From: Watersipora subatra
Taxonomy: Eukaryota > Bryozoa > Gymnolaemata > Cheilostomatida > Watersiporidae
Direction of reading: 5' to 3'
NCBI RefSeq assembly: GCF_963576615.1
Contig: NC_088711.1
Span: forward strand, 40,482,621 to 40,546,620
Length of the DNA stretch: 64,000 nucleotides
Shown piece by piece: positions 1 to 64,000 of this stretch (positions are counted from its first letter, which is position 1; every line of letters begins with the position of its first letter). Made by a program: the position numbers and the translations under genes. A model generated the notes under the pieces. That model saw only the letters and a program-made list of their open reading frames with translations. It was not told the origin of the DNA and did no database searches.

Positions 1-245
1 CAACCCTAAAACAATGTGTTACTTTATCAAGTATATCGTATAAAATAATCAGCAATGAGCTAACAATAAATAGTTGTTTGTAATGAAAAGAAAAAGAAAT
101 AATATATAAAATATTTTATTACCTTATTAATTAGAATTTGGTGTACTGAAGATTATTATAGCTCTATTTACAATATAAATCACTTTTTAGCAAAAACAAC
201 CGATATTATATTATACTTTTTCATTAAATACAGAATATAACATTG

Positions 246-398
246 TTAGCGATGAGTTAACGATGTGTAGTTATTTGTAATAAAGACACGGGTGTTGTGT
301 ATATATTCAAATCGAACAAATCCTGCACCACCATAGAAAGTAGCTTTTGTCTTGTGGAGAACAATGCAGAGAATAACAAGGATTACCAAGAACTTCAT
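246..398 (-). CDS. Candidate small secreted peptide (50 aa)
   Basis: The reading frame from the ATG at 398 gives a 50-residue product starting MKFLVILVILCIVL, a strong hydrophobic signal-peptide core, followed by a short tail beginning ATFYGGAGFVRFEY. The order (signal peptide, aromatic/Gly-Gly stretch, basic-aromatic stretch) resembles exon 1 of the secreted peptide gene at 7821, where YFGGYSRFNRY follows the signal peptide. The two could be diverged paralogues. An upstream in-frame ATG at 446 would bury the signal sequence, so the start at 398 is preferred. No splice partner or transcript evidence is visible, and short signal-like ORFs arise by chance in AT-rich DNA. Function unknown. Confidence 0.3.
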   Translation of the reverse strand: MKFLVILVILCIVLHKTKATFYGGAGFVRFEYIHNTRVFITNNYTSLTHR

Positions 399-1358
399 GT
401 TGATTGTAAGACGTATTGAAAGTAGACCTAAATTATGAAAAAGCAATAAAAATAAGAAATAGGGAACCTAATTCTCTACTTCTACTGTACAGATTTATCA
501 TAAACTTTTTAACCAAGTAAGCAACAGAGAAGAAAGCAGCATTAAAGATAAGGCTTGTCAACTCGCCAGTTTTCTAACTCTGAAATACAGTTAATAAAAC
601 TAGAGACTCTCACTCTAGTTTTCCATTTTATAGTAACTTCTAGTAAACAATAAATCTTGCTAAATATGTTAAATTAGGAAAGTATGTGCTCATTTTTCAA
701 ATATTTTTCCAAGATGAATACTGTGTCTCATCCCCCTAATGATTAACAAATTAATCTAAACCAATATAATTTCCTGTTGATGGATGGCAACCAAAGCTAA
801 ATAATGAGTTGCAAATTGTAACACTGGAATACCAGAGTCTAGGTTAAAAAGTCTGGGTGGAATGAATTTAACTTCATTTCATAGAGGAAGCAAATAAATA
901 AAAAATATCAGATTAAACAGGGTGTTCTGAAATAAATGTATATGTATAACCAATTTAGCCAAATGTAGAAACCATTAACGTCAGGCATCTCAAACAGAGT
1001 TGATTTCCCATGGACTTTTCAATAATGCACATTGAATTAGTGATTGGAAGACTTGAGTAGTTTTTACAATGTGCCAATTTACCAATAATACAGTAACTTT
1101 ACATACAAAGCTTTACCATATACAAGTTAATCAAGTACTTGACAATAGGACATCTTACTGCTCTTGCCTCGAAGAGCTGGACACACAGACAACTTTAATA
1201 AAGGGTCATAACAACTCCATTTTTTTCATTTAGAAAAAGCTTGAATAGGTGTAAATTTTATTATCACAGGTCAATGCTGTTCAAAGCAAATTATGTCATG
1301 AAACAAAATATTAAAAAATGGCAAAGTAAAATCATTCGTATCAGAAGAAACAATTCTT

Positions 1359-1574
1359 TCAGCATAACAAGGTTCTAGAATGTGAATTGGCAAAATGCTG
1401 GTGTCTTGTATAAGATGTAGAGGTTTTTCTTGAGAAGTAGGTATGTAATGGATGGTCAGACAGATTAGAGATACGATTTGAGTATTTTAAACAGTAACTA
1501 TCTAAAAACATATGCAGCTCTTCAGCATTAAGTGTATTTAGAAGACGGTCATAACTGTACATATCAAGTAACAT
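1359..1574 (-). pseudogene. Coding-like fragment duplicated at 31.5 kb
   Basis: A 71-codon minus-strand frame containing LLDMYSYDRLL, NRISNLSDHPLHTYF and a C-terminal stop. A second copy at 31500-31710 carries the same frame in decayed form (LLDMDNYDQSLNAL, DRISNLSDHLLNSYF) with a stop. Conservation at the peptide level between two loci 30 kb apart suggests both descend from a translated sequence, either a repeat-borne ORF or a duplicated gene exon. I do not recognise the family. Confidence 0.3.
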
Positions 1575-1624
1575 AACTCTAAAACATAATTTTTTTAAAG
1601 TGTTTCAATCAGGCTATAAGCTAC

Positions 1625-2501
1625 GATTGACTTGCAACAAAATCCACATTACAGTTACTTGGTATCAAAAGATTCACCATGTTTTACTCTGTTGTGTTGT
1701 AAGTGCCAAATATGTAGGAATGTGAAAACAAGCTCTTAAAAACAAAAAACAAACAGTTAATCGCAGCCACACGAGACCGCCGTAGTTTGGATTCTCTTTC
1801 CAAAACGGCTCAAATGGGACGTAGTTGTGGTAGATGGTTTCTGTTTACACTTTCATGCAACCTCATTCGTCAAAATATCTTCATAAATATACTTCACACC
1901 TTCAATAAAACCATGTCTATTGTTCTTACGCGTCTGTTTTGTCGTCTTTGTAATTTTGTCACTTTTAGCACTGATATCTTATAACTTACCAGAAAAATTC
2001 GTTTAGTTTTTTAACCTTAGCTCGAAGAAGTACATATCATTGTCTGAAAATCATGACGAACCTGTTGGTCACATGTGATAATCAAAAAGTGCTGCAAAAA
2101 TTATTTGTGAAGTATTGGGTCACATGATCAGATTACGACTTGATGATTAAATCAAGCCGAAACAAAACTGTAAAGTAGCGAGCATTTATATTTGATACGG
2201 GGTCTTCAGTAAAACCCGAAGTGTTTGTCATAAACTAGTATACTATGATAAGTTTATACTGAGCTTTTTATTGGCTTTTCAATTTACATGAGAACATCAC
2301 ATGACAAGACAATAACCAAATGTAATGACGACGTCAGAGAAATAGACAGATTCAAATCTTCGGCGGCTTTTTGTTATGGAGATTTTAAGAGCTTGTAATC
2401 ACATTTCCACATAATTGGCACCTACAACACAACAAAGTAAAACATGGTAAATCTTTTGATACCAAAGAACTGTAATGTGAATTTTGTTGCAAGTCAACCT
2501 T
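1625..2501. mobile_element. Non-autonomous TIR DNA element, copy 1 (877 bp)
   Basis: The ends are inverted repeats of roughly 170 bp: the left begins GATTGACTTGCAACAAAAT and the right ends with its complement, TTGCAAGTCAACC. The segment is flanked by the 8-bp direct repeat TAAGCTAC (1617-1624 and 2502-2509), which suits a hAT-type target duplication. A second copy of nearly equal length and the same orientation lies at 44766-45642. No transposase is encoded, so this is a MITE-type element; the 65-codon frame inside it at 1787-1984 is not retained as a gene. Confidence 0.7.
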
Positions 2502-2509
2502 TAAGCTAC

Positions 2510-5267
2510 CTTTAACTGATTTGGTCGGCAGCAGTAACAACCACAGCTTTATAAACAACCTAACATTTGCTAAAACATCATCAGCACTACAGAAATATGA
2601 AACGTGTAAACCTTAATTCAGCATTCTGAAACTCCTGTCACAGTCACAAAGTCTAGATGCAGAGGCTGTACCCTCAGCAGCTTTTAGATTTGCTAACTTT
2701 AGAGTATTTGTAAAAGTATTAGTTGTATAAATTTATCATATCAACCTAAGCAAAAATACGACATCTCCTTTATTAATTAAGATGAGCTGACCTTGTGGCA
2801 AAAACGTTGGTTCTCAATGAAAATATTTTAGCATTCATTCAGAGTTCCTTCTGTTTTTCAGCAAACAGCTGTTTTAGGTACATAGAAACAAAAGTTGTTG
2901 ATGTGAGTACTCATAAATTTGGAATTGCCTTCCACAATGAGCTTTCAATAATATGCAGGTAACCCAGTAGTCTCTCTATTGAGTAGATAATGGCTCATAG
3001 AAAAATATATTAAAAATAGTAGGTTATAACAGACTGCAAGTATTAGCAAAGTCCAAAAGTTTCAAGTTATAGTTTTTATCTTACCGAGACATTCATGACT
3101 TGGCTATCATGTTTGTTCAGTAATATTAATGTGGCAATAGCTTTTATAACTTTTATAAAATTTGGGCTGATGGTTTTTAAAAAAGAGGTGTTTTTGAAAT
3201 CTTAACTCCATGTGTGGCTGTGGCAGTTTCTGTTGGTTATGAATAAAAATGGATGTGTCAAAGAGCGTTTTGTTAATACGCAAGAGTTTTTTTAGATCTA
3301 TCTGAAAGCTTGCACTAATCCTTGTATTACCATTTAGCTCCTATTGGTTCACCACTCTAGATGTAATGGTGTGTTTGAACTGATTAGAAGAACACAGTGA
3401 TTTGATATAGTAAGTTTTGAAGTTATTATATCTTTACTGCGACGTTTTTTACCCGTAGTTTGAACTGCACCAAGCTCCTCAGCTGATACTTAACTCCGTA
3501 TGTATTGACTATAAAAATTTGTTGCATTGTCTGACAACATACCATTGCATCCAAGCTGACTTATTTAACTTTTTGACATAAGCTAAAGAAAGGCGATGTT
3601 TGCTAAAAGTGTGCAGATTTTTATCAGCTGTTTGTTCATTTTCTATTAATGCTCTTCGCCACCCATTTAGCTTGACGTGATAATGAGACTTCTTGTCTTT
3701 TTTATTGTTCTACGGTAGCTGCTTCAGGTGAAATTACTTCTGAACAATTGCTCTTTGATAATTGCCCTTGAAATAACTACGCCCATGAAACAACTGCCTT
3801 TTCCTTAAATAACAAGTTTAATTAATGATACCTCTGATGTACCAACCAAAAAACATCATGATTGGAATTCAAGATTGGCAAGCTTTGAAAAAGATGTTGA
3901 AGACAAGTATGTGATAGACATTTTGAGACATATAGAGTAAAACTTCAAATTCTATAGTAATTAATGATACTATTTTAATTGATGCTATAAATTTTAGAGC
4001 AACCATTTAAGTTTTAACATTAAGTTAGTGAGCATTCTATTGTGCTGAAAGACTGTTTTGCATAAATTTATTAAATAAAACAGGTATTTCTGTACTTTAC
4101 CTCATTTACTTAATAGAGGGGTTGTTATACAGGAGAAACATTTTCTATAGAAGCTGTTGTAATATGAAGGCAATTGTCTTGGTACAGTTGTTTTTGGGCA
4201 TTTGTCTACGGTAAAATTGTAGCAGAAGCAGTTGTTCCAATGTTTTCTCTCATGAATAGATCAGATGAAAAGATTTGGAGTAAATAAGTAAGTTTATAAT
4301 TTCATAAACTTAGTAGTAAGTTGATTTTCCAGTCTAGCAAATGCTTTAAGTATCTGGTTATTGTTACAAATAGATTACACCTTGTCGCCATCTATAATGA
4401 GCTCTCCACACCTTGTCACTTTACTAAAGCCAATTGGTTTTGTCAGATTCTTTTGGTTAAAGTAGAATATTGATTGAAACTCTATTTGTATTTAATGAAG
4501 AGTGAAGTGGTTGAAGTGCTCAAGTCAATCCTAATAGGAAGCAATCAATCGCTGTGAGAAAATTGACTGACCGATCATGATACATGCATCTGACAGAGTT
4601 TACCATTAATTCTAGAGCCTTCTAGCTTATTGCACAACCAGAATCTTATTGACAATCTGTCACTTGTCTCCGTTACTCTGGGCGAGTCTGTATTCCCAGC
4701 TAATAAAGCAGTCTAACAGGCTATGAGGTAGAGGCAACTTGCAGGCTGTTACACCCTAACTTATGTGCATATATATCTCTTCATTATTTGCCATTGTCTT
4801 CAGTCCAAGTCTAAGTGTCACTACCAGCAATATAACAGTGAGTCTCACAATATACTTATTATTCTGAAAAATTGTCTAAAAGTATCTTGATTTACTGTTG
4901 TTTGAACTATTTGTAGCACTAATTGAACTATAGACTTTTGGCAGAAGTTTTTTTCTAGTGATGCCAGTTGTAGCATAGCTGATAGAAATACTTGCATTCC
5001 ATACATAAAGTTTTATTTGTTGAGAATTCCTTGCATTAGTAGAAGAAGAAGTATTAAAAGAGTTGCTAGCAAACAAAAGTGTGAAAAGTATAACTTTTTA
5101 TAAATGCTTGAATGGTTATGGCTGAATTGTTACTTTGTTTTTACATCTGAACTGTAAGTTCCCTTTGTTATTGTTTCTTACTAAAACTTGTGTTGCAGGA
5201 ACTATATAAGTTTGGACTTTTTGAGTCATTCAAATTGTTGATCATTTTTCCAATCCAAATTTGCAAA
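2510..5267. other. Non-coding interval, no gene recognised
   Basis: AT-rich sequence with frequent stops in all frames. I see no conserved domain, no splice-compatible exon series and no strong repeat. A 66-codon minus frame at 4876-5076 is Ser/Asn-rich and unsupported. Confidence 0.5.
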
Positions 5268-5269
5268 TA

Positions 5270-5998
5270 CAGTCATACCTCGGCTTCCAAATCTTTCTGT
5301 TATCGATTAAATCAGACTTTGAGCAGAAAACCTGAGATTTTCATGCCACCAACTTAAAGCAAAATTTTAGCTATTGACCAGACCAAAAAAACGTAGCTTA
5401 CCTAGCTTTCAATAATTTACTATGCGTTTTTGTTTATGTTACGATTTGTACAAATAAAAAACAAGAAATGTTTTCACTGCACTTTTTCATTTCTCCTGAT
5501 CTTAAGATACAAAGGTTTGTTAGATCATAACTTTAACCTAGGCTAGTAATCTCTAATACCTTGTCCATGTTAACATTCCTAACAGTTAAACATTTATGTT
5601 TTTCTCGCATGATATCAGGTAGGATCATTTTGTTAAAATAAGTCACATTATAATTTTACGCATTTTCTTCATCATCTACAGTAAATTAGAAGCTGATCAA
5701 AAAAGGCTGAGCATGAGTTGCTACAGATGCAGTAGTGCAGTATATTTCTACACCTAGTATAGTCTTTTCATGAGACGATTATCGTATTTTACACGTTACC
5801 AGCTCTCTTATTACGTCTGCTCACAGTTTATAGACTAACATATTGAAAACTGCTATAAGAAATTTGTTTTTTGGATTTGGGACTGAATAAAATTATTTAC
5901 ATTAATTATAACAGAAAAAACAGGTTTTGACATCAAACAAATTAACTGTTGAACAGCTTTTTCAAACATATTTTGGTTGCAAATCCGAAGTTTGACTA
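5270..5998. mobile_element. TA-flanked TIR element (pogo/mariner-like MITE)
   Basis: The left end reads CAGTCATACCTCGGCTTCC after a TA. The right end reads GAAGTTTGACTA followed by TA, and its complement (TAGTCAAACTTCGGATTTGC) matches the left end imperfectly. A TA duplication and CAGT-type termini are typical of Tc1/mariner/pogo non-autonomous elements. The interior is AT-rich and has no coding potential. Confidence 0.5.
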
Positions 5999-7820
5999 TA
6001 ATGTAATGGTGATTTCTGGCAGCAGTAACAGCAACAATACTGTAGAAGCACCTATTTCACTAGTCAGGCCATAGAATATCTGCTGTTCAGCTACGGTAAG
6101 ACATGATTAAGCACTCAAATGTGACCAACAAATTCAGTTTACACAGGTTCTCTTGGAAGCGCCTTCTTGTAGGCAAATATTAAAAAATAGACAACAAAAA
6201 CTGGCACGGTACAGATAGTTATAAAATCAATTTGTAAGATGTGATTTTTGTAGCTGTAACATATGTCAATATAATTCAACATCGATAAGACAATGACAGC
6301 GAAGAATTAGGAGCACCAGAAAAAGTAACAGTTAGTAGCCACTTGTACGCCAGTCAAGAGAGACAAAGTCTTTACGAATGAATAAACAAAGTATAAAAAT
6401 AAAAATCTGTCTTTTTTGATATTGATCAATTACCCAATCAATAATTACAATCAAGCGTGGATGGTTATCAAAAGTTATCATTGTTAGCTCTTCTGGTGTT
6501 TTTTTTTGTTTACAAGCAATATTTTGGCAATGATGAATTTTGAAATGTAAACTTTTTACAAAAACTGTAAACCAAAATAACACTTGAACATAGACTTTTT
6601 ACAACTATTTTTAAATATTTTTTCCTTAGTTTATCATAGCACTCAAACAAGGAAAAAGACAAAAAACCCGTTTCGGGCTGCTTAGAATGAAGCATAACAT
6701 TGCTGAATAATGAAAATGTAACAAGAGTCCAAATAAATTTGAAAAATAGCTCAGTTGATAGGCATAAAAAGAATGTCGTAAAGAAAAATGCTAAGTGGGC
6801 ATCAATCAGAGGAGACAATTACAAACATTGTTTGTTCAATTTTTTTTCATGGGATAAGCAAGGTCATTTTAGCCAATGTTTTAAGCACCCATTAGTGATC
6901 GAAATTATGGGCCGCTTAAAGTAAACATGTTATTTGTTATTAATTAATAGTTTGTTAAGTATTTATTCATAACATTAGCAATATTTACATAAATGAAAAG
7001 CCAAGGATGTTTTACACATGCATATTATTAAATATCAAGTGAAATCTTTGTTTTTAGTATGTTTTTCATGTAACATAAGAGTATTTGCAAATTATAACAA
7101 AAATCCAAGATATACTAATTTTATATTTCAGGTATGAAATGCTTTTTAAATATATGTAGACATGTATATATATAAAATAAAATTGGTGTGTATGAAATAA
7201 TAAAAACATTTTAATATGTAGCTGGCCTGCACTTTAGTGTATATAAGATGGAAGCATGGGTATGTGATAAGATGAAATGGGTGCTTAGTAAACAGATTGC
7301 AGTTCTTGAGAATACCTTCAGTAGGAGAGTGGTTGCAAAATTGCTTCTTACATTTACATAGTATGTAAGGTTTAAGATCATGAAAAAACGGGTTTGTGCC
7401 ATATATAACAAAGAGCGCAAAAAGTTTTTAAGCTAACTCATAATTACCCTTACCATTGTAGTGCTAACTTGTCTGTTCACTGGCACGCTGTGGAATTGTA
7501 CAGTTCTTTATAGAACTTTCTAGTTATTACATCATTTCCTTTACCCTTAGTTTTACATAATTGACATGGCAGTTTTTTAGCACGAGTACTATCTAGTTCA
7601 CAGAGCAGTTTCTCTACCACTGTTAAATAAAGTTATTTTTGTAATTGTTCTATTGATGTACAAGTCTGGTTTTAAATGATGGAAACTGCATAACTTACCA
7701 TGCAAAAAAATGAATCCAAACTTTCTTCAATTAATTTGCGCCACATGTACACAGCTGAACACTCCTAAATACTCACTGTTATTTAGGTGAAAACAGAAGT
7801 CTACTTACAAAGGCCATGAA
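5999..7820. other. Non-coding interval upstream of the secreted peptide gene
   Basis: Overlapping short ORFs occur on both strands at 6332-6924 and at 7211-7420, but none shows a family motif or a signal peptide, and their mutual overlap argues against coding. The stretch just upstream of 7821 should hold the promoter and 5' UTR of the peptide gene; no clear TATA box was identified. Confidence 0.4.
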
Positions 7821-10800
7821 ATGAAGGTGTTACTCATTATTTGTGTTCTTTCTCTGGCTACTCATTTGGCCGCTGCCTACCAATCTTCATACAATTATTT
7901 TGGAGGCTACAGTCGATTCAACCGATACAGACCTCACAGACGATCAAAGTAGGTAGCTATTAATTACCTCTTGTCATAGCATTCAGGCTTCATGTAGTGC
8001 AGAAACCTTGTTAATTATTTTTCAAGTTAAATACTGTATTTCAGCTAATATCATCTAATAGTAACAATGATGGAATCAATAAGTTGGGGCTAATAACACA
8101 TTCTCACAAATATTTTTATCTTTGGTGTTTGCTGACTGAGTGTTAAAAAAAAATAACATAACTGCAAACAGTCTTTCGCAATCTAAAGATAGTATTTATA
8201 ATTATTTCCTGTTTGGGTTGATGATGTTCACCCCATTAGTCAGCTGATGGAGGAATGCCAGTACTCAATGTTATGTGCTGACTCTCAAACTCTCATCAAC
8301 TGATTATCATTTTGTTATGGATTAAGGAATATTGTAGTAGCAGTTATCTATTTTATTTCCTTTGCAACATTTATTTTATACTAAAACAGAAATGGAAATA
8401 GCTCTACAATTGCACCGATCTGGGATAAGTCATTTGCAAAAGCATTGTACTCCGTAGAGCTCAGATAAGTATATTGATATCATGCAAGCTGTCAGTTGAT
8501 TAACTTTTAAAAACGTTTTATCTATAAAGCTAACCTGTTCAAGGCTGTCAAGCTTAAGCCAGGCAGAGTAAGAAAAGCAGCTCATCAATTTTATTAGTAG
8601 TAGCATAACCATTGTCTTCTGACAGATGAGCAGCTCTGGAGAATTCAGAGATATTTAGAAACAGTCACTGAGCACAGATATTAAGTCATAATACCAACAA
8701 TGCAATCTCAGTTCACAGAGTGTATTTATAGAACATCATTACTAGGACTACAAGGTAGCGTTTTATTTAAATAATTGGAAACTAAGCACATGCATTTCTG
8801 TATAATATTAGTGCTGAGGTGTTACAGTCACAATTAAAACTTAAGACTGATTAAGGAACTTTTGTTTCCACTGCGCAACGAGGAGAGATTTCAAATTAAA
8901 AATGTTTCTTTAGTAAGACAAAAATTAAAGCGAGTACAAATACTTTAATCAACTGATATGCTGAACTCCGTCATTGGCTTTTGTTACTGAAATGTGTATA
9001 AAATGTAAAATTAAAGTTTCCTATTTTTTTAAACTAACTGATAATATGATTTCCTGTTTGTTCAGCACTGGTGGTAGCCTTTAGTAATGCATGCCCCTTT
9101 TATCTCTACTGCCATTTAAATTAAGGCAGATATTTTAAAATAAAAATAACATAATTTATTAAATCATTTTTATCGTTCAGCTATTTTCTGCCTACAACAT
9201 TTGCTTATTCATAACAAATTACAGAACACAGATGGTTTGCCTCACTAAATGTTTTGTGTCTTATTGTTTAATACCAGCAAATTTTTCTCAAAAAACCGTG
9301 CTATTTAGTGTGTACATGTGTGCCAGACATTATTTACTACTCAGAAGTGTTTAAGCAATGCTCCTTTTCACATATAAACAATTAAACAGTCTAACAAAAT
9401 TAACCATAGCCTTTCACAACTGAATAAAATTTTGGCATATTAATTATTTTAACAACGGAAGCGTAACAATGGTAACCTAGCAATATGCATGTAAAGGGAT
9501 GTTTTTATTTAGCTTTGTGTGCTATGCTGTTATTCTTCTATTTTTAGCCTTGGCTACAGACAAAGCAACAGGTACAGCCAGAACCACAGGTCAAATCGCC
9601 ATAATCGATACAACAGATTTGGGCGTTTTAGGTAAGTAATACATAATTTATTTAACCCTAAATACTTTAGAGAAGTTTAGCTGACATCACATGACAGCAG
9701 TATTAGAGCTTAAAAAATTCAATGTTTGAATCGGTTAGAAGATTAAAATTGAAAAGATTAAAACAATTCTGTCAAGTTGTTCAAACAAATTTCATCGAGC
9801 TCTCTGAAATTTAGTTGATTTCTATAGAATTTTAGTCGTCTCCTTTTTTGAGAATGACTCAATTTGTTGGTGCAAATATGATCACAACTGTGCATAAAGT
9901 GTTCGGCATTAATTAGGGACATCCAATAATTATTATCACTGCACACACTGATAAGAACCATCTCAGAACCATTGTGATAAGCTGTGTTGATGGTTCAAAT
10001 GTCATCAAAAATGTCTATGTAGCACTACTACTAACAGTCATTAGTTTAGAGAAACTGATCAACTTTTCAAAAGGATTGAACAGTTTTGTGTGAAAACTTC
10101 TACAAGTTCCATCAAACCTTATACAAGTTTAGTAAATCTCTGATTATTTCAACTTAAGAAGCTTATTGCATAATAGCTACATACATTTTTTATTGCCATG
10201 TTATGACAAAGCTTATTTGTGCCAGCAGAAGCTTTGACTTTAAAAAAACTACATCTGAGTATCATCGAGTTTTCACCAGAAATATATCTTAAATGATTTT
10301 TTTCCACTATGAAATACATACATGTATGCAAAAAATCTCAAAATATATAAAATAACATGACTCAATATTTTACTTGAAGTTTTTTTAAACTTTAAAGTTT
10401 TTTTGAAAATTTATGATAGATATCATTTTAGCTTTTCTTGGAACTCACATTTCAAGTTGCGAGCATCTCAGATGACCTCATTACCAGTTTATGAAACTAT
10501 TTAATGTCAGATTATATTATTGTCATAGTAGGTCTTATAAACAAGTGCGCTTGTCAATCGCTGCTCTATAGTACATCTAGTTATCAACTTATAACTAGAG
10601 AATGTTGCAGTCAACAAACCAAAATGTCAAAAGCTAAAATGTTATAGAAATGCAAAAACATTTATTAGTTTGATAAATGTTAAGTTAATGTTAAGACTTC
10701 AGTCTGGTGAACATACACTTTAGAACATTTTATAGAAACTAAACTGTTTTTCTCAGCCTAATAAATTAATATAAGCTAGCATAATAGCACCTTTGAACAA

Positions 10801-11185
10801 TTTTTTATTTCTCAATTGTGATTTTATTAGATAGCAATTCTAAACCTTTCTTATAAGTTACTAGCAGTAGGCCTGATGATGGTCGGAGTTTCTTTTAGTT
10901 TTAATCAAATAGCCAGCAGGTGGGTGTTCAAGAGGCTGGTTTTCAGGAACCAAATAGATTTTTGAAAACAAATATTTTAGCAACCTGGTGGAAGGCACAA
11001 GCATGAGTTTGGATAAAGTCAGGCAAAAACTGTGGAAGCATTTATACGCATTAACATACACATACACACAATGACGAAGTAGGATATACATGTATTACCA
11101 CAGATTGTTACAGAAGGTTTACCTAAATATAACTCTGCTTATGTTTAACAAAAATATAATATTTTATTTGTTTTGTAGTTACTGA
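7821..11185 (+). CDS. Secreted Arg/Asn/Tyr-rich peptide, 72 aa, three exons
   Basis: Exons 7821-7948, 9548-9631 and 11179-11185 join in phase to give 219 nt. The signal peptide is MKVLLIICVLSLATHLAAA. The mature part is short, strongly basic and rich in Arg, Asn and Tyr (YFGGYSRFNRYRPHRRS, then QSNRYSQNHRSNRHNRYNRF) and ends GRFSY before the stop. Splice sites: AAA|GTAGGT, tttttag|CC, TTTTAG|GTAAGT and ttgttttgtag|TT. An upstream ATG at 7816 is cut off by an immediate stop, so 7821 is the start. There are no cysteines after the signal, so it is not a disulfide-type antimicrobial peptide. The composition suits an extracellular matrix or cationic secreted peptide, but the function is unknown. 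The last coding exon is only 7 nt and is the weakest part of the model. Confidence 0.6.
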
Positions 11186-14100
11186 TTGTAAGTCAACATC
11201 AGTTCTGAGCCAGATGTCTCTAATAGAAGAATTCTGTACATTAATACGAGGCTGCCATATGGATACCATCGCATCAATTCTTATTTGAGTTTACATGGAA
11301 ATAGGGTTAACTCTTTCATTAGCTTTTGTATTTATTACTCTAAAGGCGGTATGCTTTCAGCAAACCTACATTAATATCAGACAGCCTGTTCAATCGATAT
11401 ACAATTGTGGATTTTGCTGGGTTTCTGATATGGATACCACATTTTAATTTTAATACTTCTCTTCGTTTATTTGTACGTTTTTGTGCATATCAACATCAAT
11501 ATTGGGAATATAAATTTGCAACCCTTTGCTTTTTATGTTTGTATGGATATATATATGCTCAAGTCATATGGATTGAAAAACTCTAGTGAAGATCAGAGTT
11601 CATTTTAAGTTCAACTTAGTAATACTATGTATGTAGAAATTAGCTCAAATAGAGCAGAGAAAAGAAGCTATCTACAACTTAGTTTAACTCAATTCAGACC
11701 AGTTTTTTAAAGGGGATATATATTATATATAATGTATATATACATGTATAATATATATGTATATCAAAATAGCCTATTAAAAGCGAAGTTCCAAAAAACT
11801 GCTGTCAAAGCTGTTTTACATCTGCATGTCTAAATTTCTTAAAGTAGTTTTCAACGGATTTGATAGAAGCAAATACTTTGGCAAACAGATGGAAAGTTTA
11901 GACACAAAAACTAACTATCTGAACTTTTAGTTATTCAGAATATTTGCTATCTTAAACTGTATGCTAATTTGAACTGCTGATATGTATTCAGCAATCTTCC
12001 TATAAATGACTCCCATTAGTTGCCATACTAGAAAGCGGTCATCTTGTTATTAACGTCCAATGAATAAAGTGGGGTTTTGCTGTGTGACACTAGATTGTAC
12101 AGTATATCATTGTGTGTTGTCAATCATCATCAGTGAGTCATTTGAATGAAAGGAAGCGCTATGCATATTAACTGATGGCATCTCTGGTCACTAATCTGCC
12201 ATTTCAAGGACCTGCTAGCAAATGCCAATCTGTTATGTAAATTGATGATAATTAATAGCTGGTGTCAAAATACTTAGTGTAGTTGCATAGAGCTGTTCAG
12301 ATCTTTAGGCTAAGCTATGCTTCGAGTACTCTAAATATAGTCAGAGGTGTAGCTATTATAGAATTATAAGCAATATATTTATTTATTTTGATACAATAAT
12401 ATGTTAATTCATATCTTAAAGAAATTTGAGTAGCAATTCGCTAAAAATGTACTGACAATTATTTCAAGTTTAGTTGATGCATTTCAAAGAGAAGCAATAA
12501 AAAAGGTATTTTTGAACAGGAATGACTTGTATATATTGTACAACTAAATACTAAAGTCAGAAACTAGGAATAACAGGTAATTTAATGAACAAGAATGATT
12601 TATATATGTGGTACAACCAAACTATCTATTGACTAGATACAAGTCAAAAGTTAGACATGATTACTCGTACATTGAGCAATATGTCATGTACAACTTAACA
12701 TTATGGTAAGCCAAAATAATTCAAACATAACTGTATTTATAATTAATGTAAATTTCAAACCATATTATTATTCCTTTTTTATAATATAATATGCTGAATA
12801 TTTTTCAGCATTGAGGCACAACATAATAGAGCAAGTGTGGTACCCACATAAAATAGATTTATTCTAATTGCTCTAAGACTCCCAGTAGTAAAAAAATTCT
12901 GGGGTTGAATGGTTGGAAGTCGTCTTCTCATAAATGTCCTGTACCAAGTAATATTTTATTCCAATATCCGAGCCTGTCTTTTCATTGCTGTTCACTGGTT
13001 TGAAAGAGCTAGTAAATACACTGGCAGGTCAAGTTTGTTGTTTCAATATTGAAGCTTCTCAATATACAATTTTCAGTTTTCCTTATTGGCGAGTGTCTGG
13101 TGCAGTACATGTACACAACAAAGCACTCTATACCATTTAGGTTAAGGAAAAGCCACCTAAAACAGTTGGATGCATGCTGACTTTGGTTGTGCAAAGCATT
13201 CCTTGATTAGTGATTTTCATTTTTGCATTTAAAATGTAAGGTGCTTCAGCAAAGTTCAATAACAAAACAGGGCTGCTGCTAGCAGCTGGTTCATAATTGT
13301 GCTTATTTTAGTTTTAGTAACATATTTTAGCTGAGTAAGTTACATAAACTATTATTGTCAAACAGTAAACTGTTGCTGATTGCATAAGACTTGTTGCTAC
13401 AGTTCAACCAGTCGTCATAGCAACCGCTGCTTTTGACAACCCTCATTTACTCTTCATCTTCAGTTGCAAAAAGATAAGCTGATATGACAGATCGGTTTCT
13501 TATTTTGAATAGGTGTTACGGTTTGTTTCTTGAAAAGGTTATTATTCATTTTATAATGACAAATAACTAAATTGGTATTGGTAGGCTGACAGACCAGCTT
13601 GACATTGTTTGAAAAAACCTATAATTGTAGTAAACACAACAGCTGCAAGTAAGAGTTGTCTCATATTGTTTATTGAACAGATAACTCTGACTTAGCAGAT
13701 ATGATAGGCACTCTCACTTTCAATGAACATTATACATATGTTCATTAAAATATTTACATGAAAAGCTAAGCTCAAGTTTATTATCATGATATTAAGTAAA
13801 GTAGCATTAATAAGCTATTCGTATGACATATGAGTTTAAATTATATCTAACAAGAAGTACCTAACATAATTATATGTTAAATTTTTTTTGTTTTGAACAG
13901 AGTTGACTTTCGATATAATGCAGCTATGCACTAATTTACTGATTTTATATTGTCTTTATAAGCTCTAACCGTGGTCATGATCAACTAAGTGAGAATGCAT
14001 GTTAACTATCTGATAACCAGATAAGTAGTATATATTCAATATTAGGTAACCTTCAGATCAATGATTCGTAGGTTTTAAAAATGAACTTAAACAAAATTTT

Positions 14101-15690
14101 ATTACATTTTATCAGAAATTAACGATATTTTTTATCATTTTAAATTATTTTTGATGTTGGAAGTAATTTGACTATCAGAATATTTTAAGATTAAAATTGA
14201 TAAAACTTAATCGTAGTTAAACACTAAAAAAAGTACTGACATGATGTCACTGGTGTTGCTCAGCTGCCTGTGTCTCTTGTTATTAATATTAACTATTGCG
14301 TTAAAGTTGCAGTGGCCTCTATTTTGTTTGTGCCTTTGCAACTATATGTGTCATAGTTGCACTTTCTTGAATCTGAGCCTTTTTACCATGATTTAATTTT
14401 GTCGACTTCAGTCTTCAAACATCCTGGCAGTCTAATCACTGTAAACATCAAAAACAATTGCAAATGATGAAAAAATAGCAATGATTTTTGTTATAATTGG
14501 CTAAAACTTTGTGTTGGTTTATTTTTAATATATTTATTAACTAAAGCTGGAAGGTCTATCTTCTGATGATGAACATCTATAAAAAATAGCTATCAAACAC
14601 CTTTTTCATAAAACTTTTATCTTTTCTTGATACGAGAGTGCTCTAGTACGGCCTTAACTAACTACCTTGCTATTATTTATCATGTCATTAAATAACTTGA
14701 CAAAATTTAAATGCCACTTAAAAACTTTTCGCAAGTTTCTCATATGTGAATTAAAAAATTCAAATTTTAAGTCGTTAGGTTTTGCAAAGCTGCATGCTAT
14801 GTTACTAAATAGTTTGAAACTAATAGGATTTAAAAGCATTAGGATTTTTTCAGTGAGTACATTTTGTAGCTTTTCATAACTAGTGCTTTGCCAAAGGCTA
14901 GCGTATTGATTGGCTTAAAAACATGAGCAGCGCAAGAAGCATACTCTGAACCTACATGTAGTTTGCCAATATGATATACGATGTCATTTATGGTGTGGAG
15001 CATTTTTGTGGATTACTTACAAAGTGATAATGGTAGAATTACTAGTGGAAGTTTCACTCATACCTGACTTTACAAAACATAGACCGCACTAACATTATAC
15101 AGCACAATTTAGTAGCACAATGTTCAAACAAATTACGCAGCTATTCATACAGCACACATGCTGCCATTCTGCAATACTGTCAGAAAAGTTTGTCACTTGA
15201 GTGAATTTATTTTTTGTAAATTTAAGAAAGATTGTTGAAAACAGGTCATGTTTTCATCATGAACAACTAATGTCAATTATTTGTGATAACCTAAACAACC
15301 GAAGGTTATCTTCTTTTTGTTTTGAAAAAGAGGTAACAACTCTTTATATGATAAGCATTTTTTCAATTGTCAAGCTTGCTGTCACGCACATTGAAACTAC
15401 TGTGATACTTGAACAATCATAGAGTGTCAGCTTATGATAACAAGGTCACATACTGTATTTCTTTATAAAGGTACTTCTATATTTGGTGCAACATTTGCCA
15501 GAAACATGCGACATGCCAATGATGGTATGATGATTCTTGTGTTACAAGTGAAACATGAAGCAGTCCTTGATCATCAAAGTCTGCCTGTGTGCCAGCACTG
15601 AGGCAACTTGATTGTTGAGCGCACTTAGGCTCATCTAGCTGAGGTCTCATATCTACTATATATTATTTATGTATCTCTACTTATATTAAC
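11186..15690. other. Long interval without recognised genes
   Basis: AT-rich DNA, presumably including the 3' UTR of the peptide gene. A TA-rich palindromic patch lies at 11716-11765. A minus frame at 10861-11091 (intron 2 of the peptide gene) and several frames at 13.0, 14.7 and 15.2 kb lack domain signatures or splice support and are not called. Confidence 0.45.
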
Positions 15691-15697
15691 TGATGCC

Positions 15698-17365
15698 ATG
15701 GCTGCTGTTACTGCTAACAATAAACCGATGAGACCATCTAAGCGCATCAAGGCAAAACCACTTCTCAAGGAACTGACTCAACTTATTGGGGATTTAAGTT
15801 TAGTCCACAAGCCATTTAAAACTAGACTAAATTAGAAGGAAGTGCCACTAGAGTACTCAAGTCTAGACCGCATGCGTGTTGAGCTATTAGAAGGCTTACA
15901 AATATAACAGGACAGTATAATTATGTTTCCATGATGCCCATCATGCACATAATAAAGATTTGGAGTTGTGCGCACATTGTGTTACCGTGCGAATTAAGTG
16001 TTTCTATGGACATTCAGGTGATGCGGATTGACTCCGAGGACTGGTTGAAAAAAGATAAAGAATTGTACGCTATAAGTGATTAAAAACAACTGAATTAGCG
16101 ACTCAGCTATCGGCACACATGTTTGCGATGCAAACACATAGAATTTGATCGAGAAAGAACAGCGGTAGTATTGAACATGTTTAAAATTGAATAGCTGACG
16201 CGGCATTTTAATGCTCATAATTTGTAAGTGCTGTTTTCATTTTTCGCAAGCATGATGGATTCGATAAAGTTTTGCGAATCGCAAAATTCACTTAGCTTGC
16301 AGATTGATACCGTTTCCATGATGCGATTAACTTGTAGATTGGCTCAAATTTGCGCATCCTACGGGTCATGGAAACATAGTGATTAGCAGTATAAAACAAG
16401 ACAACACTGATATTTTTGTTGACAAACGCATCTTAAAAAGAGTTGATAAAGTGATTGAAAACAACTGAATGCTAACTGAATCAGTTGGAACTCTCCCGCT
16501 TGCCACTAAACCAAGAATGGATACCATTCAACCACGGCGTGAAAAGAACAACAAACAAGATGAGTAGCCTACACACACACTGATAGTAACCTTAAGAATA
16601 AGCCTATTATGCTTGCACTAAAGTTTGTTGCATTTTATCATACACACCACAGCTCTGTGTAATGAGGCTCATCAAAAACATCAAAAACAAATTCCACCAA
16701 TCGCTTAAATTAAGACAAAGAAAAGCTAAAGCTGAGCTGTTGCAGCAAAATTGGTAGCACTGCAGGCAGAAAAGAAAGCAGAAGAATTTGAAATTGAAAT
16801 TCGCAAACCAAAAACATTGTCTTACGCAAATGAGACCAGGGCTAAAATTGAGGCTCAGCGAGCAACTGCCCAAGTATTTGGACAAGTGATAAAAGAGTAA
16901 GAAGAGCGAAACTTACTGATGCATTTTCTTATTCGCCTCACCTTTAAAGAACCACCGCAGGATTCTCAGTTATCACAGCACATATTACCCAGTTACTCTT
17001 GCTACCCATGCCTTCATTCCTAACAGAAACTCTAATAATTAGATGACATACGCACCTAAAACACACACAATCAACCCACACAAAAGGTCTTTTGATGTCT
17101 AACTTTGATCGCGCCAGTCACTCATTCGGCCAAATCTACTACTGACGGAAACCCACTGGCTATAACCAATGCCAGTTCACAGTGTAAATTTACACCTGAT
17201 AATTATGCTGAGGCAATAAATCTGGTCAGGCAATGCCTATCTAAACTTCCAGTGTTCTCTGATAGCTCTCTAGACATCAGTTGGAACTTTCACTGCATTC
17301 CAACAGCGAAGTTCTTGCCTCACATTACACCAGACCAACTGGATTACATCTGCGCACACCTTTGA
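15698..17365 (+). pseudogene. Broken coding-like sequence split by a MITE
   Basis: An ATG at 15698 opens a 45-codon basic frame (NKPMRPSKRIKAKPLLKEL) that stops at 15835. After the MITE at 15921-16386, coding-like plus-strand patches continue at about 16660-16900 (KAELLQQ, then ALQAEKKAEEFEIEIRK after a frame change) and as an open 86-codon frame at 17105-17365 (TPDNYAEAINLVRQCLSK). Frame changes and stops break the series. The charged, Ala/Glu/Lys-rich composition is protein-like, but I do not recognise a family. A decayed transposon-borne or host gene is the likeliest reading; the pieces may not all belong to one gene. Confidence 0.25.
15921..16386. mobile_element. MITE with 8-bp flanking repeat (466 bp)
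   Basis: TATGTTTCCATGA at 15922 is matched by its complement TCATGGAAACATA at 16366-16378. The 8-bp direct repeat CAGTATAA lies at 15913-15920 and 16387-16394, consistent with a target duplication; the right terminus then carries about 8 extra bases beyond the TIR. A third copy of the terminal motif occurs inside at about 16309. No coding capacity. Confidence 0.55.
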
Positions 17366-18214
17366 TCCAACAATTGGCATTATATCCACCGTTAGAGTAG
17401 AAGATATACAGAGTCAAATTCGAAACTAAAAAACCCCTACAAACCACAGCTAACTAACAATAAACCCCTGCTGGTGGATTACGAACAACCACTCGAATCA
17501 TTAATCCAAGAAATAATATCTGGAAAGCAAAGACTTGTACGACCACAACATGTTGACCTGAATCTTCATCTTGCTGCTCCATCGAAGCCAAGAGCCCTAC
17601 GCTGATAAGTTGTTAACATTAATTAATCAGTAGCCCGAAGTTCTCAAAACTTCACTAGAAAATTGATATTGCACATTTTACCACTAAGTTACATTATTTT
17701 TACGTATGCAATTTTCTTTACTAACATTTACTACATTGTAACATCAGTAATTGTAATAGTGCTGGCGCGCAGGCAGCGCGCCTACATTGATCAGCAATTA
17801 GGCCACTATAACCTACAATCAATTTTATCTGTTCAATCTCATCATTCCTCAAACACAGTATTTGTTTTATATGTTTTAACTTTATTTTCAGTGTTTAAGA
17901 TTGGAATCTATAACACTTCTATTATGCACTTTATTTGTTCTTGAGATAGTGTATCTAGCTAAAAGCTAGCTATCAGAAAGGTTGATGTATTTATCAAACT
18001 ACTCAATGGCAAATAAGTGTTGAAAAGTAGAAAAATTCATGGTTAAAAACAAAAAGATTGATGTGATTTAACCTGCACATTTTTTAAGCCTCAGCAAGAT
18101 TGTAAGCTAGATTTACACCGCTTTAAATAAAATTTAAAAATTAGCAACAATATATTCCTAAAAAGCATTATGTTGACTAAAATTGAAACCAACCTAACTT
18201 CTAAAGAATTGAAA
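17366..18214. other. Interval and 3' flank of the carrier gene
   Basis: No supported gene. A 93-codon plus frame at 17663-17944 is hydrophobic but AT-driven and without homology cues. The part nearest 18215 should include the 3' UTR of the minus-strand carrier gene. Confidence 0.4.
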
Positions 18215-21200
18215 CTAGACTGGATCAATTCCTGTGTAGCGTCTCAGCTGCTCAAAGACAGCAAATGTAACGATGGTATGAGGAGCAATCCTAGCCCAGA
18301 CTGGAATAAATCCCTTGTACAAGCTCATCAAGCCTTCAGTTCTGGCAGTCTTGATCAAGACATCTAGAATAGATCTGTATCGTCGTTCCTCGGCAGCTGT
18401 AAAATGTAGGATACAAATTATTAGAAAGCCAGAGGGATATCATAGGTTATTCTTTGGTTTTTGTATAGTTTATAGGTAGTATATAATTTGTATGATAGAC
18501 TAAAAGTGTATTATTTCTTTAATACAATATCTGATAACATATATAAAAATCTTGAAGAGATCTAGCACATATACACCAAATTATATTGTTACTTCACTGG
18601 AAAAACCTGTGATAAAAAGGGCCCCATTGGTTCCTGTTCTATGTAAAATACAAGTTTGATAACGCAGCAAAAACTGAGGGTGCCGTCATAAATGATATTT
18701 TGTTTTTTATGCTTGGTGGCTGTAACTACATGATAAAGACTCCTTCAATTTAATTTTTATTTTATATACATTTGCTTTATAATAATAATAATAATTTTAT
18801 TAAAATCAATCCAATCAAGTAACATTTGATATAGTGAATATTTCTGTTTTTTGAACATTTAAGATCTGAGCTAGTCGTCAGAGTTCTTTTTTTCAAACCT
18901 TTTTATAGCCCAAGTACGACATGCTGCAATGGTGTGTCTAAAATAAACCCCACAGCTTGATAATTTACTTAGAAACTAACTATGAGTCTAAAACGAGTCG
19001 TATTTAGCAGAATGTACTTTCACCTGTTTTAATTTCGCTTTGTACATTACCTTACCTGCTGGCTGGTTCATTATTCTAATACGAGCAAGATCAACAGGCG
19101 TAGTTACAATAGCGTTTACTAGTCCAGCAATCGTGGATGACACAATATGTAAAGAGACTCCTTCAGCCATTAGGTCAGCGTTTAGCAGTGTATGTTTAGT
19201 GTGATCATATGAAGCTATCTACAAATATACAGCAGTAGTACAAAACAGATAACTTTAAAATAGTTGCTTTCATGTTTAGTTTCTGACATTATTGTAAATA
19301 TAAATTATACCAGAGCAGGAACTTGACTACAATGTACTACATACCATAGACTCTGTCGTATAAGTCAAAAATTGACACCAAAACTCAAGCTGTAAAAATC
19401 CATCCTCGACTTATACAGTGTTGAAACTTTGTCATGAAATGAATTTTAGAAAAACTCAAATTCAACTACCCATTGCAAATCAAAATTACATGATATGACA
19501 TATAGGAGTTTATGTATAATTAGTAAAACACAAGTAATCCTACTCAAAACTACATGGATCAAATGCAAAGTCCCATTTTTGACCTTTTAGGCTGTCATCG
19601 CCATAGAGTTATCTCCCCCTAGAGTGATAACTGCCATCAACAACACAAGCGTTTCCGGTGCCAACAAGGAGCGTTTAGGCCACGCCCATTTTTTGTGCTA
19701 GTCACTCGCAGTGATTGACAGAACGATAACATCAGCCATGAGAATGATCATGAATTTCCACAGTTAAGATAGTAATTATTGCTCTTATTAAAGAAATGAT
19801 GATTATAGTTTATTACTTTAATATATGCTTATCATTTAAAGCGATTCAATACCTACATGCATTGCAAAGGCACTGAATAGATAGTGTTAAGTAAGTGAGT
19901 TAATGCAATCAGTTACTCCAACGATATACAGCCCCCACACATGGGGGCCTGTATATCATTAGTTACTCATAGATAAGATAGATAATCATACTGGAGTTGT
20001 ATTACATTGGTGTGATGGGAAGCTAATCGACTGCCATCAACTGAAAGTATTGACACTGTATGGTGATAGAGTGATTCATTGACACCACAGTTCACAAACA
20101 GCCCTTGCATGTAATATTAGATTTCAATACGTATCAATCAAACACATAGACTAGCTTAAAGCAAAGATGTCCACTAGTTAGTGGACATCTTTGCTTGATG
20201 TAAGCAAGCAAAATGTTTGAAAGTTAGAGTGGCAAATGTTGCTATATGTTAGATAAAAATAAATTATACCTAATTATACTAAATTGTAATTATTTAAAAA
20301 TAAAAAAGACTTTTTTACTACTTTATTTATTAAATAATTTTTTATTGTAATCATAGCTAAACAGATTATATTTAGCCATCACTTGCTAATTATTTCACAT
20401 TTACATTTAAACACATTTGCAGTTTCATTTTTCTTCCTAATTCATATCAACAAAAAACTTCTTTCATGATATGAAATTTAAAAGTTGTAGTTGTTTGAAA
20501 AAGCTTAAAAACATTTACAGTTGTTCTTATTTCCTCTCTTCTCTTCATTTATTTCCATTACACAAAACACTTCTCATAATACGTAGTTTGAAAGTTAAAG
20601 TGGCAAATGTTGTTATATGTTAAATAAAAATAAATTATAACGTACTTAATTATACTAAATTATAATTATATAAAAATAAAATAGACTCTTTTATTACCTT
20701 ATTTATTAAATAATTTTTCATTGTAATCATAGCTAAACAGATTATATTTAGCCATTACTTGCTAATTATTTTACATTTAAACACATTTACAGTTTTTTTT
20801 TCCTAATTTATTTTAACAAAACACTTCTTTCATGATATGAAATTTAAAAGTTGTAGTTGTTTAAAAAAGCTTGAAAACCGTTACAGTTGTTTTCTTTTTC
20901 CTCTTAATTCATTTGAACTGCTTAAAAATATTTTCTCATGATATGAAATTTAAAACTTAGAATGGTAAATGTTATATAAAAATAAATTTTCTGTCCAGAC
21001 TTTTTTATTACTCGGGCAACTCGGGTAGTACAGCTCATAGTTGATGGCAGTCGATTAGCTTCCCACCACACCAATGCAATACAACCTCAGTATGACTATC
21101 TATCTTATCTATGAGTAACTGATTGCATTAACTCACTTACTTAACACTATCTATTCAGTGCCTTTGCAAGTCAAGTAGATATCAGGGATTACATGTATGT

Positions 21201-24200
21201 CACAATTTCCATTTCCATAATTCATTTCCATATCAATTCCATAAAATTTCCATAATTTATTTCCATATTAATTCCATTTCCATAAAATTTCCATAATTCA
21301 TTTCCATATTATTTCCATTTCCATAATTCATTTACTTATTATTTCCATTTCCATAACATTTCCATAATTCATTTACTTATTATTTCCATAACATTTCCCT
21401 ATTTCATTTCCATAGTATTGCCATTTTCATAACATTTCCATAATTCATTTTCATATTATTTCCATTTCCATAAAATTTCCATAATTCATTTCCATATAAT
21501 TCCATTTCCATAACATTTCCATAATTCATTTCCATATTATTTCCATAACATTTCCCTACTTCATTTCTATATTATTTCCATTTCCATATTACTTCCATTT
21601 CAATAACATTTCCATATTATTTCCATTTCAATAACATTTCCATATTTCTAAAATAAAATTTCCATATCCATCTCCCTAAAATTATGGAAATATTTATGTT
21701 TATGGAAACAATGATATACAGGGGGGCTGTATATCATTGGCTGTATATCATTACTGTATGGGGCTGGGGGGTCGCATATCATTGTTGGAAATGGATAGGA
21801 AAAAGTAAACATTTCCATAATATGTTTAGCGATCCCTGGTAGGTATTGAATCGCTTTAAATAATAAGCATATATCAGAGTAATAAACTATAATCATCATT
21901 TCTTTAGTATGAGCATTAATTACTATCTTAACTGTGCAAATTAATGATCATTCTCATGGCTGATGTTATTGTTCTGTCAATCACTACGAGTGACTAGCAC
22001 AAAAAATGGGCGTGGCCTAAACGTTCCTTAATGGCACCGGAAACGCTAGGGTAGTTATCACTCTAGGGGGAGATAACTCTATGGTAATCGCTAAGATTCT
22101 CTTCTGCAATAACATGTTTTTTGTTAATTTAATACTTTTTTTCGTATTATTTGCCTACAAACCAACACTTTGAAAATCCAATCACTACTGTCCGTCCACT
22201 CTTTTTCTTGTACATGAATCCCGTTTCCTGACAGCAATTTGTTTTGCGGCAATGAATTGCTATAAACACGTAATATTCGAGGTGGCGACTTTGTTCTATT
22301 GGTGAGGTGGGCCAATACGATGGTGAAGTGTTGTTTTTTGTGCTGTGTAGTCATCAATAGAGCTATTTTTTATCGATTGTTGTATTTTCGACGGCACCAA
22401 AAATATAGGCGTCTATGCCGATGGAGTTTTTGAATGCAATTTCTCCAGCTACAGATTGTATGCCTCTGATGCCAACGGAATTATTCTGATCAAACGATTT
22501 AGACCAGCGAATGTGGTTTGACTTATACGGTAGGTACCTGTCAAACCCAGAATTTTTAAACTAAGCTAAACCACAACTTATGCGCCATGTTGAGTCGCGA
22601 AACAAACTTCACAGTGGTAGTGTGCGGGCTATTCATTGAATAAAGTGAACTGGTTTAGAAAAATAGTTCTATTATAAGTAAAAGTTAAAGAATATTTCAG
22701 CATAGTCTCTCTGCACTTTTGCCATCGAGGTACCAGCTCTTGAACTTCTTCTGCATAGATATCTTTATATTGCTTTTTTCAAAAACTTGCTTACAGAAAT
22801 CATAACCGCGTTATCATTATTGAAATGGGTTAGTCTCAGAAACTCTGTAACAGACCCAAAAAAGTAAAAGTCAGATAATGCTCATGACCTCCTCTTTCAT
22901 GCAAAAAAATGTTCTGTTGACCAAACTCAACCCTCTTCTGTCTGAGCTCTTTTTTCAGCTGTTCAGGAAGCCAGCCACAGGTGACTTTAGAGTAAGCCAG
23001 GTCCTCATGAATAGTTTTGACACCAACTTTGTGTTATGGTTCTTTTAGACTGAATTTTCTCATTAAATGCTGACTGTAAAAGGTTTTATATCACTAGGTA
23101 TAACGAATCTCTATTGGTCATCAAAACTTTTCCTGTTTTTCTAACCAATTTTGTCAATTTGTTAACAGTGTTTTAGCTAAAGCTTTCTTCTCCATCAACA
23201 TTTACCATTTTCTTGAAAATCTTCCTGGATTTACAGAAAAATGACAAATGGCGTAAACCTCACAAGATTCGGTTACATTACCTCTACCCCCTCACAAGAA
23301 TAAATCGTGTTTGATAAATCCGTCTGGTTTCACTAGTTTTCTTATGCTGCAAGCGGGAAAGAGTAGGTACTCTAACTGTAAGTATAGAATTGTGACATTT
23401 TCATAGATTTATTTATCTACAGAAATACTGCTGTAAACCCTAGTAATACAAAAATATTTTCAAACTGCAGCCCAAACAATGACTTTTAAAATGGTTATTA
23501 ATACCTTGTACTACAATAATACCATAATAGGCTATAATATTCCCATGAGCAAACGAGCGGAGCGAAGTGTGGGAGTTTTTATGATAAATGCATGTGCACA
23601 CAACTTACGAAAATTATTCATCAACAATGAGACGAACCCTTGGCTAGAAATTTCATCAACAAATTTAAGCATCGTTTTGTAAAGCCGTTAAAGTATAATA
23701 GGGAAACAAAACACATTTAAACCTATTTGAATATGTTACCGAGTTTTTGTAAACCGTCGGTATTATCTTTAGACTTCCCCATCTGATCGGATTATACACA
23801 AATAAACAGATTAATTTGGACAAAAATTGCTACAAAACGCTTGAAAAGCTCGGTTTAATAAAAGTTAAGACCGAAAATTGAAACGCCAATAAAGCTGTGC
23901 GACAGATAGTAGCACTATTTAGCAGTGCGCATTTGACGAGAAAACCGTGCTCATTTCATCAGTCTATGGCATTTTTTACTTGTAATCGAATTTATTTGAA
24001 GGTTTCTGTAATAAACGTAGACCGTTTGAGGCGTAGACCGATTTACATGTACGAAATTGTGGTACACAGTTTATCAGCCTGTGTTTTTTGTCCAATCAGC
24101 GAAGGTTTCATTATTTAAAACGTTAGCCAAAATTCTTTACAACTTATGTACAAGCTAGGGCCAAACTACAACGCCCCTTCATGACGAGAACATTTTTTAT

Positions 24201-27200
24201 TTTGCTACAGTTTTAGACGCGTGAATGCTCCTACTTGCTTTCTGTTAAAGATCGCTAATCCAAACCATTTTACATTCAACGCAACCAACTTTCAAACTGT
24301 GTATAGTACACAGTAAGTAGCTTGCCATTTTACTTCTAATTTTGCATTTCAGAGTTATAATAAACATATTTCTTTATTGTTGTTGAATTACATACATTAC
24401 AGTAGATTAGGCCTACAGCTTTATAACACTTTTATAACAGCTTTTATTTTGCTGCAGTTAGCAGAAATCTTCCAGACACGTGAACGCTCATAGGTTTTCT
24501 ATTATTGCTGTATTACTATATTAACAATATTGGTTATTTTAAAAATATTAGTGCATTTTACTTATAATATTGGCCAATATTGCATTTCTCCTATTGCAGG
24601 GGAGAAATATAAACATGTAATATTTTGCTTTCATTATTGTTGTTTGTCATGACCAAACACTTTTTAAATAAATTTTCTAAAAATCTATATAAATACCACA
24701 ACTTCTCGATATTGCTACCTATGACGTTTTGAAATGTAAACAAAATTGTGCATTGGTTTTCTATTATTACTATATTAATAACATTAATTATTCTAAGAAT
24801 ATCAGTGCATTTTACTTCTAATATTGGCCAATATTGCATTTCTCCTATTGCAGGGGGAAAATATAAACATCTTTTCCATTCATTATTGCTGTTTGTTGTA
24901 CATGTATATAATAACACCCACACCCAGTACATTACAGCTACCATTGCAGTTATCCTATTGCACTGCAGGGCCATTTGACTGCTAATATTGCATTTCTCAA
25001 CCATCAGTACCCTTTCTTTTTTTGCCAATATCTCTGGCCATCTCTTTGGTCGTGGGCTGTATGACAATGGAATTTCTAGTTACTATAATAGGAGCTGTGT
25101 CTGTTTACTCGTTCATATGCTTGTCTGTTCAAAACCATGCTAAGAGCATTAGGAAAGAAGATAGTACTGCACTGGAATTGACAGCTAACATTTAGGTCCA
25201 CGGATTCAATGCCAAGAGCACCACCACTAAACCATATTGTACATTTGTACATATAGCTTTTACTCAACATAATCTGTAATGGCGCACAGGCCTGCAAGTG
25301 TACTAATATCAACAATAATCCACTGTTTGTCACATTTAGTAATGAATCTTATCTTTTAAACAGGTTAATATAGTACAATTTAAAACAATGTTATAAGTTA
25401 CTCACAATTTACACCCTTAATTACAAGTATGTTGACAACTTACACTGAGTCACTCTTGCGATTTGCTCATGCTCTAATAAAATTAAATCTCTCACTTATG
25501 ATAATTTTTATAACTACATTTTTTATAATTACACATTCTTTCATTTAAAAAAATAACCTTGGCAGATAAAAAAACCTTATGTTTTAATTGATATGAATTC
25601 TTTCATTGTTTAACATAACAAAATTATTTGATATCGGAATTTTAAATATATGATCGAGTATATTGCACAGAGCCCACCTGCGCACAAGTTCCTAGAGTTG
25701 CTCGGAGGGTGTTTGGGCCGCAACCTGTATACAGTTCCTTTAACCCTCCGCTACGATAAATATCTCCAAAGGCAGCGAGACAACCTGAATGCCTCAGAGG
25801 AGCTCCAGTCACTTGTGCTTGAAGTCGAGTTTTCACCACATCTGTCGGAGTGACTATTGCAGCGCTTATTCCTCCTGAAGATGAGCACTTGGTGAATTGA
25901 ATAGAGAACCATAAAGCTCAATTTTTCTAGTAACAGTTTGGGTAACATGCATTAGATTGTCTCTGTCAGAATTGTATTTATTGTTGCGGAGCTCTTTTTT
26001 AAATATTGGATACGAAACGAAGTTTTTGCTTTGTGTGATCAACCAACTTGATATATAATTCACATTGGGAGGTTTTTGAAGCAACTAAAAAGAACAGACA
26101 GCATTTTAAAACTACATTTTACTATAACAATTTATAAATTAACTTTTAGATTTATTTAGATTTTTGCTTAATCTATTTTTAAATGAAAAATTTTACGAAA
26201 GCAGATCTTATGGGTTTATGGATGAGAAGGTAGTTTTTTGCAGGTAGCTCTATGTTGAACTTTTGCAAACCCTCGTCTAAAGAAATAACTTAAAACTCAT
26301 CTGCCATAAGAAGTTGACAAATGTGTTTTACATTTTCAAATTATATATTCGTAATGCAATTCAAACAATACTATGTTTGCGCATTTTCAATTATTCTATA
26401 ATGACTTGAGAATTTCTGAAGGTTTTTTTAGGACAGATATTATTTAGGGAAAAGCTGTTTGTATACATGTATTAGTGGTGTGAAGTGAATGGGAGTGTTG
26501 CAGTTTTTGGCATAATTAAAAATTATAAACAAATTGTCTGAAAGATCAGCGGTTACCATGTGAAGATTAAATGCATTATTCAATTCCTTAGAATTGCCTC
26601 CCCCTTAATATGTAATAATATGACAACTTCTGTGAATCTGATAGTAAGTGCCTACTTTGTTAGTACTCGAAACTAAAGACTAGGTTTAAAACTAAGTCTA
26701 ACAACTTACCTGCAGCCCATTTGATACAGCCTAACAACTTCCCTGCAACACATTTGATAAGGCCTAACAACTTACCTGCAGCACATTCAGTAAGGCCTAA
26801 CAACTTACCTGCAGCATATTTGATACGGCCTAACAACTTACCTACAGCACATTTGATATGGCCTAACAACTTACCTGCAGCACATCCTGCAGGAATCTTG
26901 ACCAGCAAAGATGTGTCGGACTTGTCAATTCCTCCTAACTGGTATTTGATTGGCTCATAAAACATAAACCTTAGCCCACCAAATGACATCTCTCTTACCA
27001 TTGCTGCCTTCCATCTACAGTATCAGGTTCACAAAGAAGACTGGAGGATTTAATTTAATACGATAATCATCAAAATAATGCTATGATTATGTCATAGAGT
27101 TTAAAACATATTGAGAAGTTAACTCAGTATTCTGTCACTCAAACAGCAATTACATGTAATTTGATTTCATAAGTTAATAGATTACACAAACGCAAGTCTG

Positions 27201-30200
27201 ACAATACAGTCTAGAAGTCTAAGTTAACGTGATATCTGATGACATATAACTGACTTGAGCAGAGGTAAAGTCACTAGCACTGAAACTAGACTAGCAACTG
27301 TTATTTAGGTCAAGCTATTGTCATGTCTGAAGATACTAAATCTAGATGTCTAAATGTGGATTTACACCACAAAGACTTATTGAAGTTGCTTTCACGCTGA
27401 CAAAACCAGTTTGCTGCAAAACGAAGAATGGCTTTAAAAGCGTATTTGTTCTCCGTCTGTGACACTATATGAGTACATGGCTTCATATTGTGTTTGCTTG
27501 TTTTTGATGGCTGTCATTAATGGCCTAGAACTTAAAATGTAGAATTGACCAATCGTATCTCGCAATAGCGCCGTATTTATAAGCATTATGTCGGTATATT
27601 CTGTTTCCCAAAGAATCAGCTAGTAATAGCATTAAAATCAATACATACTGAGTAACTAATTGCTGAGTTGCAGACACGATTTTTTTATCTAGAAACATAC
27701 ATTTCCAGATCATTTTTCATGAGCTTTATATTTTTGCTATTAGCAGTTACTAATTACTATAATTATAACATGTAGGCTTACAGGACATTTAGCAACAGAG
27801 TGATTTATGTTGTATTTGTGGTGCCCGATGGCCAAAATGGAATGAATATTTAGGACATCTATTGGTGTCTAGTGACTAGAGAACTGGTGACTATTTATGC
27901 AATCTATTATAATGGTGACTACAGCAGATTGTAGGTCGCTAGCGGTAAAACTGGACTAAAAATGTTATTTATTGTACCTATTTAAAAAAATGTCTCCCAC
28001 CTATGGCAGTTGCTTTAAAACCTACAAGCGAGGTATCAAGCAAATGAAGGTATATTATTTTCTATCTAACCTAGCCAATGAAAGAACAGAATAAAAACCT
28101 GGTACTGTAAAAGAACAATGGCATCAAACTTTTAAGAACATGATCATATGCCAAAAACCTTTATCAATACCTCTTCATAATAAATAAGACTAAATCTTCT
28201 CTTTATCCTTGATTTGGCTGATAGTTACTTTCTGAACCTTCTATAGAAAAAGTTGCTGCGCTATCTTTTTTTGGCTGTCTGAGAACAAAAACTCTGTAAA
28301 TTTGTTTGAGCTGAGCCAAATACCGTTTAAAGGCTCAATCTATGTTTCCTTTGTCCAAACTAAAACCAACCAAAATCTGAAGTTAAAAGTTATTAGACCT
28401 TTTAATTTGTTTACAATTCATCAGATAAATTTGACTGTTTAAAGGTACGGCCACACGTGACAATCTTATCATTGGTTCTGACTAAAATCCCAAAATGAAC
28501 GAAGAACACAAAATTGTTTGGCCAAAATTCACAGAGTGGTCGGAGTTGTGCATGCACACCGAAATTGTTTTAATTGACTTAACAAACTATTAGCGAACAT
28601 GATTCTAGCAGCTTTTGCAATTTATATAGTCCAAGACATTTATTATGACACACAATAAAAATACGAGTGCAACTCAGCATAGTACATATGATATAACTGC
28701 CTAAATTGCGCTATTGTTGGTTTGTGTCGTTCGGACAGCATGGCTACAAATAGTTTCTTTTTTAATAATAACTTTTTTTTAGCAGCAAAAGTGCCATTGT
28801 AAAAAGAGCTGCCATCTTTGGCACAATCAAGTCAGTTGCATCGTACTTACTATGGCAAATCGGGTAAGTATTTTTCTTGTGTGTCACGTTATGTGTCTTG
28901 GACTATATAAATTGCAAAAGCTGCTAGAATTGTGCTCGCTAATAATTTGTTTAGCCAATCAAAAGTGTTTCACCAACAATTTCGGTGTGGGTGCACGGCT
29001 CTGACAATTCTATGAATTTCAGTCAAATAATCTCGTGTTTTCCATTCATTTCGTGATTTTGGTCAGAACCAACGATAAAATCGTCACACGTGGTCATGCC
29101 TTGAGACTGCTGGTAAGTGTAGCCAGCATTCGATCTCTGTTCAAAACAGCATCCTCAAAGGTACTGCAAGTTTTTCCTACTCACCCTTTCCATATGGCCA
29201 TGAAACCTTCCTCTAGTACCAGAGTTCTCACCCCTCTAAACATGCCTTTGTACTTTCTGGGTGCTTCAGAATCAGATGTAAGTTCATTGTCCAGCTGTAG
29301 TCTGACTTTTATGACATCGATAGGGTGGGCAACTGCAGCAACACACTTGATATACTGTTTCTACTTTGGAGTTGCCCCAAGGGTTCGATCTATGTTAATT
29401 CACAAAAATTAGTAAAATCTTTAATGGGGTACCATGCATAAATGGCAGGAGTCATTTACATATACAATATATACATTTACATTTACATATACATTTACAT
29501 TTACATTTACATATACAATACATTTACATGTACAATATATACATTTACATTTACATATACATTTACATATACAATACATTTACATGTACATGTACATGTA
29601 CATGTACATGTACATGTACATTTTCATGTACATGTACATGTACATGTACATTTTCATGTATATGTATGAGTTACTCAGTTCAGCTGAGAGTAGCTTATCG
29701 CTGCTACAAAACACTTTGAATTGAAGACGAGTCACAGCTGATAAGCCTTATGAGTCATCCTGCACAGTCTTTATAAATCCTGCCTAAACTATGCCCATAT
29801 TATCTGTGTTTACCCTTCCCCACACATGACAAACACCATCTTCTACTTTGAGGTACTAAATTACTAGATTGACCATCGAATGTTTCAGTTTATAAATTTT
29901 CTGCTATTACAACTTGCAATTCACATTCCAGTCTTCTCAGCAATAAATGTAGTCTTAGATTACCAGCTTTACCAGCTAAAACTAGTTGGCTAATAATAAA
30001 AGTTGGTTTAATAATTTGTCTTTTTGGCGTGTAATGAAAGCATTTTGTTGATGATTACTAATGGCGATAAAAGGTTATATATGATACAAACATGTTATTA
30101 GCAGCACTAATAGAAGGTCCACCCATTGAGCAGTGGTGGTGCTTGCAATGCAACTTCAACTTGTGAGCAGGCCAATATATATTAATCAATATGCAAAAGG

Positions 30201-30929
30201 GAAACATGTGCGTTACTACTAGTTATGCACTGAATTCATGGGTTAAATCAAAATGGCATACCGCATAAACCTGCGTATTGCCTTCTCCTTAAAAACTGTG
30301 TAGAAGTTTTAATATCAATGACACAGATGTAGAGTTTGGCTTGATATAAAAAAATCGAAAATGTTTTTAGCCTGTGGCCCTACACTAAAATAATTTTTAG
30401 TGTAGGGCGTAGTTGTAGCCATTCAAACTTTCAGACAGTTTGTATTTGTAGCAATATTTGGTTAGATGGGTTTTTGCTACTAACCTCTTTATTTACTACT
30501 AACTTTTTACTATCACCCAACATTTGAAATTTTTGAAAAGTTTACTTAAAAAGCAATAGTATAGCTGATAAAACATAAAAACATTGTTGAAAAAACTTTA
30601 TATTTATAGCTGAAACAAGCCTACCAGTTCTTAGACTCTCCTGACAACACCAAGTTATTATCTATACCGTCTTTCCCAAACCACAACAGAACTGACAAGA
30701 CATCAACTAGGTAATACAAAGCCACAGAAATGCTTCCAAGTTTTTAGCTGATATTTTTATCAAAACTGCTGAATGTTGAAACAGACCAGGTTTCTATGAA
30801 ATTTTTATATTAACTGCCTTATAATACTCTTAGCAAAGTTATCTCACCTGTTTGTCCACAACTATTGGCTAAACCTCCTGTCATAAAGAGGCGCCAATCC
30901 AAAGTTGACGGAGTAGTTGATGCAGACAT
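18215..30929 (-). CDS. SLC25-family mitochondrial carrier (UCP-like), six exons, 303 aa
   Basis: Exons on the minus strand: 30848-30929, 29185-29332, 26875-27014, 25678-25874, 19056-19218 and 18215-18396. They total 912 nt, phases agree at every junction, and all introns are GT/AG. The protein starts MSASTTPSTLDWRLFMTGG and ends RRYTGIDPV. All three carrier repeats are present: PIDVIK (residue 31), PTDVVK (133) and PVDLAR (230). The second-half motifs are EGFMAIWKG, GGLKELYTG and EGLMSLYKG, and the cytoplasmic-gate motifs are YEPIK, YDHTK and FEQLR. Length and motifs fit an inner-membrane transporter with six helices. MNQP after repeat 3 and the overall pattern resemble the UCP4/KMCP1/ucpB branch, but the substrate cannot be read from the sequence. 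Exon 3 ends in a minisatellite of repeated splice donors. The introns are filled with transposons. Confidence 0.93.
19921..19960. mobile_element. 40-bp palindromic insertion with 8-bp duplication
   Basis: The hairpin GATATACAGCCCCC / GGGGGCCTGTATATC lies between direct repeats AGTTACTC (19911-19918 and 19961-19968). The matching place in the right arm of the same foldback (about 21110-21125) lacks the insertion. A related palindrome occurs at 21710-21785. Confidence 0.55.
20159..20196. other. Perfect hairpin
   Basis: AAGCAAAGATGTCCACT is followed after a 4-nt loop by its exact complement, AGTGGACATCTTTGCTT. It lies at the inner edge of the left foldback arm. Nothing shows that it is transcribed. 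Confidence 0.6.
20218..20990. repeat. Internal tandem repeat of about 365 bp, 2+ copies
   Basis: Units begin near 20218 (GAAAGTTAGAGTGGCAAATG), 20589 (GAAAGTTAAAGTGGCAAATG) and, truncated, about 20950. They share the landmark AAACAGATTATATTTAGCCA. A related single copy lies at 48960-49235, outside any foldback, so the unit belongs to a dispersed family. Confidence 0.7.
21190..21660. repeat. TTTCCATAATTCA-type minisatellite
   Basis: Irregular tandem copies built from ATTTCCATAATTCATTTCC, ATATTATTTCC and ATAACATTTCC, interrupting the right arm of the foldback element. No coding. Confidence 0.8.
21710..21785. repeat. Palindromic GGGGG-core repeats
   Basis: AATGATATACAGGGGGG and CTGTATATCATTG form a palindrome, followed by partial copies (CTGTATATCATT, GGGGGGTCGCATATCATTG). 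It is related to the 40-bp insertion at 19921. Confidence 0.6.
22124..22357 (-). pseudogene. Tigger/pogo DDE_1 transposase fragment
   Basis: The frame contains KKQHFTIVLAHLTNRTKSPP, then LPQNKLLSG and IHVQEKEWTDSS. This matches the segment of pogo/Tigger-type transposases that normally reads like KQRFTVVLACLADGTKLPP and VQEKGWMD. Just upstream on the same strand, in another frame and before stops, is ENTTIDKK, the usual preceding segment. The catalytic domain is truncated and shifted, so the fragment is inactive. It lies in intron 5 of the carrier gene, in the same orientation. Confidence 0.6.
23542..25056. mobile_element. CCCACGACC TIR element, copy 1 (1.5 kb)
   Basis: The left end is CCCATGAGCAAACGAGCGGAG and the right end is CTTTGGTCGTGGG. 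A second copy, inverted relative to this one, lies at 51985-53093 with ends CCCACGACCAAAG and GTTTGGTCGTGGG. An internal duplication pairs about 24499-24648 with 24757-24897 (AATATTGGCCAATATTGCAT in both). A 158-codon minus frame (24591-25067) begins near the right end; its first part recurs in the other copy but with a stop, so it is not called as a gene. The element lies in intron 4 of the carrier gene region. Confidence 0.6.
26704..26886 (-). repeat. 33-bp minisatellite repeating the exon 3 splice donor
   Basis: On the minus strand the exon end GCTGCAG|GTAAGTTGTTAGG is repeated at 33-bp intervals. The possible exon ends are 26875, 26842, 26809, 26776, 26743 and 26710. Five of the six keep GTAAGT; the copy at 26743 reads GGAAGT and is dead. 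Units are 11 codons, stay open in the exon's frame (GKLLGxIKCAA pattern), and every donor leaves the same phase. Use of any live donor downstream of the first would add 33, 66, 99 or 165 nt in frame. The open frame ends only at 26660. Confidence 0.85.
28442..29102. mobile_element. MITE with ~200 bp TIRs in carrier intron 2
   Basis: The left end is AAGGTACGGCCACACGTGAC. The right end complements as CAAGGCATGACCACGTGTGA. Similarity of the arms continues inward through ATTGGTTCTGAC and past the inner motif TATAGTCCAAGACA. The terminal GGCCACACGTG style recalls hAT MITEs, but no clear target duplication is visible. It lies about 80 bp beyond the exon 2 donor of the carrier gene. No coding. Confidence 0.7.
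29459..29675. repeat. ACATTT / TACATG hexamer microsatellite
   Basis: Arrays of ACATTTACAT and ACATATAC change into a TACATG hexamer run at about 29580-29660. The ORFs across it are low-complexity artefacts. It lies in intron 1 of the carrier gene, just upstream of exon 2. Confidence 0.85.
30383..30416. other. Perfect 14-bp hairpin
   Basis: GCCCTACACTAAAA is followed after a 4-nt loop by TTTTAGTGTAGGGC. It lies in intron 1 of the carrier gene. Possibly the junction of a small palindromic element. Confidence 0.55.
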
Positions 30930-30937
30930 AACAGCAT
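30881..30937 (-). promoter_or_regulatory. Overlapping upstream ORF at the carrier start
   Basis: An ATG at 30937, 8 nt before the carrier ATG and out of frame with it, opens an 18-codon frame ending inside exon 1. Its context (ACCATGC) is closer to the Kozak consensus than that of the carrier ATG (GTTATGT). If both are in the mRNA, leaky scanning would be needed for carrier translation. Confidence 0.35.
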
Positions 30938-33360
30938 GGTCTTCAGTCACTTTTCAATATAAAATCTGTTATTTCTTGCAGCGCACAGAGTCATGTATGC
31001 CTTGTTTATATGAAAACGTCACAAGCGATCACGCCTGGACATAAACAAAAGGATATCTATGGCCTTCAATTGCAGCCGCGATATAGCATATCCTTCACAA
31101 TGTAGGGTTCACGACCTGAAGTTGCAGTGACCACATATCTTATGTAAGCTGCTGTATATCAGAGATACAAACATTTAGAACCATAAGCCATGATGAAAGG
31201 AATGAAGAAATGTGGCTGCGGCTGCGGGAGTATGAGCAGCCCCCCTTGCTAGAATTAGCCGAGTGTTTTGAAAAGCTATGGCTTGACCTAATTCAAACAC
31301 GCACTTGGTTACCAACTCTGCAAGTGAACTTACTTTAACTAAATAGAATTAGGTCAGCTGCATTTGATTGAACCATATATTATTATATGTATTATTATGT
31401 ATTGTTATGTGTAATAAAAGTAAAACAGACCCTGAGACAAAAATAAAATAAAGAATAGAAAAGTAAAATTATTTGTTTTTAAAGAAACTCTTTGGCATAA
31501 CGCTGTTCAGCTATATGAATTAACAAGGTGTTGGTGTTTGGTGCAAGATTTAATTGATTTTTAAGAAAGTAAGAATTTAATAGATGGTCAGACAGATTTG
31601 AGATGCGATCTGAGTTTTTTAAACATCAAATATCTGATAACACATTTAGTTCAACAGTATTGAGGGCATTTAGACTCTGATCATAATTGTCCATATCAAG
31701 TAGCACAACTAAAACAATTTACTTAAATATTTTAATTGCTTTTTTCTTTTAATGTGCATTATTATCTGCCATGCGTAAAAGTATTTTATAAATTTGACGA
31801 ACGTTTTTATTTTGCATTTCCCATAAAGTCGCCATTTAGTGATTTCAAAATGTGAGACCAGAAATTTAATAACTTCTTAGAGTAGTAACTTACCTATTGT
31901 TAAATTCAACTTACATATAGGTTTGTCTCCTTCGATTTCCTTCTTGCTGAATTGCTGGTAACAACAAAGTTTTATTTGCTGAATATGCATTACTTCATTT
32001 AAAGGTAAATAAGAAAAAAATAGACAGTTAAGCTGTTTTCATACTTTTAGTAAAACTAACAGTGGAAGACTTTCGATGCGCTTTTTATATAATATCTAAA
32101 TATATTTAATGAAAACAAGTTAAATATTCAACCGTTGCTAAGCTTGTTTGACATTTGAGCTTTTCAAAAGCAGTACCGTATGTTTCCTCTATTGATTGCC
32201 ATAAATTGCGTACACCTATCCACAGCTGAAAAATTAGATAGAATGACAGCCCACCCTTAATTATATTAATGAGAAAATTTGTTTCTGTGACAAGTATTAG
32301 ACTATCGTAAACTCAATTTTTCTAAAGTTTTAGTCAGCATTAAAGGCCAAGTGACTGTATAAGGGCAAAGTTTTATGTTTGTCCTTGACCGCAATGTTGG
32401 TCATAAACTATAGGCTCATTGTTAAAAATAACTCCAGAGAAGGTTCAAGTTGTCTGCCCAGCAACTGTCTTTGAAAAATGTGTAGAGATTTTCAGTGTTA
32501 CAGCTGAAGATAGATAAAAAGGAAGATTGGCAAACCATATCTCGAAACTACAGGCTACTGGACCTTTTCCTAACTGGTTACACATGCTACTAGGGGTTGA
32601 TGTTGTAAAAACGTATTGAAACAAAGATATGGCGGCCAGACAAAGGCTAATGTATGGAGAGCTGTAAGCTAGTGGCTAAAACAGAACAATTGGAGTTCAT
32701 ATAGCTAGAAATTGAACTGTTTCTAATTAATACATAAAGTTTATTTGAATTTTTAAAGGCACCAACTTTGTTTGAAATGAAAATCCCACCATAATTTTGA
32801 ATCAGATTATAAAAAATGATACATAATATTAAATGTACACCTATCTTGGCTGTTTAGAAAATGCCAGCTGAATCAAACTTTTTCATCAACTTATGTTATG
32901 GCAGCGGTGTGTGCGTAAGTTTTCTCTAGTAGAATTTGTCTGCTTTTAGTGTGGTAGTGTGATAATTTCAATTTATACGGTGGAACACTACTGTCTGTTC
33001 GAGCTACATGCATGCATGAAATGAACAAAGCCTCTGACTTAGGGTTGCTTTTTTCTAGAAATGCTGTGAATAAATCACATAAGTTCTTGATATTCTCTGA
33101 GCATTTACTCCTTCTTGTAATACTTCCAATACAAAACTAAATAACTTTGAATTTGTTGATTTACCATTAAATAACACTGGTTTTTAGTATTTTGGTCTCA
33201 AAACTCTTTTACCGAAATGTTTCCTTGATGATTTTAGCAGGCTGTTAAAAGTATACGGCATAGCCTTATAGCGATGATGTAGGTTTTAGTAAATTAGTTG
33301 TGACGACAACTTAACTGGCTGCAGAGATACTACAGCCTGAACTACATCACAAGATCAATC
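30938..33360. other. Interval between carrier and homeobox genes
   Basis: The region holds the divergent promoter side of the carrier gene and DNA upstream of the homeobox gene. The only structured item recognised is the coding-like repeat at 31500-31710. A Cys/Gly microORF at about 31191 (KCGCGCG) has no support. Confidence 0.4.
31500..31710 (-). pseudogene. Second copy of the 1359-1574 coding-like fragment
   Basis: This minus-strand sequence aligns with the fragment at 1359-1574 (shared LLDM, ISNLSDH and SYF/TYF blocks) but has an internal stop and indels. It is a decayed copy of the same unknown coding-like sequence. Confidence 0.3.
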
Positions 33361-34115
33361 AGTCCTTTTATCTTATTGTCAAACTAAACATCTGTGTTAT
33401 ATTCTATGTAATTTAGTAATTATCTATCAATGATTATAAACTAACCCTTTAGATTAAACAAAATTTTTTAATTTAAGATAAAATCAAGTCATAAGATCAC
33501 TCAGTAATTTTATCTTATTGTTATCATACTACATAATAATATATTGCATGTATTTATTGTAGACATTATCTATTGATAAGTATAGTTCAAAAAGATATAA
33601 ACAAATTAATTATATAAGGCAACAAAAGATGAAAACATATCTGGCAGTTTGAAGGATGACATCAGTGTTCCCATATTCTATATGTTAAATGCAGTAATCT
33701 CACCAAAGGAAACTCCTGCAGTTGTTTGTCTTTGATAGGACTTTGGTGTTGAAATTGAATAAACAAAAGAAATAATTATGTCATAATTGCCAAATTAGTT
33801 GTAATCCTACTTGTTAACAATGTATTGTATGTATTTATTGAAAAAATGAGCTATTGATAGATATTGTTCAAAGATATAAACAAGATATAAGCAACAATAG
33901 ATATAAACAACATCTAACATTTAGCATAACAAAAGGTGAGAGCAATATCTAACGCTTTGAAAAATGGTAGCTGCATTCAAATCCTCCATAAAAGGAATCT
34001 AGTAACTTTACTAAAAGCAACTCTAGAAGTTGTCTCTTTTGATAAAACTTTAATGTTGATGTTAAATGAACAAATGTAATAATTATCCTGTAATTACTAA
34101 GTTAGTTGTGATATA
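33361..34115. repeat. ~285-bp tandem repeat upstream of the homeobox gene
   Basis: Two diverged direct copies begin near 33538 (ATTGCATGTATTTATTG) and 33822 (ATTGTATGTATTTATTG). They share CTATTGATA and AAGATATAAAC, then CTTTGATAGGAC/CTTTTGATAAAAC blocks further on. A partial third copy lies at 33361-33450. The array ends about 80 bp before the homeobox ATG. Confidence 0.6.
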
Positions 34116-34191
34116 AAATATGGTTGCTGGAGACATTGGTGCATTTGGTTGGTAGAGACATAGCTGCAAAGTTTAAGATTTCTTAATCAAT

Positions 34192-37136
34192 ATGGAGACA
34201 AATGGAGACATTGGTATGGACAATGGATGTGTAAGTAAATATTGTTGTTTCCTAATAACCTTTACCAGTTGGAACCATACATATAAGGAAAAAATGTTTA
34301 ACATGTTTGTTAAGACTATAAATTTTTTAAATATAAAGCAATGCTCTATGTTTAATCCCTTACAAAATTTAATCAGATTTCTAAATTTAAAGATTTTTAA
34401 AGTAATTAGGGTATGTAAAAAAGATCTATTGCACTGTTACTCAAATAGATTTAGGAATGAAAGATGAGAATACAATTGTTTGCAGCTTTTAGTGAGTTTT
34501 ACACATTAGTTACATTTTTATTGCGCTATTTATTTTTGTGAAACTTGTAGCTCAGTTTCTACTGTTATAAGTTAGTGTAAAATATACTTTATAATGTTAG
34601 ACATTGATTTGTTAATAAGTAAAAGTTACTGATTGATAAGTTATAAATTGTTGAACTAAGAATTGACTAGTTTATGTAAGAAGACTAGCAGAGTTCAGTA
34701 GAAAATTAATTAAATCACAAAAAGGCCATTGCTGGTGTTGGCACAACTAATAATCCACTTGTGCTGTTGACAAAACTTACACGAGGCGATGCCTGATTGA
34801 AATTTTTGATGGAACTCTTTTCTTGAACTTTGTTAATTAATATGAGTTAAAGAGGATACAGCTTCCAAACTCAAACAGTTTTTTCTTTCTCTGTAACCTA
34901 CACGGTAAGTATAATTTATTTGCTATTCTCAACCATCTGAATCAGAACCGATTATTGTCTTTGTAGGAACTGAACCAGCAGCTTCATGAGTTTACATCGA
35001 CTATCAGAGGTGTTGGCACAATTCATCCTAGATTCTCGTCTCCCCTTTTTTACCATTCCTGTGCTGTAGCCTCGATCTATTCAGAAAAAGAGATCAAAGT
35101 CAAACTATTCCTTGTACCTACCGTCATATACAATCCCTATACAGATGAGTGTGAGTCACATTTACCCAACGAAAACATCTTACCAATCAATCAGAGAGGT
35201 CACATGACTGGCAGCATTGCTGTTAGTTTGGTAAAGTCAGATATTGGTCAATTTAACTGGACTTCAGCTAGTTCTGTTCTAAGAGTAAGTTATTATATTG
35301 TAATTATCATAAAACATCTAGTTTAATGCCAACTTCATTTTATTGCCACCTCTAATAGAATGGCACCATAGAAAAACGGTTTAAAATACAGCCTCTCTTT
35401 TTAATTGAAAGCCACCTCTAATTTTTGCCACATTGACATGCTTCGATCTTTACGAACCCGCAATAGAAAGTGATTAGTAGAAAAGTATTTACAAATGGTA
35501 CTAATAGTGACATCAATAAACATTAGAGCGTTTGTTGTTGCTGTACGAGTTGCCATGATTTTAGTGACAACGTACCTGAGGAGATTGATCGACAATTAGA
35601 ACTACACACTAAAACAAAGTCACTAAAATATTTAAGTTTGGAACAACTGGAGCCATTGAAGCAATTAACAACTGTAACTTGCTAATACTTTATAATCGAA
35701 ATAGTTTATTTTTAATTTGGTTTAATACTTGGAAGTATATGAAAAACAGTTTAGCTAATATGCTGAGGCTGTCGTCATTAATGTCAATCTGCTCAAAGGA
35801 GACTGCAAATATAAGCTAGATTAGCATCACTGCCCGTAAAAGAGTGAAATGTATTTTCTAATAATTTTAAATGAACTAGTTAAAAAATTCAGTGCTTCTC
35901 TTTATTTGAATGTTACTTTTAATACAATGAGCATAAAGAGTAATGATTGAAAAATAGAGCATAATTGGCGTTCAAATAGAGGTTTTACAGTATGTATTAA
36001 TCAAAGGCTGTTAGAGATGGTCAGAGATTAAATTAGGATAAAGATGAATGTTATTCAATATCAGGTAACTTATAATGGTAGGTAGGTGATAGATTAACAG
36101 CAGTGAGCTCTGTTATACTATCCTAGTCTTTATGCTTCTTCTAGCATCACCTTGACTTTCTTCCGAAAATCTATTTTCAACACTGTCAACCAGTGTTAGA
36201 TTTGCCTGAAGATGTATTGCCTCTTGTTGTAATATGTAATACATCTGGGTTTATTTATATTATTTTTTCCATTTCAGGCAGTTGAAAATCTTAGCACTAT
36301 ACATTTAGAAAAGCCACCAGAAATTAAATACGCCTATGTAAGTTGTGATCATTCATTTTAGACTTGTTTAATTTTTTCAGACCTGTTATGTATAAAATAT
36401 TCTAAATGCTTGCATATGTTTAATCAGAGTCATTCATTCTTTGGATAAAGTGCTATTAATCAAGCTGTTGCCATGTTGATATCTTACATGAGAGATTTTA
36501 ACTTAGACTGGGTTAGAAATGTATTGAAAAATGTGTATATTTCAAACTGAGATTGCGCTATATTATAAGTTAATGGTTACAACTCTAACCCCAAATCTAA
36601 TCGTAAAACAGCTATAATTGACATTTTCATTAACTGAAACAGAGGTGGTCACTATAAAGAGTATGGGTATGCTATTAATAGTTTGAAGAATGTAGGCCTG
36701 TCGTTAATAGTTAAATACTATAAAAGGGAGTGCATATTAAATCACACATATCTAGTCAGGAAGCCACAACTCTTAACTTTAAGCAACAATTTTTATGGAT
36801 AAATGAACCTATCATCGGTTGGTGTAATTAAATATTTGCCAATTTTATTTATAATTACAGACAACAAGAAAGTCAAACGAATCATCCACTAGAGCTGCTG
36901 GTGACAAGTGTACTTCCACAACAATTTTAGAGAACTGGTACGAAGAGAACTTTACAGCTCCATACCCAACATCATCTGAATTATCATACCTGGTAAAAGC
37001 CACTGGCTGGCCGGCTAAAAAAATAAGCAAATGGTTATGCAACAGACGATATCGTGATAAGAACACTCGTCATCTTGGCAACGTTGTGGCCATTAGGCAA
37101 CAGCAAAAATTCGAGGCTAAAAAACTTGTGGACTAG
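34192..37136 (+). CDS. Divergent homeodomain protein, four exons, 230 aa
   Basis: Exons 34192-34230, 34967-35284, 36278-36337 and 36861-37136 all join in phase 0 with GT/AG introns (693 nt). The start METNGDIGMDNGC is short and is the least certain part. Exon 4 carries a homeodomain at about residues 142-206: helix 1 ILENWYEENF, then APYPTSSELSYLVKATGW, then recognition helix KKISKWLCNRRYRDK. The PYP between helices 1 and 2 is the TALE-class signature (SIX proteins also have DPYP). W48, N51 and R53 are kept; position 49 is Leu in place of Phe and position 50 is Cys. The N-terminal 139 residues (ELNQQLHEF to EIKYAY) match no domain I know. The product is presumably a nuclear DNA-binding regulator. 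It could belong to the lineage-specific TALE expansions of spiralians. A polyadenylation signal AATAAA lies at 37527. Confidence 0.82.
35307..35992. mobile_element. TIR element in homeobox intron 2
   Basis: The left end is about TAAAACATCTAGTTTAATGCC and the right end GGCGTTCAAATAGAGGTTTT followed by ACAGTA. The termini match those of the 1.6 kb element at 47371-48951 (TACTGTAAAACATCTAATTA). TA-ended Tc1/mariner-type termini, no transposase. Confidence 0.5.
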
Positions 37137-38287
37137 TTTTATAGATTGTCTTCTATTTAACAAGGCTGTGACATTGCGAACTACAAAAGTCTATTTAAAT
37201 ACTTCTATACTAACCTTTGCTTCTATGTCCATGTTGTAGTTTTATAACAGTTCATACATTTGTAAGAAACTATATAAGTTAGAACGACTTACATTATAAA
37301 GCTATTATAAAACTACCAAATAATTGATTAAATTTTATGCGGTGTAGGTGATGGCTATATGTTTAGAACTAACCAAATCTTTCATATTATTTTTTGTATT
37401 TTATTACTCTTTTTGGCATGGGGTTGAAAAACACTCAAACAGGTCCAACAATTGTGCTGGAAATTCTGTTTACCTAGTTTATGTTTTATGTTTAGTTTAG
37501 GAAGTCTGTTAGATCATCTTTTAGTAAATAAAGTTTATAATAATCATCTATTGTGATAATGTCATCTTCTACTGATGATGAGGAATATACTCATTTTCTT
37601 CTCATAACATATCATCTTCGGTTGCGTCTATTATATTGATAATTTAACATTTTTTATATAATTAGACAACGGTATTTCCATTAATCTCTCGTTTTTCGTG
37701 AAGTCATTTTATTGTGGTCTGCCATATTTGTAGAGAACTTTTACCATTGAAAACACGATGCTTCTGCAATTAACTTTTGTGAACGACGCTGTTGCATGTA
37801 TATTTGTATAGCGACGTCAAACCCTCTTTCCCAGCGAGTCTCGATACAATATTGAAATAGCACCAAAATAACTATTCAATAGTGTAAAGTGAACAAGAAT
37901 GACGATCATTTGTCTACAAATATGACAATGTTTTTACGAGCGAGCGCATGTGACGACAAATTGATGACCTCAGAGAAAACGAAGAATAGTTTTTTACCTA
38001 CAAGAACACTTTAGACAAAAATACAGCAACCATGTTATGAACAGCAGCAAAAATTTGACATACCTGATTCTATACTACTAAAATTAAACTAAATTAATTA
38101 TATTACCTCTAATAGAATTAAACTCTCTCATGCCTACACATGACTACAGAGCCTGGCTAAAACGTAATATAAAGGTAATAGGGCGTTGCTTTTTATGAAC
38201 GTAGAACAGGTCAATAAGAGCCCAACTTTGCATATATTTACGAGCCCTTCATAACTGAGAATCAAGTTTTTTGTGTGTTTTGTTGAT
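37137..38287. other. 3' flank of the homeobox gene
   Basis: Contains the probable 3' UTR with AATAAA at 37527-37532. Beyond about 37560 it contains a diverged copy of the repeat family whose recent duplication lies at 38288-38672 (GATGATGAGGAATAT, AGACAAAAATACAGCA). No gene recognised. Confidence 0.45.
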
Positions 38288-38672
38288 CTCTCCTGATGAT
38301 GAGGAAATATCCTTATTGCCTTCCCACAACAAATCATTAGTTTTAGTATCCATTATGTTTACAGTTGAACACTTTTTAGATGGTTAGACAACAGTCTATA
38401 GATTAATAGAGATTTTGACCTACTGGCACACTTTAGACAAAAAAACAGCACAGATGTTTTGAAGAGCAGAACAAATTTTTCTGCTCTCCTGATGATGAGG
38501 AAATATCCTTATTGCCTTCCCACAACAAATCATTAGTTTTAGTATCCATTATGTTTACAGTTGAACACTTTTTAGATGGTTAGACAACAGTTTATAGATT
38601 AATAGAGATTTTGATCTACTGGCACACTTTAGACAAAAAAACAGCACAGATGTTTTGAAGAGCAGAAAAATT
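38288..38672. repeat. Recent 196-bp tandem duplication
   Basis: Two nearly identical units start at 38288 and 38484 (CTCTCCTGATGATGAGGAAA) and differ by only a few bases. Related older sequence extends on both sides (37.56-39.3 kb) and resumes after the 3.8 kb element at 43.14 kb. Confidence 0.85.
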
Positions 38673-39945
38673 TTTTGACTTCGTTTCTTTTGATGTCTGA
38701 AATTTTCTGGCTGAGCGGTTTCAGACAACTTCAAGGCACTTCACGTATTCATCAAAAACCTGTCAAAGTTTGACTTGTTACGTGCTTTTTATGGAGGCTA
38801 GATTAGACCATTTTAAGGTAACAAAAAAAGACTGAACTCCCTATTTCATGCTTATCTGTGTGAACTTAAATGTAAATTTTATGTAGAAACCATTTCTAAA
38901 GTCATACATACCTGATGCTACTAAATTACAAGTTTACAATATAGGGTTTCTAATAACATGCAAATATTTTATAACACATCCAATAGTATGAATGATGCTA
39001 ATAATTATCACACGATAGAAAGTAAATTGTTTGGTTGATCGTTAAACTAAAAGTAAACACTTTATCAATAGAAAGGTACGTAAGAGCTTTTGTAATGCTG
39101 CTGCAAATCAGGTTTTATTACCATAAACAGAGTGCTAAAATGTTAACTTTTTTCAAGTCCAATAAAACAATGAAACTTTTTCACTTATACACATAACAAT
39201 AGGGTTTTTCTTAAAGAGAATTTAGAGATAACAGGGTTTGACTTTTTTTGATTAATAGAACAGGTCAATGAAAGCACAACTCTGCAAATATCAATGAGCT
39301 ATGGCGCCTTACAGTGCCTCGCCTTGCGCGTTCACAACTCGAGTTGGTCAACTCGAGTTGCACAACTCGAGTTGTGAACGCGCAACACGACTTTTCAAAA
39401 GTAAGGTGCAATATAGTGGTATTACGGTAGAATAACCGTAGATCTGGTTATATTAACAATGGTATATCAATAGGCACCCGTTAGCTAATAGAAATTAAAC
39501 TATTAGTCTGGTGGCCACAGGGCATTATCGTGTCAACAGGTGCAGAAGATGGGGTCTATGGTAACTTGACACTTTTAACATGTTTCTAATTTATTCATTA
39601 CTAATTTAGTTTCCTACCGCTATTTTAGTTGATAAGCTAAGAGTAATTTGCCATTAATGGTGAGTAGTTATACAAAAATAAATTTTTTCTTACGCCGTGT
39701 GCAGTCAGTCGGACCAGCTAATCAGAGCCGTAGACCAACATTTACCTCATGTTGTAGTACGGGGGTATTAAATTACCCCGATATCAATTAGGTTTGTTGT
39801 CAGTTTCCTGTCTCATCGAGCGACCGCCGGCGTTTGGAGTAATGATCAAAAACTTTAATTTACTAATTATACCGATTTCCAAAGCTAGCTGTCATGGATT
39901 ACATAATTCAATATAATCAACTACTACATTATATTAGATAAAAGG

Positions 39946-40372
39946 TTGTTCAACGCACTAACACGTTCAACACTGCATCTTTATGGCAAGTCTGATTCTA
40001 CAAGTGAAGCCGACGCCAGATACAGGTTGTTCTCATCAAGGACATCTTATGAAAAAAACCTTCCACCAAAAGGGTTCTCTCCGTCGGCATTTAATGAGGG
40101 TCAATTACTAAGCAGCAATACAGCAGTGGAAAATTCAACCATTAATGGTGCCCCCAGATCCCACAAACCATGTCTGGAGTAAAGATGATGATGAGATTTT
40201 TGGGCAATGCTTTCCTGATGAGCAGAGAGCTATTCCTAGGCAGCTTGTCCAATGGACCAGTTGCTCATGCAAAAAAAAATTTTGCAAGTCTATGCGGCTG
40301 TGTAGAGTGCAGTAATGAAATGACTGACGAGATTGAGGATGGTAATCAATTAGACGGTGATGATGAGCTATA
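39946..40372 (+). pseudogene. C-terminal remnant of a transposon-linked CXC-rich protein
   Basis: Frame 1 reads SEADARYRLFSSRTSYEKN then LPPKGFSPSAFNEGQ. A second frame continues VPPDPTNHVWSKDDDEIFG and LVQWTSCSCKKKFCKS. A third gives LCGCVECSNEMTDE and an acidic tail before a stop at about 40372. This order (ARYxLF, LPPxxxAL, a W segment, then C-x-C-K-K and C-x-C-x-x-C) matches the C-terminus of a repeated uncharacterised protein family common in marine invertebrate genomes and probably transposon-borne (recalled, not searched). At least two frameshifts make it inactive. Confidence 0.5.
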
Positions 40373-42726
40373 AGATTATAATTATGTAATAGTTTTATTG
40401 AATACTTTTGCAATATGCTTTCTAGAAACAATTAACAGTTTTTGATGTATCATGATAAACAGACTATGTACTTTGGTAAACATGCTATATAATAATCATA
40501 CTAGTCTTCATAAGTCTTCATAGTCTTCATACTAGTCATCATAAGTACTAAGATACCCATACAAAGACATGATATTAATTAATCATCCAGAAAGTTGGTT
40601 GTCATCGAACATACTGCACCACACATTCCATCATACTGGTTGCATTCAACATTTCAACCATACATGGTTTCAAAATACTGTATGGTTTTAACATGCTACC
40701 AGTACAATAAATCTAAAGCTAAGCGAGAAATTTCGCAAATTGATGTCAGTTAAATAAAAAAGAAATAATTTTAATAATAATAATTTCATTTAAAAAATTA
40801 AGTTTACATTAGATTTGTTAGTTAGTCTGCGTCACAACCAGTGTACCCAATGAGGTATACAGTATAGCCTGTCAATCAGTAGTTGTACAGGCATCAATGT
40901 AACGAGTATGAAGAGGGTTTCTGGCAGATCAGTGGCTAAGGTGATGGCGAGAAATGTTTGTCATATCAAGTCCCTGGCGGCCGACTACAATGTAAAGAAT
41001 CGCATCCATTAGAGACAATGAGTTCAAAATACAAAATGATCATATAGACATATAAGAGCTGACATACATTTATGGTGCAATATTTATCGATCATAACCTA
41101 CCCGAAAAACGATCTATCAAAGCATGTAGCAATAAATTTAAAACTTGAAAATAGGAAGAGCTACAATACTGATTTGAACGTGTACGCAATGTGCCCCTTT
41201 AGCTTTAACCACAACAATAATTAGTTAACTCATACATCGCATACTTCTGTAAGGTAATAATTGATATGTGAGTGCTATAACAATACAATATAATACAATT
41301 GATTAAAATACAACAAAATATGTGTTAATATATATAATATGACACAACATAATGCAACATATCAGTCCTATAGCACAATTCAAATCAGTTCAATACAACA
41401 TAATACAGCTATTATAATACAATACAATAGAATATAGTGTAATAACACAATAATACAGTACTGATAAGTTCTGCATGACACAATATAATAACTTAAAACT
41501 AACCAAACCATCAGTTAAATAACAATCATACATTTGCATAAAGGTACTACACTTTGTGTTGATATTGGTTTGACGTTTCAAAGAGCAATACAGTCTCCAA
41601 TTTTGTAAATAGGCGAGCTAAGTCTTAATAAAAATCAGCAGAGGCATTCTATATTACAAATAGTCCAGTATTACTGGTTTATTAAAAAAAATACCCAATC
41701 TAGGTATTCTAGTATAAGTAAGTATAAGTAATGAAAGTAGCTTATAATGTTATGTAGTGCTACCGTTTTAGCCTAAAAATTAAACAAATTGAGTTAAGCT
41801 ATTGAGTGTATGAAACAGTGAGTGTCTGAAGACACAGCAACAATACCTACGACAGAGATTAGTTTATTGTATAGTTTGTAACCAATATGTAAAATCTGGA
41901 CTGAGAAGTTTGACTTGAGAGTTTGATTCATTATAATCAACACCTATCACTCATTGATCCAACTGACTACAGTACACAGTGAAGGAAACGCAAGATTTTC
42001 AATAAAGTAATGCATTTAATCTTTGATTAATTATTCATAAATATTAAGTAAATGAGTTTGCAATCATCTCACCTTATTTTTTTCAGGGGTTTGAGATTCT
42101 TTGCAACTTGAGAAGCTCTTTGTTATTTCGACTCACTAGCAATCTTCCTCAAGCATTCAGTGTGGCATTTACATACGACTAACACTGCGAGCTGCGATCT
42201 GACTGTTTGTAGATGATGCTCTACATCTCATAAAAACTTTGGATTATCACTTTTTTCCGTTAGTAAAACTTTGTTGACTTCTTAACATGTAAAACTTGAT
42301 TATAATGAATTATGTAACTGATAATAGCTAGCTGTGGTAATCAATTTAAATAGAAGATACTAAATTTGCACTACTACTAACCGACGTATACAGCAGTTTC
42401 TAACACGGAACAGCGGAAACAGACTAAGGGCACAAATGTTATCGGTGAATGCAAATACGCCCCGTATTAAACAAATGCATAGATTTATGTTTACCTAGCT
42501 GATTTGGCTAATTGCGCATGGCGCAAGGGAAATTTCATTTATGCATTTCTACCCATCTTTTAATGGCAAATAATCACTGCTTGACAAGAATAATTCCGGT
42601 AGGTGTAATAAAAAAGTTAGGAGATGTTTCATTCTATCCATTAAATCTAAGATTCGTTATACCCCATTGTCGTGCCACCTTGGCAAAAAAACGACACAAA
42701 AATGCCATGTGGCCACCAGACTATAT
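40373..42726. other. Interior of the 3.8 kb element, no gene
   Basis: AT-rich filler with short direct repeats (CTTCATA at 40507-40545) and a cryptic AATACA/AATATA-rich tract at 41270-41480. No coding sequence recognised apart from the remnant upstream. Confidence 0.5.
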
Positions 42727-42947
42727 GTATGTACCGTAAAACTAAAGCTAATAGCGAATTATTAGAATTATACTGTGCCGAGTTTGCAACTCGAGTTGTA
42801 CAACTCGAGTTGCACAACTCGAGTTGTACAACTCGAGTTTGTAAATATAACTCGAGTTGTACAACTCGAGTTGTACAACTCGAGTTGCAAACTCGGCACA
42901 GTATAATTCTAATAATTCGCTATTAGCTCTAGTTTTACAGTACATAC
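42727..42947. mobile_element. 221-bp palindrome nested in the right TIR
   Basis: The ends are GTATGTACCGTAAAACTA and its near complement TAGTTTTACAGTACATAC. The arms continue through GCTAATAGCGAATTATTAG and TGTGCCGAGTTTGCAACTCG to a core of ACAACTCGAGTTGT repeats. The left TIR of the host element runs straight through this point (AGTCTGGTGGCCAC), so the palindrome inserted into only one arm. Confidence 0.7.
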
Positions 42948-43205
42948 AGTTTAATTTCTATTAGCTAACGGGTGCCTATTGATGTACCATTGTTAATATA
43001 ACTAGATCTACGGTTATGCTACCGTAATACCGATATATTGCACCTTACTTTTGAAAAGTCGCGTTGCGTGTTCACAACTCGAGTTGTACAACTCGAGTTG
43101 TGAACGCGCAAGGCGAGGCACTGTAAGGCGCCATAATGAGCACCTCATAGTTATGAACTAAATGTTTTGTGTTTTCCGTTAACCGGCTCTCAAAGACATG
43201 ATGTA

Positions 43206-44143
43206 CAGTGCACCTTCAGGATATGATTTTTATCTGTTTCAGGGATGGCATCGTATTGTCAAAAAGCCGTATAGAATGGGATAAAATCCATAGTAATTAT
43301 ATAATGCAAACATCATCTGGCAAAAATCATCAAAACTCGTTGACAAGTAACTACTGTGCATATTAAAAATTAGTAACAAAATAGTTTGTTAACCTACATA
43401 ACTATAGTTACCGACAGTAACTTTCGTATATTTAGTGTATTTATTAACTATGATCTGCATTAAAATTTCACGTTGCAATGTGCAGTAAATACCAGAGACA
43501 GTTCTTATCTTCAAGACAGACGTACACTTAACATAAACTTTGAACCAACTTTAAATGAGTTTAGCTTACTAAATACACACTTGAATTTAAATTTTTGTAT
43601 TTATTTTTTCAACTATTTTGCTGAATTTTAAACTTTTATTAGTAAGGTTTTATTAATTATTAGTTTCTTGCTCCGCTTTCATTATATTTTTAAATTTTAA
43701 CCAATCCCATTATAACCTTTTTCAACCTAATTTGGCAAGAAAGCCAGAACAGTGCTGTTTTTGTAATGAAGTTGATTTTGTTAGCAGGTTAAAGGAAGTT
43801 GTCTGACGTTCTGTTTAAAAGAAATGCCACTCAAACTTCGTTACTGGATTATAAAGAGAAATATTGCCGTTTTATCCATGATAATTGCTGAACTGACAGA
43901 TAATTTGGGTATCGTGTTCCTTTCAGCTGTTGTGCAAATGTTTTCCGCAAACAACATCTCGACGTATTTCTTATTTTGATGTACGAAATAAGCACACAGA
44001 CTGCCAGATTTTAACCCGAGCGAAAACTTTATTGAGTCTGTATGGAGAAATAAGACTCATATGGTGAGGTGTGAAAATCATAATGTTTCACATTGTAAAG
44101 TGAAAAGTCATATATCAGGTAATCAAAACCTGAGGGTGCTCTG
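43206..44143 (+). mobile_element. Decayed Tc1/mariner element (938 bp)
   Basis: TA-flanked ends: CAGTGCACCTTCAGGATATG on the left; the complement of the right end is CAGAGCACCCTCAGGTTTTG. Near the right end, 43999-44065, the plus strand encodes RLPDFNPSENFIESVWRNK, the C-terminal part of a Tc1/mariner transposase (usual form SPDLNPIENLW) with its last catalytic acidic residue region. The rest of the frame is destroyed by stops. Confidence 0.7.
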
Positions 44144-44189
44144 TATTTACAGCTGTTGTAAATACAGTGCACCCTCAGGTTACGATTAC

Positions 44190-44197
<8 letters not shown>
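44108..44197. other. 90-bp hairpin from two facing mariner ends
   Basis: TATCAGGTAATCAAAACCTG with GAGGGTGCTCTGTATTTACA is mirrored by TGTAAATACAGTGCACCCTC and AGGTTACGATTACCTGATA. The left arm is the right end of the mariner remnant; the right arm is a solo end of a second element. Confidence 0.7.

Positions 44198-44252
<55 letters not shown>
44195..44252. repeat. TA microsatellite
   Basis: An uninterrupted TA run of nearly 60 bp directly after the hairpin. Confidence 0.95.
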
Positions 44253-44256
<4 letters not shown>

Positions 44257-44765
44257 TTTATATGATAAGCAGTTACTACTTGCACCAATTCAAACTGAGT
44301 TACATGTATTAAGGTCAACGATAAAGATTTTGGCTAACTAAGCAGCAGTTATAGTTCTTAAAAAGACTAAATACTGCTAAGATGGCTATCTAGGGTTTTC
44401 TGTGCATAATTGTTATTGTTTTAGCAAAATCACAAGTTTGCTTCTTTGCGCATACAGGCCTTGCTGATAAATGCTTGCTAGTTTGATATTGTAATAACAA
44501 TTTATGATAAAATAATTCCAAAGCTTATTGTAAATCATTGAAGGCACTTTTAAACTAAAAGTAGCACAATTCTTTCAAATTGTCTTCCTTTGCTGATAAA
44601 CATGCAGTAACTGTAACCGCATGGTTTGAACAGTTTCAAAAAGTTTTGAAAATCTCAAAAAGTCTATTACTCTTATTATATTGCACCAGTCAGTCAGTGT
44701 TTACCTATTATTTTTATCAACAACAATATATACAAACTTTTTATACTAATATATTTTTGTTTTTA

Positions 44766-45642
44766 AAGGTTGACTTGCAACAAAATTCACATTACCGTTA
44801 TTTGATATGAATAGATTCACCATGTCTTACTCTGTTGTGTTGTAGGTGCAAAATATGTGGAAAGGTGATTACAAGCTCTTAAAAGCTCAAAAACGAACAG
44901 AAAATCGCAGCTACACGAGACCTCCGTAGTTTGGATTTCTTTTCCAAAACGGCTCAAATGTGATGTAGTTGTGACAGATGGTTTCTGTTTACACTTTCTT
45001 GCAACCTTATTCGTCGAAATATTTTCACAAATACACTTCGCGCATTCAATAAAACTATGTCTATTGTTCTTACGCGTCTATTTTATCGTCATTGTAATGC
45101 TGTCACTTTTAGCACTGATATCTTATAACTTACCGTAAAAAATTGTTAAACTTTTTAACCTTAGCTCGAAGGAGTACATATCATTTTCTGATAATCATGA
45201 CGAGCCTGTTAGTCACCTGTGATAATCGAAAAGTCCTGCAGAAATTATTTGTGAAGTTTTGGGTCACATGATCAGATTACGACTTGACGATTGAATAATG
45301 CCGAAAAAAAATTGTAAAGTAGTGAGCATGTATATTTGATACGGGGGTCTTCGGTGAAACTCGAAGTTTCTGTCATAAACTAGTACTACGATAAGTTTTA
45401 TGTTGAGCTTTGTATTGGCCTTTCAATTCACGTGAGAACATACACAAGACGATAACCAAATTTCGTGGCTACGTCATCGAAATAAAGAGATTCCAATCTA
45501 TGGCGGCTTTTCGTTTTTGAGTTTTTAAGAACTTGTAATCACATTTCCACATATTTGGCACTTACAACACAACAGAGTAAGACATGGTGAATCTTTTGAT
45601 ACCAAATAACTGTTATGTGAATTTTCTTGCAAGTCAACCTTT
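44766..45642. mobile_element. Non-autonomous TIR element, copy 2
   Basis: Same family, orientation and length as 1625-2501: the left end is AAGGTTGACTTGCAACAAAA and the right end TTGCAAGTCAACCTT. It is flanked by TTTAAA on both sides, so the target duplication is ambiguous. Diverged from copy 1 by scattered substitutions. Confidence 0.7.
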
Positions 45643-46881
45643 AAAGCAGTTTATTGAAAGCAATATTTTTAGTTTGAGATTCAATTGTAAACCAAAATGC
45701 AATAAAACGCTCTCATCCACAGACCCTATTAAATTCAATATTTATTAATCACTAAAATGTTTAAAATAGAAATCCAGTGCTGGTACAAAATGAGAGAGTT
45801 CTTTAATAACTATTTTTTATGCTAAACAATGTAAATAACATCGTAAAGCCTGCAAGCCTGTGCACTAACAATGACAGTAATATATTTTTGTGTTTCCCTT
45901 TTCACATGTTTCTTACTATCTCAGGTGCAGAGGCTTTAGATTTTATAGCTTGCAGAGCCTAAATGGTTAAAAAAGCTTATTTTTGTTGACACTTCAATAT
46001 TAAATTTGGACTTCAAAAGATGCTAAAGAAGAAAACAATCACAACCATTAGACGGTCAGTAGTGCTAATCTGTTGGTAGGTGACAATGTTGATATTAGGC
46101 GTAGCATGTCTACCACTGAAATCCAATCATATCGTCTGCGGTTTGAAACGAGCATGTAAAATATTTGTTTGATAAACTCTCAAGAACCATAAGTAATGAG
46201 TCCAAATAGCTGATGTTGAAAAAGTGTATTCTAATGCCAAAAAAGCCACTTATTTCAACTTATGACTATAAAAAATTATAAAATGTTGAATTTGTTGTTT
46301 TAAACTAGTAAACTTGAACCTTAGTAAAATAAGTAACAACCAATTATAATTGACCATGGTTTATTTGTTAATAAAGAATTATATTGGAGTTGTCTGTTCA
46401 CCCATAGCAAGAACATTTTAATAATATATTGGTCTGTGTCTATAATTATCCAATTTGTATCTGTGTGTTACATATAATGACAAACCTCTATAAAGTTACA
46501 AATAAGTAGCTTGTTTGTAATATAATAGACTAAATCTCTTTGTGAAATATAGGGAGTCCTACCATGTTTTATGACGATTTTGACAACCTGACGACTGAGA
46601 TAATTGAAAAGTGACAGACGAGACGACCATTTATCACTCTAGGTGACGTTGACGAGGTGACGATGATTGTGTAAATAGGATTACTAACTGCATTTTCATT
46701 TGTTCATAAATCAACACGGTCAAACGAAACTTCACTAGGTTTGGTTTGAAGCATCTGGCTCAGCATTCATAGACTGGCAGGTAATTTATGTAAACAGCGA
46801 TAAAAAGCTCTGATAAACTGACAGCAAATCCATTTCTGTGACTGACAGTGATTATTGAAGACAACTTCGGTCTATTTTCAG
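45643..46881. other. Interval without recognised genes
   Basis: AT-rich. A GAC-rich patch at 46570-46680 (GACGATTTTGACAACCTGAC) has no open frame of note. Confidence 0.4.
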
Positions 46882-46989
46882 TACAAGAAGTGTAGCCCTA
46901 AAAACCTAGGACGCCTCTCATCCATTAAAGCTGGTGGTGACAAGTGTACCTTCACAAAAATTTTAAAGAACTGTTACTCAGGGAACTGG
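46882..46989 (+). pseudogene. Decayed copy of homeobox exon 4
   Basis: After a retained acceptor (tctattttcag) the frame reads YKKCSPKNLGRLSSI then KAGGDKCTFTKILKNCYSGNW. This aligns with the start of exon 4 of the homeobox gene (RAAGDKCTSTTILENWYEENF), including the shared GGTGACAAGTGTAC at DNA level. Similarity ends in helix 1: no PYP and no recognition helix follow. It is a truncated duplicate about 10 kb downstream of the parent on the same strand. Confidence 0.65.
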
Positions 46990-47370
46990 TGTTTTTTGTG
47001 CTTTTGTAAACATCTAGTTCTAGTTTTTGTAAAGTTTAACTGCCAAATTGGTAAAGGCTAATTCATTTTGCATGAGCAATTGTATTATCTTGAGTAAGAT
47101 TAGTCTCTACGCTCTTTCTTTGTTCCTTCAAACAAAGACAGCCCGATGACTCGGTTTTACATTTGTTCCAGTATCGAGAGGTATCAGTATCGTCGTATTC
47201 AAAGTTTTGATAGATAGCTTGCGCTCAAACAGTAACCTTTTTTTACACACACTATTTCTATGTAAAATCTTATCATTAATGCAAAATATTCTAGAGTTCT
47301 ATATTTTTTAGTTTTTATTAATTGTATCATTACCTGATCACCTTTTATTGTAATCGTAGGAAAACAGACT

Positions 47371-48951
47371 TACTGTAAAACATCTAATTAAATGCCATGG
47401 CGCGCTATGTTTCAACCCTCCCTCTATGGTGGTGGTTAATTGGAGCTTGCGTTAAAATAGAAGCTGGCGGCCTATATTTCAAATAGCACGTCAGAATTTT
47501 TGAAAGATAAACTCAGCCTTATTGTGGGAGAAGCAAATAAATGTCGCCTATATTTCATTCTCTTTTTCAGTGGACCGATATTAAACATTTTGAATGCAAT
47601 AAATATGCTAACTTACCTCCGTCAGAGATCTTTTGATAATAACGCATCAAGAAACCGAGAAATGTACTAGTTAATATCTATTGATCGCAATTTACAGGCG
47701 TGGATATTATAGACTGTGTCTTTCTTTGCAGTTTGTTGGCATTTCCATTTTTCATTTCATTTATAAAGTTGATAACATAAGGTTATAAAGTTGAAAACAT
47801 ATTTTTATTCTATATCTATATTTAAAAATCTTACATAAAAACTCATTGCACTCACTGATATATTTGCTACAGTTTGCAGCCAAAACTATATTTTTATGTG
47901 GAATAGAAGTGGAGTTATGAGCAGCGATCCATTGTGAGTTTAAGATATATATAGCCGCAAAATGCTATTAAATAACATGCTACAAATCTACATATTTGTA
48001 AGTTATACAACAATAATCTATCAAATGATACAAATATATATTCATGAACAAGTGACATAAACAAACCACACTTATATTACACACAGAAACAAAAATTAAC
48101 GTTTTGAAACAACAAAAAATATTTCCATTGTTTGCTCGAATAGCTGCGTTCTTATTGTTGCTTTTGATGGAACAAACATTGTTAGTTGCCGATTACCTTC
48201 CACAGTATCTTCTGGCTTCAACTGTTTTCTGCCCTGCTAAACCAGTCGATATTAGCATCCAAACAATTACTTGGCAGAGCAAAAGTTTCATGCACTGCAT
48301 TTAGCGCTGATGCAGTGCTAAAAATTTGCTCGCTAAACGTATAACCTATGATCCAAATTTTGCAAACTGGTTTTTATATGCTTGTTCATCAAAGTATTAG
48401 GACCGCGTTACGCTTGGAACTACTATTACCCTGAGAAAGTTAGTTGTTATTTCTATGGCGTTGCTTTCAAAGTTCAATTTACAGTCATAAATTTAAAAGG
48501 TTTTTTTATATATGTACATGTACTTCGAAGCATTAGCACCTTGTTAAACAAAGAACCACTATTAGCCTGAAACAGTAATTATTTCTATAGCGATACTTTA
48601 AAAGTTCATCTACCATCGTAAATTTAAGCCGGTTCTTATATATGTAGGCTACTTCAAAGTAGAAAGACCCCGTTAAACAGAGAGCTACTACTAGCCTGAG
48701 ACCGGGATTGGTTATTGCTACGGCATTGCTTTCAAAGTTTTAACGAAAAAAAATGAAAAACTTTAGAATTGGACAATGAGAGAATTAACTGTTATTGATA
48801 AAAAACCTTTCATTATTAATACGATATTGTGGACACTTTTCTACTGATCTGTTGATAATATGGGTTTGAAAAGATCAAATAATGTGTAAGTGGTGGTCAA
48901 ATGAAGGTGGCGTTCAAATAGAGGTGGGGTTCAATTAGAGGTTTTACAGTA
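47371..48951. mobile_element. 1.6 kb TA-ended TIR element
   Basis: The left end is TACTGTAAAACATCTAATTA and the right end TCAATTAGAGGTTTTACAGTA. The right tip contains two partial copies of the subterminal motif (GGCGTTCAAATAGAGGTGG, then GGTTCAATTAGAGG). Same termini as 35307-35992. It contains a 3-copy tandem repeat (48376-48750). A 66-codon hydrophobic plus frame at 48104 lacks an ATG and is not called. Confidence 0.6.
48376..48750. repeat. Tandem repeat, three units of ~135 bp
   Basis: Units share CTACTATTAGCCTGA, TTATTTCTATGGCG, TTTCAAAGTT and TTATATATGTA landmarks, starting near 48384, 48520 and 48650. It is internal to the TA-ended element. Confidence 0.65.
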
Positions 48952-48959
48952 ATTTATCT

Positions 48960-49235
48960 TTGACTTGCTAATTATTTCACCTTTACATTTTAACACTTTT
49001 ATAGGTGTTTTATTTTGCTTCTTAATTTACTTGACCTGTGCAAATTATTATTTTTATATGATATGAAGTTTGAAAGTTATGGTTGTTTGACAAAGTTTGA
49101 AAACCTTTACATTTGTAAAGATAGAATGATATAAGTTTGAAAGGGTAACTAGGGTTATACAACAAATAAAAATAATTTTTTGTGAAAGGTTTTTTATTAC
49201 CTGAGCACTGCCGGGCGTTCAATTAGTATAACTAA
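48960..49235. repeat. Dispersed repeat related to the foldback interior
   Basis: Shares GACTTGCTAATTATTTCAC and a GATATGAAGTTTGAAAGTT block with the tandem units at 20218-20990, and ends TTATTACCTGAGCACTGCC then GGGCGTTC. The foldback copy ends similarly (TTATTACTCGGGCAACTCGG at 21005-21024). Confidence 0.55.
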
Positions 49236-49239
49236 TATT

Positions 49240-49332
49240 AAATTCATATGCATATATATTCATATACATATATATATACATAATACATTCATATACATTC
49301 ATATATATACATATACATACATATACATGCAT
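49240..49332. repeat. ATACAT/ATTCAT microsatellite
   Basis: Irregular run of ATTCATATACATATAC-type units adjoining the dispersed repeat. Confidence 0.8.
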
Positions 49333-49334
49333 TT

Positions 49335-50270
49335 CTTGGAGCTTTCGCATGTGTTGTTGATTCTACATCTTTTGTTTAAGGTGGCTGTTTCTGGCCTGCA
49401 AATAATAAAGTATTTTTGTTAGGTTTGAATAGGCTTTAGCTTTCTGCATAAAGTGCTATTTCATCTCATAGCTAGTACTGTTAGTCATAAGCTTTCAGAT
49501 GTGTCTGCTTAGTTTTGTGCTGCTTTCTTTGTCACTGTGTATGAATGAGGCATTGTGGTTTCTATATATAAATTTGAAGTCAGTGGTGTATAGTCATATG
49601 TAGGTGCTATCAGTGCCTGTGTCTTCTCTAGTCATTATGGCCTAGTATAATGTTTGCAGTTATTCAGTTTCTATCCAGTAGGCAGTAATTTCTTACTCTG
49701 CAATTGCAGTTCCTACTTGTAGTTGTGCTCTGCTGGTTGTTTAGCAAGCATCTATTATGTGAGTCTACATGCTGTTTTATGTTTGGCATGCACGAGTAGA
49801 TAAGTTTTAGTGCGTGTCTGTTAAATACTCTGTACATTGGGTGTGTAGAAAAAAAGAATGTATATATATAATGCTTATAAACTTTCTGCTTATGTTAATT
49901 TGTACTCTACATTAACAAGTGGGTTGTACTAAGTAATATATCGCTGTTGTGGTCTCCTGCAAGTTTTTGGTCAAGTTGAGATGTGCTTGTGTTTGAGTAT
50001 GTGGCTATACCTACAGTTGTTGAGTGCTTTCTAATAAGGTTGCGCTGCTGTGTGAAATTCATGCTAAATAATGGAGAGTGTAGTTAGTCTTTAGGTAATT
50101 TAGTGAGGTTAGTTTTTTATTACAGTAGGCGCGTGGTTACCTTTTTTGTTACCATAAAGCATTGTGCTGCTAGGTTTGGGGTAGGGTAAGTAGGTGTTTG
50201 CGTTGAGGTCAAGAGTTAATTAGAGGAAGTTTACTGACTTTTTCTAGCTTCGATAGTTAATTTTTTTTTT
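49335..50270 (-). pseudogene. Penelope-like retroelement, family B, 3' half remnant
   Basis: Read on the minus strand in shifting frames: KFISII, then MYRVFNRHALKLIYSCMPNIK, then a cysteine cluster (RNCNCRVRNYCLL), then FKFIYRNHNASFIHSDKES with TKLSRHI. This is the end of the RT region and the GIY-YIG endonuclease domain of Penelope-like elements, colinear with the better preserved family A copies at 53.5 and 56.7 kb (LSYSTMPNIK, CNCRTKSDCPLY, FKTRYCNHKSSI, ELSKYIW). Many stops. The strand is strikingly depleted in C and A on the plus side. Confidence 0.7.
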
Positions 50271-50271
50271 C

Positions 50272-50420
50272 AAACAGTGACAAACAAAGCGGCACAAAAC
50301 TCAACAAACAAATCTGGAAGCTTAGGACTAACAATACTAGCTATAAGAATAAAGCCTGATTGCTCTAAGGTCTGTCTGCCTCAAGCTTTAACTACCTGAT
50401 GCTCATAAAACTATGAGTCA
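50272..50420 (+). pseudogene. Penelope family B fragment in opposite orientation
   Basis: The plus strand encodes SDKQSGTKLNKQIWKLRTN and SYKNKA, the same endonuclease C-terminus as in the adjacent minus-strand copy (SDKESSTKLSRHI). A second, inverted partial copy therefore abuts the first at about 50271. Confidence 0.6.
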
Positions 50421-51634
50421 CTATTTCAGGAACTAGAAGCATTGTTATTATTCTGTTGTTCGTCAATAAAACGTGCCGATTCAGTAATTCATTAAATTAA
50501 CAATGTTAATCGAGTCAGTGAACATTGATGTTTATGTGCAATCTGGTAATTGAGTAAAATCTCTGACTTTTAGATCTTAGACAACGCATTTTAATAGCGA
50601 TAACATATATTACGACCTATATAAAAATTTTGTGATGATGATTGGCTAAAGTAGAGATCTTATACCTATCTATCGCTTGTGAAATTTTTTCAAATGTATC
50701 AATGTACACACCACAAATGAAGCACCCGCTCAAATCTAAGCATTTTAAAAATTGACCTCCTTTAAAGACTTACATCTGTGGACAGGGTTAGTTTACAAAG
50801 ACACAAAGGACATTAAATTGTAGCTAATCTTTTAGCCTTTTATTGATCTTAATATCATTCAATCAACCTTTTTGACACAATCACATCGTTAAATGAAGAA
50901 TTATGCAAAAAAGATAAACCCTATTCAAATCTATAAAAAAAATTTCATCTGCGCATTACTAAAAAATACTACATGTACATCATTCGCAGGCCTGAAACGG
51001 CAACCTTAAAAAAATAGGTGAAATCAACAACACATGCATGCGCCCTGATAAGTGCCTTCTAAGCCAATACGATTCAGGCAGAGGTAAAGCTACGAACAAC
51101 ACAAGTAACACAAAGAAAGGCAATTTCCCTAGCTATACATCACCAGTCACCTGAAAAGTGCAAAAGCACGAAGCAAACTTGTCGCGACTTCATAGGGAAA
51201 CACCAACCAGAAAAAAGATATGTATCTTTTTCCTGGTTGGTAAAAGATGTTTTGTAACTTAAACATAATTCAACACTCTAGTTATTATATATACTGCATA
51301 TTGTATACATAATTTAGCTCTGCTAGCTTTGTTTGAATATTATGTAAGACTGTTATAATAGGCACAAATTACAGTAATTTGTTCTGTTGCGATACAGTTA
51401 GACAGGTGCTTTTATGTCTCAAGTTATCTCCATGTTTTTGTTGTGGAATACTTTTTTATTATTATATATACTCGTGTTACAAACAGTACTGTTTTGGCTA
51501 TTGAAGCCTCATTAGTCCAGCTCAGAGTTAGTAAGAAAAAATTCTCAATGCTAATCAAATGAGATTTGACATGGAAGTTGGTGCGTGCACAGTTTTTGAG
51601 TATGAGCGTAAACTGATTAAAATATATTAAAGAC
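50421..51634. other. Interval, no gene recognised
   Basis: AT-rich. A hairpin lies at 51212-51251 (ACCAACCAGAAAAAAGATA and TATCTTTTTCCTGGTTGGT). Confidence 0.45.
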
Positions 51635-51935
51635 TAGCTTTGCCTTCCGGCGTTACACGGGTATTAAAAATCAGCTTATAAACAATGAGAAGTGATGAGA
51701 TTTGTTTACCATTTGCTGAAAGGCAACTCTCCAGCAAGTGGCAGGCCATTGCCAAGTAGCCTGGCAAATTGCCAATGAAAAATTCCCCTAACCAAGTTAG
51801 TAAGCTTCAAATGCCGGTAGGCAATAGCATTGCATCAGCATTGTTGCCCAGCTAGGCTATTCTAATAATACATGTAGATATAGCCGGAATGCAGACAGAC
51901 ATACGACACATGGACATACTTCGATACATATATAA
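51635..51935. repeat. Dispersed repeat with CCGGCGTTACACGGGTA end
   Basis: Starts GACTAGCTTTGCCTTCCGG then CGTTACACGGGTATTAAAAA, the inverse of the GGGCAACxCCGGG-type ends at 21005 and 49200. Ends in a GACAGACATACGACACATGG tail and a TA run. SINE-like or a LINE tail; the family was not identified. Confidence 0.45.
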
Positions 51936-51984
51936 TATATATAATATATATATAATATATACTAAAATTTCCCCTGTCATACAC

Positions 51985-53093
51985 CCCACGACCAAAGTGA
52001 TATTAGAAAAACGAAAGGGTACTGATGGTTGAGAAATGCAATATTAGCAGTCAAATGGCACTGCTGTGCAATAGGATAACTGCAATGGTAGCTGTAATGT
52101 ACTGGGTGCAGGTGTTATTATATACAACAAACAGCAATAATGAAAGGGAAAGATTATATGTTTATATTTTTCCCCTTGCAATAGGAGAAATGCAATATTG
52201 GCCAATATTGGAAGTAAATGCACTGATATTGTTAGAATAACCAATATAATATTTAATATAGTAATACAGTAATAATAGAAAACCAATACACAACTTTTTT
52301 TACATTTCAAAACGTCATAGTTAACAATATCTAGAAGTTGTGATATTTATATAGATTTTTAGAAAATCTATTTAACAAAACTAATTAGAAAAGATAATAA
52401 ACAGTAACATAGTGCCAATCATCGATGTTGTTAGTGTGACTATTACACTTCAATAGTCTTCCAAACTTATAATTAAATATTGTAATAATCTCATAAGAAT
52501 CGTTAGAAAAAGATATCATCGTCATTTCCTTTAGTTTCATTGCTTTGGACATCAGTTAGAATACCAAGTACTCAAAAGTTTCCAAAATGTCAGTTACTTT
52601 GAAATCGGCAAAAAAGAAACGATTTCTGTACTTCTACGTTAATTACCGAAACCTTCGGCAATTTGACAATGCTATAGACTGGTGAAATGTGCACGTTATT
52701 TTTTCGTGAAATGCGCACGACTTAATGGTTTGATTCTCTGTCGTTCGGCGTTTCGTTTGCCGGTCTTAATTTTAATAAAAGTAAGGCTTGGCCAGTTTTA
52801 ATAACGATTTTTGGCCAAATTAATCTGTCTATTTGTGTATAATCCGTTTAGATGGGTAAGTTTTAAGATACTGTCGACACTTTTCAAAGACTTGGTAATA
52901 TATTTGAATAAGTTTATATGTGTATTGTATTGTTATTATGCTTAAACGACTTTAAAAAACGATAGTTAAATTTGTTGATGAGATTTCAAAACGAGGGTTT
53001 GCGACGTTGTTGATGAATAATTTTCGTAAGTTGTGTGCACATGCATTTATCATAAAAACTCTCAAACGTTCGCTCCGCTCGTTTGGTCGTGGG
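51985..53093. mobile_element. CCCACGACC TIR element, copy 2 (1.1 kb)
   Basis: Inverted relative to the copy at 23542-25056. Ends are CCCACGACCAAAGTG and GTTTGGTCGTGGG. It shares AATATTGGCCAATATTG-region sequence and the GTAAGTTGTGTGCACATGCA segment near the other end. Shorter than copy 1, which has an internal duplication. Confidence 0.6.
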
Positions 53094-53136
53094 ATATATA
53101 TATACATATATATATTTATATATATATACATATATA

Positions 53137-53172
<36 letters not shown>
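53094..53172. repeat. TA-rich microsatellite
   Basis: TATATACATATATATATTTA units then pure TA, between copy 2 of the CCCACGACC element and the 3' end of the minus-strand Penelope copy. Confidence 0.9.
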
Positions 53173-53175
<3 letters not shown>

Positions 53176-55235
53176 TGGAAAATTAAATAGTTCACTTAGA
53201 TTTTCAGCAACTGACATTTTCCTGCTGTTGCATTCTTCAGGCTGTAAACTTCAACTGGAACAAGATGGTGACTTTTCAAACATCCCACTCTTTCATGTGA
53301 TTGGTGGAGTTTGTCGCGATCTGATTAACTTGTTACTAAAATTGCAGAGAAGATAACTCTTAGAATGAGGACTGATGAGGCAATTTCTGTTCTTTTATTA
53401 AGGGTTGATATGTCAGGTTTTTTAATAATGTAATATTTTTCAGAAATACATAAATTGCACTTTTTCCTTAAGTTACTGTAGGATTTAGCGTGTTTTAGTA
53501 TAGTTCAGTCTAGTTTGAAGTCAATGTCTCAGTCTTTTAGTGCCCATATGTATTTGCTCAGTTCTGTAGCATTTCTCTTTGAGCTATCATTTATACTGCT
53601 TTTATGGTTACAGTATCTAGTTTTAAAGTCGGTTTCACAAAGTTCTACGTAGGTCTCAGCAGTGTTGCTGTCTAGTCTTGTCACTTGTGCTTGGTACATC
53701 ATGCTCTTCTGAAGGCAGTTTTGGTAAAGCGGACAGTCTGATTTTGTTCTGCAGTTGCATTTATTGGTTTTGGTAGTTGGCGGATTTGAAAGTAGCTTTT
53801 TGTTATGGTATTCTACTTTGTTTTTAATGTTAGGCATAGTAGAGTAGCTCAACTTCAGGGTACTTTTGTTAAATATTTTATGTAGAGGATTTTTCTTTCT
53901 GAAGCACTTGTTGATCAAAGTCAGGAATCTTTTTCCTATGTTAGTTTTTACACTTGAGTTAAAAGGTGGGTTATACCAAGTTATGGTTTGTTGTCTAGTT
54001 TGTCTTTTTTTTGCTAGTTGAAGTTGTATTTTCAAAAGTAAGTACAGTCAAACATGGATAACTCGTCCACGGATAGCTCGAACACATGGTTAATTCGAAC
54101 GGTTTCTTTGGTCCGTTCCCACGTAATGATAAATTGCTATAGATAAATCGAACTCAACACTGTTAATTCGAACTGTTTTTTTGCCCAACGGCTACCGAAA
54201 CGGTTGTTATCGCTTTAGAAAATTACTTTATTCAAAGCCATAGAGGTAAACCTCATCTTTTCGTAATTCATAAGTGTTGTTATTACCACCATCGGCAAAA
54301 TAATTTTGTCAACGACTTTTCTAAAGGTTTGGTCAAATTTGATTTATACTGCTATACGATTAATAGCATGGGCTTGCCGGGTCACGCGCGCAAGGATTTT
54401 CGCCACGCACATACAAAACAAAAACAGCATGTTGTTTTGTATGTGTGTGGCGAAAATCCTTGAGTGCGTGACCCGACTAGCCCGTGACGAATAGTTTTTC
54501 GACGTTGATTCCGTGTTGAATCAACGTCGGAATGTTGAATGTTTAAAACGTCTTAAAAAATGTTTTTATTAAACGTATACGTTGTCTTAGCTAAAAAAAA
54601 CTATTCATCGTTTGACCTAAACACAGAATACGTGTGTACATTCAATAAGTATCCATTCAAAAAGCGTGAGTGATATACAATGTACCGTTAAACCTCGTAA
54701 AACTTTTAATTGAACTGCCTCGGAGTGTTGCTCTTAACGAATCCCAGGTAAAGTAAGGGATTTTTCTTTGGTAACTTTTTCTTGAAGTTGCATAAACTTC
54801 AAGAAAAATCGGCAAAATTGATCGTGGGTAAAACGCTCAAAAGAAAAAGATGTCTTTTCTTTTGAGCATTTCAACAACGATCAAGTTTTGCCAATGTCAA
54901 TCTAAAAAAAACGTCCTGGCAATAACATCACCTCAAACAACAAACCAATCTCAAGTGATAGAAAAATCTCTATACTTTTTGATAAAAACGTTTTAAACTT
55001 TACATTAGAAGCATTTAATTTGAAACAAGCCATTTGTGCTTTTGATTTATATTATAGTTTGCATATGTACATGTATCTACTAATAAATAAGTAAATACAT
55101 GGACTTGTGACAGTGCTCTGATAACTTGAACGCTCTGATAATTCGAACACTTTTGCTCGGTCCCTTGAAGTTCGAGTTATCCATGTTTGACTGTATATGG
55201 TTGTATCCATGGTTTTTCAGAGCTGTTTTTTACTT
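53173..55235 (-). pseudogene. Penelope-like retroelement family A, minus copy, split by a pogo-like element
   Basis: The 168-codon frame at 53529-54035 covers the RT C-terminal extension (TWYNPPFNSS, RFLTLINKC, LSYSTMPNIK) and a GIY-YIG endonuclease domain with the cysteine cluster CNCRTKSDCPLYQNC, then FKTRYCNHKSSI and ELSKYIWALKD. The copy is cut at the TA at 54043 by the element 54045-55193. It resumes at 55196 (TATGGTTGTATCC), which corresponds to the stretch before TTTGAAAATACAACTTC in the plus copy at about 56450-56520. It then meets the plus-strand copy head to head near 55230. 5' truncated and not functional. Confidence 0.8.
54045..55193 (+). mobile_element. Pogo-like non-autonomous element, copy 1
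   Basis: TIRs CAGTCAAACATGGATAACTC and complement, with TA on both sides (54043-54044, 55194-55195). Inside are three hairpins: 54369-54487 (arms with CCGGGTCACGCGCGCAAGG / TGAGTGCGTGACCCG), 54766-54803 (CTTGAAGTT..AACTTCAAG) and 54811-54896 (GGCAAAATTGATCGTGG..ACGATCAAGTTTTGCC). No transposase. Inserted into the minus Penelope copy, so younger than it. Confidence 0.8.
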
Positions 55236-57439
55236 AAATCCTAACGCAAAAGCAAACTCCTGCGAAAGTTTTGAATTTAAATCATGCAAGACGCCACCAA
55301 CCGTAAAAGAAATGACACAGTTTGAATTAGAACTTATTAAAGTTTTACAAAATATAGAAATTCAAAGCACTACAAACCATTTTCAGAAGAAACTGAAGAA
55401 CGATTTAAAAGCAATACAAATAGACAACAACATACTTGTCAAAACTGACAAAACCACTAATTACTACAAAACTAACACCTGAATTTTACAAAAAAAACTC
55501 TACTAGACAACATTACCAAAAATTACAAAAAACTATAACTGACAAAAGTGAATCAATAGGATTGAATGACCAACAAATTGCACGCAAACTACATCTTGAT
55601 GACAGAATTGAACAGACTGCGACAAAAGAGGCATTCATAACAGTGAAAGAACATGAACCCAATTTTCCCAACAACCCCCTTACAGACTTATAAACCCAAC
55701 GAAGACCGAAATTGGGAAAATAAGTAAACAAATACTAGCTAATGTAACCTATTCAGTGCGATCTAAAACAAAAGCAGCTTTATGGCGAAACACTACAGAA
55801 GTTACCAGCTGGTTTAAAGAAATTAAAAATAAACACAAACACTCCTTCATTACTTTCGACGTTTGCAAATTCTACCCATCTAAACCACCAGAACTCTTAC
55901 AAAAAGCACTAACTTTTCCCTCAAAATACACCAAAATCAGCAATGATGAATGAAATAAAATAATGCACACAAAAAATTCTTATCTCAGCCATAAAAATGC
56001 CACCGGGATTAAAAAGTACTCTGCCAACATGTTTGACATGACGATGGGTAGTTTTGACAAGACCAAGACTTGTGAACTCCTGGGAACTTACATTTTATCT
56101 CTACTACCAGATAAACTAAAAAGTAATACTGAACTCTACCGTGATGATGGACTGGCAATATGCAATGACACCCTTAAACATGTTGAAAATATAAAAAAGA
56201 CAGTTTGCAATATATTTAAAGCAAACAATTTGAAAATAACAATCGAAGCTAACATGAAAATTGTCAACTTTTTAGACGTGACTCTTGACTTAGCCAAAGG
56301 CTCATACGACCCATACGCTAAACCTAACAACACTATTTTATATGTACATAGACTGAGCAACCACCTTTCTTGCATAATTAAAACCTTACCCTTTAACATT
56401 AATAAAAGACTGAACAGACTTTCTTCTAGCAAACAGATTTTTGACAAAGCGGTACAACCATACTAGACAGCTTTGAAAAAAACAGTGGATACGACTATAA
56501 ACTTACCTTTGAAAATACAACTTCAACTAACAAAAGAAAAAGACAAACTAGACAACAAACCATAACTTGGTATAACCCACCTTTTAACTCAAGTGTAAAA
56601 ACTAACATAGGAAAAATATTCCTGACTTTGATCAACAAGTGCTTCTGAAAGACAAATCCTCTACATAAAATATTTAACAAAAATACCCTGAAATTGAGCT
56701 ACTCTACTATGCCTAACATTAAAAACAAAATAGAATACCATAACAAAAAGCTACTTTCAAATCCGCCAACTACCAAAACCAATAAATGCAACTGCAGAAC
56801 AAAATCAGACTGTCCGCTTTACCAAAACTGCCTTCAGAAGAGCATAATGTACCAAGCACAAGTGACAAGACTAGACAGCAACACTGCTGAAACCTACGTA
56901 GGACTTTGTGAAATCGACTTTAAAACTAAATACCGTAACCATAAAAGCAGTATAAAAAATAGCTCAAAAAAGAAATGCTACAGAACTGAGCAAACACATA
57001 TGGGCACTAAAAGACCGAGACATTGACTTCAAACTTGACTGGACTATACTAAAACACGCTAAATCCTACAGTAACTTAAGGAAAAAGTGCAATTTATGTA
57101 TTTCTGAAAAATATTACATTATTAAAAAACCTGACATGTCAATCCTTAATAAAAGATCAGAAATTGCCTCATTTTGCCATCATTCTAAGAGTTATCTTCT
57201 CTGCAATTTTAGTAATAAGCTAATCAGAGTGCGACAAAATCCACCAATCACGTGAAAGAGTGGGATGTTTGAAAAGTCACCATCTTGTTCCAGTTGAAGT
57301 TCACAGCCTGAAGAATGCAACAGCAGGAAGATGTCAGTAGCTGAAAAGATAAGTGAACTATTTAATTTTCCAATTTATACTGCTCCATCCTATGTTGAGC
57401 ACTCTGATTTTAGTTTTAAGTAGAATAAATTTCAATATA
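55226..57439 (+). pseudogene. Penelope-like retroelement family A, plus copy, near full length
   Basis: Colinear but broken frames give: the N-terminal region (ELIKVLQNIEIQSTTNHFQ, NNILVKTDKTTNYYK), LDDRIEQTATKEAFITVKEH, after a frameshift at about 55690 EIGKISKQILANVTY, the RT palm FITFDVCKFYPS, then an in-frame stop at 55951, FDMTMGSFDKTKTCELLG, the catalytic YRDDGLAI (about 56140) and NFLDVTLDL. From 56694 a GIY-YIG endonuclease domain follows with CNCRTKSDCPLYQNC, AETYVGLCEIDFKTKYRNH and a frameshift near 56975. RT plus GIY-YIG is the defining pair of Penelope-like elements. Tail repeats the 3' end of the minus copy (GAAGAATGCAACAGCAGGAA). Confidence 0.85.
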
Positions 57440-57625
<186 letters not shown>

Positions 57626-57629
57626 TGTT

Positions 57630-60600
57630 TCCTCACCCCGGATACCCCGTATGGGTGGTAAATTCTGCTCCAACTCGGGTCTCCTACCAGAGACCTGGGA
57701 GTTTGAGCACTCGCCTTAAGATCTTAGCTGTTCCCAATAGCGCACTTTTCTGCAACTCACCTGAGTTGATTGTTGTTGGTATTTGGGCAAGCCACATTTT
57801 ATGCGCCGGCGTTATTGCGCCCAGTGCCCCAATGACTACTGGGATTACAGTTGTTCTTACATTCCAGCATTTTTCAATTTCTTTTCCAAGAGGGAGATAT
57901 TTCTCTACCTTTTCTTTTTCTTTGCTGGCTATATTGTAGTCATTGGGTACTGCTATATCTAGTATAGTAGCCCTCTTGTTCTCCTTTTCTACCACCACTA
58001 TATCTGGTTGGTTTGCTAGGACATGCTTGTCAGTTTGGATGTAGAAGTCCCAGAGGATCTTAGCGCGGTCATTTTCATTCACCTTACCAGGAGCTTCCCA
58101 CCAGTGTTGTGGTTTATTAAAGCCATACTCATCACATAAACTTCTATACACAATACCTGCGACATGATTATGCCGCTCAGTGTATGCGTTCTCTGCTAGC
58201 TGCCTGCATCCACTGATAATATGTTGGATGGTCTCAGGTGCATCTTTGCACAGTCTGCATCTAGGATCGTCTCTAGTGTGATAGATTTTCGTTTGGAGTT
58301 GCCTTGTTGGGAGCACTTGCTCCTGGGCTGCCTTGATTAGCGATTCTGTATTGGCCGTTAGGTTTCTTTTGTTCAGCCACATATATGTCTAGTGAAGATC
58401 GCCAACCTTAGATATTTGTTGGTGGTAAGCACCATGAAGAGGTTTCGTGTGCCAGTCAATTTCCTCATCATCAGGGCGTAGGTCCGTTGTAAGAGCAGCC
58501 GATTGAAATTTAGCTAGCAACTTATCTGAGATGGCCATGGAGGCTGCATATGCTTTGATGCTTTGCTCCTCCTCTTTCACTGTCTGCTGTACACTTTTGA
58601 GTCCTCTACCGCCATCTTTCCTATCAAGATACAATCTAGTAGTATTAGATTTTGGATGGAGTGCTCCATGCAAGGTCAGCAGTTTACGAGTTGCTATATC
58701 TGTTTCTTTGATGGCTTCCTCAGTCCACTTAATTATGCCTGCTGAATATCTTATTACTGGCAGTGCGTAGATATTTATTGCCATGATTTGGTTCTTGGCA
58801 TTGAGCTGGCTCCGTAAGACCTGCCGAAGGCGTTTTTTGTATTCGGTAATGGCTTTGTGACGTACCTCGGTTTCGTGGTTGATGTTGCTTTGCATAATCC
58901 CCAAGTACTTGTACCCTTCTTTTATATCTTTGATGGTACCATTTGGCATTCTTAGGCCATCTGTGAGCATAGAATGGCCTTTTTAAGAATTAGCCTTCTA
59001 CATTTCTCAATACCGAAGGTCATTCCGATGTCCTTGCTGTATACCTGAGTGAGGTGTATTAACGAATCAATGTCCCTTTCTTTATTAGCGTACAGCTTGA
59101 TGTCATCCATGTAGAAGAGGTGGTTTATCTTGGTGCCACTCTTAAACTGGTACCCATATTGAGTTTCCTCCAGTATATTGCTTAGAGGGTTTAGGCATAT
59201 GCAGAAGAGCAGCGGTGATAAGGAGTCACGTTGATAGATGCCTCGCTTAATTTTTACACTCGCCAGCTTTTTGCCATTAGCCTCCAGTTCCGTCTTCCAT
59301 TTGGTCATTGACATCTTGATGAATGCCACAAGAGCAGGATGAACATTGTACATACTGAGGCACTCAAGTATCCAACTATGGAGAATTGAGTCATAGGCCT
59401 TTTTGTAGTCAATCCAAGCCATGGCAAGATTGATTTGCCTTCTCCTGCTGTCTTGACAGACCGTCCGATCCACCAGTAACTGATGTTTAGCTCCTCGGGT
59501 GTTGCGCCCAATTCCTTTCTGAGCACTGGTCATATAGTGACTCATGTGCTCTTCCAGTTTGTCTGCAACTAATCCTGAGAGCAGTTTCCAAGTGGTGGGC
59601 AAGCACGTTATTGGTCGATAGTTTTTGGGAATCGGCCCCTGCTTTGGATCTTTTATCAGAAGTACAGTTCGTCCTTTGGCCAGCCATTCTGGATGGTCAC
59701 CTTGTTCTATTAGACATTCCATCTGCTTAGCCATTCTAGTGTGAAGTGGTGTCAATTTCTTTAACCAGAAGGCTTGAATCATGTCATGGCCAGGTGCTGC
59801 CCAGTTCTTCATACGCTGCACTCTGCACTTGATGTCCTCTTTGCTGATGGTGAGTCCTTACTGAGCCACAGTGTGTTGATGGTTCTCTTTAAGCCCCTTC
59901 AGCCAATTTGCAGTGGTGTTATGAGTAGTCTCTTTCTCCCAGATGTCCTTCCAGAACTTTGAAGTGCTAGATCGGAGAGGCTCAGACATTGGCCTCTGCA
60001 GTTCACCTTTGAACTGGGAATACACTCTAGATAGATTATTGATGAACAGTTTGTTCATTCTCTTGTTATCCCGCTCTTTGGTGTACCGCTTCAGTCGGGC
60101 CGATAGTGCTACTGGCTGCTGTTTGGCATATTCTAGAGCTTCTATTGTGGCTTCCCTTTTTGGACGCTCCAAATTGTGGTTAGATCTCTCACTGAGCCTA
60201 CTAACTTTCTTGCGCAAGTCCTTGATTTTATTTGGTAGCCTCAGCTGCCAGGATGGAATGAAGCCTTGTTGGCATTGGCTTAATATCCATCTCCTCCAAG
60301 ATGACGGTTGCTGTACTGTAGATTAAGGCATTAGTCTCACTGATTGATCCAGTTGAGATCGACTCCAGTGCCATGTTAATGTCTTCTAACAGCTTCTTAG
60401 GTATGGCCTTGCTAACTCTTCGTAGTGGTACCCTGCTTCCATAATCAATAGCAGCTGACATCTTGTTGATGACATTTTCCGCAAGCTCTCTCACCCTTGG
60501 GTCAAGGTCCAAGTGACTCGTGTTGACTCACGGGTCTTCTTCAACCCGTGAGTCAACACATGATCCTGTATGCGTGACAGTGTGTGTTGATATGCACTAC

Positions 60601-61040
60601 TCATTGGTTGAGGTTACTTGGGTGAACTGTTACCTAATTTCATCTACCTCAAGTTCCGATATGAGGTGTCGCTTGATTATGTTACTCCTCTGAGCTACAA
60701 GTTGCTTAGCGGTTAGTGGCAATTCAGGGCGCATGTTTATCAGTTTCACAGTTGCCGCATCCTTCCCATATAGCCCCACTTTTGAGGTTCACTCATAAAG
60801 TAGCACTGCATGAGGTCCGTGTTATCAGTCCGAGTCCATTTCATCCGTTTTGAACCAGTAGCCCATTTTTCACTGCCTTGTTCTGGTTCAGCTACAGGCA
60901 GCGCGGACCTTGTTTGACCGGGCGACGTTATTGCCCTCATTATAGAGGTTGTAGACGTTATACAAGCAAGGGTCTTGACTAAGGACCACCAAAAAAGTGC
61001 AGTTGTTGGGGTTTGAACCGAGGACCTAATGATCACGGAC
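57630..61040 (-). pseudogene. Broken R2-type LINE with restriction-like endonuclease
   Basis: Read 5' to 3' on the minus strand: an N-terminal segment at 61036-60746 (MKWTRTDNTDLMQCYFMS), then LPLTAKQLVAQRSNIIKRH, 60512-60228 (DPRVRELAENVINKM), 60217-59858, the RT at 59821-58952 (NYRPITCLPTTWKLL, WIDYKKAYDSI, YMDD at 59102-59113), the thumb at 58970-58389 and the C-terminus at 58382-57684. The C-terminus has the zinc knuckle CRLCKDAPETIQHIISGC and the endonuclease motif QPDIVVV..ILDIAVP. Two frameshifts (between 60228 and 60217, and near 58960), two in-frame stops (about 59855 and 58386) and stops in the 60.5-60.7 kb linker make it dead. RT box B reads QRDSLSP where QGDSLSP is usual. It belongs to the early-branching single-ORF R2/R4/NeSL group. 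Confidence 0.88.
60523..60562. other. Perfect 16-bp hairpin inside the LINE
   Basis: GTGTTGACTCACGGGT, 8-nt loop, ACCCGTGAGTCAACAC. It lies in the damaged linker between the N-terminal segments of the LINE. Confidence 0.75.
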
Positions 61041-61069
61041 CCAATACCTTACCAACTGCACTATCTGTC

Positions 61070-61070
<1 letters not shown>
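61003..61070 (-). other. tRNA-derived sequence at the LINE 5' end
   Basis: The minus strand reads GGACAGATAGTGCAGTTGG (A-box-like TAGTGCAGTTGG), then GGTCCTCGGTTCAAACCCC (B box GGTTCAAACC) at the right spacing. The 5' GGACAGA has no pairing 3' acceptor strand, so it is not a working tRNA gene. It is either the head of a tRNA-derived SINE or a piece of a tRNA target joined to the LINE. Confidence 0.55.

Positions 61071-61118
<48 letters not shown>
61071..61118. repeat. TA microsatellite
   Basis: TA run of about 45 bp between the LINE 5' side and the pogo-like element. Confidence 0.95.
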
Positions 61119-61120
<2 letters not shown>

Positions 61121-61122
<2 letters not shown>

Positions 61123-62248
61123 GTGAAACTCGGATAACTCAAGCTTCAAGGGACCGAGCAAAAGTGTTCGAATTATCAGAGCGTTCAAGTTATCAGAGCA
61201 CTATCACAAGTCCATGTATTTACTTATTTATTAGTAGATACATGTACATATACAAACTATAATATAAATCAAAACCACAAATCGCTTGTTTCAAATTAAA
61301 TGCTTCTAATGTAAAGCTTAAAACGTTTTTATCAAAAAGTATAGAGATTTTTCTATCACTTGAGATTGGTTTGTTGTTTGAGGTGATGTTATTGCTAGGA
61401 CGTTTTTTAGATTGACATTGGCAAAACTTGATCATTGCTGAAATGCTCAAAAGAAAAGACATCTTTTTCTTTTGAGCGTTTTACCCACGATCAATTTTGC
61501 CGATTTTTCTTGAAGTTTATGCAAAGATTACTTACTTTACCTGGGATTCGTTAAGAGCAACACTCCGAGGCAGTTCAATTAAAAGTTTTGCGAGGTTTTA
61601 CGGTACATTGTATATCACTCACGCTTTTTGAATGGATACTTATTGAATGTACACACGTATTCTGTGTTTAGGTCAAACGATGAATAGTTTTTTTTAGCTA
61701 AAACAACGTATACGTTTAATTACAACAATTTTAAGACGTTTTAAACATTCAACATTCCGATGTTGATTCAACACGGAATCAACGGCGGAAAACTATTCAT
61801 CACGGGCTAGCCGGGTCACGCACTCAGGGATTTTCGCCACGCAAATACAAAACAAAAACGACATGCTGTTTTTGTTTTGTATGTGCATGGCGAAAATCCT
61901 TGCGCGCGTGACCCGGCTAGCCCGTGCTATTCATCGTATAGCAGGATAAATCAATTTTTACCAAACCTTTAGAAAATTCGTTGACAAAAATGTTTTGCCG
62001 ATGGAGGTAATAACGACGCTTATGAATTACGAAAAGTTGAGGTTTACCTCTATGGCTTGGAATAAAGGGATTTTCTAAAGCAATAGCAACCGTTTCGGTA
62101 GCCGTTGGGCAAAAAACAGTTTGTTATAACAGTGTTGAGTTCGAGTTATGTAGAGCCATTTATCATTGCGTGGGAACGGACCAAGCAAATCCAGTCGAGT
62201 TAACCATGTGTTCGCTATATCCGAGGGCGAGTTATCCATGTTTCACTG
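61121..62248 (-). mobile_element. Pogo-like non-autonomous element, copy 2
   Basis: Inverted relative to 54045-55193. Ends are CAGTGAAACTCGGATAACTC and GAGTTATCCATGTTTCACTG, with TA at the right side (62249-62250) and the TA array on the left. The same internal hairpins are present, including 61801-61926 (CACGGGCTAGCCGGGTCACG and complement). A frame encoding SSDRKISILFDKNV and KQAICGFDLYYSL is shared with copy 1. Confidence 0.8.
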
Positions 62249-63119
62249 TATATATGTGGAGGAGAGAGACATCAATATTGTAATTGGTCACTTGAAAAAA
62301 AATACTGGTAAAGTTTAGGGCTCAAAGCACGAGCTGTAATAGCGGAATGCATCTCACGGTATCAGTTATTGATTTGTTAGACCTGATGCTTGATGATAAC
62401 TGAAGAACAAAAGGCTATGATTCAGCTGGTTTAACTCATGTAGTTACTGCTCTATATTAAACATGCTTAAAACTCAAACTTCAGATTGCAAAATAGAGTT
62501 GATTCCCCACATTATAAGGAGTGGGAATGCACTCTGTCGGGAGTAGGTATTAAACCAAAATCCCTACAGAGGCAATTTAAATCCCAACTCCCATTCTGGA
62601 GAGATTTTACAGTAAAAAGTTGAGCTGCATTCTACTCTGTAGTAATATTTAACTTGCCTACTAGTAGAATCATTTTGACCAGCTTTCGACCTCACCTTAA
62701 TTATCAACTACCAGCAATCAATATAACTCACCAAGAGCTGACGATATCATTATATATATCATACTATACATTATAAATATATAGTATGCGTAGTATTATT
62801 GTATATTATGATAAAGTACATAAAATTGAAATAAAATTCAAACAGAAGAAAACACTTTAAGGAATTGGATAATTAACCATGATTTATGTGTTAGAAAATA
62901 AGACATACGCTAAGGACTTGCACAATTAAACACGAATTACAAGTTGGAAAATACAGAGGATATAATAAAACAGGTTTCTGTCACAATTAATACAGAAGGA
63001 CAAACTGAATGTCCCATGATAAACATTATACCCAAAACATAATATCAAAAAGAATAATCTGGCACTCGCAGAGGTATTAAAGTTATCACCTTTTACCCAA
63101 AATTTTACTCATGAAATAG
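62249..63119. other. 3' flank of the TPR gene
   Basis: AT-rich with no gene recognised. A small palindromic AT patch lies at 62751-62812 (ATATATATCATACTATACAT). It presumably includes the 3' UTR of the TPR gene. Confidence 0.45.
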
Positions 63120-64000
63120 CTACTGAGTACATTTTTCATTTATGCAGCCAAGGATTGTGGCTTGAAGAAGCTGTATGTGAGGATGGTCTGGCTTTTCACA
63201 GTATATTGTGTGAAGCATATCCAGTGACTTGGTGTACCAGCCAAGCGCTTGCTCATGGTCACCTAGTGAGTAGTATACCGAACCTAAGTTGTTGTATGCT
63301 GTAGCAATAACAGTATGGTTAGTATCAGCACCATATATAGCTTCACGCATATTCAATGACTTGGTGTAATATTCTAGTGCTTGTCCATAGTCACCTAGTG
63401 AGTTGTATACTGAACCTAGGTTGTTGTATGATTTAGCAATATTAATATGGTTAGTATCAGCACCATATATGGCTCTATGCATATCCATTGACTTGTTGTG
63501 ATATTCTAGTGCTTTTCCATAGTCACCTAGTGAGTAGTATACTAAACCTATGTTGTTGTATGCTGTAACAATATCAGTATGGTTAGTCTCAGCACCATAC
63601 ATAGCTTTCAACATATCCAATGATTTGGTGTAATATTCTAGTGCTTGTCCATAGTCACTTAGTAAATTGTATACTGAACCTATGTTGTTGTATACTGTAA
63701 CAATACCAGTATGGTTAGTCTCAGCACCATACATAGCTTTCAACATATCCAATGACTTGGTGTGATATTGTAGTGCTTTTCCATAGTCACCTAGTAAGTT
63801 GTATACTGCACCAAGGTTATTGCAGTCTAAAGCAAGATCAGGATGTCCATTTTCACCATACATGTTTTGGTCCATCTTGAATGCTTTTGTATGATATTGA
63901 AATGCCTTGTCGTATTCACTCAGACCAAAGTACACAGAACCACTGTTTTTGTATGCCTCTGATGTATCTCTGTTGTTGCCATCAGTCTCCTTGAACAAGT
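63120..64000 (-). CDS. Tandem TPR-repeat protein, C-terminal part
   Basis: An open frame of about 293 codons runs from the window edge to a stop at 63120-63122. It is made of six to seven 44-residue units of the type AYNNIGSVYYSLGDYGKALE followed by YYTKSLDMLKAMYGAETNH, the TPR_12/kinesin-light-chain style of tetratricopeptide repeat (two antiparallel helices, protein-binding). There is no ATG at the visible 5' edge, so the protein continues upstream outside the window. It ends LLQATILGCINEKCTQ after the last repeat decays. The units are very alike, also at DNA level, indicating recent duplication or homogenisation. The role is probably that of a scaffold or adaptor; the N-terminal domain that would identify it is not in view. 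Confidence 0.9.
   Translation of the reverse strand, partial: LFKETDGNNRDTSEAYKNSGSVYFGLSEYDKAFQYHTKAFKMDQNMYGENGHPDLALDCNNLGAVYNLLGDYGKALQYHTKSLDMLKAMYGAETNHTGIVTVYNNIGSVYNLLSDYGQALEYYTKSLDMLKAMYGAETNHTDIVTAYNNIGLVYYSLGDYGKALEYHNKSMDMHRAIYGADTNHINIAKSYNNLGSVYNSLGDYGQALEYYTKSLNMREAIYGADTNHTVIATAYNNLGSVYYSLGDHEQALGWYTKSLDMLHTIYCEKPDHPHIQLLQATILGCINEKCTQ

Follow-up and report, generated by a model that had tools for sequence, protein, structure and literature searches.

A minisatellite where exon 3 meets intron 3 in a Watersipora subatra mitochondrial carrier gene: likeness to lancelet mirages

Introduction

Minisatellite-like tandem repeats that extend across exon-intron boundaries have been described in lancelets under the name of mirages. 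The cited sections report them from the Adh3 gene and the globin genes BflGb6 and BflGb9 (PMC3087553) and, in a further study, from TnC and PGBD5 (PMC3902484). Repeat units measure 10-72 bp in Adh3 and 150-160 bp in the globin genes, and their copy number is stated there to vary between haplotypes (PMC3087553). Though many copies carry AG/GT, Adh3 data and RT-PCR of the globins suggest, in the same sections, that regular splicing is undisturbed (PMC3087553). In the cited part of the second report, the Adh and TnC mirages are stated to give rise to no aberrant mRNAs, and the same is inferred for the similar repeats of PGBD5 (PMC3902484). Tandem duplication of AGGT has separately been presented as a way to gain introns; the part of that work cited here includes one potato case that crosses an intron-exon boundary (PMC4974935).

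Here we describe an array of comparable anatomy in a gene for a mitochondrial carrier of the bryozoan Watersipora subatra. The gene lies within a 64,000-nucleotide stretch of the genome assembly, C4:40482621-40546620, referred to below as the window. Positions are those of the window unless preceded by a label of the type C3, and a slash within a sequence marks a splice junction or the border between repeat units.

Results

The gene that carries the array belongs to the SLC25 family, as a sequence-only reading of the window had claimed. Joined exons 2-6 (Table 1) contain three Mito_carr repeats (PF00153) and score 213.6 bits; the Px[DE]xx[KR] motifs of the carrier are PIDVIK, PTDVVK and PVDLAR. 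When joined exons 2-4 were aligned to the PDB, the best solved relatives by sequence were UCP2 and UCP1. Exon 3 lies between the acceptor TGTAG/ATGG and the donor CAG/GTAAGT, while the donor of exon 4 is the weaker-looking GTGGGC. Exon 1 did not turn up when the minus strand was scanned for motifs. Judged by its exons, the UCP-like gene is apparently intact. That the locus might be a pseudogene is unsupported, exons 2-6 being open and carrying the three Mito_carr repeats.

Table 1. Positions of the carrier exons, the minisatellite, its donors and three boundary arrays elsewhere in the genome.
Feature	Position	Strand	Description	Evidence
Exon 2	29185-29332	-	PIDVIK signature of H1	
Exon 3	26875-27014	-	140 nt, ends ...ATTCCTGCAGGATGTGCTGCAG; H2 and first part of H3 (..LLVKIPAGCAAG)	Mito_carr match, PDB alignments
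Exon 4	25678-25874	-	GISAAIVTPTDVVK.. of H3, matrix helix, H4; acceptor CTTCAG/GAGGAATA	
Exon 5	19056-19218	-	YDHTK and PVDLAR of H5	
Exon 6	18218-18396	-	last helix, stop TAG	
Minisatellite (mirage)	26698-26885	-	unit: last 11 nt of exon 3 and 22 intron nt	
Donor 1, exon-proximal	26869-26885, first intronic base 26874	-	ATGTGCTGCAG/GTAAGT, zero insert	UCP1/UCP2 alignment, paralogue introns
Extra donor 2	26841-26842	-	TAG/GTAAGT, +11 residues if used	
Extra donor 3	26808-26809	-	CAG/GTAAGT, +22 residues if used	
Extra donor 4	26775-26776	-	CAG/GTAAGT, +33 residues if used	
Dead donor 5	26742-26743	-	CAG/GGAAGT, +44 unavailable	
Extra donor 6	26709-26710	-	CAG/GTAAGT, +55 residues if used	
L103	C3:11088280-11088990	-	mit_SMPDase exon	Pfam E = 2.4e-9 (above cut-off)
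L087	C3:33122945-33123720 (C3:33123645)	+	IQGAP-like exon, 32-bp boundary array	
L076	C3:73275150-73276050		array of donors with 33-bp period, in frame and open, immediately preceded by a serine-rich exon-like open stretch	

At the end of exon 3, Tandem Repeats Finder detects a minisatellite with a 33-bp unit (5.7 copies, 87% matches, score 292), which it gives twice, with periods of 33 and of 99. Self-similarity at a lag of 33 starts at 26885, 11 nt inside the exon, and fades near 26697; the repeat unit therefore consists of 11 exonic nt (ATGTGCTGCAG) and 22 intronic nt. The array thus has the anatomy of a mirage: a unit that spans an exon-intron boundary, present in 5.7 copies. The sequence-only reading had traced the repeat to duplication of the boundary itself, and this agrees with what was found, except that the shared exon part measures 11 nt and not just the seven noted there.

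On the minus strand, the boundary occurs in six copies of the form xAG/G(T or G)AAGT at exact 33-bp spacing and in one phase, five of them with GTAAGT and the one at 26742 with GGAAGT; the six copies, their spacing, the common phase and the five GTAAGT had been read from the sequence before. The last exonic bases are 26875, 26842, 26809, 26776, 26743 and 26710, and the first intronic bases 26874, 26841, 26808, 26775, 26742 and 26709 (minus strand); all but 26743 among the former had already been put forward as candidate junctions. The frame of exon 3 is open across the entire array and closes at a stop at 26660 (open frame of 120 aa), which bears out the earlier description of the units as free of stops. 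Given the open frame and the 33-bp period, each unit represents 11 codons and leaves the intron phase unchanged; the predicted insert sizes of 0, 11, 22, 33 and 55 residues agree with the five intact donors. In a DNA search of the 783.7-Mb genome (one assembly), the array was found at this single place. A chance origin of the repeat itself can be excluded. Its being in frame and open, on the other hand, is not remarkable: the prior for an in-frame period is 1/3 and 44% of random 33-mers at the base composition of the window are free of stops, which makes the frame property less striking.

Three paralogues from this genome, at C4:34.63 Mb, C4:15.44 Mb and C8:20.76 Mb, have an intron at the same codon, for the same glycine and in the same phase. 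Each boundary has a single donor (AAAISG/GTAAAT, AGALAG/GTAACA and AGATSG/GTAGAT, respectively), and Tandem Repeats Finder found no array at the matching boundary in any of the three, only unrelated repeats elsewhere in the loci. Since intron position and phase are shared, the first donor, with its last exon base at 26875, is the old one. The authentic boundary is retained beside the copies: the donor at 26874 fits both the paralogue intron and the gap-free junction with UCP1/UCP2. Among the 14 own-genome protein matches listed, none is a close intronless copy in which a junction would be preserved; two are long and intronless, with identities of 24 and 28%.

The junction of exons 3 and 4 reads AGCAAG/GISAAIVTPTDVVK, the codon for the last G of AGCAAG being split by the intron. 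It falls at the last glycine of this small-residue motif, eight residues ahead of PTDVVK, and without insert it aligns gap-free there with helix 3 of UCP1 and UCP2. The junction is inside transmembrane helix 3, flanked by the small-residue motif on one side and the proline-kink motif on the other. An insert had been assigned by the sequence-only reading to the loop between helices 2 and 3. That assignment has to be given up and, because the junction sits inside H3, the argument that a loop could tolerate the extra residues fails. An 11-residue insert would amount to about three helical turns; the helical phase might be kept, in a helix about 16 angstroms longer. The Mito_carr score of 213.6 bits without insert becomes 204.2 with 11 added residues and 205.9 with 55, a drop that is mere gap cost and says little on function.

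Relative to their consensus, the five inter-donor units show 12 differences, of which 10 are non-synonymous, 2 synonymous and none a stop (expected shares for random changes: 64%, 31% and 4.5%). The 9-nt donor is struck by 2 of the 12 (27% expected, P = 0.32), and one of these two kills it. No protein-level or donor-level constraint was thus detected among these five units. Only 1 of 11 distinct differences affects the first 14 intronic positions (P = 0.02, for a block chosen after the fact); this could mean some constraint, a weak hint on which we place no weight. Overall, the unit peptides do not appear to be conserved, nor the donors protected, which leans against a selected generator of isoforms.

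Arrays of donor-like words were sought throughout the genome with patterns of three donor consensus words in a row, using one reversed word per pattern as the control (matches are given for the two strands). With CAGGTAAGT, 196+252 matches were found at periods of 18-48 bp versus 23+51 for the reversed word, and 67+90 versus 23+8 at 29-36 bp. At periods of 28-34 bp, the numbers were 49+125 versus 1+0 for AGGTAAGTT, 29+159 versus 1+12 for AGGTAAGTG, 114+108 versus 1+8 for AGGTAAGTA and 22+216 versus 23+0 for AGGTAAGTC; all 100 matches listed for the last word belong to one large 28-bp array. Whichever of the four bases came next, the array matches of the 5' splice consensus AGGTAAGT exceed those of the reversed words; with C, a single large array accounts for most of them. 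As a single word, AGGTAAGTT, the only one checked in this way, occurs 16,593 times versus 9,506 for its reversed form, so that its excess in arrays is not explained by single-copy frequency alone. Array matches overlap: for AGGTAAGTT, the 100 of 174 matches listed correspond to 16 places by hand count; the control figures are likewise counts of matches, not of places. An origin of the arrays from exon ends does not follow from these counts alone, and most donor-word arrays lie away from any recognisable exon end.

For 43 other arrays, hand-picked among the matches listed for CAGGTAAGT, AGGTAAGTT, AGGTAAGTG and AGGTAAGTA, the 5' flanks were all scored and inspected by eye. This set leaves aside others on the lists, including the ends of the C1:3.48-Mb array, C2:33708301, C3:1962214, C3:13330342, C3:45974546, C3:45203899, C3:51876984 and C7:33955045, as well as additional arrays of the C1:55.2-55.8 Mb group; in L072, L098 and L102 the examined stretch shows no flanking sequence beyond the array. 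The flanks were rated with a crude exon score that combines codon usage (trained on 1,284 codons) with the acceptor. Scores of at least 10 were obtained for 2 of the 43 flanks (L076 and L087) versus 0.75% of 2000 random window places, and scores of at least 5 for 4 of the 43 versus 2.25%. One of these four, L075, resembles by eye a tRNA-derived repeat. The score is insensitive: the verified exon of L103 gives -1.7.

At least two further boundary arrays, L103 and L087, have independent support (Table 1). In L103, the end of the mit_SMPDase exon is repeated: 20 of its last 21 nt recur in the copy that follows, and donors are placed at 33, 33 and 30 bp, in frame and open, the repeat peptides being LSCALNKK/VSKLSCALNKK/VSKFCCAFNKE/VSKFCALEEK. 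We take the exon peptide of L087 to be IQGAP; RasGAP_C, the C-terminal family of IQGAP, has a match on that strand 17 kb downstream, the only one found. The frame of L087 closes within the first 32-bp unit and, given this period, its copies cannot be frame-preserving isoform switches. Eight more candidates are plausible by eye, namely L018 (34 bp), L073 (31), L076 (33), L085 (30), L086 (34), L089 (32), L095 (29) and L106 (15). Hence three of eleven boundary arrays (carrier, mit_SMPDase and IQGAP-like) are backed by a family match or gene context and eight by visual inspection. Periods divisible by 3, which might have been favoured, account for 5 of the 11 (carrier array, 33 bp; mit_SMPDase, 33/33/30; L076, 33; L085, 30; L106, 15; versus 29, 31, 32, 32, 34 and 34 bp), with no clear departure from 1/3.

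Eleven peptides were scanned against Pfam: those of seven candidate boundary exons and of the near-boundary exon L088, followed by L103, a longer frame of L085, and L093. One match lay above the family cut-off (mit_SMPDase in L103) and two were weak and sub-threshold (DUF434 for L076, CP2 for L088). The other eight peptides, including the short one of the IQGAP-like L087, gave no Pfam match; nor did two forms of the L018 peptide. In the PDB, nothing was found for the peptides of L018, L087, L089, L086 and L103, and only weak, chance-like matches for that of L085.

Other features of the window were recorded in passing. The segment at 29333-29352, just ahead of exon 2 of the carrier gene (TATCAAGTGTGTTGCTGCAG), is like the terminal part of the repeat unit (TATCAAATGTGCTGCAG); the likeness may be due to chance. 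A self-complementary 14-mer, ACAACTCGAGTTGT, occurs in arrays at 42779-42895, 43074-43101 and 39333-39374; the first of these blocks lies between inverted copies of TTATTAGAATTATACTGTGCCGAGTTTGCAA, in the manner of a palindromic mobile element. A 196-bp tandem duplication at 38288-38675 is recent, given its 98% matches. A Homeobox_KN/homeodomain exon is found at 36855-37136 (plus strand, E 6.4e-10). On the minus strand, several open frames at 57687-60322, one of them with RVT_1 at 58955-59857 (E 5.6e-24), apparently represent a fragmented retroelement, and a TPR-repeat protein with a nearly regular 132-bp DNA repeat occupies 63123-63998.

Discussion

We consider it likely that the array is a minisatellite of the mirage type, that is, a selectively silent duplication of an exon-intron boundary in a gene spliced mainly at the first donor. 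A 33-bp segment over the exon 3/intron 3 boundary would have undergone tandem duplication, slippage or unequal exchange being the probable mechanism, and the resulting array occupies the 5' end of intron 3. The donors of the copies would be near-perfect because they are recent copies of one donor. Splicing would most likely occur mainly at the exon-proximal donor (last exon base 26875) and yield a normal carrier, copies 2-6 leaving with the intron. Leaky splicing at the other donors probably occurs to some extent; it would introduce 11, 22, 33 or 55 residues into helix 3, where an insertion should damage, not diversify, the carrier. We infer both the choice of donor and the neutrality of the array. 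Several points run counter to this interpretation. The copies are strong donors (three CAG/GTAAGT and one TAG/GTAAGT besides the first), and their silence is therefore not guaranteed; the array is in frame and open, as is that of mit_SMPDase (33/33/30 bp); the scarcity of differences in the first 14 intronic positions could mean some constraint; and the human IFI6 minisatellite, taken up below, is a further point.

In an alternative reading, the spliceosome chooses among the five donors, so that the carrier gains 0, 11, 22, 33 or 55 residues, and changes in copy number generate isoforms that matter. All units are in frame, in one phase and open, the mit_SMPDase array is in frame too (with one unit 3 bp shorter), and a minisatellite of the human gene IFI6 (6-16, G1P3) is said, by the title of Turri et al. 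1995, to provide multiple splice donor sites. However, the insert would lie inside helix 3 rather than in a loop, the unit peptides do not seem conserved nor the donors protected, periods of 29, 31, 32 and 34 bp occur beside 15, 30 and 33 among the boundary arrays and candidates of this genome, and the IQGAP-like array breaks the frame. We therefore regard such a role as unlikely. We also give little chance to its extension to a whole population of mirages in this genome, in which 5' splice sites would repeatedly seed minisatellites, many genes would contain series of consensus donors, and those arrays whose period is a multiple of 3 (here and in the mit_SMPDase gene) would act as in-frame isoform switches tunable by copy number.

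It seems conceivable, if improbable, that a row of U1-binding sites lying 3' of the true donor increases occupancy by U1, thereby strengthening the definition of exon 3 or guarding against loss of one donor. The strong donor matches in five copies and the weaker-looking GTGGGC after exon 4 would suit this function, but three paralogues manage with a single GTAAAT, GTAACA or GTAGAT at the same place. Four of the five inter-donor units have the form GTAAGT...AG, the fifth starting with GGAAGT, and the passages cited present AGGT tandem duplication as a route to introns (PMC4974935, PMC3087553). The array could then be a stage in the gain of introns or exons by Rogers-type AGGT duplication, stretches of several units being later spliced out as introns or kept as coding sequence. 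Against this, inspection by eye reveals no evident pyrimidine tract ahead of the AGs of the units, and no derived intron was seen; we hold this course of events to be very improbable.

Read as a silent boundary duplication, the array offers a clear case of the mirage type in a well-understood protein family, in which the effects on isoforms are predictable. It provides a natural system in which to examine how the spliceosome selects one of several near-identical donors spaced by 33 nt, and whether minisatellites are preferentially seeded at 5' splice sites. Other boundary arrays are found at conserved genes of this genome; one of them keeps the frame, the other does not.

Among the known systems, that of IFI6, with a unit of reportedly 12 nt and isoforms reportedly longer by 4 or 8 residues, differs in that the use of several donors is claimed there. 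Intron gain from AGGT, as set out in the cited part of that work, is likewise a tandem duplication that copies splice signals, but no new intron is seen in the carrier gene. With respect to the lancelet mirages as characterised in the sections cited, the differences concern the gene and the genome, the length of the unit (150-160 bp in the globins, 33 bp here) and the fact that all six boundaries of the present array, known from the DNA of one assembly, are in one phase and open. The likeness concerns the structure itself: in both, short head-to-tail repeats take in an exon segment, the boundary and an intron segment, and carry AG/GT in many of their copies.
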